Part shown: one piece after another, positions 1 to 64,000 of the stretch
How positions within the stretch are numbered: the first letter of the stretch is position 1
Layout of the letters: the number at the start of each line of letters is the position of its first letter
NCBI GenBank assembly: GCA_000143165.1
Contig: CP002084.1
Span: forward strand, 620,001-684,000
Origin: Dehalogenimonas lykanthroporepellens BL-DC-9
Lineage (GTDB): Bacteria > Chloroflexota > Dehalococcoidia > Dehalococcoidales > Dehalococcoidaceae
Length of the DNA: 64,000 nt
Reading direction: 5' to 3'
The notes under the pieces: generated by a model
Databases searched by the model: none
The model's input: only the letters and a program-made list of their open reading frames with translations
What the model was told of the DNA's origin: nothing
Translations under genes and position numbers: made by a program

Positions 1-1120
1 CACCCCTCTATTGGAGTATCTTACTCTATTTACTTCCGCGGGTAAGCTGACGCCAGGTATGTTACGTCAGGTGTATTCTTTCCTGGACTGGGATGGCTGG
101 AGTGGCGAAAGAGTCGTCTTACGGCCGGACGGAACAATTCCTATTGCCCGATATTATGTGGACAATATGAAGCCACAGACGACATCGCGTTTATTTTATA
201 TTATTGATGTATTTCGGTTTTCCGATAATCAGGAAGACCAGCGTGAAAGATGGCAATTAGGTGCGGAGTTGATTGGAGGGCCTGCCACCACGGCCGATGC
301 TGAGTTGGTGACCATGGCCGCTGAATCGCTGGAATTGATGGGCATAACTCCAACTGTCAAGATATCCCATTCCGGCCTGATCCAGTCGATACTGAATCGA
401 CTGGAACCGGATGAAGAATTACGTCACAAGTTATTCGATGAAATTTTGGATGGCAAAGATGCAAATCTTAAGGCTCTCAAACAGCGCCGTCCGGAAATCA
501 GTGCCGGGCTTAACTTACTTCTCAATGTGACCGGCACCTCATCGGATTTTTTGGCAAATGTTCAGGCACTTTTCCATGATGAAGAAGCGATAAGGGCTTC
601 AATAGATGATTTCAAGAAATCACTGCAACTTCTTGATTCGCTTAACTTTTCATATGAAATAGACCTGGCTTCGGGAAAAGGGTTTGAATATTATACCGGC
701 ATGATTTTTCACCTCGTAGTGGGTGATTCAATTGTTGGTGGTGGCGGTCGATACGATAACCTGATAGCCCAGATGGGAGGTAAAGCAGTACCTGCCGCCG
801 GATTTGCCTTGTACTTCAATAAAATAGCTGATCTGTTGGATGTCGATATCTATTCACTGGATGAGCCTGACCGGTTCCTAGTAGAATTTTCCGATGGTGA
901 AGAGTCCACGGCATTTGCTTTGGCTGGAGCATTAAGGGATTCCGGTTATACTGCTGAATTGAGATTGGGTGATACTGATATATCTGCTTATGACTGGGTC
1001 ATATGCTATAACGATGAAGGTTTACTGACTTTATCGGACACGGAAACAGAAGAAGAATTTGAATTTGATACTGTCGACGATCTCATTGACATGCTGGGCG
1101 GGGAGGCTTCAGAAGAATGA
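1..1120 (+). CDS. hisZ: ATP phosphoribosyltransferase regulatory subunit HisZ, 5' end cut by the window
   Basis: This is a class II histidyl-tRNA-synthetase-like protein that serves as the regulatory partner of short-form HisG in the first step of histidine synthesis. The reading frame is open to the left edge and reads TPLLEYLTLF from base 2, which matches the conserved N-terminal motif of HisS/HisZ proteins, so the real start lies outside the window. The TTG at 11 is internal. Visible motifs are LRPDGTIPIARY (motif 2 region), GKGFEYYTGMIF and GGGGRYDNL. The C-terminal anticodon-binding domain of HisRS is absent or very short, which favours HisZ over HisS. The next gene is hisG, overlapping by four bases (ATGA), and this supports HisZ. 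About 370 residues are visible. Confidence 0.88.
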   Translation, partial: TPLLEYLTLFTSAGKLTPGMLRQVYSFLDWDGWSGERVVLRPDGTIPIARYYVDNMKPQTTSRLFYIIDVFRFSDNQEDQRERWQLGAELIGGPATTADAELVTMAAESLELMGITPTVKISHSGLIQSILNRLEPDEELRHKLFDEILDGKDANLKALKQRRPEISAGLNLLLNVTGTSSDFLANVQALFHDEEAIRASIDDFKKSLQLLDSLNFSYEIDLASGKGFEYYTGMIFHLVVGDSIVGGGGRYDNLIAQMGGKAVPAAGFALYFNKIADLLDVDIYSLDEPDRFLVEFSDGEESTAFALAGALRDSGYTAELRLGDTDISAYDWVICYNDEGLLTLSDTETEEEFEFDTVDDLIDMLGGEASEE

Positions 1121-2517
1121 AAATTGCCCTTCCTAAAGGTCGACTTCTGGCGGACACAGCTTCCATTCTTGAGCGGGCTGACTGGCAATTAAATGATTAT
1201 CAACCTAAAGCTAGATTATATCGTCTGACCTCTGGTCGGTTCCCCGACATGACGGCTAAAATGCTCCATGAGAAAGATATTCCCATTCAGGTGGCAATAG
1301 GGAATTACGACCTGGGAATTTGCGGTGCCGACTGGGTGGAAGAACTTATATCACGATATAGGTTGTCGTCTTTGATCGAAGTAAAAAACTTGGGATACGG
1401 TCATGGGGCACTATATATTGCGGTTGCCGCAGGTTCGGATATTCAATCTTTGGCGGATCTCTCGATAATATCCACTAAAGTCCGAATAGCTTCCGAATAT
1501 CCTAATATAGCTGAAAAGTTGGCTGTCGATTTACGCCTTAAAGACTTCTCGATATACCCTTTATGGGGTAGTGCTGAAGCATATCCGCCGGAAACTGCCG
1601 AGGTTGTCATACTTCCGCGCAAGAAACCTGGCGAATTGGAATCCAAGGGCTTAAGAGTTATCGGCAAGATAAAAGATTTTCGTGCTGTGATGATTGCTAA
1701 CCGGGAGCGACTGGCCGGACAAAATCTTGGTGATGTTATTGCCTCAGTTATTGGAAATATTGACCCCGACACTCATAAAGAGGAAGAATTGGCGCCCACC
1801 GGGGTGCCCTGCCAGCTTGAGCGTTATCACGTTTATTCTGAAGATGTCGTCAAGCTCGCCTTGCCTGATGGTCATCAACAGCCACATGTTAAGAAGATCC
1901 TTGATGCGGCCGGGATTCATATAAATGATTATCCTTCGGATAGGGGGTTTAGGCGCCCGGAGAGTGACCTTGAGGGATTTGCCATTAAAACGATTCGGCC
2001 TCAGGATATGCCGGTACAGGTAGCCAACGGAAACTTCGATATTGCCATTACCGGTTGGGACTGGCTGACCGACCACCTTACACAGTTTCCCGGCAGTCCG
2101 GTAAAAAGATTACTCGACCTCAAATATGGCTGGGTGCGCATCGTTGCTGTTGTAGCAAATGAACTGCCGGTTACAAATCCGGATGAGCTAAAGGAGTATT
2201 TTTCCGGACGTAATTTAAGAGTGGCTACTGAATATATTAATATTGCAGACGATTATGCTCGAAATAACCATTTTGGACGATATCGTATTGCTCCGACCTG
2301 GGGGTCCACTGAAGTATTCTTACCTGAAGATGCCGATCTTTTAATCGAAAATACCGAAACCGGTGGAACTATCGCCCGGCATAACTTGAGAATTATCGAC
2401 ACACTATTTGAATCCACCGCCTGTATTATCGGTAATATGAAAGCTTCGGAAAATCCGGTTAAACGACAGCGTATTGATGCCTTGATTACACGGCTGGCTA
2501 AAGCTGTTGAGAATTAA
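1117..2517 (+). CDS. hisG: Tandem-duplicated ATP phosphoribosyltransferase HisG-HisG
   Basis: HisG condenses ATP with PRPP, the committed step of histidine synthesis. The protein has 466 residues, about twice the short HisG form that works with HisZ. It consists of two complete HisG catalytic domains in tandem, residues about 1-225 and 244-466. The copies align motif by motif at an offset of about 245: NYDLGICGADW (63-73) with NFDIAITGWDW (306-316), RIASEYPNIA (123) with RVATEYINIA (368), and PLWGSAEA (148) with PTWGSTEV (393). The N-terminal LPKGRL motif is intact only in copy 1 (copy 2 has LPDGHQ). The phosphate-binding TGxT loop is intact only in copy 2 (TETGGTI, 413-419; copy 1 has KKPGEL). 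The ATG overlaps the hisZ stop and hisD follows after 3 bases. Confidence 0.9.
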   Translation: MKIALPKGRLLADTASILERADWQLNDYQPKARLYRLTSGRFPDMTAKMLHEKDIPIQVAIGNYDLGICGADWVEELISRYRLSSLIEVKNLGYGHGALYIAVAAGSDIQSLADLSIISTKVRIASEYPNIAEKLAVDLRLKDFSIYPLWGSAEAYPPETAEVVILPRKKPGELESKGLRVIGKIKDFRAVMIANRERLAGQNLGDVIASVIGNIDPDTHKEEELAPTGVPCQLERYHVYSEDVVKLALPDGHQQPHVKKILDAAGIHINDYPSDRGFRRPESDLEGFAIKTIRPQDMPVQVANGNFDIAITGWDWLTDHLTQFPGSPVKRLLDLKYGWVRIVAVVANELPVTNPDELKEYFSGRNLRVATEYINIADDYARNNHFGRYRIAPTWGSTEVFLPEDADLLIENTETGGTIARHNLRIIDTLFESTACIIGNMKASENPVKRQRIDALITRLAKAVEN

Positions 2518-2520
2518 AGA

Positions 2521-3789
2521 ATGAAAGTCATTTTTGGCTTTGAACAAGGGCGCCGCGCACTGGACCGGACCGGTTCATTGCCTTCTGTCGACGCAAATCT
2601 GGAAGCTGTCGTCAGTAAAATCGTTGAGTCTGTGAGAATAAATGGTGATAACGCCCTGAAGGCACTGACTCGGGAATATGACGGTGTTCAACTTGAATCT
2701 TTTGAAGTAGCTAAACCAGAAATAGAAGCCGCGAAATCCTGTGTAGATATTGAACTTCTTCGCGCGTTAGATTATGCCGCCAACCGCATTCTTGATTACC
2801 ATCAAATTCAGAAAACCAATATAGATTCGTATTTTTCACTTATGAAAGGCCGTCAGCTGTCCCGTCCTTTAGAACGAGTCGGATTATACGCCCCGGGCGG
2901 CAAAGCCTATTATCCCTCAACCGTTTTGATGACGGCTCTTCCGGCTAAGGCGGCTGGGGCCGGAACTATCTATCTTGCCACCCCTCCCGGTCCCGAAGGA
3001 AAAATTCCGGCACCTACGCTGGCGGCAGCTGCCATTGCCGGAGTTGATGGTGTATTCTCCATCGGTGGGGCGCAAGCTATTGCCGCCTTCGCTTATGGCA
3101 CCCAATGCATTCCTCGCGTTGATAAGATATGTGGGCCTGGAAATAAATTTGTAATGACCGCAAAAAAGTTGGTTTTTGGAGATGTAGCCATCGACGGGTT
3201 ACAGGGGCCGAGCGAGGTCTTAATAATTGCCGACAGTAATTCTAATCCGCGTTATTGTGCTACCGATATGCTGGCACAGGCTGAACATGATCCTGATGCC
3301 ACATCGGTTTTGGTTACGACCTCCGAAAAATTGGCCAGAAATGTTCTCGGCGAGATCAAGGAAATCGGTAATAGTAACAGTCGTCACGATATCATCGTGC
3401 AATCACTTAACGCCAAAGGCAAAATCATAATTGTGGATAATATCGATGAGGCAATCGAGTTGTCTAATATTTACGCCCCGGAACACCTTTGCCTTCTATC
3501 GGAGCAAGCTTCCGCTCGATTGGCAGATTTCAAGCATGCGGGTTGTGTCTTTACCGGCCCAAGTGCTACTGTAGCTATTGGGGATTATGTCGCCGGTCCC
3601 AGTCACGCATTACCGACATCCGGGACAGCCAGGTTTTCCTCTCCCTTGAATGTATGGGATTTCCTTAAGATAATCGATGTTGTGGACGTAGACAATGAAC
3701 TGATACAACAATCGGGCCATGTGGCTGTAACCATTGCTGAAGCGGAAGGTTTATCAGCGCATGCTTTGGCAATAAAGTCCAGGATGTAA
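2521..3789 (+). CDS. hisD: Histidinol dehydrogenase
   Basis: HisD is a zinc enzyme that oxidises L-histidinol twice with NAD+ to give L-histidine, the last step of the pathway. At 422 residues it has the usual size. Family motifs are present throughout: GLYAPGGKAYYPSTVLMTA, IGGAQAIAAFAYGT, the KICGPGN box, LQGPSEVLIIAD, AQAEHDPDA (carrying a zinc-binding Gln and His) and APEHL (carrying the catalytic Glu-His pair). The C-terminal segment GPSHALPTSGTARFSSPL is also typical. The ATG follows the hisG stop by three bases and hisC starts three bases after its stop, so the genes are translationally coupled in one operon. Confidence 0.96.
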   Translation: MKVIFGFEQGRRALDRTGSLPSVDANLEAVVSKIVESVRINGDNALKALTREYDGVQLESFEVAKPEIEAAKSCVDIELLRALDYAANRILDYHQIQKTNIDSYFSLMKGRQLSRPLERVGLYAPGGKAYYPSTVLMTALPAKAAGAGTIYLATPPGPEGKIPAPTLAAAAIAGVDGVFSIGGAQAIAAFAYGTQCIPRVDKICGPGNKFVMTAKKLVFGDVAIDGLQGPSEVLIIADSNSNPRYCATDMLAQAEHDPDATSVLVTTSEKLARNVLGEIKEIGNSNSRHDIIVQSLNAKGKIIIVDNIDEAIELSNIYAPEHLCLLSEQASARLADFKHAGCVFTGPSATVAIGDYVAGPSHALPTSGTARFSSPLNVWDFLKIIDVVDVDNELIQQSGHVAVTIAEAEGLSAHALAIKSRM

Positions 3790-3792
3790 CAG

Positions 3793-4884
3793 TTGAACAA
3801 TAAAGACATAATCCGGTTTATTCGGAACGACTTGAGGAAATTCAACGGCTATTCAGCTTGCAAGTCACCTGACCTGCTGGATGAGTCTGTACGTCGTCTT
3901 GGTATTTTAAAGTTGGATGCCAATGAGAATGTTTACGGGCCGTCACCGAAGACACAAGACGTCCTGTCGCGTATGAACGATATTCATATTTACCCTGACG
4001 CCAATCAGACAGAGTTACGCTGTAAAATTGCAGAATACTGTAATGTATCGCCAGATAACATTATCGCTGGTTCCGGTTCTGACCAACTGATTGACCTTTT
4101 GATTAGGACTTTTGTCCGAGAGGGTGATGAAGTAATATCTTTTACGCCTACTTTTGCCATGTACCGATTTTATACCGAATTGGCCGGCGGTAAATTTGTT
4201 GGTATTCCAAGGGACGATAATTACCATATCGATCTTTCCGAGTTTGAGAAATATATCACCGATGCCACCCGGCTGATTTTTGTCGCCATGCCTAATAATC
4301 CTACCGGAACACAGGTGTCCATTGATAAAGTTATTGAGATATTGGAAACAGGACTTCCCGTAGTCATAGATGAAGCATATTATGAATTTACAGGACAGAC
4401 TGTCGTTCCATTGATGAAAGATTTCCCTAATTTGATGATACTAAGGACTTTCAGCAAATGGGCTGGGTTGGCCGGTCTACGGGTAGGCTATGGGATTTTT
4501 CCTGAATTAGTAGCCACACAACTGGACGCAGTCAAAGATCCTTATTGTGTTAGTACCGCTGGGACAAAAGCCGCCATTGCCTCACTGGAAGATTTGGATT
4601 ATTTAAAATCCAATATTTCTCTAATAGTGAGTGAAAGAAAACGCCTGTTCGAAGGCCTGACCAATATATCTTTTATTCAACCTTTTCCTTCAGAGGCTAA
4701 TTTCATACTGTGCCGGCTGACTGGGGTCGATGCGGGCGAAGTCCAATCTCGGCTGGAGCGCCGGGGTATTCTGGTACGTTGCTTCAACACGCAAGACATG
4801 AGAAACTGCCTGAGGTTTTCTATCGGCAGGCCTGAAGATACCGATCGTTTATTGGCAGAACTTCGTAGTTTAAAGGATGGTTAA
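3793..4884 (+). CDS. hisC: Histidinol-phosphate aminotransferase
   Basis: HisC is a PLP-dependent class I/II aminotransferase that converts imidazole-acetol phosphate to L-histidinol phosphate. It has 363 residues. Motifs seen are [13 protein letters not shown] near the N-terminus, [28 protein letters not shown] and [17 protein letters not shown], in which the Lys binds PLP. The start is TTG, three bases after the hisD stop; no ATG or GTG fits upstream of the conserved region. The stop overlaps or nearly touches the hisB start. Position in the his operon makes HisC more likely than a phenylalanine or tyrosine aminotransferase. Confidence 0.94.
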
Positions 4885-4885
4885 T

Positions 4886-5476
4886 ATGAATGAACGACGC
4901 GCTTCGGTAAAAAGGGACACCAGGGAAACCACCATAAGTGTTGATATATTTTTAGATGGTACCGGAAAAGCCGATATGAGAACAGGTATACGTCTATTCG
5001 ATCACATGTTGTCTCAAATCGCGCGGCATGGAATATTCGACATGAGCGTTTCGGCAACCGGTGATGATGTGCATCATCTGGTCGAAGATGTCGGAATTGC
5101 TATGGGGCAAGCGCTGAACCAGGCGTTAGGTAAAAAAACAGGTCTTGTTCGAATTGCCGATGCTACCGTACCCATGGATGAAACTTTAGCTACAGTAGCG
5201 GTGGATCTTTGCGGCAGAGGTTATTCTGTTTTAAAACTGGATTTTAACGATAATGATATGTCTGGTTTCCCAGCTGATATGCTACGTCACTTTCTGGAGA
5301 GTTTCGCTATAGAAGGGCGTTTTAATCTGCATGCCGGGATATTATATGGCACCAATGACCATCATAAAGCTGAAGCAATATTCAAAGCTCTGGGTAGAGC
5401 GTTAAGCTATGCGACTAGAATCGAGCCTCGTATTGCAAACCAGGTTCCCAGTACCAAGGGGTTTTTAGAAAGTTGA
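4886..5476 (+). CDS. hisB: Imidazoleglycerol-phosphate dehydratase
   Basis: HisB dehydrates imidazoleglycerol phosphate to imidazole-acetol phosphate using a di-manganese centre. The metal-binding motifs are clear: [33 protein letters not shown] and the C-terminal [19 protein letters not shown]. It is the monofunctional form, without the histidinol-phosphatase domain found in enterobacteria. I prefer the ATG at 4886 because AAGGA (4873-4877) lies 8 bases upstream. An in-frame ATG at 4877 overlaps the hisC stop and lacks a ribosome binding site. The his run ends here; hisH, hisA, hisF and hisI are not in the window. Confidence 0.95.
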
Positions 5477-5499
5477 CGGTTAGGGAGGTAATTAACCGT
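5476..5499. terminator. Hairpin spanning the convergent hisB/purC stops
   Basis: ACGGTTA (5476-5482) pairs with TAACCGT (5493-5499) around a 10-base loop. It overlaps the stop codons of both convergent genes. There is no T-tract on either side, so factor-independent termination would be weak. Confidence 0.3.
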
Positions 5500-6406
5500 A
5501 CTTCTCGCCGGTCAGCACCTCATACGCGTGAATATACCGTTTTCTTGTACTGTCTATCACATCTCCGGGCAGTGACGGGCCGGGCGGTTCCTTGTTCCAC
5601 CCAGAAGCTTCCAGCCAATCCCTGACGGGTTGCTTATCATATGAATCCTGGGGAACGCCGACTTTGTAGGTTTTCTCATCCCAAAACCTTGATGAATCCG
5701 GAGTAAGTGCCTCATCTATCAATATCAACTCTTCACCGTCAAGACCGAATTCGAATTTTGTGTCCGCGATGATGATACCTTTATTGCGCGCGTACTCGCG
5801 GGCATAGGCATAAAGAGCGGTGCTTACCGCTTTTATTTTTAAAGCCAGTGCGGCGCCGATTTCTTGTTCAACTTCTTGAAAGGTCATTGGTAAATCGTGG
5901 ATGTTATCTCCTTTAGTAGTTGGAGTGAAGATGATTTCAGGCAACATCTGGCTCTGTTTTAAACCTTCAGGCAATGCCACTCCGCAAACAGATTGATTTT
6001 GCCGGTATTCAGCCCAGCCTGATCCTGCAAGGTATCCTCTGACCACGCTTTCAACTGGTAGCCGTTTTAATTTCTTTACCACCATTGAACGGCCTTCCAA
6101 ATATCGCGGAAAATCGAATCTACTACTTTCAGGCAGGAAGTCATTGAGATCTGCCGCTTTTTCAATAACCTTGACGACATGATTGGGGATTATATGTTGT
6201 GTTTTGTCGAACCAAAATGCGGATATCAGATTTAAAACCTTACCTTTTTCGGGTATGCCGGTAGGCAGGACGACGTCAAAAGCTGATATTCTATCTGTCA
6301 CTACAATCAGAAGATAATCGCCTAAGTCATAGGTGTCTCTTACTTTACCCGAAATGAATCTTTTCAGTGGCAAATCGGTAGTGAGCACTTCTGTACTGGT
6401 TGCCAT
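5492..6406 (-). CDS. purC: Phosphoribosylaminoimidazole-succinocarboxamide synthase
   Basis: SAICAR synthase joins aspartate to CAIR with ATP in de novo purine synthesis. The protein has 304 residues, the longer form that is also common in eukaryote-type enzymes. Motifs are GKVRDTYDLGDYLLIVVTDR with SAFDVVLPTGIPEKG, SVVRGYLAGSGWAEY, IIADTKFEFGLDGEELILIDE and TPDSSRFW. The ATG is preceded by AGAGG at 8-base spacing. It is the last gene of the minus-strand purine cluster guaA, unknown gene, purD, purE, purB, purC. Confidence 0.96.
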   Translation of the reverse strand: MATSTEVLTTDLPLKRFISGKVRDTYDLGDYLLIVVTDRISAFDVVLPTGIPEKGKVLNLISAFWFDKTQHIIPNHVVKVIEKAADLNDFLPESSRFDFPRYLEGRSMVVKKLKRLPVESVVRGYLAGSGWAEYRQNQSVCGVALPEGLKQSQMLPEIIFTPTTKGDNIHDLPMTFQEVEQEIGAALALKIKAVSTALYAYAREYARNKGIIIADTKFEFGLDGEELILIDEALTPDSSRFWDEKTYKVGVPQDSYDKQPVRDWLEASGWNKEPPGPSLPGDVIDSTRKRYIHAYEVLTGEKYG

Positions 6407-6436
6407 TGCGCATTCCTCTCGTATATCTCAATAGAA

Positions 6437-7792
6437 TTAAAGGGATCCGGGAGCAAGATTATCTTCGGTTCCGGCTGAGAGGTTTTGCCATTGAGCGGCG
6501 GTCAGCCCCAGTCTTTTAAAGATATCATCAACGTGGCGAGTATAGAATCGGTAATCGAATAACTCTTCCAGTTCCTCTTGAGTCAACCGGGAGTTGACAT
6601 CTTCATCCGCCCTAAGTAAGTCTTCAAAAACCTTGCTTTCATTTTCCCAAGTAGCCATGGCGTTGCGTTGAACGACCTTATAGGCGGTTTGGCGGCTCAT
6701 TCCTTTGTCTATGAGGGCGATAAGCACTCTCTGCGAGAAAAGAAGACCCCGGGTCAAATCCATGTTGCTTTTCATTCTCTGTGGAAAAACTTTCATGCCA
6801 TTAATCACGTTGGTAAAAATGTTAAGGGCATAATCCAGCACCAAACAGGCATCCGGCAAAATAACTCTTTCAGTGGAAGAATGAGAAATGTCCCTTTCAT
6901 GCCACAGGGCGATATTCTCCAATGATGTAACCGCATAACCCCTTACCAGCCGGGCAATCCCCGTTATTCTTTCACACAATTCCGGGTTGCGTTTATGTGG
7001 CATAGCCGAACTACCGGTTTGTCCCTCTGCAAAAGGCTCCTCAGCTTCTCTGAATTCGGTTTTTTGTAAAGCCCTGATTTCGACCGCGAACTTTTCCAAA
7101 GACCCGGCAATGATTGCCATTGTGGTCATGAATTGTGCGTGGCGGTCCCGCTGTATTACCTGGTTAGAAATAGGCGCCGGACTTAACCCTAATTTTTTAC
7201 AGGCGAATTCTTCAACTTCAGGCGGTACTGTGGCGTAAGTGCCAACTGCTCCGCTCATTTTTCCAACAGATATGATTTTAGCGGCGTCAGCCAGGCGCTG
7301 TCTATTACGTTGCGTTTCTTCCATCCATAGCGCTAGCTTCAGGCCAAAGGTTATTGGTTCGGCGTGAACGCCATGAGTTCGGCCAGCCATGACAGTATAT
7401 TTGTGTTCTATGGCTTTGTTGCCAAGAGCTGTTACCAGAGCTTTCAAATCTTCAGCCAGTATTTTGGATGCTTCGACCAGTTGGAGGCTTGTCGCCGTAT
7501 CCATGATGTCCGATGAAGTAAGCCCAAGGTGGATAAACCTGGATTCATTCCCGATGCTCTCGGCTACCGATCCAAGAAACGCCGTCATGTCATGATGGGT
7601 TTCCTGAAGAAGCTCTTCCATCCGTTTGAAATTCAGTCGGGCCATTTTAACTTTTGGCAAAGCTTCCCTGGGAACTACGCCCTGATTGACCCAAGCCTCG
7701 ACTACCGCCAATTCGATGTCGAGCCATTTGGCAAATTTATTCTCGTCGCTCCAGACTTTTTTCATTTGAGCGCGGCTGTATCGTTCGATCAT
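6437..7792 (-). CDS. purB: Adenylosuccinate lyase
   Basis: PurB eliminates fumarate from SAICAR and from adenylosuccinate, serving both the common purine route and AMP synthesis. It belongs to the fumarase/aspartase superfamily and has 451 residues. Diagnostic segments are the GRTHGVHAEPITFGLK block, the signature loop GSSAMPHKRNPELCERI with the catalytic serine, and ETHHDMTAFLGSVAE near the N-terminus. The start lies two bases after the purE stop, so the two genes are coupled. purC follows 30 bases downstream. Confidence 0.96.
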   Translation of the reverse strand: MIERYSRAQMKKVWSDENKFAKWLDIELAVVEAWVNQGVVPREALPKVKMARLNFKRMEELLQETHHDMTAFLGSVAESIGNESRFIHLGLTSSDIMDTATSLQLVEASKILAEDLKALVTALGNKAIEHKYTVMAGRTHGVHAEPITFGLKLALWMEETQRNRQRLADAAKIISVGKMSGAVGTYATVPPEVEEFACKKLGLSPAPISNQVIQRDRHAQFMTTMAIIAGSLEKFAVEIRALQKTEFREAEEPFAEGQTGSSAMPHKRNPELCERITGIARLVRGYAVTSLENIALWHERDISHSSTERVILPDACLVLDYALNIFTNVINGMKVFPQRMKSNMDLTRGLLFSQRVLIALIDKGMSRQTAYKVVQRNAMATWENESKVFEDLLRADEDVNSRLTQEELEELFDYRFYTRHVDDIFKRLGLTAAQWQNLSAGTEDNLAPGSL

Positions 7793-7794
7793 AA

Positions 7795-8253
7795 TTAGTT
7801 GCCCTTAAGTCCTTTACGGTAATCTTCGTAAGCATTGGCTATTGGTGGATATTTCAGCCCGAGTATCTGACCAGCCAGGTAGGCCGCGTTTTTAGCGCCG
7901 GCACTCCCAATGGCAACGGTAGCTACCGGAATTCCGGCTGGCATCTGAACGATTGAAAAGAGGGAGTCTGTACCTTTTAGTTCGGATGAAGAAATAGGCA
8001 CACCAATCACCGGCAAGGTTGTCCAGGCGGCAATAACACCGGGAAGATGAGCCGCCATCCCGGCCCCCGCGATAATAACTTCATATCCGGATTGACGGGC
8101 ATTTACGCAGAATTCATGGACTTTTTCAGGTTGACGGTGAGCCGACATGATGAATGTTTCATTCTGAATCCCGAGTTTATTCAAGACATCGGTGGTGTTT
8201 TGCATGATTTCCAGATCTGATTCCGAACCCATTATTACGGCAACTTTAGACAT
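7795..8253 (-). CDS. purE: N5-carboxyaminoimidazole ribonucleotide mutase
   Basis: PurE class I moves the carboxyl group of N5-CAIR to give CAIR. It is 152 residues long, normal for the family. MGSESDLEIM near the N-terminus and the SAHRQPEKVHEF motif, which contains the active-site His, are diagnostic, as is the AGAGMAAHLPGVIAAWT segment. The residues fit the N5-CAIR mutase type rather than animal AIR carboxylase. No purK is seen in this cluster, so the partner synthetase must lie elsewhere. purE sits between purD (60 bases upstream) and purB (2 bases downstream). Confidence 0.95.
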   Translation of the reverse strand: MSKVAVIMGSESDLEIMQNTTDVLNKLGIQNETFIMSAHRQPEKVHEFCVNARQSGYEVIIAGAGMAAHLPGVIAAWTTLPVIGVPISSSELKGTDSLFSIVQMPAGIPVATVAIGSAGAKNAAYLAGQILGLKYPPIANAYEDYRKGLKGN

Positions 8254-8313
8254 AAGACATCTAAACCCCCATTGTTATAATCATTGGAATAAGGCATGTG
8301 TAGTTTACGTATT

Positions 8314-9573
8314 TTAAAAAAACGCGATATCGGAACGGTATCGACTCCCTTCGAAGTTGATTCCATCGATATTCCGATAAACCTTATCTCTGGCTTCAGC
8401 AATACTATTTCCACATGCCGTTACATTCAGAACGCGGCCGCCACTGGTGACTATCCTGTTGTCGTTGGAAATCCTTGTGCCAGCGTGGAACACCATTATA
8501 TCCTGCTCGAGATTATCCAGACCATGTACTTCCAGTCCCTTTTTAAAGTCACCCGGATATCCCCCTGATGCAATCACCACGGTTACACAAGCGTTGTTTT
8601 CCCATTCGATCGATTGCTTGCCTAATGTTCCGTTAATTACGGCTTTCATGATTTGCGCCAAATCAGTTTTCAATAGAGGAAGTATTATTTGGGTTTCCGG
8701 ATCGCCAAAACGTGCGTTGAATTCCAATACTTTCGGCCCTTCATGAGTCAACATGATTCCTGCATACAATACGCCTCGATAGACAATACCCTCGTTACCT
8801 AAAGTGCGGATAACCGGCTCCATAATTGTTGCCCGTATCTGTTCTTCAAGCCTGGAATTGAAAAACGGAGGGGGAGAATATGCTCCCATTCCGCCGGTGT
8901 TCGGTCCACAGTTGCCATTAAAAGCCCTTTTATAATCACAGGCCGGTGACATCATCTGTATTGTTTGCCCATCGGTAAAAGCCAGAACGCTCAATTCTTG
9001 TCCCTCAAGGCATTCTTCGATGATCACCCTGGATCCTGCATCGCCAAAAACTCTCTTTTGCATGATATTTGACAAAGCTTTTTCAGCTTCACTCTGGGAA
9101 AAACAGACACTGACTCCTTTGCCGGCCGCCAGACCATCGGCTTTGACGACGACGGGTATCGATTGGGTACGAAGGTACTTTAAAGCATCTTCAAACAACG
9201 TAAAAGAACACCCTCGAGCGCACGGAATTGCGTTCTTTTCCATAATATACCGGGCATACTCTTTACTGCCCTCAAGTCTGGCGGCATCCCGAGTAGGCCC
9301 GAATACAGGAATTCTCTGTGACTGTAGTTCATCGACGATACCGGCCATTAGTGGTCCTTCGGGACCGACGACTACCATATCAATTCCCTTGCTTTCAATC
9401 ACCCCGATAAGGCGATTGAAATCATTTATATCGATATCTAAATTGCCATCGCTGTGTATGGCCGTGCCGCCGTTCCCAGGCGCGACATATACTTTCTCTA
9501 CCTGCGAACTTTGCTTAAGTTTCCATGCGATTGCATGCTCACGTCCGCCGTTGCCAATGACTAATAGTTTCAG
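8314..9573 (-). CDS. purD: Phosphoribosylamine-glycine ligase, apparent CTG start
   Basis: PurD (GAR synthetase) joins glycine to phosphoribosylamine with ATP. The ATP-grasp body is clear: VVGPEGPLMAGIVDEL, VVKADGLAAGKGV, SPACDYKRAFNGNCGPNTGGMG and EFNARFGDPETQ. The first conventional start (GTG at 9402) would cut off the essential N-terminus. The frame stays open upstream and encodes KLLVIGNGGREHAIAWKL, the canonical PurD beginning. Between this and an in-frame TAA just upstream, the only plausible initiator is CTG at 9571-9573, preceded at 7 bases by the purine-rich GGCAGGA. With that start the protein has 419 residues, the normal length. Confidence 0.9.
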   Translation of the reverse strand: MKLLVIGNGGREHAIAWKLKQSSQVEKVYVAPGNGGTAIHSDGNLDIDINDFNRLIGVIESKGIDMVVVGPEGPLMAGIVDELQSQRIPVFGPTRDAARLEGSKEYARYIMEKNAIPCARGCSFTLFEDALKYLRTQSIPVVVKADGLAAGKGVSVCFSQSEAEKALSNIMQKRVFGDAGSRVIIEECLEGQELSVLAFTDGQTIQMMSPACDYKRAFNGNCGPNTGGMGAYSPPPFFNSRLEEQIRATIMEPVIRTLGNEGIVYRGVLYAGIMLTHEGPKVLEFNARFGDPETQIILPLLKTDLAQIMKAVINGTLGKQSIEWENNACVTVVIASGGYPGDFKKGLEVHGLDNLEQDIMVFHAGTRISNDNRIVTSGGRVLNVTACGNSIAEARDKVYRNIDGINFEGSRYRSDIAFF

Positions 9574-9600
9574 TTTATATTCCTGCCTTTATTATTGATA

Positions 9601-10161
9601 CTACCCTCGTTTTGTACGAGAGCTCAACGGCCTTGGTTGCCAGCGATCATTATCGATAGCTTGTTGAACCCGATCCATAAGCTGTTGCATGTCAGCGTCG
9701 GTGAACCCAAGTAGCTTCAACAATTTTTTCTCTTCTTCTTCGGCTTCAAACCGGGTTTTTTCGCTTTTTACCTGCAGTTCCTTGATAATCCCGGCATCCG
9801 GCACTTTGCCATCTATTCTGTCTTCCATACCTTCGGCTTGAGCAACAGCCCAGGCCAGATAATCGACGTACGCGGCATGCCAGGCAAAAAATAGTGAAGT
9901 GGCTTTATCGGGTACCGATGATATTTCGTCTTTTCGACGCAGAATCTCCGCCGCTGACAAAGCCAGCCGATTGGCCGCATCGAGAAGTCTCTCAAGAGAC
10001 TCTAAATCCTTAGAACCGCGGGGATTGTAGGAGTCAAGAGCAACTGTATAGATACCAGCTTCTTTTTCCTGAAAAGCCTTTATCTTCCACTCTTCGCCGA
10101 TGTAGTCGAGATAGTTAAGAAGTTCGTCCCCCTGTATTTTTTGCCGACCGAAAAAACCCAT
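9601..10161 (-). CDS. Unknown helical protein in the purine operon
   Basis: I do not recognise this 186-residue protein. It is predicted to be soluble and mostly helical, begins MGFFGRQKIQGDELL, and has a strongly charged Glu/Lys segment near residues 140-155 followed by LLGFTDADMQQLMDR. No membrane segment or signal peptide is visible. The ATG at 10161 is chosen over upstream frames because AGGAG lies exactly 7 bases before it. It sits 22 bases after guaA and 27 bases before purD on the same strand, so it is almost certainly cotranscribed with purine genes. Any link to purine metabolism is inference from position only. Confidence 0.8.
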   Translation of the reverse strand: MGFFGRQKIQGDELLNYLDYIGEEWKIKAFQEKEAGIYTVALDSYNPRGSKDLESLERLLDAANRLALSAAEILRRKDEISSVPDKATSLFFAWHAAYVDYLAWAVAQAEGMEDRIDGKVPDAGIIKELQVKSEKTRFEAEEEEKKLLKLLGFTDADMQQLMDRVQQAIDNDRWQPRPLSSRTKRG

Positions 10162-10183
10162 TTTCATTCTCCTGAATCTGGGA

Positions 10184-11860
10184 TTACTCCCATTCGATAG
10201 TTCCCGGCGGTTTGGAGGTAATATCATAAACGACTCGATTGACTCCGGGCACTTCGTTCACTATCCGGTTGGATATCCTTGCCAGCAATTCATATGGCAA
10301 ACGTGCCCAATCAGCTGTCATCGCGTCGTCACTGGTAACGGCCCGGATAGCCACCAGATTGCCATATGTCCGGTAATCCCCCATGACTCCTACACTGCGT
10401 ACATCCGTAATAATGGCGAAACTTTGCCATACCTGTCTGTAAAGCCCGGCTTTTTTAATCTCATGCATCACTATCCAATCGGCGGCTCGAAGCATCTCGA
10501 GTTTTTCCCGATTCACTTCGCCAATTACTCTGATAGCCAAACCCGGCCCAGGGAATGGTTGGCGCCAAACCATTTCTTCCGGCAACCCCAATTCCAATCC
10601 GACTTGTCTAACTTCATCCTTGAACAAATACCGTACCGGCTCGAGCAGTTTCAGCGCCATGTTCTCCGGTAGTCCGCCGACATTGTGATGGCTTTTGATT
10701 TTAGCTGAAGCAGTCCCGACAGAAGCCACGCTTTCGATAACATCCGGATACAATGTGCCTTGGGCTAGAAAATCCACTTGTCCGAGTTTTTTAGCTTCAT
10801 CTTCGAATACGCTGATGAATTCGGCGCCTATAGCCTTTCGTTTCTGTTCAGGGTCTGTGATTCCGGCTAATTTATCCAGGAACCGGTCGGTGGCTTCGAC
10901 GTATACTATGTTCATGCCAAGATTCTGCCGGAAGACCTTAAGCGTCCTTTCGGCTTCTTCACGACGTAATAACCCGTTATTGACAAAAATACACGTCAGC
11001 TGGTCGCCGATAGCGCGATGAATCAGCGTCGCTACAATGGAGGAATCGACGCCACCTGACAAAGCGGCAATAACTTTACCTGAACCAACCTGTTGTTTAA
11101 TACTATGGATGCTTTCGCTGATAAAATTACCAGGCGTCCAGGTAGGCTGGCATTTGCAGATATTCAGCACAAAATTTTTCAATAGTGTTTTTCCGTACGG
11201 TGTATGGGCTACTTCCGGATGAAACTGAAGGCCGTAAATGTTTTGATTATTACCCATGACGGCATAAGGGGAGTGTTCAGTATAAGCAAGAGAAACGAAG
11301 CCTGGCGGCATTTTTTCCACCCGGTCGCCATGGCTCATCCAGGCGGCAGAAGCTTCTGGCAGCTCTTTAAAGAACGGGTCGTGCGGCTCACTTAAATGAA
11401 GCACGGAATGACCATATTCTCTTGCCTGACCTTCGGCAACCAGGCCACCCAACTGCTGAGTAATAAGTTGCATACCGTAGCAGACGCCCAACACCGGTAG
11501 TTTACTTTCATAGATATAAGCCGGTGCCATCGGAGCTCCGGGTGAATAGACACTGGCCGGCCCCCCGGAAAGAATGAAACCCTTTGGATTCAAATGGGCT
11601 ATTTGTTCCCAGCTAGTATCGTGGGGAACCAATTCGCAATAGACGTTCAATTCCCGGATTCTTCGGGCAATGAGCAGTGAGTACTGAGAACCAAAGTCGA
11701 AAATGACGATGGACTCTCTTGAAGCGCCTGAAACAGCTTCGCCTGTTTCAGGCTTTCCCTTGGTGTGTTTGGCGATCTCAAGATACGTTGATATTTCGAT
11801 GTCGCCAGATGTGGCTACACGATAGCTTTCGGTAGGGTTAAGCTCGTCTTTTTCTGTCAT
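10184..11860 (-). CDS. guaA: GMP synthase (glutamine-hydrolysing)
   Basis: GuaA converts XMP to GMP with ATP and glutamine. The class I glutaminase domain is first: [25 protein letters not shown] with the nucleophilic Cys, and GLQFHPEV with the catalytic His. The PP-loop ATP pyrophosphatase follows ([15 protein letters not shown]), then the dimerisation domain ending KPPGTIEWE. The protein carries about 40 extra residues before the glutaminase domain. I place the start at the ATG at 11860 (MTEKDEL) because a TATACT box ends exactly 6 bases upstream; an in-frame ATG at 11884 is the alternative. It is the first gene of the purine operon. Confidence 0.93.
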
Positions 11861-11866
11861 TTCAAT

Positions 11867-11903
11867 AGTATAAAAGATTATCATTCTGATATACTAGCGT
11901 CAA
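11867..11903 (-). promoter_or_regulatory. guaA (purine operon) promoter
   Basis: On the minus strand, TTGACG (11898-11903) is separated by 17 bases from TAATCT (11875-11880). A second box, TATACT (11867-11872), lies closer to the gene and would place the transcript start at the ATG at 11860. Either choice gives a leader of 0 to about 8 bases without a ribosome binding site. Confidence 0.5.
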
Positions 11904-11960
11904 GAATGAACGCACCTTCCTCACCCGACTTGTTTTCCCATTAATTTGTCAGTAATCAAC

Positions 11961-12563
11961 ATGGAGTCAAAACTGAAAACCGCTACACAAATTCTGGTGG
12001 ATGGGGGAATAGTCGCTTTTCCTACCGATACTGTTTATTGCCTGGCTGCCGCAATCTGCCATGAATCAGCCATCGAAAGAATATTCCAGATAAAAGGTCG
12101 CCAGACCACCAAGGCTTTACCCGTACTGGTTGCGGATAGTATTCAGATGCGCCAGGTGGCCGAAGTATCTTCGGTCGCAGAAATGCTGGTGAGGCGTTTC
12201 ATGCCCGGCGCTCTGACTCTCATTCTTCCAAAAAAGCCTTTAGTACCTGATTTGGTGACCGGCGGCAAGCCCACCGTTGCAGTTCGGATTCCCGGACACA
12301 CTTTGGCTTTATATTTGATAAAGGCAGTTGGAAGTCCGTTAACTGGAACCAGCGCCAATTTGAGTGGCCGAGGGAGTGTTACAACTGCTATGGAGGTTGA
12401 ATCTCAGATAGGGGGAAGAATTGACTCAATCGTTGACGGCGGTCTATGTCCTGGAGGTATCGAATCGACCATTGTCGATTTGACTGGCCTAACCCCTCGG
12501 CTTGTTCGATCAGGTGCTGTACCCAAAGAAGAAATCGAAAAAATAATAGGTAATATACAGTGA
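11961..12563 (+). CDS. tsaC: Threonylcarbamoyl-AMP synthase (TsaC/YrdC family)
   Basis: This family makes threonylcarbamoyl-AMP from threonine, bicarbonate and ATP for the t6A37 modification of ANN-decoding tRNAs. The single YrdC domain of about 200 residues matches TsaC; the longer C-terminal domain of Sua5 is missing. Motifs are GIVAFPTDTVYCLAA, IKGRQTTKALPVLV, PGALTLILPK, VAVRIPGH and TGTSANLSG. I prefer the ATG at 11961, although an in-frame TTG at 11946 cannot be excluded; neither has an obvious ribosome binding site. It is transcribed divergently from guaA and overlaps rpiB by four bases. Confidence 0.85.
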   Translation: MESKLKTATQILVDGGIVAFPTDTVYCLAAAICHESAIERIFQIKGRQTTKALPVLVADSIQMRQVAEVSSVAEMLVRRFMPGALTLILPKKPLVPDLVTGGKPTVAVRIPGHTLALYLIKAVGSPLTGTSANLSGRGSVTTAMEVESQIGGRIDSIVDGGLCPGGIESTIVDLTGLTPRLVRSGAVPKEEIEKIIGNIQ

Positions 12564-12985
12564 AAATTGCCATCGGAAATGATCACAGAGGATACGAACT
12601 GAAAAAGAAAATAATAACCTGGTTGGCGCACAATGGCTATGAAGTAACCGATTATGGAACATCTGTTTCGGAATCCGTAGACTATCCGGATTATGCCCAC
12701 AGTGTCGCAGATGCCGTCAGTTCCAAAAAGGCCGACCGGGGAATTCTGATATGTGGTACAGGTATAGGCATGAGTATAACAGCCAACAAGCATCAGGGGA
12801 TCCGCGCCGCACTATGTTATAAGCCCGAATATGCTTTGCTTACTCGCAAGCACAACGATGCCAATCTCTTATGCTTGGGGGAATTGAACGGAGATGACCT
12901 GAACCTGGATGTGGTCAGGGTTTTCTTTGAAACCGAGTTCGAAGGCGGTCGGCACCTTCCTCGGATTAAGAAAATCGAGGCCTGA
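12560..12985 (+). CDS. rpiB: Ribose-5-phosphate isomerase B
   Basis: RpiB interconverts ribulose 5-phosphate and ribose 5-phosphate, feeding PRPP for the nucleotide and histidine genes nearby. Visible motifs are AIGNDHRGYELK at the N-terminus (phosphate and substrate binding), DYPDYAHSVADAV, ICGTGIGMSITANK containing the active-site Cys, and RKHNDANLLCLG. The 141-residue length is typical. The GTG start overlaps the tsaC stop (GTGA). LacA/LacB isomerases are related, but there is no galactose context. Confidence 0.93.
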   Translation: MKIAIGNDHRGYELKKKIITWLAHNGYEVTDYGTSVSESVDYPDYAHSVADAVSSKKADRGILICGTGIGMSITANKHQGIRAALCYKPEYALLTRKHNDANLLCLGELNGDDLNLDVVRVFFETEFEGGRHLPRIKKIEA

Positions 12986-13057
12986 TTGTTGTTTCATTCA
13001 ATCGTATTTTCTTGATAATTTATCGTACCTGTGATAAGGTTACAAATACTATTTTAT

Positions 13058-13079
13058 CCGTCCGGTCAGGGCGGTTTTT
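13058..13079 (+). terminator. Hairpin with T-tract just upstream of ilvD
   Basis: CCGTCC (13058-13063) pairs with GGGCGG (13069-13074), one G-T wobble, around the loop GGTCA and is followed by five T. It lies 73 bases after rpiB and only 15 bases before the ilvD ATG. It could terminate rpiB transcripts or attenuate ilvD. Confidence 0.5.
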
Positions 13080-13094
13080 GATTAGGTGATCCTC

Positions 13095-14762
13095 ATGAAA
13101 AGTGATTCCATAAAAACAGGCATTGAGCGAGCGCCCCATCGTTCTTTGTTGCGTTCTTTGGGTTTGTCAACTTCTGATTTTTCAAAACCGTTTATCGGCA
13201 TTGTTAACAGCTTCACAGACGTTGTACCCGGGCATCAGCATTTACGTAGCATAGGGGAAGAGGTTAAGCAGGGGATCGTTCAGAGGGGTGGTGTTCCATT
13301 CGAATTCAATACCATCGCCGTCTGCGATGGTTTGGCTATGAATCATCAGGGGATGAAGTATAGTCTGGCTTCAAGGGAATTGGTTGCGGATACCGTTGAG
13401 GTGATGGCTCAGGCGCACGCATTTGATGGCTTGGTTTTCATACCGAATTGTGACAAAGTCGTTCCCGGTATGCTGATGGCCGCAGTAAGATTGAATATTC
13501 CAGCAGTATTTGTCAGTGGCGGCCCGATGCTTGCCGGGAAAATGCTGAAAAATGGCCAGATTGTTAAAGTTGATTTGAATTCTGTTTTCGAAGCGGTAGG
13601 TAGTCTTTTGAACGGAAATCTGACTCATCAAGAGTTGGAGGAAATTGAAATCCACGCCTGTCCGGGTTGCGGTTCATGCTCCGGTCTGTTTACTGCTAAT
13701 ACCATGAATTGTCTTACCGAAGTTCTCGGGTTGGGCTTGCCGGGAAATGGTACCATCCCGGCCACCGACGCCCGGCGATTTGCTCTGGCAAGGTCAGCCG
13801 GTGGAACAATCATGGATTTGATTGGTCAGAATTTACGTCCGCGTGATATAGTTACGCAGAAAGCTATCGATAATGCTTTCATAGTAGACGTAGCCCTTGG
13901 AGGCTCAAGTAATTCCGTACTGCATCTTACAGCTATTGCTAACGAAGCCGGCATTGATTACCCATTGGCAAATATCAACAAAATAAGTGACTGTACTCCC
14001 TGCCTTTGCACGATTAGACCTGCAGGATCGGATCATATCGAAGATCTGGATAGGGCTGGCGGTATACCTTCGGTTATGAAGGAATTAAAGCATCTTCTCA
14101 ATTCCGATGCTCTGACTGTTTATGGCGGCATTATTGGAGATGTTATCAAAGATGCTACTGTAGCCGATGGTAGCGTCATAAGGCACTACGATTTGCCGGT
14201 CTCAAATACTGGCGGTATCTCGATACTATTCGGGAATATAGCCCCTGATGGAGCGGTCGTTAAACGATCTGCTGTCGCCGCGGAGATGATGGTTCACTCA
14301 GGACCGGTCAGGGTTTTTGACAGCGAAGATGAAGCCACAGCCGGCATAAAATCAGGTGCTATCAAACCCGGTGATGTAGTAGTTATCCGCTACGAAGGCC
14401 CCAGGGGTGGTCCCGGTATGAGAGAAATGCTGACACCGACTTCCATGCTTGCCGGCATGGGTTTGGACACGTCAGTTGCTCTGATCACGGACGGAAGATT
14501 TTCCGGCGCGACAAGAGGCGCGGCTATAGGGCATGCCGCTCCGGAAGCGGCTCTTAACGGCCCCATAGCCGCTCTTAAAGAAGGGGATATTGTTGACATA
14601 AATATTCCTGAACATTCGCTGAATGTGCGATTAAGCTCTTCTGAAATCAAAGAAAGGCTCCAAAACTTACCTATTTTCACGCCTCGTGTTAAAAACGGAT
14701 ATTTGAAACGTTACGCCGCCATGGTTACCTCTGCCAGCCGTGGAGCTGTCTTTGCCGACTAG
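13095..14762 (+). CDS. ilvD: Dihydroxy-acid dehydratase
   Basis: IlvD dehydrates dihydroxy-isovalerate and dihydroxy-methylvalerate to the keto acids that precede valine, leucine and isoleucine. The 555-residue protein has the Fe-S cysteine motifs [13 protein letters not shown] and [18 protein letters not shown], plus [13 protein letters not shown] and the C-terminal [19 protein letters not shown]. The ATG at 13095 is used because AGGTGA lies 5 bases before it; an in-frame GTG at 13086 would overlap that site. It opens the branched-chain amino acid cluster and is followed 9 bases later by ilvB. Confidence 0.96.
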
Positions 14763-14771
14763 GAGAACGTG

Positions 14772-16460
14772 ATGAAACAGACTGGCTCTCAAATATTGTG
14801 TGAAAGCTTATTGAAAGAAGGGGTTGATACCATTTTTGGTTATCCCGGAGGACAGGTATTGCCTCTTTATCACACACTGACCGATTTTCCGGCTTTAAGA
14901 CATATACTTGTCAGGCATGAACAGGGCGCGGTGCATGCCGCCGACGCTTATGCCCGGGTTACCGGCAAGGCAGGGGTCTGCCTGGCTACCTCCGGACCTG
15001 GAGCGACTAATCTGGTTACCGGTTTGGCCAACGCCCACATTGACTCGGTTCCTGTTGTGGCGATTACCGGGCAGGTACCCTTAAACATGATAGGCAGAGA
15101 CGCCTTCCAGGAAGCGGATATCACCGGCATTACCCTTCCAGTGACCAAGCATAATTTTCTGGTTATGGACGTCAATGAACTGGCCCGCACCATAAAAGAG
15201 GCTTTTTATATAGCTACTTCTGGCCGTCCCGGTCCGGTCCTGGTTGACTTGCCTCGTGATATTCAACAGGCGACAGGAGAATTTCACTATCCAACCCGGT
15301 TAAATCTGCCCGGGTACAAACCGAATAAAATCGGCAATCCTTTGCAGATAAAAAAAGCCGCAAGTCTTATTGCTGAAGCTTCTAAACCGGTTATTATCGC
15401 CGGCCATGGCGTTCGTATCTCCCGAGCTTATCAGGAATTGAAGTCATTAGCGGAGATAACGGATATACCGGTTGTAACTACTTTGTTGGGTGTATCAAGC
15501 TTTCCGGAAACTCACCGGTTGTCATTTGGGATGATAGGCATGCATGGGCTTGCCTGGGGGAATATGGCAATAACCTCAGCTGATTTAGTCATTGCCATCG
15601 GCATGAGATTCGATGACCGTGCTACCGGAAAAATAAGTTCCTTCGCCCCCAATGCCAAGATAATCCATATCGATATCGATCCCGCTGAAGTGGGCAAAAA
15701 CATTAAAGTAGATATTCCGATTGTCGGTGATGTCAAAACTGTTCTGGGTGAGCTCAACAAGGAAATCCAACCCGGCAACCATCAGCAATGGATAGACACT
15801 ATTCAGACATGGAAAAAGGATTATCCTTCGGGTTACGACATACGGGACACCGAAAGTGTTCTTCCACAATATGTGATTCGGCAAATCTGGGAAAAGACAG
15901 CCAACCAAGCCACTGTGGTCACCGGTGTCGGTCAGCACCAGATGTTTGCCGCTTTGCACTATTTTTACGATAAACCCAACAGTTTCATAACTTCCGGTGG
16001 GCTGGGAACCATGGGGTTTGAATTGCCTGCCGCTCTTGGGGCACAAACCGGGTTGCCTGGGGAAACCGTCTGGTGTATTGCTGGCGACGGAAGTTTTCAG
16101 ATGACAGTCCAGGAGTTAGGTACGATAACTCAAGAGAACGCCCCTGTTAAAATAGCGATATTGAACAACGGATATCTTGGCATGGTCAGACAGTGGCAGG
16201 AGTTGTTTTACGACCGGAATTACTCCGCGACCCCTCTCTGGTGCCCTGATTTCATAAAGATAGCCGAAGCATATTGCATACCCGCAATTAATGTAACCAG
16301 AAAATCCGAGGTGGGGTCGGCTATAGAAAAAGCCATGGCTGTAGATGGGCCGTTCATTATTAATTTTGTTGTCGAGCCGGAAGAGAATGTTTACCCGATG
16401 GTGCCACCTGGAGCTGGCATTAACCAGATACTTCATGAACCCCGGAAGGAGGACCGTTGA
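14772..16460 (+). CDS. ilvB: Acetolactate synthase large subunit
   Basis: IlvB is the thiamine-diphosphate catalytic subunit that makes acetolactate from pyruvate or acetohydroxybutyrate from pyruvate and 2-oxobutyrate. Motifs are FGYPGGQVLPLYH, RHEQGAVHAADAYAR with the ThDP-activating Glu, LATSGPGATNLVTGLANA, and the ThDP/Mg box running from AGDGSFQMT to ILNNGYLGMVRQWQ. At 562 residues it has the usual length. AGGAG lies 6 bases upstream of the ATG at 14772. The small subunit gene follows with a TGATG overlap, which confirms the biosynthetic enzyme rather than another ThDP enzyme. Confidence 0.96.
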   Translation: MKQTGSQILCESLLKEGVDTIFGYPGGQVLPLYHTLTDFPALRHILVRHEQGAVHAADAYARVTGKAGVCLATSGPGATNLVTGLANAHIDSVPVVAITGQVPLNMIGRDAFQEADITGITLPVTKHNFLVMDVNELARTIKEAFYIATSGRPGPVLVDLPRDIQQATGEFHYPTRLNLPGYKPNKIGNPLQIKKAASLIAEASKPVIIAGHGVRISRAYQELKSLAEITDIPVVTTLLGVSSFPETHRLSFGMIGMHGLAWGNMAITSADLVIAIGMRFDDRATGKISSFAPNAKIIHIDIDPAEVGKNIKVDIPIVGDVKTVLGELNKEIQPGNHQQWIDTIQTWKKDYPSGYDIRDTESVLPQYVIRQIWEKTANQATVVTGVGQHQMFAALHYFYDKPNSFITSGGLGTMGFELPAALGAQTGLPGETVWCIAGDGSFQMTVQELGTITQENAPVKIAILNNGYLGMVRQWQELFYDRNYSATPLWCPDFIKIAEAYCIPAINVTRKSEVGSAIEKAMAVDGPFIINFVVEPEENVYPMVPPGAGINQILHEPRKEDR

Positions 16461-16969
16461 TGGCCGCCAATAAGCATACCATCGTCGCGCTGGTCGCCAA
16501 TCGTCCAGGTGTTCTGAATCGTATGGCCAGTCTCTTTCGGCGAAGGGGCTTTAATATTGATTCCATTGCCGTTGGCCATTCGGAGACCCCGAATCTGTCC
16601 AGAATGACAATTGTTGCCGATGGAACAACAACGCAGGTCGAACAGATTCGCAAGCAGGTGGAAAAAATAATCGATGTTATCCGAGTCCAGGACATTACTT
16701 CCCAGAACATTGTGTCACGAGAACTGGCTCTCATTAAAGTCAAGGCAACCGCGGACAATCGCTCTGAAATAATGCAGATTGTCGATATCTTCCGAGCCAA
16801 GATCGTCGATGTTTCCGCTGATTCTGTTATGGTCGAAGCCACCGGAGATGAGGAGAAAATAGATTCTCTGTATAATTTACTAAAACCATTTGGCATAAAA
16901 GAAATGACTCGAACCGGGCGTATCGCAATGCCACGTGGTGAACAACTCTTGCGTAAATTTGAAAATTAA
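16460..16969 (+). CDS. ilvN: Acetolactate synthase small (regulatory) subunit
   Basis: This is the ACT-domain subunit that activates IlvB and confers feedback inhibition by valine. The 169-residue protein starts HTIVALVANRPGVLNRMA, with the FRRRGFNIDSIAVGHSE segment of the ACT fold and a C-terminal domain ending in FGIKEMTRTGRIAM. The strong site GGAAGGAGG ends 7 bases before the ATG at 16460. Its length matches the IlvN/IlvH class with a C-terminal domain. ilvC follows after 21 bases. Confidence 0.94.
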   Translation: MAANKHTIVALVANRPGVLNRMASLFRRRGFNIDSIAVGHSETPNLSRMTIVADGTTTQVEQIRKQVEKIIDVIRVQDITSQNIVSRELALIKVKATADNRSEIMQIVDIFRAKIVDVSADSVMVEATGDEEKIDSLYNLLKPFGIKEMTRTGRIAMPRGEQLLRKFEN

Positions 16970-16990
16970 GATTTAGAAAGAGGATATTCA

Positions 16991-17995
16991 ATGGCTGTTA
17001 TTTATTACGAAAAAGACTGTAATCCTGAATTGCTGGCAGACAAGGTAATCGGAATTATCGGGTATGGATCACAAGGTCACGCTCATGCTCAGAATTTAAG
17101 AGACAGTGGGTTGAAAGTAATCGTCGGCGGACGTCCGACTTCTCCAACCTGCACTCAAGCCGCCGACGATGGGTTTGAGGTTCTTTCCAATTCCGAAATG
17201 GCGAAAAAGGCCGATGTTATTATGGTTCTGGCACCTGATCAGGTTCAAGCCAGCGTGTATAGAGAAGATATAGAACCGAACCTCCGTCCGGGCATGACCT
17301 TGATGTTCGCCCACGGGTTCAACATCCATTTCAACCAGATATTACCGCCTGATACTATTGACGTGGTTATGATTGCGCCCAAAGGGCCAGGACACATGGT
17401 AAGGCAAGTGTATACCGAGGGTGGTGGAGTTCCCGCGCTGATTGCGGTGTTTCAGGATGCTACTGGTAAGGCGAAAGACATTGCGTTATCGTATGCGCGT
17501 GGAATCGGGGCCGCAAGAGCCGGTGTGTTGGAAACTACCTTTGCTGAAGAAACTGAAACTGACTTGTTTGGAGAACAGGCTGTATTGTGCGGTGGTACCG
17601 CGGCGTTGGTTAAAGCCGGGTTTGAAACTCTTGTAGAAGCAGGGTATCAACCTGAAGTTGCATATTTTGAATGTCTGCACGAATTGAAGCTGATAGTTGA
17701 CCTGATGTATAAAGGCGGCTTACGTTATATGCGTTATTCTGTAAGTGATACCGCTGAATATGGCGATTATGTAACCGGCCCACGTATCATAAATGACGAA
17801 ACTAAAGACGAAATGTGGCGAGTTTTGTCTGAAATACAGGATGGGACTTTCGCCAGAGAGTGGATTCTGGAGAACCAGGCCGGCAAACCACATTTCAACG
17901 CCACGCGTCGTATCGAGGCGGCTCACCCTATTGAAATTGTGGGGGAGCAGTTACGGAGTATGATGAGTTGGTTAAACAAACCGAAGAAACAATAG
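16991..17995 (+). CDS. ilvC: Ketol-acid reductoisomerase
   Basis: IlvC isomerises and reduces acetolactate and acetohydroxybutyrate with NAD(P)H and Mg2+. It is a class I (short) enzyme of 334 residues. The Rossmann motif [20 protein letters not shown] is present, and the following loop [10 protein letters not shown] would decide NADH or NADPH preference. [41 protein letters not shown] and [17 protein letters not shown] carry the acidic metal ligands. The gene is followed by 130 bases containing the putative leader peptide and hairpin before leuA. Confidence 0.96.
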
Positions 17996-18017
17996 CGGTA
18001 ATAGAACCGGTACAGCT

Positions 18018-18071
18018 ATGATTGATATAATCCGGATAATCCTCATCCTTAGCTACCCCTCTTCCTGGTAG
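18018..18071 (+). CDS. Putative Ile/Leu-rich leader peptide before leuA
   Basis: A 17-codon frame reads [17 protein letters not shown] and then TAG. Six of 17 residues are Ile (three different codons) and two are Leu. It ends inside the loop and 3' arm of the strong hairpin at 18054-18082. The arrangement of regulatory codons followed by a hairpin is what a ribosome-mediated attenuator of branched-chain amino acid genes would show. There is no clear ribosome binding site before the ATG, and a TATAAT box lies inside the frame, so translation is uncertain. Confidence 0.4.
18023..18031 (+). promoter_or_regulatory. Extended -10 box upstream of leuA
   Basis: TGATATAAT is a perfect extended -10 sequence. 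No good -35 box is found 16-18 bases upstream. If used, transcription would begin near 18038, so the mRNA would contain the whole hairpin at 18054-18082 but not the leader peptide start. Confidence 0.35.
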
Positions 18072-18082
18072 GGAGAGGGGTA
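18054..18082 (+). terminator. Strong 13-bp hairpin between ilvC and leuA
   Basis: TACCCCTCTTCCT (18054-18066) pairs with AGGGAGAGGGGTA (18070-18082), 13 pairs with one G-T wobble and a three-base loop. Only a short TTT follows, so as a terminator it is incomplete. Its 3' arm is purine-rich like a ribosome binding site and lies 3 bases before an in-frame GTG at 18086, an alternative leuA start. Confidence 0.6.
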
Positions 18083-18124
18083 TTTGTGGCTTTACCTGAT
18101 CAAGAAACGGAGGATATTCGGAAT

Positions 18125-19666
18125 ATGAATAAATTAAAAATTTTCGACACTACATTGCGCGACGGTGAACAGGCTGCCGGCGCAACTTTGAACATTCAGG
18201 AAAAACTGGAAATTGCCCGCGCTCTTGAGGCTCTGGGCGTTGACATCATCGAGGGAGGCTTTCCAGTCACCTCTTCCGGGGATTTTGAAGCTGTCAGGCG
18301 TATCGCCAATGAAATTCGCGGCTGTACCATATGCGGATTAGCCAGGGCTAACCCAAAAGATATCGATAGCGCCTTCGAAGCCTTGAAAAAGGCCGCTGAC
18401 CCACGGATTCACGTTTTTATTTCCTCATCGGAAGTCCATATGGTGCACCAATTGAAAAAAAGCCGCGATGAGGTTCTTCAACTAGCTCGGGACATGGTGA
18501 AAAGAGCCCGAAGTTATGTGAGTGATGTAGAATTTTCTCCAATGGATGCTTCTCGTTCTGATCCGGAATTTCTTTACGCGTTGTTGCAGGCGGTCATAGA
18601 GGCCGGAGCCACAACCTTGAATATTCCCGATACGGTTGGCTACGCCATGCCGGCCGAATTCGGGGAGTTGATAAATGGAATCAATAAACGTGTTGAAGGG
18701 GTAGAGCGCGCAGTTATCAGCGTACATTGTCACGACGATCTGGGGCTGTCTGTTGCCAATTCTCTTGAGGCCATAAAAAATGGAGCCAGACAAGTCGAGT
18801 GTACCGTCAACGGTATAGGCGAACGGGCTGGCAACGCAGCCCTGGAAGAATTGGTAATGGCGATTCGCACTCGTTCTGATTATTATGAGGTCACTACAGA
18901 TATTAACACCGAATTGATCTATCCGACCTCTCGACTGGTCAGCCAGCGGACCGGTTTTTCGGTGCAACCTAATAAAGCAGTAGTCGGCGCCAACGCTTTC
19001 AGACATCAGTCAGGCATTCATCAAGATGGTGTTATAAAAATGCCGAAAACCTACGAAATTATGGACCCGCGTAGTGTTGGAGTGCCGTCTTCTTCTCTCG
19101 TATTGGGCAAACTATCCGGTCGTCATGCCTTCAGAGAGCGTTTGGCTCAGCTTGGATACAATCTGGCAGAAGTGGATTTTGACCGAACCTTTGCCGCGTT
19201 CAAGGAACTAGCCGACAAGAAAAAGGAAGTTGCTGACAAGGATATTGAATCGCTTGTAGCCGAAGGACAGCGGACAGTAAAGGAAGCTTATCACCTCGAC
19301 CGAATTCAAGTGTCCTGCGGCGACCGGGGGGTACCTACCGCCGCTGTCAGACTTATCGACCCTGATGGGAAAATATTGGAAGATGCCGCTTTGGGTACCG
19401 GACCTGTCGACGCCGTATATAAAGCCATCAACCGGTTGGTGGGGGTGCCGAATCAACTGACTGAGTTTTCGGTAACCTCTATCACTGCAGGCATTGACGC
19501 TATTGGTGAGGTATTCATACGTATTGAAAGCGAAGGCATTTCTTATTCAGGTCGTGGTGCCGATACTGACATCATCGTTTCGAGTGCTAAGGCATACATG
19601 AATGCCTTGAACAGATTGCTTGTATTTCAAGGAATCAAACAAGTAAGTGAACAGGGTTCCAAATAG
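18125..19666 (+). CDS. leuA: 2-isopropylmalate synthase
   Basis: LeuA condenses acetyl-CoA with 2-oxoisovalerate, the committed step of leucine synthesis. The HMGL-type TIM barrel opens with [17 protein letters not shown] and contains [16 protein letters not shown] with metal-binding histidines and [15 protein letters not shown]. The C-terminal regulatory LeuA dimer domain is present, giving 513 residues. I place the start at the ATG at 18125, which matches the family and has GGAGG 11 bases upstream. A GTG at 18086 would add 13 unconserved residues. The stop is followed directly by the MgtC-like gene. Confidence 0.94.
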
Positions 19667-19667
19667 T

Positions 19668-20084
19668 GTGTTGAGTGAAATAGAAATTGTAATCAGGTTA
19701 TTATTGGCGGCAGGTCTGGGGGCTTTTGTTGGATTTCAACGCGAAACTGCCGGAAAGTCCGCTGGTGTAAGAACTTTAGCGTTGATATCATTAGGGTCGG
19801 CCTTGTTTACAGTAATTTCTGTCTCTGCGTTCAATGGTGCTGATACCGCGAGAATCGCCGCCAATGTAGTGACCGGAATCGGTTTTCTCGGTGCCGGCGC
19901 CATTATGCGTCGGGAAGAAGGCGCTATCGAAGGCATGACTACCGCGGCGACCATTTGGGCAGTTGCGGCCATTGGCATCGCTACGGGAAGCGGGTTGTAT
20001 CTTATCTCGATTGTCACCGCGTTGGTAGTATTCGGATTACTTCTACTACCACATTCCAATCACAAAGGGAGTAATAGGAAGTGA
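19668..20084 (+). CDS. MgtC/SapB family membrane protein
   Basis: This 138-residue protein is the hydrophobic MgtC/SapB domain alone. Signature segments are [45 protein letters not shown] and [19 protein letters not shown], giving about four transmembrane helices. The soluble C-terminal ACT-like domain of true MgtC is missing. Homologues are linked to magnesium limitation or ATP synthase control in pathogens, but the function of short versions is not established. It starts at GTG 19668 just after the leuA stop (a GTG at 19647 would overlap leuA) and overlaps leuC by four bases, so it is embedded in the leucine operon. Confidence 0.82.
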
Positions 20085-21334
20085 ATTTAGCCGAGAAAAT
20101 ACTGGCTTCTCATGCCGGACTTGACCATGTCGAACCTGGACAGTTCATTAACGGTAAAGTCGACGTGATATTGGCGAACGACATAACCGCGCCCATTGCT
20201 ATTCGCGAATTTTGGAAATTCGGGCTGGAAAAGGTATTCGATCCCAAAAAAATAGTCTTTGTTCCAGACCATTTTGTGCCAAATAAAGATATAGCTTCTG
20301 CTGAACAGGCAAAGATACTAAGGGAATTCGCTCGGGCTCAAGGAGTCAATTTCTTTGAATGTGGCCAAATGGGGGTTGAACATGTCATCCTGCATGAAAA
20401 AGGGTTGGTTGTACCCGGAGATCTGGTTATAGGGGCTGACTCACATACCTGCACTTACGGAGCCCTCGGTGCTTTTGCCACGGGAATGGGATCTACCGAC
20501 ATCGCCTCGGCAATGGCCACTGGTGATATCTGGATGAAGGTTCCACCTACAATCAAATTCGTGTTTAGAGGAAAGCTTCCTAAATATGTTTCCGGCAAGG
20601 ACCTGATACTTCATACCATAGGCGATATAGGTGTTGACGGAGCTCTTTACGCGGCCATGGAGTTTGCCGGTGAGGCTATCGAAAGGCTGTCGCTTGAAGG
20701 GCGATTCACTATGGCTAATATGGCCATTGAAGCCGGGGCCAAAGCAGGCTTGTTTTATGCTGATAAAAAAGCTGTCTCATATGCCAAAGGGAGAAGTGAA
20801 CGTAAGCCAGTTGTATTCGAACCGGATGCTGATGCCGTCTACCAGCAGATATACGAATACGACGTTTCACTCCTGGAACCGCAGGTCGCTTTACCGCACT
20901 TGCCATCAAACGTTAAACCTGTGAGTCAGGTGGGGAGGGTTTACCTTGACCAGGTAGTTATTGGCTCATGCACTAACGGCCGGTTCGAAGACCTTCAGTC
21001 CGCCGCCATGGTTCTTAATGGTAAAAAAGTAAACTCCAATCTGAGATGCATTATTATTCCGGGTTCCCAGCAAGTTTATCTAGAAGCTCTGAAGGCCGGT
21101 TATATAGAAATATTCATACAAGCCGGTTGTGCTGTCTCTACGCCTACTTGCGGCCCTTGTCTCGGGGGGCATATGGGAATATTAGCCGCCGGTGAAAAAT
21201 GTCTGGCTACAACCAATAGAAATTTCGTTGGGAGAATGGGTAGTCCAAAAAGTGAAGTTTATCTTTCCAGTCCAGCCGTCGCCGCCGCCAGCGCCATTGT
21301 TGGCAAAATCGTATCCCCGGCTGACTTGTCCTGA
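20081..21334 (+). CDS. leuC: 3-isopropylmalate/citramalate dehydratase large subunit
   Basis: LeuC is the aconitase-superfamily subunit that carries the [4Fe-4S] cluster for isomerising 2-isopropylmalate, and probably citramalate given cimA downstream. At 417 residues it is the short, archaeal-like class. Cluster cysteines are in [13 protein letters not shown] and [32 protein letters not shown] is the other conserved block. The GTG start overlaps the stop of the MgtC-like gene, with AGGAAG just before it. Confidence 0.95.
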
Positions 21335-21356
21335 TATTTTAGTTATAGGAGTGTAA

Positions 21357-21863
21357 ATGCTGAAAGGATTTGTTCATAAATACGGCGCCAATGTCGACAC
21401 AGACGCCATTATCCCGGCACGTTATCTGAACGTATCGACGCCTGACGAATTAGCGCGTCATTGCATGGAAGACATCGACCTTGAATTCGTGTCAAAGGTT
21501 AAACCAGGTGACATAATCGTCGCCACCTCCAATTTTGGATGCGGGTCTTCCAGAGAACATGCTCCGATAGCTATTAAAGCTTCCGGGGTATCCGCGGTTA
21601 TAGCGGACAGTTTCGCCCGTATCTTTTTTCGTAATGCCATAAATATCGGGTTACCATTGCTGGAAAGTCCTGAAGCTGTGAGTGCTACTGAAACCGGGGA
21701 TGAGTTGGAAATCGACCTGGCTTCCGGAACCATCAGGAATACTACCAGGGGGCTGAGTTTCTCAGCCAAGCCATATCCGGAATTCATGTCCCAGATCATT
21801 CAAGCCGGGGGTTTAATTGAATACACCCGGCTAAAAATCGCCGGAGGAAACACGGATAAGTGA
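21357..21863 (+). CDS. leuD: 3-isopropylmalate/citramalate dehydratase small subunit
   Basis: LeuD is the small swivel-domain subunit completing the LeuCD isomerase. It has 168 residues. Family motifs are [37 protein letters not shown] and [17 protein letters not shown]. It follows leuC by 22 bases with AGGAGTG before the ATG, and its stop overlaps leuB (GTGA). The short length matches the archaeal-type LeuCD, which often accepts both isopropylmalate and citramalate; the substrate range is inferred from the cimA context. Confidence 0.95.
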
Positions 21864-22948
21864 TTTTTGAAATAACGACGCTGCCCGGTGATGGAGTCGG
21901 GCCAGATGTTCTCGCAGAAGGGCTGAAGGTTTTAAAAGCCGTTGGCTCTAAATATCAGCACGAATTTAATATTAACGAAGAGTTGATTGGCGGTGTCGCC
22001 ATTGATGCCACAGGGTCGGCTCTTCCCAGACAAACTCTGTTGACGGCAAGAAAAAGTGACGCTGTTCTCTTGGCAGCCGTCGGGGACCCCCGCTTTGATG
22101 ACCCTAAACTTCCGGTTCATCCGGAAGATGGTTTGCTGGCACTTCGTAAAGGACTCGGCCTTTTCGCTAATCTTCGTCCGGTCAAAGTATTCGATGAGTT
22201 AGTAGATGCCAGCACCATAAAGCCGGAGGTTCTCAAAGGAACTGATTTTATTTTCATCAGGGAACTGACCGGTGGGGTGTACTTTGGCAAACCAAAAAAA
22301 GAATGGCGCACAACTACTGGTCGCAAAGCGGTGGACTCTATGGTGTATTGCGAAGAGGAAATAGCCCGTATTGTCAAAGTCGGGTTTGAAGTCGCGCGAA
22401 CTCGCGGTAAAAGACTTCTTTCCGTTGACAAAGCGAATGTCTTGAAATCTTCAAGGTTGTGGCGTCAGGTTACCGACGAAGTCAGTTGTAAATACCCTGA
22501 TGTCACCGTTACTCATGCGCTGGTAGATGCCTGCGCCATGCAATTGATTCGTACTCCTTCTGCCTTCGATGTCATTGTCACTGAGAATCTATTCGGAGAT
22601 ATTTTATCCGACGAAGCCGCTCAACTCGCCGGGTCAATGGGAATGCTACCGTCCGCAAGCCTGGCTGGCGTGCCATCAGCTGGACAAAGGACGTTTGGTT
22701 TATATGAACCGATCCATGGAAGTGCGCCTGCCATTGCCGGACAGGATATTGCCAACCCGATAGCAACTATTTTATCCGTGGCCATGATGCTACGTTATTC
22801 GCTGGCGCTCGAAGACGAAGCCCGTGCGATTGAAAACGCAGTTGGTATCGTTTTAAGAAAAGGTTATCGAACCGAAGATATCATAGCCGCCGGAAACAAA
22901 AAAGTCGGAACCAGGCAAATGGGAGATATAATAGCGGCAGAGGTTTAA
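21860..22948 (+). CDS. leuB: 3-isopropylmalate dehydrogenase
   Basis: LeuB oxidatively decarboxylates 3-isopropylmalate (and probably 3-methylmalate for isoleucine) with NAD+. The 362-residue protein has [15 protein letters not shown] at the N-terminus, the substrate loop [28 protein letters not shown] with the catalytic Lys, and [20 protein letters not shown] with metal-binding aspartates. [22 protein letters not shown] is the cofactor region. The GTG start overlaps leuD by four bases. Isocitrate dehydrogenase is excluded by the overall motif set and context. Confidence 0.95.
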
Positions 22949-22950
22949 TC

Positions 22951-24540
22951 ATGGGTAAACTTTTTTTATACGATACCACCCTACGAGATGGCTCCCAGCG
23001 TGAGGGTATATCATTTTCAGTAGCTGATAAACTGAATATTGCTCAAAAGTTAGACGAATTCGGAATGCATTATATTGAAGGAGGCTGGCCGGGAGCTAAT
23101 CCGAAAGACAACGAATTCTTCGAATTGGCCGCAAAAGCCGGTTTTCAGAAATCACGCCTAGTAGCTTTTGGCAGTACTTGCAAAGCCGGGGTTATCGCTA
23201 GTGAAGACGCCAATTTGAATGCTTTGTTGGCGTCAGGGGCTCCGGTAATCACACTTGTCTGTAAAAGTTCACTTCCGCAAGTGGAGAAAGTCCTAGGTAC
23301 CAGCTTGGACGAAAACCTCCGGATGGTCACAGACTCCATAGAGTATTTGAAGGGCCATGGCCGGCAAGTGTTTGTGGATGCCGAGCATTATTTCGACGGT
23401 TATAAAGCACACCCAGAATACTCATTATGCGTGTTACAAGCCGCTACAAAGGCTGGAGCCGATTGTCTCGTTCTATGCGATACTAATGGGGGGGCTTTAC
23501 CGGAAGATGTATTCCAGGCGGTCAAAGCCGCTATAACTGCGACTGAAGTTCCTATCGGTATCCATGCCCATAATGACGCCGAACTTGCCGTGGCCAATTC
23601 TTTATCAGCCGTTAAAGCCGGTGCTATTCAAATACAAGGCACTGTCAATGGCTATGGAGAGCGTTGCGGTAATGCCAACTTATGTTCCATCATTCCCGCA
23701 TTGAAATTGAAGCTGTGTCACGATGTTGTGGCCGACCACGCGCTTGGTCAACTGACCGAACTTTCCCATTTTGTTTCTGAAGTGGCTAACCTTGCACCGG
23801 ATCCTTTTATGCCTTATGTAGGGCACAGCGCCTTTTCTCATAAAGCGGGACTTCACGTATCAGGCCTATCTCGCTGGCCTTTCGCCTACCAGCACATAGA
23901 TCCAGCGGCGGTTGGCAATAAACCCCGAACACTGGTTTCTGAGCTTTCTGGTAAATCCAATATTATCCAGCGGGCTCACGAAATCGGTGTAGACTTGTCT
24001 GTGCACACCGCCCAAGTTAATAAACTTTTAAGCCAGGTCAAGCATCTTGAGAGTCTTGGATTCCAGTACGAAAATGCCGAAGCTTCGTTCGACTTGTTAG
24101 TCCATCGTGCCGCCTCTGATTACCGTCCTCCCTTCGAATTGATCGATTTTATGGTAGTGGTCGAAAAACGCCGACGAGCTCCGATTGTGTCTTTGGCGCA
24201 CGAAGAAATGATGAGCGAAGCTATCGTTAAAGTCAGGGTTAATGATGAAATCATGCACACCGCCGCTGAAGGCAACGGCCCCGTAAATGCTTTGGATTTG
24301 GCTTTACGCAAAGCGCTATTGCCTTCGTACCCTGCGCTGGCTCAAGTTGATCTCATGGATTTCAAAGTTCGGATTCTTGAAGAAAGCAACGGAACCGGTT
24401 CAATTGTCCGAGTGTTGATAGAGTCATCCGACGGTAACAGAGACTGGCACACTGTTGGGGCATCATCCAATATCATTGAAGCCAGCTGGCTGGCACTGGC
24501 GGACAGCCTTGAATATGGATTGCTAACAAATCCCGGATAA
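22951..24540 (+). CDS. cimA: Citramalate synthase
   Basis: CimA condenses acetyl-CoA and pyruvate to citramalate, giving a threonine-independent route to 2-oxobutyrate and isoleucine. The 529-residue protein begins LYDTTLRDGSQREGISFS, which with HYIEGGWPGANPKDNEFF separates the CimA branch from LeuA. GIHAHNDAELAVANSL holds the metal-binding histidines and a LeuA-type regulatory domain forms the C-terminus. The start lies two bases after the leuB stop. Homocitrate synthase and Re-citrate synthase belong to the same superfamily, but the sequence and operon favour CimA. Confidence 0.93.
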   Translation: MGKLFLYDTTLRDGSQREGISFSVADKLNIAQKLDEFGMHYIEGGWPGANPKDNEFFELAAKAGFQKSRLVAFGSTCKAGVIASEDANLNALLASGAPVITLVCKSSLPQVEKVLGTSLDENLRMVTDSIEYLKGHGRQVFVDAEHYFDGYKAHPEYSLCVLQAATKAGADCLVLCDTNGGALPEDVFQAVKAAITATEVPIGIHAHNDAELAVANSLSAVKAGAIQIQGTVNGYGERCGNANLCSIIPALKLKLCHDVVADHALGQLTELSHFVSEVANLAPDPFMPYVGHSAFSHKAGLHVSGLSRWPFAYQHIDPAAVGNKPRTLVSELSGKSNIIQRAHEIGVDLSVHTAQVNKLLSQVKHLESLGFQYENAEASFDLLVHRAASDYRPPFELIDFMVVVEKRRRAPIVSLAHEEMMSEAIVKVRVNDEIMHTAAEGNGPVNALDLALRKALLPSYPALAQVDLMDFKVRILEESNGTGSIVRVLIESSDGNRDWHTVGASSNIIEASWLALADSLEYGLLTNPG

Positions 24541-24876
24541 TTCAGGTTGAATATGGCCAGCCGGTACAAGACATAATAAAATTTAGACAAGCCAAGAAAA
24601 TCTACGTTTTTTGCCTCTACGAACGAACAGATGACTACTGTCCCTAATTCCCAAGCTGTCGACTGGAGATATACATTCTGAGCCGCCAAGAACAGTTGCC
24701 CAAATTCACCTATGCTTACCGGTTGATCGAGAAAGTGGCGCCGCGAACGCCTTCGGTAGATGGCGCTCTTGACACTCAGGTTTCCTTATGTAATCGGAGA
24801 AGACAGTCGAATCTTTTCACTATTCACATTTTGAATTATATTACTGGTATATTTTCTTGGAATAAGCCATTTCAGG
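24541..24876. other. Gene-free stretch after cimA
   Basis: About 335 bases hold no convincing gene on either strand. Short open frames (such as 61 codons at 24696-24881) have no ribosome binding site or recognisable protein. I see no strong terminator hairpin for cimA and no RNA motif I can name. Confidence 0.5.
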
Positions 24877-24882
24877 TATAAT
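24877..24882 (+). promoter_or_regulatory. -10 box of the 24.9-26.9 kb operon
   Basis: TATAAT lies about 30 bases before the ATG at 24913, which has GGAGA at 8-base spacing. The -35 region (TTCTTG at 24854-24859, 17 bases upstream) is poor. Confidence 0.4.
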
Positions 24883-24912
24883 TGGCCTACAAATATTCTT
24901 GGAGATTTGTTG

Positions 24913-25503
24913 ATGGGTGAAATTAGATCAGCTAAAGAAATTGCATTGGAAAAAATAGGGGAAATCGATGAAATTACTCCCCAAGACCGGCTTCGCTGGA
25001 AACTGGTACCGGAAGGTGAAAGACTGGCGCAACAGTTTTTGACACAGGATTTTGATCTGGAAAGCGTACTGGAAAATCGTTCCGACCAAGAATTGGAATA
25101 TCTAAAAAAGGGAGCTATTCCCATACTGATTTCAGCGATCGGCTTACCCAAAACAGAAGATTCGGCATTGAAAAACAACAAGGTCTTAGGCGCGTTGATG
25201 TTACTCAAGGAAGACAAAGAAAGTGTCGCTGACCTGATGGGTCAGTTACAGCAACTTTTTGATCATTATACTCAAATCGGTGAGCCACAAAAACAACAAG
25301 CCTACCAGTCGTTCAAATCAAAATTCGAGCAAAGAATCCGCCAGACAATGCGGGAACAACAAGGAGTTGATTACGCCGGACAGATAAATGTTGAGCAATA
25401 TCCCCAGTTTCAGGAAGAATGGCGTAGAAATTTAATTCAATTCGACCACCAATATCTCAGTTCCATTGACCGCATAAAACAAGAACTGGCAGCACTTGCC
25501 TGA
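24913..25503 (+). CDS. Unknown protein, first gene of the thymidylate-synthase operon
   Basis: I do not recognise this 196-residue protein. It is acidic, soluble and mostly helical, opening MGEIRSAKEIALEKIGEID and ending in a Gln/Glu-rich helical region. No membrane segment or known catalytic motif is seen. GGAGA is placed 8 bases before the ATG. The next gene starts one base after its stop, and a thymidylate-synthase-like gene follows, so the three form one transcription unit. A role in nucleotide metabolism is possible only by association. Confidence 0.8.
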   Translation: MGEIRSAKEIALEKIGEIDEITPQDRLRWKLVPEGERLAQQFLTQDFDLESVLENRSDQELEYLKKGAIPILISAIGLPKTEDSALKNNKVLGALMLLKEDKESVADLMGQLQQLFDHYTQIGEPQKQQAYQSFKSKFEQRIRQTMREQQGVDYAGQINVEQYPQFQEEWRRNLIQFDHQYLSSIDRIKQELAALA

Positions 25504-25504
25504 T

Positions 25505-26242
25505 ATGGATCCAAAGGAGCGTATTCGCTTCGCGACCGCCCACACCCATGTAATCCGACCTCCGACCCAACTGCTGGAGACATTCGGTCAGACCCAGATT
25601 CATTATTATTTGCTGACCGAACCCTCCTATTCGGAAATTAACGAAACGACGTTTCCGGAAACCGTGCTTCGTGAAGGTAAGGTAATAGCCGAACAGCCCA
25701 AATTGGTAACACCCCAGTATATGCGGCGACTCGAAGGATTCGGTGACGAAGTCAGGCGCTATTTCGATATGATAGCTTCATCCTTGGGAGCAAATTCACC
25801 GGGTCTTTTATATACTTATCGGAATGAGCCCGGTGATCTGAACATACTCAGTGGTAATTTACCTTCCGTCGCCGAACGTATCAATAATGACATAATCAGA
25901 AAAGACGATAAAAAAGCCGCTATAATAAGGGGCGTCGATGAGCTTTGGGATGTCTCTCTTTTTAAGTTCATATATGAACTGACAGAGAAATCTGTTAAAC
26001 GTAATATATCTGAATTAGAACAACAAGGATTGTTGGCTGTTGATGCTTCAGGAGTTACTGTCGAATCCAGAGTAAGGTTGGAGAGGATGTTCATCCAGCT
26101 CGCCGAAGGCGCTATATCTCCGGCCAGTGTCAAATTAGAGCTTGATCGCTGGTCACTGTTTGATGAATATCAGGACCGATTTTTTGCCGCACTAAAAAGC
26201 AACGATAAATTAAGAGGCGGTTATGAGAATATCTCGCGTTGA
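25505..26242 (+). CDS. Unknown protein, second gene of the thymidylate-synthase operon
   Basis: I do not recognise this 245-residue soluble protein. It begins MDPKERIRFATAHTHVIRPP, has a middle region with TPQYMRRLEGFGDEVRRYF, and a segment around residues 160-200 (KFIYELTEKSVKRNI, then LEQQGLLAVD) that could be a winged-helix-like fold. No catalytic signature is apparent. The ATG at 25505 follows the previous stop by one base and the downstream gene overlaps its 3' end by 20 bases, so expression is tightly coupled. An in-frame TTG at 25496 is an alternative start. Confidence 0.8.
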   Translation: MDPKERIRFATAHTHVIRPPTQLLETFGQTQIHYYLLTEPSYSEINETTFPETVLREGKVIAEQPKLVTPQYMRRLEGFGDEVRRYFDMIASSLGANSPGLLYTYRNEPGDLNILSGNLPSVAERINNDIIRKDDKKAAIIRGVDELWDVSLFKFIYELTEKSVKRNISELEQQGLLAVDASGVTVESRVRLERMFIQLAEGAISPASVKLELDRWSLFDEYQDRFFAALKSNDKLRGGYENISR

Positions 26243-26870
26243 AGCACGTGATCTGTCTGAGGCCTGGTTTTTATGCCTGAGAGAAGTCCTGGCCTACGGC
26301 TATGAATATACCATTGACCGCGGAAGCTATGCAGGTCAACAACGCCGCGAGCTCGATATGATAACACTTCAGATACAGAATCCTGGCAACCGACCTATTA
26401 TTCCCGATGTCCCGCCGGGAGTGCCTCCGCCTACAACGATGGGATATCTTGACCATTACTTGCCATATCTAATGACGGCCCAGCGGGCCGAAGGTGAGCA
26501 ATATACTTATGGTCAATACCTGGAATCACAAATTGCTGAAGTGATTCGCATGTATCGTGAAGAAGGATTCAATACCAATCAGGCTTTCATGACGGTGGGT
26601 AACCCCGAAGCGATATCGTTGGCAGACCCTCCCTGCCTGCGCAGTGTGGATACCCGTGTCAGGTATGGCAAACTGCATTTCGTCGTCTATTTTCGCTCCT
26701 GGGACCTCTGGGCTGGCTTCCCATCCAACCTGGCCGCGCTTCAGTTGTTAAAAGAGTATATGGCCGGAGAAATCGGAGTTGAAGACGGCCAAATTATCGC
26801 CATCAGCAAGGGTTTGCATCTTTACGACTATTCTTGGGAAATAGCCCGAACCGCGTGCGGCCTGGATTGA
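26223..26870 (+). CDS. Divergent ThyA-family thymidylate synthase (archaeal type)
   Basis: The 215-residue protein carries the full catalytic set of ThyA thymidylate synthases, which methylate dUMP using methylene-tetrahydrofolate. The nucleophile sits in DPPC (Cys138). Arg158 and Asp161 are in FRSWD, Asn169 is in GFPSNLAA, and His199 and Tyr201 are in GLHLYDY. The spacing between these residues is identical to that between Cys146, Arg166, Asp169, Asn177, His207 and Tyr209 of the E. coli enzyme. The N-terminal half is unlike bacterial ThyA and the protein is about 50 residues shorter, as in methanogen enzymes. dCMP hydroxymethylase is a related alternative. Confidence 0.8.
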   Translation: MRISRVEARDLSEAWFLCLREVLAYGYEYTIDRGSYAGQQRRELDMITLQIQNPGNRPIIPDVPPGVPPPTTMGYLDHYLPYLMTAQRAEGEQYTYGQYLESQIAEVIRMYREEGFNTNQAFMTVGNPEAISLADPPCLRSVDTRVRYGKLHFVVYFRSWDLWAGFPSNLAALQLLKEYMAGEIGVEDGQIIAISKGLHLYDYSWEIARTACGLD

Positions 26871-26876
26871 ACAGAT

Positions 26877-26906
26877 TTGCTTCGGGACTCTGATTTTTGC
26901 TATGCT
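26877..26906 (+). promoter_or_regulatory. tRNA-Lys promoter
   Basis: TTGCTT (26877-26882) is 18 bases from TATGCT (26901-26906), which is preceded by TGC, an extended -10. Transcription would start about 12 bases before the tRNA. Confidence 0.4.
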
Positions 26907-26923
26907 TTACAGGCTAATTTTCC

Positions 26924-26999
26924 GGGCCGCTAGCTCAACTGGCAGAGCAGCTGACTCTTAATCAGCTGGTTAGAGGTTCGAGTCCTCTGCGGCTCACCA
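26924..26999 (+). tRNA. tRNA-Lys (anticodon CTT), CCA encoded
   Basis: The 76-base cloverleaf has acceptor arms GGGCCGC and GCGGCTC (one G-T pair), D-stem GCTC/GAGC, and anticodon stem GCTGA/TCAGC with loop CTCTTAA giving CTT. The T-arm is AGAGG TTCGAGT CCTCT. The 3' CCA is encoded in the DNA, unlike the tRNA-Arg at 56.9 kb. Confidence 0.96.
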
Positions 27000-27007
27000 G
27001 TAACCCT

Positions 27008-28858
27008 TCACCTTGGTTTTTCGTTAATTTTAGGCTTTACCTTTCGGCCTCTCAGTTTGGAGTTTTTGTGTGGTAGCCCGGCGCTAGAAACGATACCGCC
27101 GGACTGCCTTCCGGAGAAAGAGGGGCTTGTGATTATCCTCTTTTGCCGCTCCTTTCTTTCAATTGACTTTTCTACATATATTTTGTCGCCTGTAAAAGGA
27201 TCCCGTTCGGTGTGGTACATGACCGCCGACCAGGTGGAAGGTGCCGGCAGAAATACCTGAACTTGTTCAGGTCTCAAATGCAGGTGCCGGTTAATAAATA
27301 TCTTGAGTTTTGCCGTATCCCGATCGTCGCATCCAGGATGAGCCGCAATGAAATAATAGGTCAGAAACTGTTTTTTCCCAGCTTCTTCGCTCAACTCGTC
27401 GAATATTTTTTTGAAATTCAGCAGGGTTTCGGTGCCTGATTTTCCCATCAATTCCAGCACTTTTCCTTCACTATGCTCAGGAGCTACTTTCAACTGTCCG
27501 GAAACGTGATGACGAACTATTTCTTTGAGATATTCTCGACCGTTTTTTTTATCCCTCAATACCATATCGTAACGGATACCAGAGGCGACGAATACTTTTT
27601 TTACGCCGGGCACAAGACGGATATTTTTTAATAAAGCGGTCTGTGGCGAATGATCAACCGGCAGTATAGGGCATATCTCAGGGAAAAGGCACCTCTGATG
27701 TTTACATATACCATTACGGACTTTTTTGGGGCATTCGAACCCGTACATATTGGCTGTTGGCCCCCCGATATCTCGGATATATCCCGTAAAATCCGGGTAT
27801 TTCGATAAAACTTTTAACTCTTTGATAATCGATGCCTCTGACCGCCATTGTACCGTCCGACCTTCATGCAATGCTATGGCGCAAAAATTACACTCGCCGT
27901 AGCAGCCTCTGTGGGATGGTATCGAAAACTTAATCGTATCCAGAGCTTTTACTTTGCCATGTCTACTATAAAATGGATGCTGGTCTCTCTGAAAATCCAA
28001 TGCGTAAATATTGTCCAATTCCGCCTGGGTAAGTGATTCGTTCGGGGGATTTTGAATCAGATACCTTTTGCCATGTTGCTGTATTAACCCTTTAGCTCGG
28101 ATAGGATCCATGTGTTCGTAAAACATGTGGAACATTCGGGTAAATTGAACCTTGTCGTCGGACGATATTTCGAATGAAGGTAGTAATAAATACCCATCGC
28201 CAAATCTATCTTCATCTATTTTGGCTACGATGTAACAAAGCCCTTTGATGGTTTCTGTGTCAATCCCTTTATCAAGCGCTTCTGCCAGTTTGACGACACT
28301 TTTTTCTGCCATACCATATAGCAAATAGTCAGCCTTGGCATCGAACAAAATGGAGCGTCTCACCCGGTCATCCCAGTAATCATAATGCGCTATTCTACGC
28401 AAGCTGGATTCCAGTCCGCCCAGGACAATGGGTGCGGTTCCTTTACAGTGTCGCCGTATTAGATTGGAATAGGCTATCACAGCTCGATCAGGCCTTCTTG
28501 AATTCTTGCCACCTGGTGTATAATCATCGGTTCTGCGTCGCTTTTTCAATGACGTGTAATTTGCAACCATTGAATCTATGCACCCGCCAGTCACGCCCCA
28601 GAATAATCGCGGTTCTCCCAGTCTGGTTATATTTTCGGCGGACGAAGTCGATGGTTGCCCGATAATAGCTGTTTTAAATCCTGCTTGCATCAAAACCCTG
28701 CCGATTACCGCCGCACCTATAAAAGGACTGTCAATATACGAATCACCGGTAACGATAATCACGTCAGCCTGATTCCAGCCGAGCGCTTTTATTTCTTCAG
28801 CAGAAGTGGGTAGGAACCCGTCAAACGTTACAAGAGACCTATCTGTGATGTGATTCAT
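27008..28858 (-). CDS. YgiQ-family radical SAM protein
   Basis: This 616-residue protein belongs to the YgiQ (UPF0313) family of radical SAM enzymes with an N-terminal B12-binding-like domain; the reaction is not established. N-terminal markers are FDGFLPTSAEEI and the block GDSYIDSPFIGAAVIGR. The radical SAM cluster motif is GCYGECNFCA (Cys-x3-Cys-x2-Cys), followed by a Cys-rich segment with CPKKVRNGICKHQRC. KVAPEHSEGKVLELMGK and AAHPGCDD are also family blocks. The C-terminus is basic. The ATG has no ribosome binding site; a consensus promoter ends 8 bases before it. It converges with tRNA-Lys. Confidence 0.9.
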   Translation of the reverse strand: MNHITDRSLVTFDGFLPTSAEEIKALGWNQADVIIVTGDSYIDSPFIGAAVIGRVLMQAGFKTAIIGQPSTSSAENITRLGEPRLFWGVTGGCIDSMVANYTSLKKRRRTDDYTPGGKNSRRPDRAVIAYSNLIRRHCKGTAPIVLGGLESSLRRIAHYDYWDDRVRRSILFDAKADYLLYGMAEKSVVKLAEALDKGIDTETIKGLCYIVAKIDEDRFGDGYLLLPSFEISSDDKVQFTRMFHMFYEHMDPIRAKGLIQQHGKRYLIQNPPNESLTQAELDNIYALDFQRDQHPFYSRHGKVKALDTIKFSIPSHRGCYGECNFCAIALHEGRTVQWRSEASIIKELKVLSKYPDFTGYIRDIGGPTANMYGFECPKKVRNGICKHQRCLFPEICPILPVDHSPQTALLKNIRLVPGVKKVFVASGIRYDMVLRDKKNGREYLKEIVRHHVSGQLKVAPEHSEGKVLELMGKSGTETLLNFKKIFDELSEEAGKKQFLTYYFIAAHPGCDDRDTAKLKIFINRHLHLRPEQVQVFLPAPSTWSAVMYHTERDPFTGDKIYVEKSIERKERQKRIITSPSFSGRQSGGIVSSAGLPHKNSKLRGRKVKPKINEKPR

Positions 28859-28866
28859 ATAAATTG

Positions 28867-28895
28867 ATTATAGACAAGCCTGTACTCAAAGACAA
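28867..28895 (-). promoter_or_regulatory. ygiQ-type gene promoter, near-leaderless
   Basis: TTGTCT (28890-28895) and a perfect TATAAT (28867-28872) are 17 bases apart on the minus strand. Transcription would start two bases before the ATG at 28858. Confidence 0.65.
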
Positions 28896-28900
28896 AAAAG

Positions 28901-28916
28901 TGTAACCCCGGTTACA
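28901..28916. promoter_or_regulatory. Perfect palindrome, probable operator, between ygiQ and fmdB
   Basis: TGTAACC (28901-28907), CC, GGTTACA (28910-28916) is a perfect inverted repeat. It sits five bases upstream of the ygiQ -35 box and just upstream of or overlapping the -35 region of the divergent fmdB gene, whose likely -10 is TATACT at 28938-28943. A dimeric repressor or activator could control both genes from it. Confidence 0.5.
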
Positions 28917-28962
28917 GCAAATCCTACGAAAAAAAACTATACTCCGGTATGAGGAGGAACAG

Positions 28963-29151
28963 ATGCCAGTTTACGAATATAAGTGTAATCAATGCCAGTC
29001 CAGATTCGAATTACTCAGGCGGTTATCCGATAAGTCGGATATTAAGTGTAATCGGTGCGGCTCTACAGATGTAGAGAGAATAATTTCCAATTTTGCCTGC
29101 GGCGGCAGTTCTTATGGGGTTTCCGGATGTTCCCCGAGTTCATTCTCCTGA
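28963..29151 (+). CDS. FmdB-family zinc ribbon protein
   Basis: This 62-residue protein is a single zinc ribbon of the FmdB family, named for a putative regulator of formamidase genes; the true role is mostly unknown. It starts MPVYEYKCNQCQSRFEL, with a CxxC pair and a second CNRCGS pair about 21 residues later. The tail is rich in Gly, Ser and Cys. GAGGAGG lies 7 bases before the ATG, one of the best ribosome binding sites in the window. It is divergent from the ygiQ-type gene and ends before a strong bidirectional terminator. Confidence 0.85.
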   Translation: MPVYEYKCNQCQSRFELLRRLSDKSDIKCNRCGSTDVERIISNFACGGSSYGVSGCSPSSFS

Positions 29152-29162
29152 GGTTGATGAAA

Positions 29163-29179
29163 AAGGCCGGTTCGGCCTT
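29163..29179 (+). terminator. Hairpin after fmdB
   Basis: AAGGCCG (29163-29169) and CGGCCTT (29173-29179) form a 7-bp stem with loop GTT. It is followed by ATAAAA rather than T residues and probably acts together with the larger terminator just downstream. Confidence 0.4.
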
Positions 29180-29184
29180 ATAAA

Positions 29185-29220
29185 AGAAAAGCGGCTCTCG
29201 CTTAGAATAGCCGCTTTTCT
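29185..29220. terminator. Bidirectional terminator between fmdB and sufB
   Basis: AGAAAAGCGGCT (29185-29196) pairs perfectly with AGCCGCTTTTCT (29209-29220). The A-rich and T-rich flanks give a U-tract on both strands, so it can serve fmdB (plus) and the suf operon (minus). Confidence 0.85.
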
Positions 29221-29235
29221 TTATGGAAATTTAAT

Positions 29236-30480
29236 TTACAAAGCATCGCTTTCTGATGCTTGAATTGCTTTTTGAAGCTCCATATTGAGTGCTTCCGGCA
29301 AACCTTCGATATCCACTTTTAAAAATCCTCTAATAATCGCCGCAGTGGCTTTATCTCTGGTTAAACCGCGCGCCATCATGTATTCGACCTCTTCTTCGGC
29401 GATCTTGCCTACCGCCGCTTCATGTGACAGATCAACATTAGGAACAGTAGCTTTCAATTCTGGAATGGCATGAATACTGCCGTCATCTTTCAAAATCAAC
29501 CCTCTGCATTCCAAATGCCCTTTGATATCGGCGGCATTCCCCTCCATATAGCCTCGAGAGATTATTTCGCCCCCGGCAGTAATGGCGCGTGCGATCATCT
29601 CCGTTCTGGAACCAGGAGCGTCCAGAAAGGCTCTTGAGCCGAGATCCATGTGCGAACCCGGAGTGGCTACCATAACAGTATTGAATCTGACTGTCGCGTT
29701 TTTTCCGATGCACCGGGCAATCGGTGAGGATTGAATTGAACGAACCGGTTTCATGATGACATAATTGGAAAGGAACAAGCCGTCTTCTTCAATGACAGCC
29801 CCGGTTCGGGGCCTGACTTCGGTTTCCTCACTCCAGTTGTGGATCATACTGAAAGAAACTTTGGCCCCTTTTTTGATATAGAATTCAGATACTCCCAGAT
29901 GTAATCCCATCTCCTGACCATGCGCCACCGAACAACCGGTGATGATATGCAATTCTGAGCCTTCTTCGGCAATGATAATATTGTGCACATCCTGAACCGA
30001 CCAATCATGTTGCAGGTACAGGCATGCCTGGACCGGATATTCTGTTCGCACCCCGGGCAGGGCCCGGATAAAATAACCGTCTGCCATGTTTAATTCAACA
30101 TGAGCCGTGTACTTATCGGCATCGACAGCGACAGCTTTCCACCAATAGTCCTTCAGCCAGTCATAAGTTTGCCAGGCCTGACTAACGCTCATCACTTCGA
30201 TACCTTCCTGAACAGCCCCGAAATGGACCGGTGTGTTGTCCATTTGCACGAATGTACCTGACCGACCGCTACGGTCATCGATCATGACACCGGATTCCAG
30301 CATTCTGGCCTTGTCGGCTTCCTCAATAGACTCCGGATTTTCCAGATAGCCTGAATCAGATTTTTCTGGTACCTGGAAAAGTGTCAAATCGATGTCTTTT
30401 CCCACAGACGCCTTTTTTTTCTCGGCGGCTCTGGCTCGTCCTTTCAACTCTGATTCATCTATCTCTTGCAGGTCTGACAT
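29236..30480 (-). CDS. sufB: SufB/SufD-family Fe-S cluster scaffold protein
   Basis: This 414-residue protein is the only SufBD-type scaffold here. The right-handed beta-helix core is recognisable from IIIAEEGSELHIITGCS, YIKKGAKVSFSMIHNW, GSRAFLDAPGSRTE and the C-terminal HEAAVGKIAEEEVEYMMARGL. It presumably assembles Fe-S clusters in complex with the ATPase SufC. No sufD, sufS, sufU or sufE is adjacent, which matches the two-gene SUF-like minimal system (SMS) described for anaerobic archaea and some anaerobic bacteria. The ATG at 30480 has GGAGAG 8 bases upstream and overlaps the end of sufC by 22 bases. Confidence 0.9.
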   Translation of the reverse strand: MSDLQEIDESELKGRARAAEKKKASVGKDIDLTLFQVPEKSDSGYLENPESIEEADKARMLESGVMIDDRSGRSGTFVQMDNTPVHFGAVQEGIEVMSVSQAWQTYDWLKDYWWKAVAVDADKYTAHVELNMADGYFIRALPGVRTEYPVQACLYLQHDWSVQDVHNIIIAEEGSELHIITGCSVAHGQEMGLHLGVSEFYIKKGAKVSFSMIHNWSEETEVRPRTGAVIEEDGLFLSNYVIMKPVRSIQSSPIARCIGKNATVRFNTVMVATPGSHMDLGSRAFLDAPGSRTEMIARAITAGGEIISRGYMEGNAADIKGHLECRGLILKDDGSIHAIPELKATVPNVDLSHEAAVGKIAEEEVEYMMARGLTRDKATAAIIRGFLKVDIEGLPEALNMELQKAIQASESDAL

Positions 30481-31217
30481 GAAGCGCACTCTCCGTAACC
30501 TTTTTCTTTGACTGTTTCCAGGATTTCGTGAGGGTCACCCTCACAGATAATATTACCGCGATACATAACATAACCGGTCCGGGCGTTAACATAATTCAGA
30601 ATGTGCCCGGTATGAGAAATTATCAAACCACTGCGTGTCCGATTGCGCATCGGGTGAGTTTTACCCAGCAACTCATTGATCAACTCTCCGATCAACGCAA
30701 TGTTTTCCAGGTCTACACCAGATTCTGGTTCATCCAGCAGTACCAGATCGGGGCTCTGAGCCAGCAACTGCAGAAGTTCGGAGCGCTTGGTTTCCCCGCC
30801 CGAAAATCCATGGTTGATATCTCTATCCAGGAATTCGGTCATATTCGCTTTTTCAGCCAGTTCAAGCAACAGCTCTTCCTGGTTTTGTTCCTGAAAGCAG
30901 GCTTCGACCATCTCGCGAGTCTTAACACCTCTGACAATAGGGGGACGCTGGAAAGACAATCCGATTCCTGCGCGGGCTCTTTCATCAAGCGTCGCATTGG
31001 TCACGTCCTGGCCTTCAAAAAGTATCGTGCCGCCGGTAATCTTGTAACGCGGAAAACCCATAATCGTCATCAGCAGGGTGGTTTTTCCACTTCCATTCGG
31101 ACCATAAATTACATGTGTCTCACCTGCATTAATTTCGAGGTCGATTCCGTGGAGAATTTCCTTGCCATCTACTTCGACCTTCAGACCCGAAATCTGTAAT
31201 AATGTTTCACCAGACAA
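30459..31217 (-). CDS. sufC: SufC Fe-S assembly ATPase
   Basis: SufC is the ABC-type ATPase that drives cluster assembly on SufB. In the 252 residues are Walker A GPNGSGKTTLL, the Q-loop region SFQRPPIVRGV, the signature FSGGETKRSELLQ and Walker B LVLLDEPESGVDLE. There is no membrane domain partner, in line with the soluble SUF role. The C-terminal tail contains three Cys (ECASCQTCKR), unusual for E. coli-type SufC and like the tails of minimal SUF systems. The start is TTG with AGAGG upstream; the tail overlaps the sufB start. Confidence 0.93.
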   Translation of the reverse strand: MSGETLLQISGLKVEVDGKEILHGIDLEINAGETHVIYGPNGSGKTTLLMTIMGFPRYKITGGTILFEGQDVTNATLDERARAGIGLSFQRPPIVRGVKTREMVEACFQEQNQEELLLELAEKANMTEFLDRDINHGFSGGETKRSELLQLLAQSPDLVLLDEPESGVDLENIALIGELINELLGKTHPMRNRTRSGLIISHTGHILNYVNARTGYVMYRGNIICEGDPHEILETVKEKGYGECASCQTCKR

Positions 31218-31246
31218 AGCTAGCCTCTTTTCCTTATATTACCGGT

Positions 31247-31275
31247 ATTATCGGCCGTTTGATGTTACGGGTCAA
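31247..31275 (-). promoter_or_regulatory. sufCB promoter
   Basis: TTGACC (31270-31275) and GATAAT (31247-31252) are 17 bases apart on the minus strand. An imperfect palindrome centred on ACCGGT (about 31236-31253) overlaps the -10 region and could bind a regulator. Confidence 0.6.
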
Positions 31276-31334
31276 CTATCCGGGCACTGAATAATGCTAC
31301 GCTTACCGCTATTTATCATTTTAGCTTTACTGGT

Positions 31335-31363
31335 TTGAACTCGTAAAAGCCTTCGGATATAAT
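31335..31363 (+). promoter_or_regulatory. aspS promoter
   Basis: TTGAAC (31335-31340) and a perfect TATAAT (31358-31363) are separated by 17 bases. The predicted leader is about 26 bases and includes a GGCAGG ribosome binding site before the TTG start. Confidence 0.65.
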
Positions 31364-31395
31364 CATCTTTCGTATCATAAAAGGCAGGCAGTATT

Positions 31396-33192
31396 TTGAT
31401 AAAAAGTCATCAGTGTGGTGAACTCACCGCGAATCATATCGATAAGTATGTAACACTGGCTGGCTGGGTGCATCGACGTCGAGACCATGGCAATCTGATC
31501 TTCATAGATCTCAGAGATAGTTCTGGAATAGTACAGGTAGTTTTTAATCCGGAAAAGGCAGAACAGGCCCACCATCTGGCTGAAACTCTCAGAAACGAGT
31601 ATGTCATCAAGCTCGCTGGTGCCGTGTCCCGACGCCCTGAAGGGACGGAAAATGCTCGCATGATAACCGGTCTTGTCGAAGTCATGGCTGATTCGCTGGA
31701 GATATTAAATCCTTCCCGGACTCCTCCTTTCTACATTAATGAAGACGCTGACATCGACGAATCTCTCCGTTTGAAATATCGATATCTGGATTTGAGGCGT
31801 AGTCGAATGGCCGCTAATTTGCGTTTGCGTCATCAGATCATCAACCATATGCGGCAATATCTTGATGCCCGTGGTTTCCTTGAAGTAGAAACGCCGGTTC
31901 TTCTCAAGAGTACCCCAGAAGGTGCCAGAGATTACCTGGTTCCCAGCCGGGTCTATCCCGGCAAATTTTATTCGCTAGCACAATCACCCCAGCAGTTGAA
32001 ACAGCTGTTGATGGTCGCCGGTGTGGAAAAATACTATCAAATTGCCCGCTGTTTTCGTGATGAAGACCTTCGCGCTGATCGTCAGCCTGAATTCACTCAG
32101 CTGGATCTGGAGATGAGCTTTGTCGATGAAGAGGATATGATGGAACTCCTCGAGGGGCTCTTTACCAGCCTGGTTCAGACAGTTACACCTGAAAAGAAAT
32201 TGATTCAACCCTTTCCAAGACTCGATTTTGCCGATATCACGGAGCGTTTCGGTAGTGACAAACCGGATATTCGCTTTGGAATGGAACTGACCGAAATAAC
32301 CGATATTGTTCGAGATTCTTCCTTCGGTGTATTTTCGGGTACAGCCGCTAAGGGCGGGGTGATTAAAGCCATAAATGCTCCCGGTTGCGGTGGATATAAT
32401 AAAAAACAGCTTGAAGAGCTGATTGACAAGTCTAAACAAGCCGGGGCCGCCGGACTTGTCCCGATATCACTTGGTGCGGAACCGGGGGATATTGAGGCGC
32501 TGACTTTCGAACAGGTAAAGTCTGTCGCCGCCAAATACTTAACCTTTGAACAGATATCAGAGATAGCTCGACGCCTTTCAGCCAAACCGGGGGATTTACT
32601 CCTGGTAGTCGCTGACAGACGAGAAGTGGTTAATCATGTACTCGGAGTACTGCGGGCCGAACTGGGTTCCAGACTTGATCTGGCTGATCCCAACGAACTG
32701 GTTTTTGCTTTCGTTACGGGATTCCCGTTGTTCACCTGGGATGAAGAAGAAAAGCGTTGGCAGGCAACACACCATCCTTTTACTTCACCCCGTGAAACTG
32801 ATCTGCCCTTGTTGGAATCCGACCCAGGCAGTGTACACGGTCGCCATTATGACCTTATTCTCAATGGTTATGAAATAGCTGGCGGCAGTATCCGTATCCA
32901 TAGGCCGGGACTTCAGCGACGCGTGTTTGAAATACTTGGCCATTCTGAGGAACGCATTCAATCATTATTTGGCCAGTTGCTGGACGCTTTCGAATATGGA
33001 GCCCCCCCCCATGGCGGTGTCGCTCCCGGGATAGATCGGGTGGTGGCTATTCTGGCAGGTGAACCCACTATTCGCGAAGTTATCGCCTTTCCAAAAAACC
33101 AGGCTGGTATCGATCCAATGTTCGGTTCTCCTTCAGAAGTCTCCCGGTCTCAATTGGACCAGGTTCATATTTCGTTAAACACTAAAGAGTAG
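31396..33192 (+). CDS. aspS: Aspartyl-tRNA synthetase
   Basis: AspRS charges tRNA-Asp, and in many bacteria lacking AsnRS also tRNA-Asn. The 598-residue bacterial form has the OB-fold anticodon domain (VTLAGWVHRRRDHGNLIFIDLRD), class II motif 2 in RCFRDEDLRADRQPEFTQ, a GAD insertion domain in the middle (about residues 290-430), and motif 3 in GGVAPGIDRVVAIL. The start is TTG at 31396; GGCAGG lies 7 bases upstream and the alignment allows no earlier start. Whether it is the discriminating or non-discriminating type cannot be judged here. tig follows after 33 bases. Confidence 0.96.
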   Translation: MIKSHQCGELTANHIDKYVTLAGWVHRRRDHGNLIFIDLRDSSGIVQVVFNPEKAEQAHHLAETLRNEYVIKLAGAVSRRPEGTENARMITGLVEVMADSLEILNPSRTPPFYINEDADIDESLRLKYRYLDLRRSRMAANLRLRHQIINHMRQYLDARGFLEVETPVLLKSTPEGARDYLVPSRVYPGKFYSLAQSPQQLKQLLMVAGVEKYYQIARCFRDEDLRADRQPEFTQLDLEMSFVDEEDMMELLEGLFTSLVQTVTPEKKLIQPFPRLDFADITERFGSDKPDIRFGMELTEITDIVRDSSFGVFSGTAAKGGVIKAINAPGCGGYNKKQLEELIDKSKQAGAAGLVPISLGAEPGDIEALTFEQVKSVAAKYLTFEQISEIARRLSAKPGDLLLVVADRREVVNHVLGVLRAELGSRLDLADPNELVFAFVTGFPLFTWDEEEKRWQATHHPFTSPRETDLPLLESDPGSVHGRHYDLILNGYEIAGGSIRIHRPGLQRRVFEILGHSEERIQSLFGQLLDAFEYGAPPHGGVAPGIDRVVAILAGEPTIREVIAFPKNQAGIDPMFGSPSEVSRSQLDQVHISLNTKE

Positions 33193-33225
33193 TTTATAAT
33201 AATTCATCAAGCGTAAGAGGTATTA

Positions 33226-34662
33226 ATGAAAGTCACCGAAAAGAAGATTGAAGCTTGTCAGGCATGGCTTACCGTTGAATTGGATAGCACCGATATGCAA
33301 CAAGCGCTGGAAAACGCCTATCAAAGGCTGGTAAAGAAGACGGAGGTTCCCGGATTCCGAAAAGGGAAAACGCCTCGCCCCATCTTGGAGCGATACCTAG
33401 GTAAAGAAAGATTCATCGAAGAGTCATTTGATGAGGTACTGCCACAAAAATGCGCTCAAGCCGTAAAAGAACAGGAATTGACCAGCTTCGGTACCCCGAG
33501 TGTCGAAATTATTCAGAATGAACCGGTTGTTTTCAAAGCCAGAGTTCCGTTGCCGCCTAAAGTAACTCTCGGTGACTATAAAGCCATCCGTCTGTCACCT
33601 GAACCTGTAGAAATCAAAGCCGATATAATAGACGGCATGATCAAACAGTTGCGACATGAGAAGGCGACATGGGAACCGGTTGACCGACCTGTTCAGGATG
33701 GTGACCTGGTGGTCATGGATATGGAAAGTTCCATTGACGATGTACCATTCGTCAATCAAAAAGGAATTCAACTAGGTATTAATCTTGAATCCGGGTATCC
33801 AGCACCGGGTTTTTCAGAAGCTATCATCGGACTCAAGCCCGGTGATGCAAAGGAATTCAAACTACGTTACCCGGACGATTTCGCTAAACCTGAGTTAGCC
33901 GGCAAAGAACCGGAATTCAAAGTCGAGTTGTTGGAAGTAAAAGAGGAGAACCTGCCTCCTGAAGATGACGATTTTGTCAGGTCACTCGAAGTAAATATAG
34001 AAACCTTCGTCGAGTTGAAGGAGCGGATTACCGACAATTACCGCAAGCAGTTGGAGAGCCGTAACGAAGAAAAATATGAATCTCAACTGGTCGATGAATT
34101 AGTGAAGATAAGCACCGCCGAGTTTCCACCCAACCTGGTTGACATGGAATATGAAAGGCTGGTCAATCAACAACTTGACCAATGGCAACAACAAGTAGGT
34201 TCAGAGGCTGAGTATCGGGAATTGTTGGGCAGGGTCAACCCTGAGGAACTGGCTAAGAATCTGCGGCCTCAAGCCGAAGAGAGGGTTAAGCGTTCCTTGA
34301 TTCTCGGCCAGTTATCCGCCGAAGAGAAAATAGAAGTTACAGACGAAGACCTTGATATCGAAATAAATACGATACTTGAAAATATTCCGGAGGCTAATCG
34401 GGAAGAACAACGAGCCGCCATGGACAACCCTGAAGCCCGGGATGAAATCATGCAGATTATACTCACTCGAAAAACAATGAACAGATTCAAGGAGATAGCC
34501 GGCGCCCCAGCACCTGCTGAAAAGACCACTGGTGAGGCCGATGATAGCGCACCCAAAGCGAAAAAAGCCGGGACTACTGCTAGACGAAAGCCCCCCGGTG
34601 CTAAAGGTACCCCCAAAAAAGCGACTGAAACAAAACAAACTGAGGAGGTAAAGGAATCATGA
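33226..34662 (+). CDS. tig: Trigger factor with a long charged C-terminal tail
   Basis: Trigger factor is the ribosome-bound chaperone and peptidyl-prolyl isomerase at the exit tunnel. The N-terminal ribosome-binding signature GFRKGKTP lies near residues 44-51. The PPIase domain follows (about 150-240, [14 protein letters not shown] through [13 protein letters not shown]), then the helical substrate-binding domain. The last roughly 45 residues form a low-complexity tail rich in Ala, Lys, Thr, Pro and Glu (segments such as [18 protein letters not shown]), an extension not present in the E. coli protein. AGAGG precedes the ATG and the stop overlaps clpP, the common tig-clpP order. Confidence 0.95.
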
Positions 34663-35276
34663 ATGACAAATTATCCGCAACCAATATAATTCCAATGGTC
34701 ATCGAAAGCAGTTCTCGCGGGGAGCGCTCCTTCGATATTTATTCCTTGCTGTTGAAAGAAAGGATTGTGTTTCTGGGTACTGAAATCAATGACCAGGTTG
34801 CCAACACCATCATTGCCCAGCTTTTATTTCTGGACAGAGAAGACCCCGATAAAGATATCAGTCTTTACATACATTCGCCCGGTGGTGTCATTTCCGCTGG
34901 CCTGGCCATTTACGACACCATACAATTGATACGGCCAAAAGTTTCAACGATATGCGTTGGAATGGCCGCCAGTATGGCTACTGTGCTTTTATGTGCAGGT
35001 GCCAAAGGTAAACGATTCGCTTTGCCGAATTCCACCATCCACATGCATCAGGCCATCGGTGGAGCCAGAGGCCAGGCTTCGGATATTGTGATTCAGGCAA
35101 AAGAAATAACCCGTCTTCAGGATATTATCCGGGATATACTCGCTGCCCGCACCGGGCAACCTTTGGATAAAATCATTCATGACACAGACCGCGATTACTA
35201 CCTGAATCCGGTTCAAGCCAAAGAATACGGCCTGATAGATGATATTCTGAAAAAGCCAGAGGATAAGACTACATAA
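34659..35276 (+). CDS. clpP: ATP-dependent Clp protease proteolytic subunit
   Basis: ClpP is the serine protease barrel that degrades unfolded substrates fed by ClpX or ClpA. The catalytic triad is visible as Ser105 in GMAASMA, His130 in IHMHQ and Asp179 in DTDRDYY, with the same spacing as in E. coli. [15 protein letters not shown] is the conserved substrate-binding block. At 205 residues it has the normal length, including a short N-terminal segment. The ATG overlaps the tig stop. No clpX follows; the next gene is convergent. Confidence 0.96.
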
Positions 35277-36264
35277 TAAGTTCTTCGTGGTGAATCTGGA
35301 AATATCTGGCTGCTATTCCTGCGGGGTCGGGGAGTGATTCCCTGACCCCGTAGTGCTTCAAACAAGCCTAGGCCACTATATCCCCCACAAATCCTCGTTG
35401 TTCAAGGGATATCCCGTTTAATAAACCGTACAGATATCCGGCGGCGAAAATATCCTGGACACCGGTTGTATCGATGAGATTGGGCCATTTGCGAATGGCT
35501 GATTCAATATTACACTCATACTCGTGGTCCGTAATATAAGTGTTGATACACGCGGCTTTGCCTCTTTTTCTGATCGTGGTTTCCTTTTCACCACAGCTTA
35601 GAAACAACACCAGACTGCCTACTCCAAGGTTCCGACATATTCTAACAGCCTTCCTCCATCCAGTATTGCATAGGATCTCCAGACTCTTCTTATCCACGAA
35701 TAGGACATCAGCCCGCGAGATCAGATTTTGGAATACGGATAATCCCCATTTAGCTTCAACAGATGACACCGCTAAACTTAACATAACATCTTCTGAGGAC
35801 TGACCCACCAATTGTTCCACATGATTGACCTGTTCGGGACTTCCCATCCCGGCCATATGTAATAATCTGGTTTGTCGCAATATTGATTCAACATTGATCT
35901 TGTCACTCTGCAAGTCTTCGTTATACGTTTCCAGATATACTTGGCGAATATCCGTTGCCTTATTATGAACGGTGATGGCCCGGTCAGTAGGGCAAGAACA
36001 ACGTTTTTTTAAAAGGTCTGTGAATATTCCCAAAGAATGGGCATCGTTCAGAAGTTCTTCGCCGATGGTATCGTTGCCTATCTCGCCGACGATGCCACAA
36101 GACATGCCTAATTTATTCAATGCAATGATAGTATTTAGAGAAGGGCCACCGTTGAATCTTGTCGATTGATTGACCATTGCATGGTCAAACGTCTCTTTCC
36201 CGTCCACAACCAGAATTTCCTCGTAACGGGGATTGCCCAAGGCAATAATATCAAATAGTTTCAT
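35269..36264 (-). pseudogene. PfkB-family kinase-like gene interrupted by an in-frame amber codon
   Basis: The protein is a ribokinase/PfkB-fold sugar or nucleoside kinase. NGGPSLNTIIALNKLG near residue 40 and VGEIGNDTIGEELL near 60 are family motifs. The ATP/anion-hole motif near the C-terminus reads DTTGVQD instead of DTTGAGD, keeping the catalytic Asp271 but losing a glycine. Translation stops at TAG 35368-35370 after 298 residues (GDIVA). The same frame continues for 32 more codons to a second TAG at 35269, reading ACLKHYGVRESLP and onward, which looks like the missing C-terminal PfkB helices. The ATG at 36264 overlaps the upstream formyltransferase gene by 14 bases. It may be a recent nonsense allele, a read-through gene or a sequence error. 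Confidence 0.65.
35322..35350. terminator. Strong GC-rich hairpin after clpP
   Basis: CGGGGTCGGGGA (35322-35333) pairs with TCCCTGACCCCG (35339-35350), 12 pairs with one G-T wobble and a five-base loop. No T-tract follows on either strand. On the minus strand it lies inside the conserved frame beyond the amber stop of the PfkB-like gene, so it may be coding-derived rather than a dedicated terminator. Confidence 0.45.
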
Positions 36265-37084
36265 CCAGTTCCGTACGCACCAACCGGTCAATTTCTTTGC
36301 TCAAATCATATCCGCCGGTCAACAATCCTGATTGACTATATACCAGCCCGTTTTCAATCCGTATGGCACCTTCACTTAAGGCTTTTATAGTACTGACCAT
36401 CAAGGGCAGTTCCCGTATCATTCCATGACGCCTTATTTCCCTAAACAAAGGATTCTGTTCGCCATATCTGGTCATAATATCTTTTAAGCTCAGACATTCA
36501 ATGGTCCGCCAGTAATCATCGATGTGACCTACATGCCTGATGGGATAGCGACAAAAACTGATAACGGGCCCTTTGTCCAGTTCAGGCGTAACCAGATGCA
36601 TCATGACACCGGAACTGGTAGAGCCTCGGTCGATAAGTTGCCAGATGACATCCTGCCAGGTTCCTGTCGGACCGCCCGGAGCTGCTGGGTGGAGATTGAT
36701 CAAATCATAGGCGCTACACATTTCGGCTGATACAATCAACATATAGCCGGCCAGTACATTTATATCGGTTTTGGGAAACTCCCCAAGCAATCGCATTATT
36801 TCCCGGTCATAGGCACTACGCCAATCCAAACCTTCAGACGTCTTTACATTCTTTTTGAACTGATTTCGAAATCTCGTGGAAGACAGGTAGCAAACCGGTA
36901 AACGGTGAGATTCCGCCATGGCAATGAACTTATCAGTTTCCGGTGACTCTCCAGGTTCCCGGCTTACGAAGACAAATTGTATTTTGGCCTTGATTTCGCC
37001 GCTTTCAATAGACTTAACTACTGTTTTCAACAAATTACGGGAACCAGGGCCTTTGGCGGTGGAGAACCATCCAATGGAATACAT
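36251..37084 (-). CDS. PurN-like formyltransferase
   Basis: This 277-residue protein belongs to the formyltransferase fold shared by PurN (GAR transformylase) and Fmt. The N-terminal phosphate loop is GPGSRNLLKTVV, as in PurN. The catalytic Asn and His are in INLHPAAPGGPTG, and the Asp is in the block HLVTPELDKGPVISF. It is about 70 residues longer than PurN, with a C-terminal segment of unknown fold. It may be the PurN of this organism, which is otherwise missing from the purine cluster, but the neighbours (PHP phosphoesterase and PfkB-like kinase) allow another substrate. Confidence 0.72.
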   Translation of the reverse strand: MYSIGWFSTAKGPGSRNLLKTVVKSIESGEIKAKIQFVFVSREPGESPETDKFIAMAESHRLPVCYLSSTRFRNQFKKNVKTSEGLDWRSAYDREIMRLLGEFPKTDINVLAGYMLIVSAEMCSAYDLINLHPAAPGGPTGTWQDVIWQLIDRGSTSSGVMMHLVTPELDKGPVISFCRYPIRHVGHIDDYWRTIECLSLKDIMTRYGEQNPLFREIRRHGMIRELPLMVSTIKALSEGAIRIENGLVYSQSGLLTGGYDLSKEIDRLVRTELDETI

Positions 37085-37747
37085 CTACGGTTTTTTCACT
37101 TTACGCGTCAATTTACGAGCCATGCTCCCGATATGAATAAGAGGGCTACGGTTATGCCCGAAGTGACTCGCCTTCTTCAAACCTTCAAGAAACTCTGCTT
37201 TATTGGTAAAATTCGGCATCTTGAGGTAAACACTCCCGATTTCCCCCTGACTGTGAGCGTCACTGCCGGCGGTTTTTGGTAATCCATAACGTTCGGCGAA
37301 TTTTACAGCCTGTCTTGAACTTGATTTGAACATATATCGTGCGTTCATCACTTCAAGAACGTCTATCTGTTGTGTTTCAGCCAGGTTTTTCAATGTGCGA
37401 CTCTCCAAAGCGGAGCTTCTTACCGGGTCGAACGGGTGTGGAACACAGATCAATCCATCTTGTTCCCTTATGGCCTTGATTGTCCATTCGACCGAATTGC
37501 CTGAAGGAATGGTTTGCTTCAAAAACATTCCCATAATCTCCCCGTGATGTGTCAGAATTTCCTCCGCAACTATTACCTGAAACGGTGGTCGTGTCTCTAG
37601 AAATTCCAGAGCCCCTTCAATTGTACCGTGGTCGGCAATGGCTATAGCATCCAGTCCCACTTGACGGCATTTGGACGTCAACTCTTCAAAGGTAGTATTG
37701 GCATCAGGGGAGTGGAATGTGTGTATGTGCAGATCGACTTTGATCAA
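37085..37747 (-). CDS. PHP-domain metal-dependent phosphoesterase
   Basis: The 220-residue protein is a complete PHP domain. Metal ligands are visible in order: DLHIHTFHSPDA, IADHGTIEG, a Glu and His in AEEILTHHGEIMG, VPHPFDP, and GSDAHSQGEIG at the C-terminal side. Relatives include histidinol phosphatase, RNase AM/YciV-type 5'-3' exonucleases and nucleoside-bisphosphate phosphatases; the DHGTIEG motif is closest to the last two groups, but the substrate cannot be fixed. It overlaps the peptidase gene by four bases and abuts the formyltransferase-like gene. Confidence 0.83.
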   Translation of the reverse strand: MIKVDLHIHTFHSPDANTTFEELTSKCRQVGLDAIAIADHGTIEGALEFLETRPPFQVIVAEEILTHHGEIMGMFLKQTIPSGNSVEWTIKAIREQDGLICVPHPFDPVRSSALESRTLKNLAETQQIDVLEVMNARYMFKSSSRQAVKFAERYGLPKTAGSDAHSQGEIGSVYLKMPNFTNKAEFLEGLKKASHFGHNRSPLIHIGSMARKLTRKVKKP

Positions 37748-38832
37748 TTAGAACCCTTTCTTTTTTCCAAACCGGACAGTGCCTTGATTTTACCACACTC
37801 CAAAACATAATCATCTTCCAAACGCACTCCGCCCCAATCGGGAATATATATTCCGGGCTCGATAGTGAAGACCATGCCATCTTTGATCATATCTTCACTT
37901 CGCCCGCTTAACCAAGGCCTTTCATGTACCGCTAGACCAATCCCGTGTCCAACACTATGTTTGAAATATTCACCGTATCCTGCGTCCTCAATGAATTTCC
38001 GTGCCGTCAGGTCGATCTCAGCCGCCGCCATACCAGACTTTACAGCCCTGATAGCCGCCTGTTTTGCTTTGTAAACAGTGTGGTACACATTTTTAAATAT
38101 ATCGGTTTGTCCACCAAGACACAAAGTCCTGGTCATATCACCACAGTAACCATCAAGCCTGACGCCGAGGTCGATCAAAATCGGCTCTCCGTATTCTATT
38201 ACTTTTTGTGACGGTTGGGCATGCGGCATAGCCGAGTTACCACCGCTGGCAACTATTATTGGAAAGGCCGTGTTACCGCCATTTTCACGAACATATTTCT
38301 CTATTTCCCAGGCAATCTGTTTTTCCGTTAGACCAGGTAATACGGCTGTTTCTATGGCAAAAGACATTGCCTGTTCGGTTGCCTGTACCGCCCGCTGGAT
38401 TGAGGCTATTTCGTCACAGTCTTTGATAAGCCTGATGCGGTCAAGCAATTCGGTTGCCGATACCAGTTCCACCGGCTTTCTTGTATTTTTCGATGCTGTA
38501 ATGATTTCCTGATAATCAATGAATGGAATAGTATCGCCTTCCAGACCCATTCTGTCTATCCCGTGCTGTTCCATCAGGGCTGGAAGCCATTCGGATAATT
38601 TCCCGGATACTTCAATTATTTCATACCATTCGCCACTTTGTTGTCGCGCTTGCTCTCTATACCTGAAATCAATTATAACCAGATTCCTGCTTTTGGAAAT
38701 CAACAGGTACCCGGCCGACCCATCGAATCCTGACAGAAAAACCCTGTTTTCAAGCCGGGATATCAGGATCCCATCAAGGCCGAACTCGGTCATGGCGCTT
38801 TTTAAATTGCATATACGTTTAGAACGATTCAT
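37744..38832 (-). CDS. M24-family Xaa-Pro aminopeptidase
   Basis: This is a creatinase-like N-terminal domain followed by the M24 pita-bread peptidase domain, 362 residues in total, typical of the Xaa-Pro dipeptidase/aminopeptidase group. Di-metal ligands are visible as two Asp in LGVRLDGYCGDMTRT, His in SVGHGIGLAVHE, Glu in FTIEPGIY and Glu in GVRLEDDYV. The ATG at 38832 (MNRSKRIC) starts just after the xerC stop; the frame is open further upstream but that part overlaps xerC. PepP versus PepQ cannot be decided from motifs alone. Confidence 0.9.
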   Translation of the reverse strand: MNRSKRICNLKSAMTEFGLDGILISRLENRVFLSGFDGSAGYLLISKSRNLVIIDFRYREQARQQSGEWYEIIEVSGKLSEWLPALMEQHGIDRMGLEGDTIPFIDYQEIITASKNTRKPVELVSATELLDRIRLIKDCDEIASIQRAVQATEQAMSFAIETAVLPGLTEKQIAWEIEKYVRENGGNTAFPIIVASGGNSAMPHAQPSQKVIEYGEPILIDLGVRLDGYCGDMTRTLCLGGQTDIFKNVYHTVYKAKQAAIRAVKSGMAAAEIDLTARKFIEDAGYGEYFKHSVGHGIGLAVHERPWLSGRSEDMIKDGMVFTIEPGIYIPDWGGVRLEDDYVLECGKIKALSGLEKRKGSN

Positions 38833-38833
38833 T

Positions 38834-39820
38834 TTATCTTTCTTGTTCTTTAGCCAGGGGATGGGAAGACAAATACACTTTTCTTGCTTGATTTCTCGAA
38901 ACATGGGTGTAAATTTGTGTGGTAGATAGACTGGAATGCCCCAGTAGTTCCTGGACGACTCGCAAATCGGCGCCGCCATCCAGCAAATGTGTAGCGAAAC
39001 TGTGCCTTAACAGATGCGGATGAACTTCCTGTCTAATACCAGCTATTCTAGCGTATCTTAATATAAGCTTTTGCATAGAGCGAACCGATAATGATCCGCC
39101 TCTATAATTTAGAAACAGGCTATCGGTTGCTCGCTCGGCCTTAGCCAGTTTCGGACGGGCTTTTTCAAGGTACTTCTTAACGGCATCAGCCGCAGGTTGG
39201 CCGATGATCACCAAGCGTTCCTTCTGTCCCTTTCCGGTAACCCTTAACTCGCGGCTGTAATAATCCACCTGGGATACTTTGATATCGGAGAGTTCTGAAA
39301 TACGTAATCCTGCGGCGTAAATCATCTCCATGATTGCTTTATCCCTTAAGCCTACCGGTTTGGATGTTTCAGGGGCTTCAAGAAGCCTTTCCATTTCATC
39401 GACAGTCAAAAAAGACGGCAGTCTCTTGTCAAGTTTGATCGAAAAAGCGGACAGGCGCCCGCCGTGTTTTCTAGTAACCGGCAGAGGGCTCTCAGTGATA
39501 ATTTCCTCCCTTAACAGATATCGGAACAGTGACCGTATCGCTGATAATTTACGAACAACCGAACTTTTTACTACACCCTGTTCCAGTAACCAGGCAATGT
39601 AACCTCTGATGACATATTTATCCACGTCCGATGGGAAACTTAGCCTGTGTTGCTCAAGGTATTGAAAAAAACCGTGCGGCTCACCCTTTTGCTGATTGCC
39701 AATGATGTCGTTTTTATAGTTACGGATAGTTCTGGGAGAGAGGTTCAACTCGGTTCCCAGATGAATGAGGTAATCGTCGAAATATCTATTAGACGGTACC
39801 TTACCGGGAGAAGTGTTCAT
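38834..39820 (-). CDS. xerC: Tyrosine recombinase XerC/XerD
   Basis: The 328-residue tyrosine recombinase has the SAM-like N-terminal DNA-binding domain and the catalytic domain. The active-site residues are Arg in AAGLRISELSDI, Lys in TGKGQKER, His and Arg in HLLRHSFATHLL, His in ELLGHSSL and the nucleophilic Tyr in TTQIYTHV. Its likely job is chromosome dimer resolution at dif. The ATG overlaps the topA stop (ATGA), and the dprA-topA-xerC order is a common chromosomal arrangement, which argues against a mobile-element integrase. C versus D cannot be told. Confidence 0.9.
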   Translation of the reverse strand: MNTSPGKVPSNRYFDDYLIHLGTELNLSPRTIRNYKNDIIGNQQKGEPHGFFQYLEQHRLSFPSDVDKYVIRGYIAWLLEQGVVKSSVVRKLSAIRSLFRYLLREEIITESPLPVTRKHGGRLSAFSIKLDKRLPSFLTVDEMERLLEAPETSKPVGLRDKAIMEMIYAAGLRISELSDIKVSQVDYYSRELRVTGKGQKERLVIIGQPAADAVKKYLEKARPKLAKAERATDSLFLNYRGGSLSVRSMQKLILRYARIAGIRQEVHPHLLRHSFATHLLDGGADLRVVQELLGHSSLSTTQIYTHVSRNQARKVYLSSHPLAKEQER

Positions 39821-41913
39821 TTGGCATTCTTGCACGTTTTATTGGTGCATTTTATTCGCTTATTATTGTACTCTGCCTGTAAACCACCGCATTCGGGACA
39901 TGGGACGGCAACCGGTCTGGCATTGATAGCGAATTTATGCTTGGGAAAAGCTTCACAGCCATAAAACAGTTTGCCTTTCTTTGAATACCTTCCGATAATT
40001 TCAGCGTTTTCAGGACAATCAGGACACATGACGCCTGTTCGAATGCGAAATGACTGCCGGAACTGACAATCGGGGCATTCCATATATTTTCCGTATCTAC
40101 CAATCTTAATCAACAACTTGGCTTGGTGGCACTTGGGGCAAGTCTCTTCTGACTCCTCTACCGGCAAGGGGACCTTCTCCAACTGGGCTTGCGCCGCTTC
40201 GAGGTCATTATTGAAGGGCGTATAGAAATCATTGATAACCGTAACCCAGTTATAGCCTTCTTCCGCTACCTTATCGAGGCTCTCTTCCATCTGAGCGGTA
40301 AAACCGGCATCTATTACTTCCGGAAATTGTTGTACCAGAATATCTCTAATGATCATTCCTAATTCCGTCGGTTTAAAGACACCCTTGGTCTTTTCTACAT
40401 AGTCACGCTGTTGGACGACAGATAGTATTGGTGCATACGTACTTGGGCGCCCAATCCCGAACTGTTCCAAAGTTTTAATCAATGTAGCTTCAGTATAACG
40501 GGGAGGCGGTTGTGTAAATTTTTGGTCTTTAACGATATCGGTCAGATTCAGTGCTTCCCCGTCTTTCAAGTCCGGTATCTTGGCGGTATTTTGTTCAATA
40601 TCGTCGTCTTTGCCTTCGGTATACAAAACCATGAAGCCGTCGAAAACATTCAACGAGCTTTGTGTTCTGAAAATATATTTTTCCTTCGATTTTGTTCCGA
40701 AAGATACGATATCCACGGTCGTATTTAGAAATCTGGCATCTGCCATTTGACTGGTCACCATTCTCTGCCAGATGAGACGATACAGCTTAAGTTGATTTGG
40801 CTCGAGATACGGTTTCAACCTTTCGGGTGTACGTTTGACATCGGTAGGCCGAATCGCCTCATGAGCTTCCTGGGCCCCTTTTATTTTCTTTGAATAATGT
40901 CTGGCGGTTTTCGGAAGGTAAGCTTCTCCATATTGTTCTCCGATGAACTTTCTGGTATCAGCCAAGGCGGATTGCGCAATATGGGTTGAGTCGGTCCTCA
41001 TATAGGTTATCAAACCGACATTGCCCTCTTCTCCAACGGATAACCCTTCATACAACTGCTGAGCTAAAGCCATGGTCTGTTTGGCTGAAAACTTTAATTT
41101 TCGCCAGGCTTCCTGCTGTAGTGTGCTTGTAATAAAGGGAGGTGAGGGCCGGCGGCTGGCTGGTTTTTCCGTAATGCTGTCTACTTTGTGTTCCGCGGTC
41201 TTCAAATCCAGAACTATAATTTCAGCTGTTTCAGCATCCGGAATCGATATCTTTTTCTTGCCTCCAACGCCGATGAGTCCGGCTTTGAATTTCTCACCGG
41301 GTTTATTTTTCGGTGAAAATTCCCCTTCGATTGTCCAGTACTCCACCGCAATGAAACTCTCGATTTCTCGTTCCCGATCGACAATTATCCGCAGAGCTAC
41401 CGACTGCACTCGCCCGGCAGACAAGCCGCGGCGAACTTTTCGCCATAGCAAAGGGGATAATTTATAGCCGACAAGCCGGTCGAGAACTCTTCTGGCTTGC
41501 TGGGCATTTATCAGGTCCATGTTCAGATCTCTGGGAGCTTTGAAAGCTTTATCTATGGCGTCCTTGGTTATTTCGTGAAAAACAACCCTTCTATAGGGCG
41601 TCGCGCCCAGTCCGATAGCTTCGACAAGATGCCAGGCGATAGCTTCCCCTTCACGATCCGGGTCAGTAGCTAGAACAACCTCGTCAGATTTTTTTACGGC
41701 TTCTTTTAAATCCTTTATCACTGCGGATTTGGCGCGCATATTGATATATTTGGGTTTGAAGTCGTTCTCGATATCCACCCCAAGAGTGCTTTTCGGCAGA
41801 TCGCGCACGTGCCCCAGAGAAGCCTTTAAGGAATAATTAGACCCCAAAAATCTGGCCAAAGTTCTCGCTTTAGCCGGCGACTCCACTATTACCAGTTTTT
41901 TATGTTTTTTCAT
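39817..41913 (-). CDS. topA: DNA topoisomerase I
   Basis: TopA is the type IA topoisomerase that relaxes negative supercoils. The Toprim domain is at the N-terminus (KLVIVESPAKARTLARFLG and ATDPDREGEAIAWHL). The active-site Tyr is in GLITYMRTDSTHIA, after ALRIIVDREREIE. The C-terminus carries topoisomerase zinc ribbons: a CPKCHQAKLL to YMECPDC ribbon, a CPDCPENAEIIG to YGCE ribbon, and a last CPECGGLQ to KCTNKTC ribbon. The protein has 698 residues. It lies between dprA (34 bases upstream) and xerC. Confidence 0.96.
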   Translation of the reverse strand: MKKHKKLVIVESPAKARTLARFLGSNYSLKASLGHVRDLPKSTLGVDIENDFKPKYINMRAKSAVIKDLKEAVKKSDEVVLATDPDREGEAIAWHLVEAIGLGATPYRRVVFHEITKDAIDKAFKAPRDLNMDLINAQQARRVLDRLVGYKLSPLLWRKVRRGLSAGRVQSVALRIIVDREREIESFIAVEYWTIEGEFSPKNKPGEKFKAGLIGVGGKKKISIPDAETAEIIVLDLKTAEHKVDSITEKPASRRPSPPFITSTLQQEAWRKLKFSAKQTMALAQQLYEGLSVGEEGNVGLITYMRTDSTHIAQSALADTRKFIGEQYGEAYLPKTARHYSKKIKGAQEAHEAIRPTDVKRTPERLKPYLEPNQLKLYRLIWQRMVTSQMADARFLNTTVDIVSFGTKSKEKYIFRTQSSLNVFDGFMVLYTEGKDDDIEQNTAKIPDLKDGEALNLTDIVKDQKFTQPPPRYTEATLIKTLEQFGIGRPSTYAPILSVVQQRDYVEKTKGVFKPTELGMIIRDILVQQFPEVIDAGFTAQMEESLDKVAEEGYNWVTVINDFYTPFNNDLEAAQAQLEKVPLPVEESEETCPKCHQAKLLIKIGRYGKYMECPDCQFRQSFRIRTGVMCPDCPENAEIIGRYSKKGKLFYGCEAFPKHKFAINARPVAVPCPECGGLQAEYNNKRIKCTNKTCKNAK

Positions 41914-41947
41914 ACGATAAAAGAATTGTTCTCCTCTTACTCACTCA

Positions 41948-43036
41948 TCAGGTCGAGATATAATTCATACCACCAAGTTGTTTTACCAACCCCTTCAATT
42001 CCATAATTGCCAACAGACTGCTGACGGTGGCCACCGTTTCACCGGTAGTTCTACATATCTCATCCACATGCTTTGATTGACCGTTCAAAATTCCCATAAT
42101 TCTCCGCTCTGCTTCTGTTTCCGCGTATATCAGTTTGCGCTCCCTTATCGGAAACACAGTCCCCATATTCATTTCTTCTATTATATCTCCTCCCCCGGTG
42201 ACGAGTTTGGCTCCCTGTTGTATCAGACGGTTGGTTCCATTACTTTGGTCTGAAAATATATTCCCCGGTACCGCGAAAACCTCCCGATTTTGTTCCAAAG
42301 CAAATCCAGCTGTGATAACGGCGCCACTACTTTTTCCAGCTTCCGTTACCAATGTGCCCAGAGAAATCCCTGAAAGTATCCGATTCCTCCGGGGGAAATT
42401 CTCCGGCTTTGGCCCATAATTGAGCGGAAATTCGCTGATAACCGCCCCATGTTCGGTAATCTCGTCGGCTAATTTTTTGTTTTCACGGGGATAAATCTCA
42501 CCAATTCCGCTCCCTAATACGGCAATGGTTCTGCCTTTATTATTCAGAGCGGTCTGATGGGCGATGGTATCAATCCCCCTGGCCAGCCCGCTACATATGG
42601 TCATGCCGCTTCTAACAAGAAAACTCGAAAGCTCTTCGGTTACCTGGCGCCCATATATGGTCGGCTTGCGTGTGCCGACAACGGCAATCGAGAGTTCGTC
42701 ATCCGATTCTATAGTACCTTTTACATAAAGTAACATGGGGTAATCATGTATTTCCCTGAGACGGGTAGGGTAGGTAGTATCATCGGCGGTTATCAGGCTG
42801 ACACCGGTCTTTTCAGCGGCTTCCAGTTCTCGTTCAGGTTCAATATTAGGACGCCACTGTTTTATGGCAGTTATAGTCCCGTTATCAAATCCGGCCCGGA
42901 CAAACTCACTTGTGTCCGCACGCCAAGCAACTTCCAATCCACCAAAATGTCGCTCAATGATACCAAGTCGAACCCGACCTATACCAGGGATCATGTTAAA
43001 ACCTACAATACTGAGTAAACGATTGATATTTTCCAA
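41948..43036 (-). CDS. dprA: DNA-protecting protein DprA
   Basis: DprA binds single-stranded DNA and loads RecA during natural transformation and is widely conserved in other bacteria too. The 362 residues show a helix-hairpin-helix-like N-terminus (FNMIPGIGRVRLG), the Rossmann core with AVVGTRKPTIYGRQV, CSGLARGIDTIAHQTAL and PRRNRILSGIS, and a C-terminal winged helix (about 300-360). The start is TTG at 43036 with no ribosome binding site; a promoter with extended -10 places transcription three bases upstream. Confidence 0.93.
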   Translation of the reverse strand: MENINRLLSIVGFNMIPGIGRVRLGIIERHFGGLEVAWRADTSEFVRAGFDNGTITAIKQWRPNIEPERELEAAEKTGVSLITADDTTYPTRLREIHDYPMLLYVKGTIESDDELSIAVVGTRKPTIYGRQVTEELSSFLVRSGMTICSGLARGIDTIAHQTALNNKGRTIAVLGSGIGEIYPRENKKLADEITEHGAVISEFPLNYGPKPENFPRRNRILSGISLGTLVTEAGKSSGAVITAGFALEQNREVFAVPGNIFSDQSNGTNRLIQQGAKLVTGGGDIIEEMNMGTVFPIRERKLIYAETEAERRIMGILNGQSKHVDEICRTTGETVATVSSLLAIMELKGLVKQLGGMNYIST

Positions 43037-43045
43037 AGTGTGGCA

Positions 43046-43074
43046 ATTCTAGCACAGCCCATTCCACCTAACAA
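43046..43074 (-). promoter_or_regulatory. dprA operon promoter, near-leaderless
   Basis: TTGTTA (43069-43074), a 17-base spacer and TAGAAT (43046-43051), preceded by TGC as an extended -10. The predicted start of transcription is 43039, three bases before the TTG codon. Confidence 0.65.
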
Positions 43075-43095
43075 AGGTGCAATATGATGGTATCT

Positions 43096-43124
43096 TTGAC
43101 TACATGTATTCCGCTTGATATTAT
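43096..43124 (+). promoter_or_regulatory. lysA operon promoter, leaderless
   Basis: TTGACT (43096-43101), a 17-base spacer and TATTAT (43119-43124). Six bases separate the -10 box from the ATG at 43131, so the A of the start codon is the predicted first transcribed base. Confidence 0.7.
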
Positions 43125-43130
43125 TGACTT

Positions 43131-44444
43131 ATGAACGAATTATCCAAAATATTCCCTTCAAATGCATCTGTTTCGGCTGAAGGGCAGTTGTTAATCGATG
43201 GTGTTGGGGTTGAAAGTCTCGCCTCGGAATTTGGCACTCCACTGTATATTTTTTCCGAACAGGACTTCCGGGATCGTTGCCGGGAGTACAATCGAGTTTT
43301 CAAGGCAGATTTTTCTTCCGATCTGAAAGTGCTTTTCGCTGGAAAAGCGTGGCTCAATTTATCGATTCTAAAGATAATAGCCGAAGAAGGTATCGGTTTG
43401 GATGTAGTATCCGAAGGTGAACTGGGTATCGCTTCAGCCGCGGGTTTCCCGCTAGATCGTATCTATATGCATGGCAATAATAAATCTGACCGTGAACTTG
43501 AACTTGCGGTTGAAAAAGGCATCGGCCGAATAGTAGTTGACAACCAGAGCGACATTTCAAGGCTGGAAGCAATAGCCTCAGAAAAAAAGGACAGGCCTGC
43601 AATTCTTGTACGAATAAATCCCGGAATTGACCCTCACACCCACGCCAAGATTTCTACCGGCAACATAGACTCCAAATTTGGGATGGGACTCGAAGAAGCC
43701 AGGGACGTTATCGACCATATTATAAAGTCCGATGTTCTTGATCTCAAGGGGTTCCACTACCATATTGGATCTCAGATATTTGAAATACAACCCTTTCTGG
43801 ATGCTCTGACTACCGCGCTGGCCTTCATCAGCGATCTGATGACAGATCTTGATTACGCGACCCGTGAACTTGATATCGGCGGGGGGTATGCAATTCCCTA
43901 TCTCTCAGAACAGAATCCGCCGGGAATCGGGGAATATGCAAAAGCTATATCGGACCATTTTGATTCAGAATGTCAAAGACTGAAACTGCAAAAGCCTTGC
44001 GTTACCATTGAGCCAGGAAGAAGCCTTATCGCCTCATCGACTGTAGCCTTATACACTGTGGGTGTAATAAAACGCATTTCTGGTATTAGAGACTATGTCT
44101 GTGTGGATGGCGGAATGGCTGATAATATCCGGCCAACCCTTTACGGGGCACAATACGAGCCTTCCCTGGCAAATAGAATGAATGATTCAAACGTCGGTAA
44201 GTATACCGTTGCCGGACGTTACTGTGAATCCGGCGATATTCTGGCTACCGATGTCTCATTACCTGAACCGAAAACCGGAGATTTGCTGGTGATGCCGGGA
44301 GCCGGTGCTTATTGCCTGCCTATGGCTTCTAATTATAACGCGTCATTTCGGCCGGCCGTTGTTAAAGTACATCAGGGGAAAGCAACATTGATTCGTCGTC
44401 GCGAAACGATGGAAGATCTGATTCGCTACGATATCAGACCATGA
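43131..44444 (+). CDS. lysA: Diaminopimelate decarboxylase
   Basis: LysA decarboxylates meso-diaminopimelate to L-lysine. The alanine-racemase-fold barrel with PLP-binding Lys72 (LFAGKAWLNLSILK) comes first, followed by GIGLDVVSEGELGIA, KFGMGLEEAR, GFHYHIGSQIF with its conserved His, and DIGGGYAIPY. The C-terminal domain has EPGRSLIASS, YCESGDILATDV with the catalytic Cys, and GAYCLPMASNYN. It has 437 residues. Related decarboxylases of ornithine or carboxynorspermidine are less likely. It partners with dapL and dapF at 48-50 kb. Its start codon has no ribosome binding site. Confidence 0.95.
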   Translation: MNELSKIFPSNASVSAEGQLLIDGVGVESLASEFGTPLYIFSEQDFRDRCREYNRVFKADFSSDLKVLFAGKAWLNLSILKIIAEEGIGLDVVSEGELGIASAAGFPLDRIYMHGNNKSDRELELAVEKGIGRIVVDNQSDISRLEAIASEKKDRPAILVRINPGIDPHTHAKISTGNIDSKFGMGLEEARDVIDHIIKSDVLDLKGFHYHIGSQIFEIQPFLDALTTALAFISDLMTDLDYATRELDIGGGYAIPYLSEQNPPGIGEYAKAISDHFDSECQRLKLQKPCVTIEPGRSLIASSTVALYTVGVIKRISGIRDYVCVDGGMADNIRPTLYGAQYEPSLANRMNDSNVGKYTVAGRYCESGDILATDVSLPEPKTGDLLVMPGAGAYCLPMASNYNASFRPAVVKVHQGKATLIRRRETMEDLIRYDIRP

Positions 44445-45460
44445 ACAGCACCTGGGATTTGATAGGTCTCGACAATCATGTTCAGACTCTGAGAAACATG
44501 GTTGGTCTGGGGGGTGGAATTCCGGGGTTGATTTTTGTCGCCCCTGAACATGGTAGTAAACACACCCTGGCTACAAGGTTCACTCAAGTTCTGAATTGCA
44601 CCGCTGATGAAGCCCCCTGTGGGCAGTGCGATACCTGCATAAAAATAGATAGGGGCCTTTTTCCGGACCTTCAATATATCCATCTGGCTTCTGATGAAAA
44701 CAATAAGAAGAAAACTGAAATAGCCATTGATCAGATTCGGGAGCTTATTCATCAAATTTCCTTCCCGCCTTATCAAGGACGATATCGTGTGGTTGTCGTT
44801 GAAGAAGCAGACAAATTATCTTTGTCTGCCGCTAATGCTTTGCTGAAAACTATTGAAGAGCCACCGGATAACACGGTGTTCATCCTGTTAACCGCTCGGG
44901 TGGAGGCCATCCCCGAAACTATCAGGTCTCGCTGTTTCCTGCTGGAATTGCCCCGAACCAGATCGGAGCTTGTCAGGCACTTTTTGATTGAAAAATACTG
45001 CTTGAGCGAAGATCGGGCAGGGATCATTACAAGGATAGCCGACGGACACCCAGGGCTGGCAGTAGCCTGCGTCTCTGACGATACATTGATTTCAAATTCT
45101 CATGCCGCTTTCGATAAACTCTTGGAAATACTTACTTCCGGATTCCGGACAAGATTTGATATCGCTGTCGTCTTGTCCGGTAAATTCAGTCAGGACCGGC
45201 TTGAAATTTTTGCGTTGTTAGATAACTGGCTCACTTTAGCTCGTGACATTATGCTACATAAAATAGGCTTACGAGAATATGTTCGTAATCTCGATTATCT
45301 GACCAGTATTTCTAATTCTGTCGAGATTATGGAGATTAGTAAAGTCCTGTCCATTCTTCGCGTCATAACTCAATCCAGGGCAAACCTGGAGAGGAATGCC
45401 GGAGCCCGGTTGTGTCTTGATCTAATGATGATTGATTTACCAATACTTGAGAGCGAGTAA
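44441..45460 (+). CDS. holB: DNA polymerase III subunit delta'
   Basis: Delta' is the stator of the clamp loader. The AAA+ fold is recognisable from VVVEEADKLSLSAANALLK followed by TIEEPPDNTVFIL, the sensor region ETIRSRCFLLELP (SRC motif) and the zinc-binding cysteines in CGQCDTC. The P-loop is degenerate: APEHGSKHTLA replaces GxxGxGKT, which is normal for delta' subunits that do not hydrolyse ATP. It has 339 residues. The ATG overlaps the lysA stop and ricT follows by three bases, the holB-yaaT order widespread in bacteria. Confidence 0.9.
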   Translation: MNSTWDLIGLDNHVQTLRNMVGLGGGIPGLIFVAPEHGSKHTLATRFTQVLNCTADEAPCGQCDTCIKIDRGLFPDLQYIHLASDENNKKKTEIAIDQIRELIHQISFPPYQGRYRVVVVEEADKLSLSAANALLKTIEEPPDNTVFILLTARVEAIPETIRSRCFLLELPRTRSELVRHFLIEKYCLSEDRAGIITRIADGHPGLAVACVSDDTLISNSHAAFDKLLEILTSGFRTRFDIAVVLSGKFSQDRLEIFALLDNWLTLARDIMLHKIGLREYVRNLDYLTSISNSVEIMEISKVLSILRVITQSRANLERNAGARLCLDLMMIDLPILESE

Positions 45461-45463
45461 TAT

Positions 45464-46312
45464 ATGAAAAAATTAGGCGATGTAAAATTCAAAAAGGCTG
45501 GCAAGCATTATACCTTCGATGCCACAGAATTTGAGGTCGATAGAGGAGACATGGTTATCGTCGAAACGAGCCGAGGGCAGGAAATAGGGCAGGTTGTTGA
45601 TGTCAGAACTACAGAAGATGCTGAATCGGATATGTCTATCAAACCGGTTATCAGGATCGCCACAAAAGAGGATATAGAACAAAAGCGTCGTGTCTGCCAC
45701 CAGCAGGCCGCGGCGCTGATTGCCTGTCGGGAACAGGTAGCAAAGTTGAAACTTCCGATGAAATGCCTGTCCGCCGAATACAATCTTGATGAAACCCATA
45801 TTACAGTCTATTTCAGTGCTGAAGGCAGGGTGGATTTCCGAGAACTCGTGCGTGAAATGGGAAAGCAACTACATGTCAGAGTGGAATTGCGACAGATCGG
45901 TCCCAGAGACGAAACCAAACTACTTGGAGGATTTGGTCGCTGTGGCAGAGAGTTTTGTTGTGCCAGTTACCTTTCTGAATTCGAGCCCGTCTCGATAAAA
46001 ATGGCCAAAGAGCAGAATCTTCCCTTGAATCCTCTGAAGATCTCCGGGGTTTGTGGAAGATTATTGTGTTGTCTGGGTCATGAATACGAAACTTATAAAG
46101 AAATGAACCGGGAAAAGGCCTGTTCCAAATGCATGGATGCCCCAGACAAGCCAACTAGTAATATTGCGACCATTAAACGAGCAGTAGTTCCGGAAAAGCC
46201 GGTAGCGAACGAATTACCAATTATCGTTGATACAACCGATGAACAATCGGATAATACATCTGATGGCATAATTCAACGCAGACCACCTCGCAGACGTCGT
46301 CGAAAACGTTAG
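45464..46312 (+). CDS. ricT: RicT/YaaT-type PSP1 domain protein
   Basis: This is the PSP1 C-terminal domain protein known as RicT (YaaT) in Bacillus, where with RicA and RicF it supports RNase Y and phosphorelay functions and binds Fe-S clusters. The 282 residues contain the DRGDMVIVETSRGQEIG region, the motif GRCGREFCCASYL, and SGVCGRLLCCLGHEYETY with clustered cysteines that bind clusters in Bacillus. The C-terminal end is basic and proline-rich (IQRRPPRRRRRKR). It follows holB by three bases. Confidence 0.88.
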   Translation: MKKLGDVKFKKAGKHYTFDATEFEVDRGDMVIVETSRGQEIGQVVDVRTTEDAESDMSIKPVIRIATKEDIEQKRRVCHQQAAALIACREQVAKLKLPMKCLSAEYNLDETHITVYFSAEGRVDFRELVREMGKQLHVRVELRQIGPRDETKLLGGFGRCGREFCCASYLSEFEPVSIKMAKEQNLPLNPLKISGVCGRLLCCLGHEYETYKEMNREKACSKCMDAPDKPTSNIATIKRAVVPEKPVANELPIIVDTTDEQSDNTSDGIIQRRPPRRRRRKR

Positions 46313-46404
46313 TAATTGCCAATGTTACCAGACATAATGTATCGAGGTTCCAAATAGACAAACCAGCCGAAAAATCAGTTGCCACAAGTCAGCCTAACGC
46401 AATA

Positions 46405-47508
46405 TTGGTCGCTGTGGACTATGTTGATAAAAGCGCTTCCTCATCAAACTGGAGCACCGAAGATTCACTATCGGAATTGGCCCGTCTGGTAAATACAATC
46501 GGTATTCGGGTTACCGGACACCTCATCCAAAAGCTTTCCTCGCCCAAGCGCCAAACATATGTAGGGCAGGGGAAACTTGATGAATTGATTGGCACCCAGG
46601 AAACGCAACCGATTGACCAACTGATATTCGATGATGAACTAACGCCATTACAATACAAAACACTGGTAGCCATGTTTCCGAAGATTGAGATTCTGGACCG
46701 GGTTTCAGTCATTCTAGAAATATTTTCCAGACATGCCAGAACCAAAGAAGGTCGTCTCCAGATCGAATTGGCTCGAGCTCAGTACCTGTTACCAAGGCTG
46801 ACGGGTCAATGGAAACACCTGGAGAGACTTGGTGGAGGGATTGGTACCAGAGGGCCTGGCGAATCACAGTTGGAAACCGATAGACGGCTCATACAAAAAA
46901 GAATCACCACAATCAAAAAGGACCTTGAAAAAGTCAGTAAACACCGGGCATTATATCGAAAAAAACGGCAGATGTCGTATATTCCAATTGTTGCCCTGGT
47001 TGGTTACACCAACTCAGGAAAAAGCAGTCTGCTGAAAACGCTTACTAAGTCAGATGTCCTGGTTCAAAACCAGTTGTTCGCTACTCTTGATCCGACAACC
47101 CGGCGTTTATGTCTTCCCAATCTGACTAAGATTCTGGTGACTGATACGGTAGGGTTCATCCATAAATTGCCGCCAACTATCATAGAAGCCTTCAAATCGA
47201 CGCTTGAAGAATTGCAGGATGCTTCTATATTGCTTCATGTCGTCGATATCAGTTCGCTACATGCCACAGAGCAATCCATTACGGTAGAAAATATCCTGGC
47301 CGAATTGGGTATTGCTGATAAACCAGTAATTACGGTCTACAATAAGATTGACTTGATAGACTACAACCAATTCCTGAGTAGCGTTGACCGACCGGGAACT
47401 CAGGATTTCCTTAAGTCCTGCCCGGAAAATACTGTTATGGTATCCGCAGAGAAACGCCTTGGTTTGGACAGACTGCTACATAATATCGAGTCACTTTTGT
47501 TGAAGTAA
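46405..47508 (+). CDS. hflX: Ribosome-associated GTPase HflX, start uncertain
   Basis: HflX is a GTPase that splits stalled or hibernating ribosomes. The N-terminal HflX domain contains RQTYVGQGKLDEL and the glycine-rich block GGGIGTRGPGESQLETDRR. The G domain shows G1 GYTNSGKSSLL, G3 DTVGFIHKLP and G4 NKID. Conventional starts at TTG 46405 or GTG 46414 truncate or just reach the first beta strand (ILVAVDYV) and have no ribosome binding site. The frame is open upstream and an ATA at 46354, six bases after GAGG, would give a natural N-terminus (see findings). Confidence 0.93.
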   Translation: MVAVDYVDKSASSSNWSTEDSLSELARLVNTIGIRVTGHLIQKLSSPKRQTYVGQGKLDELIGTQETQPIDQLIFDDELTPLQYKTLVAMFPKIEILDRVSVILEIFSRHARTKEGRLQIELARAQYLLPRLTGQWKHLERLGGGIGTRGPGESQLETDRRLIQKRITTIKKDLEKVSKHRALYRKKRQMSYIPIVALVGYTNSGKSSLLKTLTKSDVLVQNQLFATLDPTTRRLCLPNLTKILVTDTVGFIHKLPPTIIEAFKSTLEELQDASILLHVVDISSLHATEQSITVENILAELGIADKPVITVYNKIDLIDYNQFLSSVDRPGTQDFLKSCPENTVMVSAEKRLGLDRLLHNIESLLLK

Positions 47509-47593
47509 ATTAGATTATGTTAATTATTATGGTTCGCACAATATATGTTATGTATAGTGCGGACAAATGGAACGATTACAGTTTGACATAAAC

Positions 47594-47612
47594 AGCGGCC
47601 TCCGCCGTTTTT
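47594..47612 (+). terminator. Possible hflX terminator
   Basis: AGCGGC pairs with GCCGTT (one G-T wobble) around the loop CTCC, followed by TTT. The stem is short, and it lies 85 bases after the hflX stop. Confidence 0.35.
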
Positions 47613-48020
47613 ACGCTTTACATAATTCCCAAGCGCCGCTTGTCAGTGCGTATTCACTGGCTCCGGCGCGCGCCACCTGGCGCACAAGTGTTGCCACCAT
47701 AAAAAACCGCTGAAATCCCTGGCGCTCCGCCAAGCCGCCGACATTCTGGTGCGCTACACCGACCCGTGATGGACACGCCATCGCCCGCGATTCCAAACAT
47801 GGGAAATATTCCCGATCCCGCAAACAGCCGAACTTGATCATCAAGGCTGGAACTGATCCGTTACCAGAAGCGCCGCGGAGATGACGCCAGAGGCCCATCC
47901 ACAACACCAGCCACCAGTGAAACGTCGCCAGATTTGGCGCACAGCGCGCCGCTTTCCCATCTACTCGACGGATTCGGTCTGTTGATAGATTCATACAGAG
48001 GCTCTGATACCAAAAAACCA
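47613..48020. other. GC-rich stretch without an intact gene between hflX and dapL
   Basis: About 400 bases are visibly richer in G+C than the flanking genes, with many CGCC and GCGC runs. A 48-codon plus-strand frame (ATG 47567 to TGA about 47713) and a 136-codon minus-strand frame exist, but neither has a ribosome binding site or recognisable domain. Plus-strand translation gives broken protein-like pieces in different frames (for example LALRQAADILVRYTDP), which suggests a decayed or transferred sequence. Confidence 0.4.
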
Positions 48021-49196
48021 CTATTTACTTTTACGGATACCGTTCCAAGTGGCCAGTTTAGACAATCCCTTTACCAAACTGGCATCGGGTACAGTCAGTG
48101 ACAATCGGATAAAACCTTCGCCGTTCGAACCATATCCGTTACCCGGTGTAACGACCACGCCTACTTTGTCCAAAAGCTCGGTGGCAAAGGATGCGGACGT
48201 ATATCCGGCCGGTACGCGTGCCCAGACATAAAGACTCGCTTTCGGACTGGTTACTTCCAGCCCCATGTCCTTGAGGGTTTCCACAATCAGGTCTCGACGC
48301 TTCTGATAAATTCCCAAGGTTCTGGAGATTACTTCCTGCGGTGTTTTCAGGGCTTTTATTGCGGCCAACTGAATAGCTTGGGGAATACCGGAATCTACAT
48401 TTGACTTAAATCTTTTCAAGGCGTCAATCATCGTCGAGTTACCGACCGCCATACCAATTCGCCAGCCGCTCATATTGTAGCTTTTAGAGAATGAGTGGAA
48501 TTCAATACCGACTTCTTTAGCCCCGGTAGCTTGTAAGAAACTCGGCGGCTTGAAGCCATCGAAAGCAATCTCCGTGTAAGGAGCGTCATGGCAGACGGCT
48601 ATTCCATTATCCATTGCAAATTGAACAGAACGCTCGAAAAATGAAATATCTGCCACTGCACCTGTCGGATTGTTAGGATAATTCAGCCAAAGCAATTTAG
48701 CTTTATGTTTAATATCATCAGGTATGCTTTCATATTGAGGCAGATAGTCGTTCTCCGGCTTTAATGGCAAATTAAACGCCTGAGCATCCGCCAGCAAAGT
48801 GCTGATCCCATATACTGGGTATGACGGATCCGGCACCAGCGCAACGTCTCCGGGATTCAACATACACCAGGCAATGTGGGCAATCCCTTCTTTCGAACCA
48901 ATCAACGGCAAAACCTCGGTTTCCGGATCAAGTTGGACACCGAAACGTTGTTGGTACCATTCAGCCATAGCCTGTCTTAATTCTGGTAAACCTTCGGATT
49001 CAGGATACCTATGATTGGCCGGTTGGCGTGAATACTCGCATATACTATCGAGTATGGCCCCAGGAGTCGGCATATCTGGGTCCCCGATACCGAAGCTTAT
49101 GACTTCTTCCCCCACGGCTTTCTTTTCAGCGATTTTTTTGCTTATGGTAACAAACAGGTACGGCGGTAACTCTTTTATCCGGTTGGCTATTTCCAT
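48021..49196 (-). CDS. dapL: LL-diaminopimelate aminotransferase
   Basis: DapL converts tetrahydrodipicolinate directly to LL-diaminopimelate with glutamate as amino donor, bypassing the succinyl and acetyl routes. The 391-residue class I/II aminotransferase starts with RIKELPPYLFVTISK and GIGDPDMPTP, typical of DapL. NYPNNPTGAVAD, HDAPYTEIAFDG and FHSFSKSYNMSGWRIGMA (PLP Lys) follow, and RLSLTVPD lies near the C-terminus. It is the last gene of the dxs-to-dapL run and lies 11 bases after dapF. Alanine or aspartate aminotransferase is possible by fold, but the neighbour dapF supports DapL. Confidence 0.92.
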   Translation of the reverse strand: MEIANRIKELPPYLFVTISKKIAEKKAVGEEVISFGIGDPDMPTPGAILDSICEYSRQPANHRYPESEGLPELRQAMAEWYQQRFGVQLDPETEVLPLIGSKEGIAHIAWCMLNPGDVALVPDPSYPVYGISTLLADAQAFNLPLKPENDYLPQYESIPDDIKHKAKLLWLNYPNNPTGAVADISFFERSVQFAMDNGIAVCHDAPYTEIAFDGFKPPSFLQATGAKEVGIEFHSFSKSYNMSGWRIGMAVGNSTMIDALKRFKSNVDSGIPQAIQLAAIKALKTPQEVISRTLGIYQKRRDLIVETLKDMGLEVTSPKASLYVWARVPAGYTSASFATELLDKVGVVVTPGNGYGSNGEGFIRLSLTVPDASLVKGLSKLATWNGIRKSK

Positions 49197-49207
49197 AAAG
49201 CTCTAAT

Positions 49208-50083
49208 CTACCTTTCTGTTCGTCTGGAGTTATTGTTTCCTTGAGTGTTTCCTGAAAAAACTACCTGCGCTCGCCCGGTAAGGTAAACTTCTCCAGTTTC
49301 TGCCCATTCGGCCTTCAATTCGCCCCCCGGTAACTTTATGTCTACTTGCCCCTCTGTCAGCCCCATTATCCACGATGCTACAACCACGGCGCAGGCGCCA
49401 CTGCCGCAAGCCAGCGTCTCACCGACTCCTCTTTCCCAAACCCTCATCTCTATGTGACTATTGTCGATGACCCGGGCAATTTCGTAATTGGTATGGCTGG
49501 GGAACATGGAATGTTTCTCGATTGAAGGTCCGACATCACCGAGAGGAAATGCTTCTAAATCTGATTCTATGAACTCAATCGCATGCGGGTTGCCCATTGA
49601 AACAAAGGCAAGCGTATGTTCTTGACCATTAACCGATAACGGATACCCACTGGTCATACCGCACAACTCGTGACCTTTACCATCTTCTATTTCGACCGGA
49701 ATTCGTATCGTCTCCAAAATAGGTTCACCCATTCCGGTTTTAATATCAGGGTCAGAGGTATTGCCTGAAATCGTTGCTTTCCTTACACCCGCGGCCGTCT
49801 CAATAGTTAATTCCTGTTTATCCTGTTCCTTGAATTCAAGGATGTATTTTACCAGGCATCTCAAACCATTGCCGCAAGCTTCAGCCTCAGAACCATCATT
49901 GTTGAAGATGCGCATCCGGTAATCGGCTTTTTGTGACGGCATCAATACCAGAAGTCCGTCCCCGCCGATCCCGAAGTGCCGGTCACACGCCCAAACCGCT
50001 GTTTCCGGCCATTCCGAGTTATCCAAGTCACCTTCTATCAAAATAAAATCGTTTCCCAGACTGTGTAGCTTAGTAAAATCCAT
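49208..50083 (-). CDS. dapF: Diaminopimelate epimerase
   Basis: DapF interconverts LL- and meso-diaminopimelate by a two-cysteine, cofactor-free mechanism. Both catalytic cysteines are visible in IFNNDGSEAEACGNGLRC and ERGVGETLACGSGACAVV. The N-terminus, MDFTKLHSLGNDFILIEG, and MGNPHAIEFI are also characteristic. It has 291 residues. The start overlaps the miaA 3' end by 14 bases. Together with dapL (next gene) and lysA (43 kb) it supplies meso-diaminopimelate and lysine. Confidence 0.95.
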   Translation of the reverse strand: MDFTKLHSLGNDFILIEGDLDNSEWPETAVWACDRHFGIGGDGLLVLMPSQKADYRMRIFNNDGSEAEACGNGLRCLVKYILEFKEQDKQELTIETAAGVRKATISGNTSDPDIKTGMGEPILETIRIPVEIEDGKGHELCGMTSGYPLSVNGQEHTLAFVSMGNPHAIEFIESDLEAFPLGDVGPSIEKHSMFPSHTNYEIARVIDNSHIEMRVWERGVGETLACGSGACAVVVASWIMGLTEGQVDIKLPGGELKAEWAETGEVYLTGRAQVVFSGNTQGNNNSRRTER

Positions 50084-51068
50084 TTTGCCTGATATCCTTC
50101 TGCAGAAATTCGTATATCACATCTGCAACTTCATCATATTGATTAACGGAAATGTCGAACCAGTGTATCCTTTGATCATCCGCTTTGAACCAGTTGTTTT
50201 GATGGCGAACCAGTCGATGAGTCTCATTTTTAATACGGTTCACCATTTCATCATAGTCCAATTTACCTTCTATAAATGCCGTGACTTCTCTATAACCTAC
50301 ACTCATAAAGCCGGGGTCTGTCGTAGAATATCCTTGCTTCAACAACATTTCCACTTCCTGAACAAGGCCTTTTTCTAACATTTTCTCGACACGGCAGTCA
50401 ATACGACGGTAAATTTCCCGGCGTTCTGCTGTTAATCCAACCAATAAAACTTTGAAGAGTGGCTGATTTTCGTATCTCGCGGTCGTTGTTCTGTGCTCAA
50501 AATTACAGGTATTAACTTCTATCGCCCTGATGATCCTCCGGATATTCCGGCTATCGATGCCGGCGGCATCCCGAGGGTTAATGCTTTCCAAAATGGAGTA
50601 TACTGCCATATACCCCTGCTGTTCGGCAATAAGTTCCAACCGCCTCCGCAAAGACCAGTTCGGTGGCACCCTGGGAATACTCCAGCCACTGACCGTCGCC
50701 CATACATATTGTCCGGTTCCCCCGACCAGTAGCGGCACGGATTTACGGTTATGAATAGCCTTTATGGCATTATAGGCTTGAAGTTGATAGTCTGCCAGAT
50801 TGTAGTGTTCATCTGGCTCGATTATGTCAATAAGGTGATGAGGTACGCCAGCCTGTTCAGACTGCGAAACCTTGGCGGTACCGATATCCAGATACCGGTA
50901 TAACTGACGACTGTCTGCGTTGACAACTTCACCTTTTATCGCCTGAGCCAACCTGATGGCCAGTCCACTCTTCCCGACTCCAGTCGGTCCGACTATACAA
51001 ACCACCTTGCGGTCTGATAACGATTGTTCCGCCAGGTTTAGCTCAGGATTGAACGCTTTTTCTGACAA
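50070..51068 (-). CDS. miaA: tRNA dimethylallyltransferase
   Basis: MiaA transfers a dimethylallyl group to A37 of tRNAs that read U-starting codons. Motifs are the P-loop IVGPTGVGKSGLAIRLA, VNADSRQLYRYLDIGTAK, HHLIDIIEPDEHYNLADY, PLLVGGTGQYVWA and RRIIRAIEV. Its length is 332 residues. The start is TTG at 51068, overlapping the tpiA stop by 26 bases; its ribosome binding site is weak, so an internal start cannot be fully excluded. The substrate dimethylallyl diphosphate derives from the pathway begun by dxs in the same operon. Confidence 0.95.
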   Translation of the reverse strand: MSEKAFNPELNLAEQSLSDRKVVCIVGPTGVGKSGLAIRLAQAIKGEVVNADSRQLYRYLDIGTAKVSQSEQAGVPHHLIDIIEPDEHYNLADYQLQAYNAIKAIHNRKSVPLLVGGTGQYVWATVSGWSIPRVPPNWSLRRRLELIAEQQGYMAVYSILESINPRDAAGIDSRNIRRIIRAIEVNTCNFEHRTTTARYENQPLFKVLLVGLTAERREIYRRIDCRVEKMLEKGLVQEVEMLLKQGYSTTDPGFMSVGYREVTAFIEGKLDYDEMVNRIKNETHRLVRHQNNWFKADDQRIHWFDISVNQYDEVADVIYEFLQKDIRQNGFY

Positions 51069-51801
51069 TTTCTACAAACTGACCGGCTTTTATGCTGGCG
51101 CCGCCGACCAGGGCTCCATCGATATCGCTACGTGAAATAAAATCAGAAATATTTTCAGGATTGACACTGCCCCCATAGAGGACCGGCAAGGCTTGGCTGA
51201 CGGCATTACCATACAGTTTACCCACTATATTTCGTATCAGCATCGCGGTTTCATTGGCGATATCACCTGTAGCCGCCCGTCCGGTTCCTATTGCCCAAAC
51301 CGGTTCGTAAGCTACATAAATATCGGGCGAATTCACCCCATCCAGCGCCTTGGTAATCTGGCCTTCGATAACCTCTTGCACTTTCCCACCTTCACGTTGA
51401 GCCAGGTTTTCCCCTACACATAGTATCGGTTTCAGTCCAAATTTCAACGCGGCCCTTACTTTCAATTTTATCATATCATCGGTTTCCTGGAATATTTCAC
51501 GTCGTTCGGAATGCCCGATAATGACATATTTACAGAAATCCTGCAACATTACCGGTGATATTTCGCCGGTGAATGCGCCTTTGGCTTCCTGGTACATATT
51601 CTGAGCGCCAAGTTGAATTCGGTTGGCTTGGCCCAGCAACTCCTTAACCTTGCACAAAGCGATAAAAGGTGGACAAATTATCACCTCGACATTTTCGAAC
51701 TCAGCCAGAGCTGAAGACATTTCTCCGACTAGTTCTACCGCCTCATCCACTGTGGTATGCATTTTCCAGTTACCGGCGATTACCGTGGGTCTTTCACTCA
51801 T
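51043..51801 (-). CDS. tpiA: Triose-phosphate isomerase
   Basis: TpiA interconverts dihydroxyacetone phosphate and glyceraldehyde 3-phosphate. Active-site motifs are AGNWKMHTTVDEA with the catalytic Lys, VIIGHSERREIF with His, YVAYEPVWAIGTGRAA with the catalytic Glu, and YGGSVNPEN for phosphate binding. It has 252 residues. The ATG at 51801 has GGAG 7 bases upstream, and its 5' end nearly touches the apgM stop. It sits with pgk and apgM, forming a lower-glycolysis/gluconeogenesis block. Confidence 0.96.
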   Translation of the reverse strand: MSERPTVIAGNWKMHTTVDEAVELVGEMSSALAEFENVEVIICPPFIALCKVKELLGQANRIQLGAQNMYQEAKGAFTGEISPVMLQDFCKYVIIGHSERREIFQETDDMIKLKVRAALKFGLKPILCVGENLAQREGGKVQEVIEGQITKALDGVNSPDIYVAYEPVWAIGTGRAATGDIANETAMLIRNIVGKLYGNAVSQALPVLYGGSVNPENISDFISRSDIDGALVGGASIKAGQFVEIVRKSVQS

Positions 51802-51803
51802 GA

Positions 51804-53012
51804 TCAAGCTCCGTATTTGGTAAGTTTCAAAGCATTAGCCATAGCCACAGCCATAATCTGGTGAGCGGGTATCCGGCCTAAGCCACCATTATTACATTCA
51901 TTTTCATCGAACCGGCTGACGGAATCGGGACGGCAGTACTTGCCGCATATGGCTACCGGGACAGTATGCCAGCTGTGGCCTTGGAAGGTTGCCGGAGTCG
52001 AGTGGTCACCGGTCACCACCATGACATCAGGCCTTAACGCCTCGATTTCAGGGAGAAGGCTGTCGAATACTTCAAGAGCCTTTACCTTCGTTGAAAAATT
52101 GCCGTCTTCACCGGCGGCATCCGTCGGTTTGTAGTGTAAAAAGAAGTAATCGTACTGCTCAAAGCATTGTTTCAAAGTATCTATCTGCTGTTCGACAGTC
52201 GAACCGGTATTGGCCACGTTCATCCCCACCACCTTGGCCAGTCCTCGATACATGGGATAACTAGCCACGGCGCAACTGCGTAGTTTATATATTTCACCAA
52301 AATCGGGGAATGATGGTTTTTTAGAGAATCCGCGCAATAACAAACCGTTTGCTGGTGTGTGGCCTCCCAACCTGGCCATGGCATACTCGATGAACCGGTT
52401 AACAACTCCGGCAGTGTAGGCTCCTTGCTCCATCAATGGTTTCACAACCAGTGGAGAAGCATTGATTTTTTGCGGATCGGAATCGGTCACCTTATCCGAC
52501 AATCCCGGCCCCCGGAAAACCGCGACGAAACGGTGATCTTTTACAGGCTTGACTATCACTTCAATGTCATCATATCGTAATCCATCGAGCATGGCTGTCA
52601 ATTGGATATTCTGTTCGGTCGTCAGCCTGCCTGCTCGTCGATCTGTAATCGCCCCTGCCGAATCGAGGGTGCAATAATTACCTCTGGCGGCAATATCCCC
52701 AGGTTTCAGTTCCATATCGATACCCAGAGCTTCCAACACGCCCCTCCCCAGATAATACTCCATAGGATCATAGCCGAAAATCGCCAGGTGTCCCGGCGCA
52801 CTGCCTGGCGTGATACCAGGCATGACCGGATCTGCCATGCCGCATATACTTCGCTTTGCAAACGCATCTAGATTTGGAGTTTTAGCGGTAGCCAGCTCGG
52901 TCAGAGCGGTTTCCGGATGGGGTAATCCTCCCAGTCCGTCGAGTACAATTACTATTATTTTGGCATCATTTTCAACTGCCAGCTCTTGCATAAGAGTCAG
53001 CTGATTCCTCAT
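51804..53012 (-). CDS. apgM: Cofactor-independent phosphoglycerate mutase, archaeal type
   Basis: ApgM interconverts 3- and 2-phosphoglycerate and belongs to the alkaline phosphatase superfamily, distinct from the 510-residue bacterial GpmI. The 402 residues contain IVIVLDGLGGLPHPETALTE with the first metal Asp, AKTPNLDAFAKRS, MPGITPGSAPGHLAIFGYDP with the Ser nucleophile region, YYLGRGVLEALG and VVTGDHSTPATFQGHS with metal ligands. It starts with an ATGA overlap with pgk. Confidence 0.92.
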   Translation of the reverse strand: MRNQLTLMQELAVENDAKIIVIVLDGLGGLPHPETALTELATAKTPNLDAFAKRSICGMADPVMPGITPGSAPGHLAIFGYDPMEYYLGRGVLEALGIDMELKPGDIAARGNYCTLDSAGAITDRRAGRLTTEQNIQLTAMLDGLRYDDIEVIVKPVKDHRFVAVFRGPGLSDKVTDSDPQKINASPLVVKPLMEQGAYTAGVVNRFIEYAMARLGGHTPANGLLLRGFSKKPSFPDFGEIYKLRSCAVASYPMYRGLAKVVGMNVANTGSTVEQQIDTLKQCFEQYDYFFLHYKPTDAAGEDGNFSTKVKALEVFDSLLPEIEALRPDVMVVTGDHSTPATFQGHSWHTVPVAICGKYCRPDSVSRFDENECNNGGLGRIPAHQIMAVAMANALKLTKYGA

Positions 53013-54205
53013 TGGGAAACCTCATTCTTCTTCAGTAGCGCTTCTACGCCTGGCAACTTGTCCCCCGACAGAAACAGCATTGATGAGCCGCCGCCGGTGG
53101 ATACGAAACTCATCCGATCTGCCATTTTCAATTCTGATACTATCTCGGCGGTCGACCCCCCGCCGATGATAGTCGTCGCGTGCAATCTACCGATAACTTC
53201 CGCCATCAATTTGGTGCCTTCAGCAAACTGAGGTATCTCGTAAATACCCATAGGGCCATTCCAGAAAACAGTCCGGCTTCTTTCCAGTTCTTTGGTAAAC
53301 ATGCTTATGGTCAGCAAACCTATATCGACAATCCTACCTAATGGGGGAATCTGTTCGATTGGCACACATACTCCCCTTGAATCCCGGCTAATATCACCGG
53401 TGACAATCACATCTCGAGGCAACAGAAGTCTGATACCAAACTCCTTGGCCTTGGCCATTATTTTAGCCGCGGACTCAAGGTTTTCGTCAACTATCGATTT
53501 CCCCACTTCATAATTATTAGCTTTCAAAAAGGTTGCCGCCATACCGCCACCAACAAGGATGGTGTCCACCTTGCCCATGACATTTTCCAGCAATTTCACT
53601 TTATCGGATATCTTGGCTCCACCGAACAAAATACAGAATGGACGGTCAGGTTTCTCCAGAATGTGCCCTAGTGAATTGAGCTCTCTTTCCAGCAACAGAC
53701 CGGCAACCGCGGGTAATTTCTGGGCGATACCGACAATTGAGGCATGGCTTCGGTGTGCCGTGCCGAAAGCATCATCCACGAATATATCACCCAGTCGCGC
53801 CAGCTGATTGACAAAACCGGGGTCGTTATCTTCTTCTTCCTGATAAAACCTCAGGTTTTCCAGCAAAATAACGTCTCCCGATTCCATCTCAGCAATCGCT
53901 TTTTCTACAAAATCTCCGACGCAATCCTCTATGAAACGTACTTGATGGCGGATGATGACAGAAAGACGTTCGGCTACAACATTAAGGCTCATGGAAGGAA
54001 CCCTTTTACCCTCAGGGCGACCCAGATGGGACATCAGAATAACTTTGGCGCCGTTATCGATCAGATACTCTATAGTCTTAACTGACGCCTTGATCCTGCC
54101 ATCATCGGTGATAACCCTGTCGGCTGTCATCGGCACATTAAAGTCAACTCGGACCAGAACACGTTTATCTCTTACATCGACATCCCGTACCGTCAACGTA
54201 TCCAT
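53009..54205 (-). CDS. pgk: Phosphoglycerate kinase
   Basis: Pgk transfers phosphate between 1,3-bisphosphoglycerate and ADP. Motifs are RVLVRVDFNVPM, LMSHLGRPEG, FVDDAFGTAHRSHAS, FCILFGGAKISDKVKLLEN, ILVGGGMAATF, VFWNGPMGIYE and TTIIGGGSTAEIV near the C-terminus, followed by FVSTGGGSSMLFLSG. Its length is 398 residues, normal for the family. AGGAG lies just upstream of the ATG. It is preceded by dxs with a 47-base gap on the same strand and overlaps apgM by four bases. Confidence 0.97.
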   Translation of the reverse strand: MDTLTVRDVDVRDKRVLVRVDFNVPMTADRVITDDGRIKASVKTIEYLIDNGAKVILMSHLGRPEGKRVPSMSLNVVAERLSVIIRHQVRFIEDCVGDFVEKAIAEMESGDVILLENLRFYQEEEDNDPGFVNQLARLGDIFVDDAFGTAHRSHASIVGIAQKLPAVAGLLLERELNSLGHILEKPDRPFCILFGGAKISDKVKLLENVMGKVDTILVGGGMAATFLKANNYEVGKSIVDENLESAAKIMAKAKEFGIRLLLPRDVIVTGDISRDSRGVCVPIEQIPPLGRIVDIGLLTISMFTKELERSRTVFWNGPMGIYEIPQFAEGTKLMAEVIGRLHATTIIGGGSTAEIVSELKMADRMSFVSTGGGSSMLFLSGDKLPGVEALLKKNEVSQ

Positions 54206-54252
54206 TTGCGCTCCTGTTTGAATTGATGCAAGGTTGCCTTGTGTGGGGTATA

Positions 54253-56172
54253 TTATTTCGACAGAGTACCCAATGCCGCCACAGCAGCATCGCTGGTCGG
54301 GTACCGGCCAAGTAACGCCAGGCTCTCATTTACAATCCCTTCGGTGTCCAGCCGGTACTTAGCTCTTAACAACGCCTGCGCGCCGTGTGTGACGAATTCA
54401 TCCGGGATTGACAGACTCCTGAATTCGATACCCTTTATTCCTTCAGTTTCGATGAATGTCGCTATCCGGCTCCCCAGCCCACCGGTGGCCACATTCTCTT
54501 CGATAACCATGATTTTTTTTATGTCTTTCAGGCAATGCCGCAACAGATCCTTGTCAAAGGGAGCGATAAAGCGCATATTTATGACAGCGACTCGATGCCC
54601 CATTTCTTCCAACCGTTCAGCCGCCTTCAAGGCAAAAACAACACTGGCCCCGACCGCTACCAGTACAGCATCCTGACCGGATTTCAACAATTCCCCTTTT
54701 CCAATCGGAAGCTCCCGTAGTTTTTTCTGAAGCGGAACACCCGTGACCGTACCCCGAGGATATCGAATTGCAAATGGTTTTTTTTGTCTGGTCGCTGTGT
54801 ACAGCAGATGCCGCAACTCATTTTCATCGGCAGACGCCGCCACTACCAGATTCGGTATCAGAGCAAGGTATGATAAATCAAAAATCCCTTGATGCGTCTT
54901 ACCGTCTTCACCGACGATCCCTCCTCTGTCCAGAGCGAAGATTACCGGTAACCCCGGCAAGGCCACATCATGTATGATTTGGTCAAAAGCCCTCTGTAAG
55001 AAAGTTGAGTAAACAGCTACGATTGGTTTTAAGCCCTCAGATGCCATTCCGGCGGCGAAGGTAACCGCGTGTTGCTCACAAATTCCTACATCGAAAACCC
55101 GGTCTGGCATCTTTTCCTGCATTCGGCCAAGACAGTAGCCGTCAGGCATTGCCGCTGTAATCACCATGACCTTTTCATCACGCTCAGCCAATTCTTGAAC
55201 AGTCGCGCCGAACACTTGGCTGTATGACGGTAATCCGGTCGACTTGCCGTCCTCCTTCACACTGCCTTTGGGAGAAATACCATGAAAATGAACCGCATCG
55301 CTTTCGGCCGGCAGATATCCCTTTCCTTTAGTCGTCACGATGTGTATCAGTGTCGGCTTGTGGGCATAATTCTTAGCTTGTTCCAGGACTGCTGTTATTT
55401 GTGATATGTCGTGACCATCAATCGGCCCGGTATAAGCGAAGCCGAATTCTTCCCACAAAATTGTGGGCATCACCATTCTTTTTATGCTTCCCTTAACCCT
55501 CTGTCCGAATCCCCAAAGTCGCCCGCCCCAACGACTCCGTTTGAGAATATTCCTGCTTTTCTCACTAACCCGATAATATCGCCGATCGAACCTGATACGG
55601 CTAAATATTTTGGATGTGGCACCGACCGTCGGCGAAATTGACATTCCATTGTCATTCAATATGACAATCAATCTCCGCCCTAGGTGGCCGGCATTATTGA
55701 GCGCCTCCAGCGCCATACCACCGGTAATTGCGCCATCTCCGATAACAGCGATGACATGGTTGTCACCACCGGTAAGGTCACGGGCGACCGCCATACCCAA
55801 AGCGGCGGAAATTGAAGTGCTAGCATGGCCGGCGGTAAACGCATCATGCTGGCTCTCTTCCCGGCAGGTGAAACCTGAAATGCCGCCGTATTGCCGAAGT
55901 GTCGAAAACTGTTCTCTTCTACCAGTCAGCATTTTATGGGCATAGGATTGATGGCCAACATCCCATAGGATTTTATCGTGAGGGGTTTCAAAAATGCGGT
56001 GTAAAGCTATGGTGAGTTCAACTACGCCGAGACTGGATGCCAGATGCCCGCCATTGGCAGTCACCCTTAAAATCATCTCTTCCCGCAGTTCATCAGCCAG
56101 ACGATCCAAGTCATCTTCCCGGAGGGCTTTCACATCCTTCGGGGAATTGATAGTGTCCAGTAATTTAGACAA
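54253..56172 (-). CDS. dxs: 1-deoxy-D-xylulose-5-phosphate synthase
   Basis: Dxs condenses pyruvate and glyceraldehyde 3-phosphate, the entry step of the MEP isoprenoid pathway. The 639-residue transketolase-like enzyme has HLASSLGVVELTIALH, WDVGHQSYAHKMLTGR, the ThDP motif VIGDGAITGGMALEALNNAG, VFDVGICEQHAVTFAAGMA and FALDRGGIVGEDGKTHQG. The start is TTG at 56172 with AGGCGG a few bases upstream. It leads the run dxs, pgk, apgM, tpiA, miaA, dapF, dapL. It shares a substrate pool with tpiA and supplies prenyl groups for miaA. Confidence 0.96.
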   Translation of the reverse strand: MSKLLDTINSPKDVKALREDDLDRLADELREEMILRVTANGGHLASSLGVVELTIALHRIFETPHDKILWDVGHQSYAHKMLTGRREQFSTLRQYGGISGFTCREESQHDAFTAGHASTSISAALGMAVARDLTGGDNHVIAVIGDGAITGGMALEALNNAGHLGRRLIVILNDNGMSISPTVGATSKIFSRIRFDRRYYRVSEKSRNILKRSRWGGRLWGFGQRVKGSIKRMVMPTILWEEFGFAYTGPIDGHDISQITAVLEQAKNYAHKPTLIHIVTTKGKGYLPAESDAVHFHGISPKGSVKEDGKSTGLPSYSQVFGATVQELAERDEKVMVITAAMPDGYCLGRMQEKMPDRVFDVGICEQHAVTFAAGMASEGLKPIVAVYSTFLQRAFDQIIHDVALPGLPVIFALDRGGIVGEDGKTHQGIFDLSYLALIPNLVVAASADENELRHLLYTATRQKKPFAIRYPRGTVTGVPLQKKLRELPIGKGELLKSGQDAVLVAVGASVVFALKAAERLEEMGHRVAVINMRFIAPFDKDLLRHCLKDIKKIMVIEENVATGGLGSRIATFIETEGIKGIEFRSLSIPDEFVTHGAQALLRAKYRLDTEGIVNESLALLGRYPTSDAAVAALGTLSK

Positions 56173-56204
56173 CGGACCGCCTTTTCAAACGTATGGGCAC
56201 GATG

Positions 56205-56236
56205 ATTATACTAACAGCGGCGTTATTCTGTGTCAA
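56205..56236 (-). promoter_or_regulatory. dxs operon promoter
   Basis: A consensus TTGACA (56231-56236) is followed on the minus strand by TAGTAT at 17-base spacing and by TATAAT (56205-56210) at 20-base spacing. It is back to back with the promoter of the plus-strand membrane protein gene. Confidence 0.55.
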
Positions 56237-56251
56237 GCGTACTCAACCGTA

Positions 56252-56280
56252 TTGACGCCTGCTTTGCGTCCTGTTAAACT
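56252..56280 (+). promoter_or_regulatory. Promoter of the 56.3 kb membrane protein, near-leaderless
   Basis: TTGACG (56252-56257), 17-base spacer, TAAACT (56275-56280). Predicted transcription start is 56287, three bases before the ATG at 56290, with no ribosome binding site. Confidence 0.6.
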
Positions 56281-56289
56281 CGGCAAAAT

Positions 56290-56835
56290 ATGGAAATTCA
56301 GCAATATCTATCCGACCTTGGCCTGCCTCCGGCACTCGTAGTGTTGATTATTGCCACGATGCCGGTGGTCGAACTAAGAGGCGCGATTCCGGTAGCGATT
56401 AATGTGTTCGACTTCCCCTGGTTCGATGCCTGGGTGCTGGCGATTATCGGCAACTTGCTCCCGATCCCTTTCATATTATTATTCCTAAGGGGAATAACCA
56501 GTTTTCTGTCACGGCATACGCGCACTCGTAAGATGGTTGACTGGGTCTTCACCCGCACCAGAAAACGATCAGCAATGATTGAAAAGTATAAATATGTCGG
56601 CCTGACGGGTTTCGTTTCCATCCCCCTGCCAATGACCGGAGCCTGGACAGGCTCCATCGCTGCGGTATTGCTGGATCTTCCTTTCTATCAGGCTTTGGGT
56701 AGTATCACTCTTGGCGTGCTTTTTGCCAGTATCATCGTCGTCAGCCTGTCCCTTCTAGGTTGGGCAGGCGGTATCATCGCCGCATTAGCGTTATTATCGG
56801 CATTCTTTTTACAACGCAACCGCCGGAAGCCTTGA
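56290..56835 (+). CDS. COG2426-type small membrane protein (putative small multidrug export)
   Basis: The 181-residue protein has about four hydrophobic helices and the segments MPVVELRGAIPVAI and GFVSIPLPMTGAWTGSIAA, which mark the family called small multidrug export proteins (COG2426). Actual transport activity is not established for this family. A basic loop (TRTRKMVDWVFTRTRKR) separates the two halves and the C-terminus is basic (QRNRRKP). It is divergent from dxs and is followed by tRNA-Arg. Confidence 0.8.
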   Translation: MEIQQYLSDLGLPPALVVLIIATMPVVELRGAIPVAINVFDFPWFDAWVLAIIGNLLPIPFILLFLRGITSFLSRHTRTRKMVDWVFTRTRKRSAMIEKYKYVGLTGFVSIPLPMTGAWTGSIAAVLLDLPFYQALGSITLGVLFASIIVVSLSLLGWAGGIIAALALLSAFFLQRNRRKP

Positions 56836-56873
56836 CCACTGGTTTTGACCGGTGTTACCATTGAATAGTAGAT

Positions 56874-56946
56874 GTCCCAGTAGCTCAGTGGATAGAGCGG
56901 CTGCCTTCTAAGCAGCGGGTCGCGGGTTCGAATCCCTCCTGGGACG
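56874..56946 (+). tRNA. tRNA-Arg (anticodon TCT), CCA not encoded
   Basis: The 73-base gene has acceptor arms GTCCCAG and CTGGGAC with discriminator G, D-stem GCTC/GAGC, and anticodon stem GCTGC/GCAGC with loop CTTCTAA, giving TCT. The T-stem GCGGG/CCCTC contains one C-T mismatch at the second pair. The gene ends without CCA, so the CCA-adding enzyme must complete it. Confidence 0.94.
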
Positions 56947-56973
56947 CTTGCAGCCCTATGAGTACTAATAATT

Positions 56974-57660
56974 ATGGATGAAAATAAGAGAATCCGGGTA
57001 CTCCTGGCCGATGACCACATCATCGTACGTGAAGGTACCCGCGAAATGCTCGAGCGACAACCTGACATGCAGGTCGTTGCTGAGGCTAATGACGGCGTTG
57101 ACGCCGTTGAATTAGCCAGGATATACCGGCCTGACGTCATCGTCATGGATATCGCCATGCCGAATATGAACGGCATAGAAGCAACCCGAGAAATCAAGAA
57201 ATTTCTTCCAACAACTGCCATATTGATTCTGACCGCTTATGACTCGGATCAGTATATCATGGCATTGATCGAAGCTGGTGCCGCCGGATATATGTTAAAG
57301 AATGTCCGTGGCAACCAGCTTATCGATGCCATCAGAGCCGTCCATTCCGGCGAATCGATTCTTCAGCCATCAACAACCCGCCGCGTAATCAACCAGTTGA
57401 GCAAGAACAACCCAATCAAACGCGAAGACACGGAGTCCGATGCTCCGGCTCATGCCTTAACTGAGCGGGAAATGGAAGTCTTGCGGCTGGCGGCCAAGGG
57501 AGTCAGTAATCGGGATACTGCCGAACAACTTTACCTTAGTAGCCGGACCGTCCAGACTCATCTTTCTAACATATTCAAGAAGTTGAACGTTGCCTCTCGC
57601 ACCGAGGCAATTCTGTACGGCCTGAAACGGGGCTGGTTTTATATGGAGGAACTACCCTGA
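56974..57660 (+). CDS. NarL/FixJ-family response regulator
   Basis: This 228-residue two-component response regulator has a receiver domain with the acidic pair Asp13-Asp14, phosphoacceptor Asp59 (VMDIAMP), Thr87 and Lys109, and a LuxR-type helix-turn-helix (LTEREMEVLRLAAKGVSNRD to LSSRTVQTHLSNIFKKL). It should bind DNA when phosphorylated by the adjacent sensor kinase, which overlaps its end. No ribosome binding site is evident before the ATG, which lies 27 bases after the tRNA-Arg gene; the two may be cotranscribed. The regulated genes are unknown, but the neighbouring Hdr-like genes are candidates. Confidence 0.93.
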   Translation: MDENKRIRVLLADDHIIVREGTREMLERQPDMQVVAEANDGVDAVELARIYRPDVIVMDIAMPNMNGIEATREIKKFLPTTAILILTAYDSDQYIMALIEAGAAGYMLKNVRGNQLIDAIRAVHSGESILQPSTTRRVINQLSKNNPIKREDTESDAPAHALTEREMEVLRLAAKGVSNRDTAEQLYLSSRTVQTHLSNIFKKLNVASRTEAILYGLKRGWFYMEELP

Positions 57661-58835
57661 CCGAAAACAAGCCGATTGCGGCTTCATCTTCTCACAAGGA
57701 TACTCCCCGACGCCGGTTTCGGCGTGTTTTACTTCGTATATTTACCAATTTTCACCTTTGGTTATTACTGTTACTGCTCATCGGTGGTTTCCTGCTTCAG
57801 TACCCTCAGTTCATTCCGTTCGTCGATACCCTGGACCCTAACAGTTTCTTCTCATTGAGCCGTCATTCCTTCGGCAGACTGATTATGCTTCTGCCGGTTA
57901 CCTATGCCGCTCTGGTATTCGGAATCAGAGCCGGGTTACTGGTTCTGCTTATTGCCGTATCAATCATCGTGCCTAATCTATTCATCCTGGAAGAAACCAT
58001 CACCTCGGACGATATCATCGAAATTATCGGCATCGTAATAATCGGTTTGGTGGTCAATCTCTGGCTGGAAAGCTACGAAACCGATAAACGGCATCGACAG
58101 ATGGCTTATCTCAGATTGGAAAACGCTCAGCGTGAACTTCAGCGAATGCAACAGAACCTCAGGTTTTATCTCAAGCAGATAACCATCGCTCAAGAGGAAG
58201 AGCGGCGACGTATCGCCCAGGAACTCCATGACGATACCGCCCAGGACCTCATCGCCATATCCCGAAAAATCGATGGCTATATGTCTTTACATCCTTCACT
58301 GTCTTCAACTGATGAAGCCTATTTCGAAGACATTCATCAACACTTGAATCGTACGCTAAGCAGTGTTCGCCGTTTTAGCCAGGATCTACGCCCTTCTGTT
58401 CTTGATGATCTGGGTTTGATTCCCGCCATTGAATGGATGGTACCAGAGCTTGATATGCATTTTAAATATAAAACTGAGACAGAGGTTATTGGCCGTCCCA
58501 GGCGTTTTCCGGCTGAAACCGAACTGGTACTTTTCCGAATCGTCCAGGAATCCATGAGGAATATTGGTAAACACGCAACCGCTACCCGGGTCTGGCTGAA
58601 TATCACTTTCAACCCTGGAGAAGTTAAGCTTACCATCCGTGATAACGGACGCGGATTTGTGCCACCGGACCGCATCGGCGACCTTGCCGTCAGTGGCAAG
58701 CTCGGACTAACCGGTATGCAAGAACGCGCCCGGTTGATTGGAGCTCACTTGAATATTGACTCCTCCCCGGGTCAAGGTAGTACTGTAACCGTAATTCTAC
58801 CAACCAGTCCGCAAACCGTTGAACACCCCTATTAA
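57657..58835 (+). CDS. DesK/NarX-type membrane sensor histidine kinase, apparent CTG start
   Basis: This 392-residue kinase has an N-terminal membrane region (first helix about residues 34-52, WLLLLLLIGGFLL; more from about 75 to 135), a HisKA_3 dimerisation domain with His191 in IAQELHDDTAQDL, and a HATPase_c domain (NIGKHATATRV, DNGRGF, GKLGLTGMQERARL). There is no separate periplasmic sensor domain. The first conventional start (TTG 57855) would delete the first helix. The frame is open upstream to CTG 57657, which overlaps the response-regulator stop (CTGA) and has GGAGG exactly 7 bases before it, so I take CTG as the start. Confidence 0.88.
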   Translation: MTENKPIAASSSHKDTPRRRFRRVLLRIFTNFHLWLLLLLLIGGFLLQYPQFIPFVDTLDPNSFFSLSRHSFGRLIMLLPVTYAALVFGIRAGLLVLLIAVSIIVPNLFILEETITSDDIIEIIGIVIIGLVVNLWLESYETDKRHRQMAYLRLENAQRELQRMQQNLRFYLKQITIAQEEERRRIAQELHDDTAQDLIAISRKIDGYMSLHPSLSSTDEAYFEDIHQHLNRTLSSVRRFSQDLRPSVLDDLGLIPAIEWMVPELDMHFKYKTETEVIGRPRRFPAETELVLFRIVQESMRNIGKHATATRVWLNITFNPGEVKLTIRDNGRGFVPPDRIGDLAVSGKLGLTGMQERARLIGAHLNIDSSPGQGSTVTVILPTSPQTVEHPY

Positions 58836-58854
58836 ACCCTCCTTTATTGTTTAT

Positions 58855-58885
58855 TTGATGTTTTCCCGCCGCCTTGTGTTATAAT
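58855..58885 (+). promoter_or_regulatory. Promoter of the hdr-like operon
   Basis: A perfect extended -10 (TGT then TATAAT, 58880-58885) lies 19 bases after TTGATG (58855-58860). The mRNA leader would be about 43 bases and contains the AGGAGGA ribosome binding site. Confidence 0.55.
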
Positions 58886-58934
58886 CAGTCAATCTTTGAA
58901 TGATTGTTCAATATTATCAGGAGGACATTTCTTT

Positions 58935-60077
58935 ATGTCCACAAAATCGCCTTTTATAGAAGTATTCGATATTATCAGGGAAAACGGCGGTTCGGAAGTC
59001 TCCAAATGCATCCAATGCGGGACCTGTTCCGGCATCTGTCCCTGGCGTGATTACCTCTCCTTTCTGCCCAGAAAAATAATAAATGAAACTCGCCTCGGCC
59101 TGACTGATTTCGAATCAGAAACCATCTGGCGTTGTGTCACTTGCGGTAGTTGCCTTGATGTCTGCCCCCGGCAGATTCCCGTAATTGAAATCATGGTTGC
59201 TCTGAGAAAAGCCGTCACAGGAATGGGGCTCGCTGAAATACCTGTATCATTGGAAGTGACTCTCAAGAATTTACTGGCTACCGGTAATCCAATGGGCGAA
59301 CCCCCTGAAAAACGATTTGGTCAGAGCGAAGGTATTCACGTACCAGTATTCGACCACACTGCTGAGTATTTAATGTTCCCGTGTTGTTACACTACCTACG
59401 ATTCCGCCCAGCGTAAAATATTTCAGTCACAGATTAAAACTCTGACAATGGCTGGAATCAGGCTCGGAGTAAGTGAAAATCAGTACTGTTGCGGCGAGAG
59501 CGCCAGAAAATGTGGTGATGAAGAACTGTTTCTTCAATTATCGGCGACAAATACCGATTACTTCAAAAAGACGGGGGTGAAGAAAATAATCGTTAATTCT
59601 CCTCATTGCTATCATGCATTGTTAAATGATTATTCAACAATTGACGATATCGAGATAATTCATATCAGTCAGCTACTGGCCAAATTGCTTGAATCCGGAA
59701 AACTTCATTTCAACCGCCAGCTCAACTTGAAGGTCACTTATCACGACCCTTGTTACCTCGGGCGTCATAATCATATCTATGATGTACCTCGAGATGTTAT
59801 CCGGGCAGTTCCGGGCGTTGAACTGCTGGAAATGCCTCAGCATGATGACAACAGTCTCTGCTGTGGCGGAGGCGGGGGGCGCATATGGATGGATACTCCC
59901 ACTGAAGAACGTTTCTGTGTCGCCCGCCTGCAACAGGCTTTATCCACCGGAGCCGAGGCCTTGATAACTGCCTGCCCTTACTGCCAATCCAATTACGGAG
60001 ATGCCGGTCTGAACCTTAGTTTACCGGAAGGTTTTCGAATTCTTGATCTGACGGAGCTGGTCAGCCAGGCTTTGTGA
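58935..60077 (+). CDS. HdrD-like (fused HdrC-HdrB) heterodisulfide reductase subunit
   Basis: The 380-residue soluble iron-sulfur protein has two [4Fe-4S] ferredoxin motifs, CIQCGTCSGICP (25-36) and CVTCGSCLDVCP (67-78), followed by two CCG domains. The second is canonical (Cys273; Cys309-Cys310 in LCCGGGGG; Cys347 and Cys350 in CPYCQ). The first is looser (Cys150-151, Cys185-186, Cys225). This is the HdrC+HdrB fusion layout of HdrD and of glycolate-oxidase and LUD-type oxidoreductase subunits. No membrane helix is present. AGGAGGA precedes the ATG at 58935. It lies 23 bases before the HdrA-like gene, so a disulfide-reducing partner role is likely. Confidence 0.85.
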   Translation: MSTKSPFIEVFDIIRENGGSEVSKCIQCGTCSGICPWRDYLSFLPRKIINETRLGLTDFESETIWRCVTCGSCLDVCPRQIPVIEIMVALRKAVTGMGLAEIPVSLEVTLKNLLATGNPMGEPPEKRFGQSEGIHVPVFDHTAEYLMFPCCYTTYDSAQRKIFQSQIKTLTMAGIRLGVSENQYCCGESARKCGDEELFLQLSATNTDYFKKTGVKKIIVNSPHCYHALLNDYSTIDDIEIIHISQLLAKLLESGKLHFNRQLNLKVTYHDPCYLGRHNHIYDVPRDVIRAVPGVELLEMPQHDDNSLCCGGGGGRIWMDTPTEERFCVARLQQALSTGAEALITACPYCQSNYGDAGLNLSLPEGFRILDLTELVSQAL

Positions 60078-60100
60078 ATTCCTCGAAAGGAGCTTAACTG

Positions 60101-63100
60101 ATGAGTAGTACTGAAATACGTACCGGAGTATATGTGTGTCACTGCGGCCTCAATATAGCCGGAACCGTTGATGTTGAGGAATTAACTGAGTACGGCGCGA
60201 ATTTACCCGACGTAGTGATATGTCGCTCCAACAAATATACTTGTTCTGACGCCGGTCAAACTTCCATACAGAATGATATTTCTGAACACCGACTCAACAG
60301 GATAGTTATCGCCGCCTGTAGCCCTTCGATGCACGAAAAAACCTACAGGCGCATGATGACAGCGTCTGAATTGAATCCATATTTATTGGAGATAGCCAAT
60401 ATCAGGGAACAATGCGCCTGGGTAAACCCTGATCGTCTGAAGGCCACGTCTAAAAGCAAAGATCTCCTGCGGGCGGCGGTGGTTAAAGTCGGCTCTGATG
60501 TGGCTCTTGAGCCGGAAATGATTCCGGTAAACCCTGTTACTCTTGTGGTAGGCGGTGGTATCGCCGGCATTACCGCGGCACTGGAGATTGCCGAGGCTGA
60601 TCACCAGGTCATTTTAGTTGAAAAGGAACCCGGAATCGGTGGCCACATGGCACAACTGGACAAGACATTCCCTACTCTTGATTGCGCCGCCTGTATTTCA
60701 ACTCCGAAAATGAGCCAGATTGGCCAGCACCCCAATGTGAGGCTTTTAACCCACAGTCAGGTAACCAACGTTACCGGCCATCCAGGTAGCTTCAAAGTGA
60801 CTATCGAGAAAAAACCTCGTTATGTCAAAGAAAGCGATTGTAAAGGATGCGGCGATTGCGCCACGGCATGTCCCGTCATTGTACCCTCGGAGTTCGATCT
60901 CGGCCTGGGTAAGCGCAAAGCAGTCTATCGCCAGTTCCCTCAGTCGGTGCCGAATGTATACACCATAGATCGCCGCGGCATTTCCCCCTGTCGTTCAGCC
61001 TGTCCGGCCGGTGTCAACGCCCAGGGATATATTGCCTTGATTTCACAAGGCAAATTTACCGAAGCGCTTGAAATTGTCAGACGCACCATGCCGTTATCAT
61101 CCGTATGCGGCCGGGTATGCCACAGCCCGTGTGAAGATAATTGCGCCCGTATCCAATTCGACCAGGCAGTCGCCATTCGGGCATTGAAGCGTTTTGTCGC
61201 TGATCAGGAACTGTCCACTTCGTTGAATGATTCTAACAGTAGCGAACCGATGTCGACCGACAGAATAGCCATTGTCGGTTCCGGCCCGGCCGGTTTGTCA
61301 TGCGCTTCCGACCTGGCCGATGCCGGATACCAGATTACCGTGTTCGAAGCCGCCGACAAACCCGGGGGGTTATTACGCTACGGCATCCCTGCCTACCGCC
61401 TACCGGAAGCGGCCTTGGATCGTGATATTGCCTACATTGCCGACAAGGGGATTCAAATAAAGACTTGCTCTCCTGTTACTTCTGTTACCGAGCTTGAGGA
61501 GCAAGGTTTCAAAGCGGTTTTTATCGCTGTCGGCGCCTGGCAGAACATTAAATTAGACATCCAGGGCGAACATGCCGATGGTGTCATGTTTGCCCTGGAT
61601 TTCCTCAAGCAAGTAAGGCAAGGAACCCCACCAGCCATTGGTGCTAAAGTTGGAGTCATCGGTGGCGGTAACGCCGCCATTGATGCCGCCCGTTCCGCCA
61701 TTCGTCTTGGGGCAACAACCGTACGTGTTATTTATCGTCGTACGCGGGCGGAAATGCCGGCGATCGAGGCGGAAATTGTTGCCGCTGAAAACGAAGGTGT
61801 CCTTTTTACCTTTCTTAGCTCTCCTATCGAAGTATTAACCGCAAAATCCCGGGCGACCGGACTCAGGTGCCTTCGCAATACTCTGGGCGCGCCCGATAAG
61901 ACTGGCAGAGCCGGTATTTCGACAGTCCCCGACAGCGAATACGATATTGAACTCGACACCGTCATTGTCGCGGTCGGCCAGGCACCTGATAAATTGAATT
62001 TTTCTGAAATCGCCCGTCGCAACAACGGGACTATAGAAGTCGATGATGTCACTCTTGAAACAAAGAACCCTGGAGTTTTTGCTGGTGGCGATACAGTCAC
62101 TGGCCCTTCGAATGTCATTGAAGCGGTGGCCGCAGGTAAAAAGGCGGCTGAATCCATCAAACGATTCCTTCAAGGGAATGACATGACAACCGGTCGAAAC
62201 GTCAATCCTGTTACAACCACGTACCAGGGAATGAAACCCCGCCATTCAGCCCGGGCTACTGTTTCTCATGATATCGACCTCTCGAACAAGTTCGGCGAAG
62301 CCGAAGGCCCTCTTACCCCGGAACAGGCCATCTCCGAGGCTTCACGTTGTCTTAATTGTGCTGTCTGTTCCGATTGTCGTCAATGTGTCAAGGTATGTGA
62401 ACCCGGATGCATCGATTTCGACCAGGTTGCCGAGACCATCGAGATAACAGCCGGCAACATAATTGTTGCCACCGGGTACGATGTTTTCAATCCGACTCCG
62501 TTATCCCGATACGGTTACGGCAAGCTGGATGATATCTATACCAGCCTTGAATTCGAACGCCTGGCTAATGCTTCCGGCCCTACTAACGGGCGTATTCTTC
62601 TTAAGAACGGTAACAACCCTCAAAGTGTGGCTTTCGTACACTGTGTGGGCTCACGGGATAAAAATTACCAGGACTACTGCTCTCAGATATGCTGCATGTA
62701 TTCTCTCAAGCATGCGCATCTGGTCAAAGAACGTACTGGAGCCGATGTTTACCAGATGTACATCGATATCCGATGTGTCGGTAAGGGTTATGAAGAATTC
62801 TATCATCGGGTCGCCGAAGAAGGCATAAACCTGATCAGAGGTAAAGTAGCGGAGATAACAGAGCAGACGACCGGTGATGAAGAACAGGGGCAAATGATAA
62901 TTATTGTTGAGGATACTCTGTCCGGGCAAGTTCTCCGAATTCCGGTCGACATGGTTGTACTGGCAGGCGCCATGATTCCCCAGTCCGACAGCTCGTCCAC
63001 CGCCCGCCTTTTCGGTTTATCCCGAAGCCAGGACGGTTTCCTGCTGGAACAGCACCCCAAAATGGGCCCTATCTCCACCATGAACGAGGGAGTATATATT

Positions 63101-63460
63101 GCCGGCTGTGCCCAGGGCCCGAAAGACATCCCTCATACTGTTGTTCAGGCGCAGGCGGCGGCGGGTCGCGTCCTGGCTACTATCGCCAGGGGTTATTTAA
63201 CCCAGGAACCTTTTATTTCTCAGGTCGTGGATGAAAACTGCGATGGTTGCGCCTATTGCGTGGACCCCTGCCCTTACGACGCCATTTCGCTTATTGAGTA
63301 TCGCAAAAACGGCGAAACCAAAAAGACAGTGGAGGCCGACCCAATGCGCTGTCATGGATGTGGCGTCTGCATGGCTACCTGTCCCAAACAGGGAATCACC
63401 GTCAGGAACTTTGGAACAGCTCAACTCGGCGCCATGGTTGACGCTATTATTTCGGCTTGA
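60101..63460 (+). CDS. HdrA with an inserted GltD/NfnB-like NAD(P)H module
   Basis: This 1119-residue flavo-iron-sulfur protein is HdrA split by a second oxidoreductase. HdrA starts with GVYVCHCGLNIAGTVD and the FAD motif GGGIAG (151-156), then CKGCGDCATACP (247-258). At the point where HdrA normally reads its next ferredoxin motif, a GltD-like module is inserted (about 290-690): Cys-rich segments CRSACPAGV (297) and CGRVCHSPCEDNC (336-348), FAD motif GSGPAG (393-398), NAD(P) motif GVIGGGNAAIDAA (518-530) and GVFAGGD (658-664). HdrA then resumes with a Cys-rich block (750-770), ATGYDVFNP, a terminal FAD motif and two ferredoxin clusters (1047-1058 and 1084-1095). It could bifurcate electrons from NAD(P)H. 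Confidence 0.88.
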   Translation: MSSTEIRTGVYVCHCGLNIAGTVDVEELTEYGANLPDVVICRSNKYTCSDAGQTSIQNDISEHRLNRIVIAACSPSMHEKTYRRMMTASELNPYLLEIANIREQCAWVNPDRLKATSKSKDLLRAAVVKVGSDVALEPEMIPVNPVTLVVGGGIAGITAALEIAEADHQVILVEKEPGIGGHMAQLDKTFPTLDCAACISTPKMSQIGQHPNVRLLTHSQVTNVTGHPGSFKVTIEKKPRYVKESDCKGCGDCATACPVIVPSEFDLGLGKRKAVYRQFPQSVPNVYTIDRRGISPCRSACPAGVNAQGYIALISQGKFTEALEIVRRTMPLSSVCGRVCHSPCEDNCARIQFDQAVAIRALKRFVADQELSTSLNDSNSSEPMSTDRIAIVGSGPAGLSCASDLADAGYQITVFEAADKPGGLLRYGIPAYRLPEAALDRDIAYIADKGIQIKTCSPVTSVTELEEQGFKAVFIAVGAWQNIKLDIQGEHADGVMFALDFLKQVRQGTPPAIGAKVGVIGGGNAAIDAARSAIRLGATTVRVIYRRTRAEMPAIEAEIVAAENEGVLFTFLSSPIEVLTAKSRATGLRCLRNTLGAPDKTGRAGISTVPDSEYDIELDTVIVAVGQAPDKLNFSEIARRNNGTIEVDDVTLETKNPGVFAGGDTVTGPSNVIEAVAAGKKAAESIKRFLQGNDMTTGRNVNPVTTTYQGMKPRHSARATVSHDIDLSNKFGEAEGPLTPEQAISEASRCLNCAVCSDCRQCVKVCEPGCIDFDQVAETIEITAGNIIVATGYDVFNPTPLSRYGYGKLDDIYTSLEFERLANASGPTNGRILLKNGNNPQSVAFVHCVGSRDKNYQDYCSQICCMYSLKHAHLVKERTGADVYQMYIDIRCVGKGYEEFYHRVAEEGINLIRGKVAEITEQTTGDEEQGQMIIIVEDTLSGQVLRIPVDMVVLAGAMIPQSDSSSTARLFGLSRSQDGFLLEQHPKMGPISTMNEGVYIAGCAQGPKDIPHTVVQAQAAAGRVLATIARGYLTQEPFISQVVDENCDGCAYCVDPCPYDAISLIEYRKNGETKKTVEADPMRCHGCGVCMATCPKQGITVRNFGTAQLGAMVDAIISA

Positions 63461-63551
63461 AACTTTGTTTGGGGAACTCTGGTCGAAACAGTTTGACCTT
63501 TGGAAGATTAAGCGTTACCATTTTCATAAGCGAATATTTAAGGAGTGTGCT

Positions 63552-63869
63552 ATGCCAATTGAGATCAGCGACGATACCTTCGAATCGGAGGTCATCAAGT
63601 CAGAGTTACCGGTACTGGTGGATTTCTGGGCCCCATGGTGCGGCCCTTGCCGTATGGTTGCCCCTGTGGTTGATAAGCTTGAAGAAAAACACCAGGGCAA
63701 GTTCAAGTTCTGTAAAATAAACGTTGATGATAATCAGAAGACTGCCGGTCAGTTCCGGGTTATGTCAATACCAACGCTGATGTTTTTCAAGGACGGCGAA
63801 GTACAGGAAACCGTGGTCGGGGCTGTACCGGAAAGTTCATTGCAGGAAAAAATCGATAAATTGATCTAG
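63552..63869 (+). CDS. trxA: Thioredoxin
   Basis: A 105-residue classical thioredoxin. The redox site WCGPC (Cys30 and Cys33) follows PVLVDFWAP, and the cis-proline motif SIPTLMFFKDG is present. AGGAG lies 6 bases before the ATG at 63552. It is the third gene after the HdrD-like and HdrA-GltD genes, 91 bases after the latter, and precedes a strong terminator, so it is probably the last gene of that operon. No thioredoxin reductase is adjacent; the Hdr-like complex might reduce it, which is inference. Confidence 0.95.
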   Translation: MPIEISDDTFESEVIKSELPVLVDFWAPWCGPCRMVAPVVDKLEEKHQGKFKFCKINVDDNQKTAGQFRVMSIPTLMFFKDGEVQETVVGAVPESSLQEKIDKLI

Positions 63870-63892
63870 TGGCGGCACATGTTCATGCAAAC

Positions 63893-63924
63893 ACGGAGGG
63901 CTTCATTGGAGCCCTCCGTTTATT
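63893..63924. terminator. Terminator between trxA and cobU
   Basis: ACGGAGGGCT (63893-63902) pairs perfectly with AGCCCTCCGT (63910-63919), loop TCATTGG, followed on the plus strand by TTATTTTA. It overlaps the end of the convergent cobU gene. Confidence 0.8.
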
Positions 63925-64000
63925 TTATCTTCAGGGGTATGCCGGCTACCATCAGATAGACCTCTGAGCAAGCCTTGGCTAATTGTTGATTAGCCCTTCC
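63920..64000 (-). CDS. cobU: CobU C-terminal end (adenosylcobinamide kinase/guanylyltransferase), cut by the window
   Basis: The last 81 bases, read on the minus strand, give 26 residues and a TAA stop at 63920-63922. The reading GRANQQLAKACSEVYLMVAG followed by IPLKIK matches the typical C-terminus of CobU, the bifunctional cobinamide kinase and guanylyltransferase of cobalamin assembly and salvage. The rest of the gene lies to the right of the window. Corrinoid salvage would suit an organism with corrinoid enzymes such as reductive dehalogenases. The call rests on a short motif. Confidence 0.7.
   Translation of the reverse strand, partial: GRANQQLAKACSEVYLMVAGIPLKIK

Follow-up and report, generated by a model that had tools for sequence, protein, structure and literature searches.

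A probable translational attenuator of leuA that senses leucine supply in Dehalogenimonas lykanthroporepellens and other Dehalococcoidales

The window analysed here, a stretch of 64,000 nucleotides from the single-contig genome (1.69 Mb) of Dehalogenimonas lykanthroporepellens BL-DC-9, contains an operon in the order ilvD-ilvB-ilvN-ilvC-leuA-(MgtC-family gene)-leuC-leuD-leuB-cimA. The MgtC/SapB-family gene between leuA and leuC lies at 19647-20084, with matches under the curated cut-offs. At the head of the operon, a terminator-like hairpin (CCGTCCGGTCAGGGCGG, then TTTTTGATTA; 13058-13097) ends just before the ilvD start (ATG 13095), and it may either terminate the transcript of the upstream rpiB-like gene or attenuate the ilvD operon. 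The region between ilvC and leuA holds the following features:

16991..17995, forward strand: ilvC, the upstream gene (NCBIfam ketol-acid reductoisomerase)
18018..18071, forward strand: leader peptide ORF of 17 codons, ATG at 18018-18020, stop TAG at 18069-18071 in the P3 loop region
18021..18044, forward strand: P1 5' arm, leader codons pairing with the leuA Shine-Dalgarno (SD) and start region (partner 18110-18130 in the minimum-energy structure)
18042..18051, forward strand: CTCATCCTTA, that is CTC ATC CTT (Leu-Ile-Leu) plus the next base, the putative sensing codons
18054..18082, forward strand: P3 hairpin of 13 pairs, its 5' arm coding for the C-terminal part of the peptide
18109..18113, forward strand: leuA SD GGAGG, mostly paired within P1 (partner 18040-18044)
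18110..18130, forward strand: P1 3' arm, overlapping the leuA SD and start codon
18125..19666, forward strand: leuA, 2-isopropylmalate synthase, start ATG at 18125 (NCBIfam NF002086, 801 bits; TIGR00973, 737 bits; both above cut-off)

The leader ATG follows the ilvC stop (17995) by 22 nt. A first-pass annotation of the same letters had described a 17-codon frame with six isoleucine and two leucine codons between ilvC and leuA, ending in a 13-bp hairpin, and both descriptions hold: the frame occupies 18018-18071, and the hairpin at 18054-18082 has 13 pairs, one of them G-U, closed by a 3-nt loop. The element extends past 18018-18082, up to the leuA start codon, and the 135-nt ilvC-leuA spacer folds at -46.3 kcal/mol against -34.0 +/- 3.8 kcal/mol for its shuffles (z = -3.2). 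The annotation had also offered translational control as an option, with the 3' arm of the hairpin serving as the ribosome binding site of an alternative GTG start of leuA at 18086. That GTG is not kept, every relative starting leuA at the position of ATG 18125, and the proposed binding site falls with it; the option itself survives in another form, since it is the SD and start region of leuA that pairs with the leader.

Within the genus, the element is present once per genome, directly 5' of leuA, in all eight Dehalogenimonas genomes. The hairpin and the 17 codons from the start to the Trp of PSSW are kept in every one of them, and the stop after PSSW is absent at that point in one of the eight; examples of the leader peptides are MNFIGGSILILINPSSW, MIHLSRRILILISPSSW and MKHLSGNILILSGPSSW. 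CTCATCCTTA and most of CCCCTCTTCCTGG are invariant in Dehalogenimonas, and the codons 5' of CTCATCCTTA vary in step with the facing leuA start region.

For a survey of the order, the 420 nt 5' of leuA were taken from every Dehalococcoidales genome with a usable leuA, which gave 123 regions. The leader ORF and the element occur in 70 of these (33 genera in the analysed set): 65 regions hold a leader ORF matching [LI][IV]L..P[SFL], and five more carry degenerate copies (LTLTHPSP in G015, LTLIGPSI in G118, LNLTVPSP in G023, LALTIPSI in G114 and LLITYPLH in G115), while one of the 65 pattern matches, G113, is degenerate in its proper frame (LALTVPSI). Dehalococcoides (G034-G036) carries the leader too (...GKLLILSSPSFW...). 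Across the order, the leader generally ends in ...(K)-Leu-Ile-Leu-(T/I)-x-Pro-Ser, followed by a CCCCTC/GAGGGG hairpin with the stop codon usually in its loop. The element was not found in 53 of the 123 regions, many of which have a very short ilvC-leuA spacer of only a few to some tens of bases, and a few of which are cut by a contig end. The conservation of leader and hairpin in relatives, which the first-pass annotation had asked to be checked, is borne out at the level of both genus and order. One genome (G119) possesses two leuA copies 44 kb apart (L031, L114), each with its own element 5' of the gene.

Searches by covariance model and by pattern give a similar distribution. A model built from five Dehalogenimonas sequences (R1) finds copies in other families, six of the stronger ones lying directly 5' of leuA. 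Conversely, a model built from 17 sequences of other genera with Dehalogenimonas left out (R2) recovers all eight Dehalogenimonas genomes; it matches the window copy at 18020-18130 (E = 3.6e-8 in the window search), and this copy is the sole match below E = 0.001 on the whole genome, at 9.4e-7. A scan of 84,980 species genomes for CTCATCCTTA plus the hairpin returned 47 stretches. The ilv-leu operon accounts for 43, nearly all of which lie directly 5' of leuA, a contig end or record start hiding leuA or its start in three. The pattern matches outside the operon (L177, L179, L191, L200), as well as weak model matches (L252, L254), were set aside as unrelated CCCTCT inverted repeats. A phylum-wide pattern search found no element outside Dehalococcoidales. 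One R2 match falls outside the order in the same class (G743, L229), also 5' of leuA (MHYCEVSLLGGNRLILTCPSPL...).

The leader behaves as a coding sequence. An in-frame upstream start precedes any stop in the Leu frame of 62 of 63 copies, compared with 22 and 11 for the other two frames, and the stop codon lies within the P3 loop in 39 of the 63. Over the 33 genera, the three codons read CTC in 32, ATC in 28 and CTT in 33. Both Leu positions are Leu in all 33 genera, and the middle residue is Ile in 30 and Val in 3, in a set chosen by a regular expression that asks for some of these residues, so that residue invariance is partly built in while the codons were not selected. Among the degenerate copies, obtained by a looser search that still required L.L or LLI, Leu-x-Leu is kept in five of six; the middle residue varies to Val, Thr, Ala or Asn across copies, and the Leu codons of the element form Leu-x-Leu and not an uninterrupted run. 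The first Leu codon is synonymously CTT in G139, G118 and G113, which points to selection on codon meaning. Of the Ile/Leu-rich sensing proposed by the first-pass annotation, the leucine half stands, as the two Leu codons are conserved; the Ile run is not, and even the middle Ile varies. Judging from these codons, the sensed residue is most likely leucine.

Hardly any variation is seen in CTCATCCTTA and the CCCCTCT arm, even at wobble positions; for CTCATCCTTA this constancy exceeds what codon sensing alone requires, and beyond the first Leu codon it points to an additional constraint at the RNA level. Such near-invariance, beyond the need of a peptide, would suit a structured RNA that binds a protein or ligand, as proposed for the actinobacterial LEU element, the ORF being incidental. 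Rfam 15 scans of the window and 11 loci gave no family match, T-box included (the best sub-threshold match, RCNMV_TE_DR1, scores 16.6 bits against a gathering score of 80 and was taken as chance), and a new RNA class is therefore possible. A structured RNA with an incidental ORF is nevertheless unlikely, because the frame is open with a start in nearly every copy, because the Leu codons survive where Leu-Ile-Leu changes, sometimes synonymously (CTC to CTT), and because the P3 loop is not conserved and varies between genera. The fixed CTCATCCTTA and LIL(T/I)xPS also go beyond codon supply, and could reflect a nascent-peptide arrest that responds to leucine, or the 10-mer serving as an anti-SD-like RNA element that is exposed or covered; a leader mixing peptide arrest with codon sensing has a small but appreciable chance of being correct.

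It is the long-range helix P1 that is decisive; the first-pass annotation had given that role to the local 13-bp P3 hairpin. RNAalifold recovered P3 but not P1 from a mixed 31-sequence alignment; since registers differ, P1 was tested by swapping partners and by aligning 17 sequences picked for a common P1 register (alignment A5). For the swap test, each genus contributed a single sequence, whose 26 nt preceding the Leu codons were set against its own or another genus's leuA start region: the own partner gave -19.7 kcal/mol versus -14.9 +/- 0.57 kcal/mol for swapped partners, and 0 of 10,000 swaps were as low, whereas a control segment further upstream responded far less (379/10,000). Pairing in A5 extends over 88.0% of cells, versus 85.3% when shuffled (0/500), and slid versions reach 48-70%. 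In the upper P1 helix, pairing stands at 84%, and both partners have changed at five of the ten pairs, a double-change count that does not exceed its shuffles (279/500), so that the strongest evidence for P1 is the swap test. P3 pairs in 98.7% of A5 cells and, being mostly invariant, offers little covariation evidence. The covarying stem that had been looked for is thus found in P1 and not in the local hairpin. Examples of P1 pairs are GGGAGAAUAA/UUAUUCUCCC, AAGAGAAU/AUUCUCUU, GAAAGAAAUA/UAUUUCUUUC and GUGAGAAUU/AAUUCUCAU. In the window, the first Leu codon (CTC, 18042-18044) pairs with 18110-18112, whereas in most other genera the codons before Leu pair instead.

Several additional pairings were considered and discarded. 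P2, which joins CTCATCCTTA to a UAAGGAG partner, is clear in Dehalogenimonas but not universal; pairing of tRNA-CCA with UGGU in the P3 loop is confined to Dehalogenimonas; and a pseudoknot of P1 with a 10-mer:SD pairing was dismissed on an argument from linker lengths. No obvious pseudoknot was seen on inspection, and the fold programs used model none. In G061/G062 (upstream regions L061, L081 and L092), CTCATCCTTA gives way to CTCATACTTA, and the partner immediately 5' of the leuA SD is now UAAGUGUGAG or UAAGUAUGAG, which looks like compensation.

The presence of CCCTCTCC/GGAGAGGG inverted repeats elsewhere in some of these genomes raises the question of whether a chance ORF merely stands beside a repeat-type hairpin with no regulatory function. 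Membership of a repeat family was ruled out, the P3 stem being unique in the window genome, and the conservation of frame, codons and P1 covariation over 33 genera at one genomic position makes the absence of function extremely improbable.

In other phyla, ilv and leu operons usually have a leader of Leu/Ile codons with a GC-rich hairpin, and here, too, such a hairpin lies over the end of a Leu/Ile codon leader. These features would fit a classical transcriptional attenuator, in which transcription would stop short of leuA at the 13-bp or another hairpin if no ribosome stalls. The poor T-tract conceded by the first-pass annotation is, however, confirmed: no U-tract follows P3 or a later pairing in any copy read, in the window or in relatives, and the terminator scan does not report the 18054-18082 stem. 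The lack of a U-tract indicates that the P3 hairpin is not a terminator and renders intrinsic termination unlikely. Moreover, the leader codons covary with the leuA SD and not with an antiterminator arm. Classical transcriptional attenuation is consequently improbable, although Rho-dependent termination is conceivable. What persists of the attenuator first proposed before leuA is a conserved branched-chain leader running into a hairpin; its mode of action is likely translational.

Taken from the sequence comparisons, the element probably acts in cis as a translational attenuator of leuA, with leucine supply as the sensed signal. By default, the leader codons at 18021-18044 would pair with the leuA SD and start codon (18110-18130), and leuA would be poorly translated. 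With enough Leu-tRNA, a ribosome would pass CUC-AUC-CUU and end at the stop in or near P3, after which the P1 5' arm could pair again. A shortage of charged Leu-tRNA would instead stall the ribosome at the two Leu codons, where it would cover the P1 5' arm; the leuA SD would then be freed and leuA translated. Leader translation in the cell, stalling on leucine shortage and the resulting change in leuA output are the steps that we infer.

Folding of the set of copies, with an assumed 30-nt ribosome footprint masked (from 18 nt 5' to 11 nt 3' of the A-site codon's first base), gives a simulated measure of SD exposure. The mean unpaired probability of the leuA SD is 0.19 in free RNA. Placing the A-site on codons -2 to 0, where 0 is the first Leu codon, lifts it to about 0.41; it stands at 0.36 on the Ile codon and 0.33 on the second Leu codon, and returns to about 0.23 nine codons past the first Leu, where the stop often sits. 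The simulated means are accordingly 0.19 free, 0.37 stalled on the Leu-Ile-Leu codons and 0.25 at the stop; by genus, stalled exceeds at-stop with p = 0.006 and free with p = 0.001. Opening across the set is about twofold under the assumed footprint, its peak lying slightly before the Leu codons, and stalling brings no rise in simulated SD exposure in 9 of 63 copies. In the window copy, the SD hexamer at 18108-18113 is unpaired at 0.27 free and 0.38 at Leu, with a maximum of 0.67 at codon 5. Across the set, the modelled profile fits a ribosome that masks the P1 5' arm only while at or near the Leu codons; the opening there is moderate, and the window copy gives a less distinct profile.

In a few genomes, the leader ORF does not stop at the hairpin but continues until it overlaps the leuA start (G153, G055, G154, G124 and the degenerate G015); such an overlap means that those genomes would have to work differently, and the arrangement suggests translational coupling there. 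In the L050, L051, L080, L120 and L083 regions, the run-on ORF ends at a TAA overlapping the leuA start (ATGGATAA). The overlaps in these several genomes would favour a general explanation by coupling or reinitiation, whereby leader translation opens P1 and feeds ribosomes to leuA with no amino-acid sensing. That explanation is very unlikely for the element at large, given that most copies have their stop in the hairpin loop, well away from leuA, that a ribosome terminating there leaves P1 free, and that the kept Leu codons would be left without a reason.

The start of the putative attenuator's leader differs among genomes. In five Dehalogenimonas genomes, TTGAAA-N17/18-TAACAT stands 6 to 9 nt before the leader ATG, while a group in another family has TATAAT at a distance of about 12-14 nt, several of its members also showing a TAGACA-like -35. 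Overall, a TATAAT-like hexamer (5 or 6 matches) at 5-14 nt is found in 17 of 44 ATG-start copies, against 12% in shuffled upstream sequence. Leaders with such close promoters would be transcribed as leaderless or nearly leaderless RNAs, which would explain the missing ribosome binding site in those relatives. In many relatives, among the upstream regions L006-L010 and L090-L153, a conserved -35/-10 ends 6-14 nt before the leader ATG; it is absent in the window genome (G000), whose copy has no clear promoter and no clear SD for the leader, the missing ribosome binding site having been observed by the first-pass annotation. The window leader, beginning so shortly after ilvC, may instead be read by ribosomes leaving that gene.

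The proposed element shares its principle with several known systems. As in the classical leu, ilv and trp attenuators (Rfam Leu_leader, Trp_leader), a leader contains codons for the product and ribosome position decides the RNA fold, and the stop codon in the hairpin loop recalls trpL; unlike them, it has no U-tract terminator hairpin and no Rfam match, and its output is SD exposure. In ermC and cat leaders, a ribosome stalled on the leader ORF frees the sequestered SD of the downstream gene. The stall would likewise free an SD here, the signal being a shortage of charged tRNA-Leu and not an antibiotic. T-boxes similarly let tRNA charging control amino-acid genes, but no T-box match was obtained here; they have been reported in Dehalococcoides for ileS and trp genes and none for leuA (PMC2494555).

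The closest resemblance is to the actinobacterial LEU element, in which a leader ORF has a run of Leu codons that pairs with the leuA SD, plus a pseudoknot (PMC1262725, Seliverstov et al. 2005), and for which codon mutations in S. coelicolor had outcomes that do not fit classical attenuation (PMC1262725). The S. lividans leuA leader peptide MRFGLLLLSCRGEGL is encoded on a leaderless transcript with no typical terminator (PMC8079986), and a leuL peptide is described for C. diphtheriae (PMC5784534). Both systems place a Leu-codon leader directly before leuA, pair leader RNA with the leuA SD and have no typical terminator; the leaderless transcript of S. lividans leuL likely has counterparts in some Dehalococcoidales genomes. 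However, the peptide motif is LLLL..RG there and LIL(T/I)xPS here, and the published leuL peptides MRFGLLLLSCRGEGL and MNRANLLLLRRGGSQA show no resemblance to LIL(T/I)xPS in a comparison by eye. The published pseudoknot has no equivalent seen by inspection, the SD pairs mainly with codons before Leu (joined in Dehalogenimonas by the first Leu codon), and the leuA here is of the TIGR00973 type, unlike that of the LEU-element systems. By the published descriptions, function and layout agree while motif and fold differ; henceforth, the element is regarded as working like a translational attenuator and is not filed as a LEU element. The open-access papers covered report no such element in these organisms, and the Dehalococcoidales version appears to be undescribed so far, its principle being known from other bacteria.

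The element constitutes an RNA family absent from Rfam 15 and provides a second phylum with a leuA leader that combines SD sequestration with no terminator. Because its pairing covaries and both Leu codons persist around a variable residue, it is also relevant to how the actinobacterial LEU element works, a mechanism still unsettled. For the order, including Dehalococcoides and Dehalogenimonas, it offers a specific and testable account of how leucine synthesis may be controlled.
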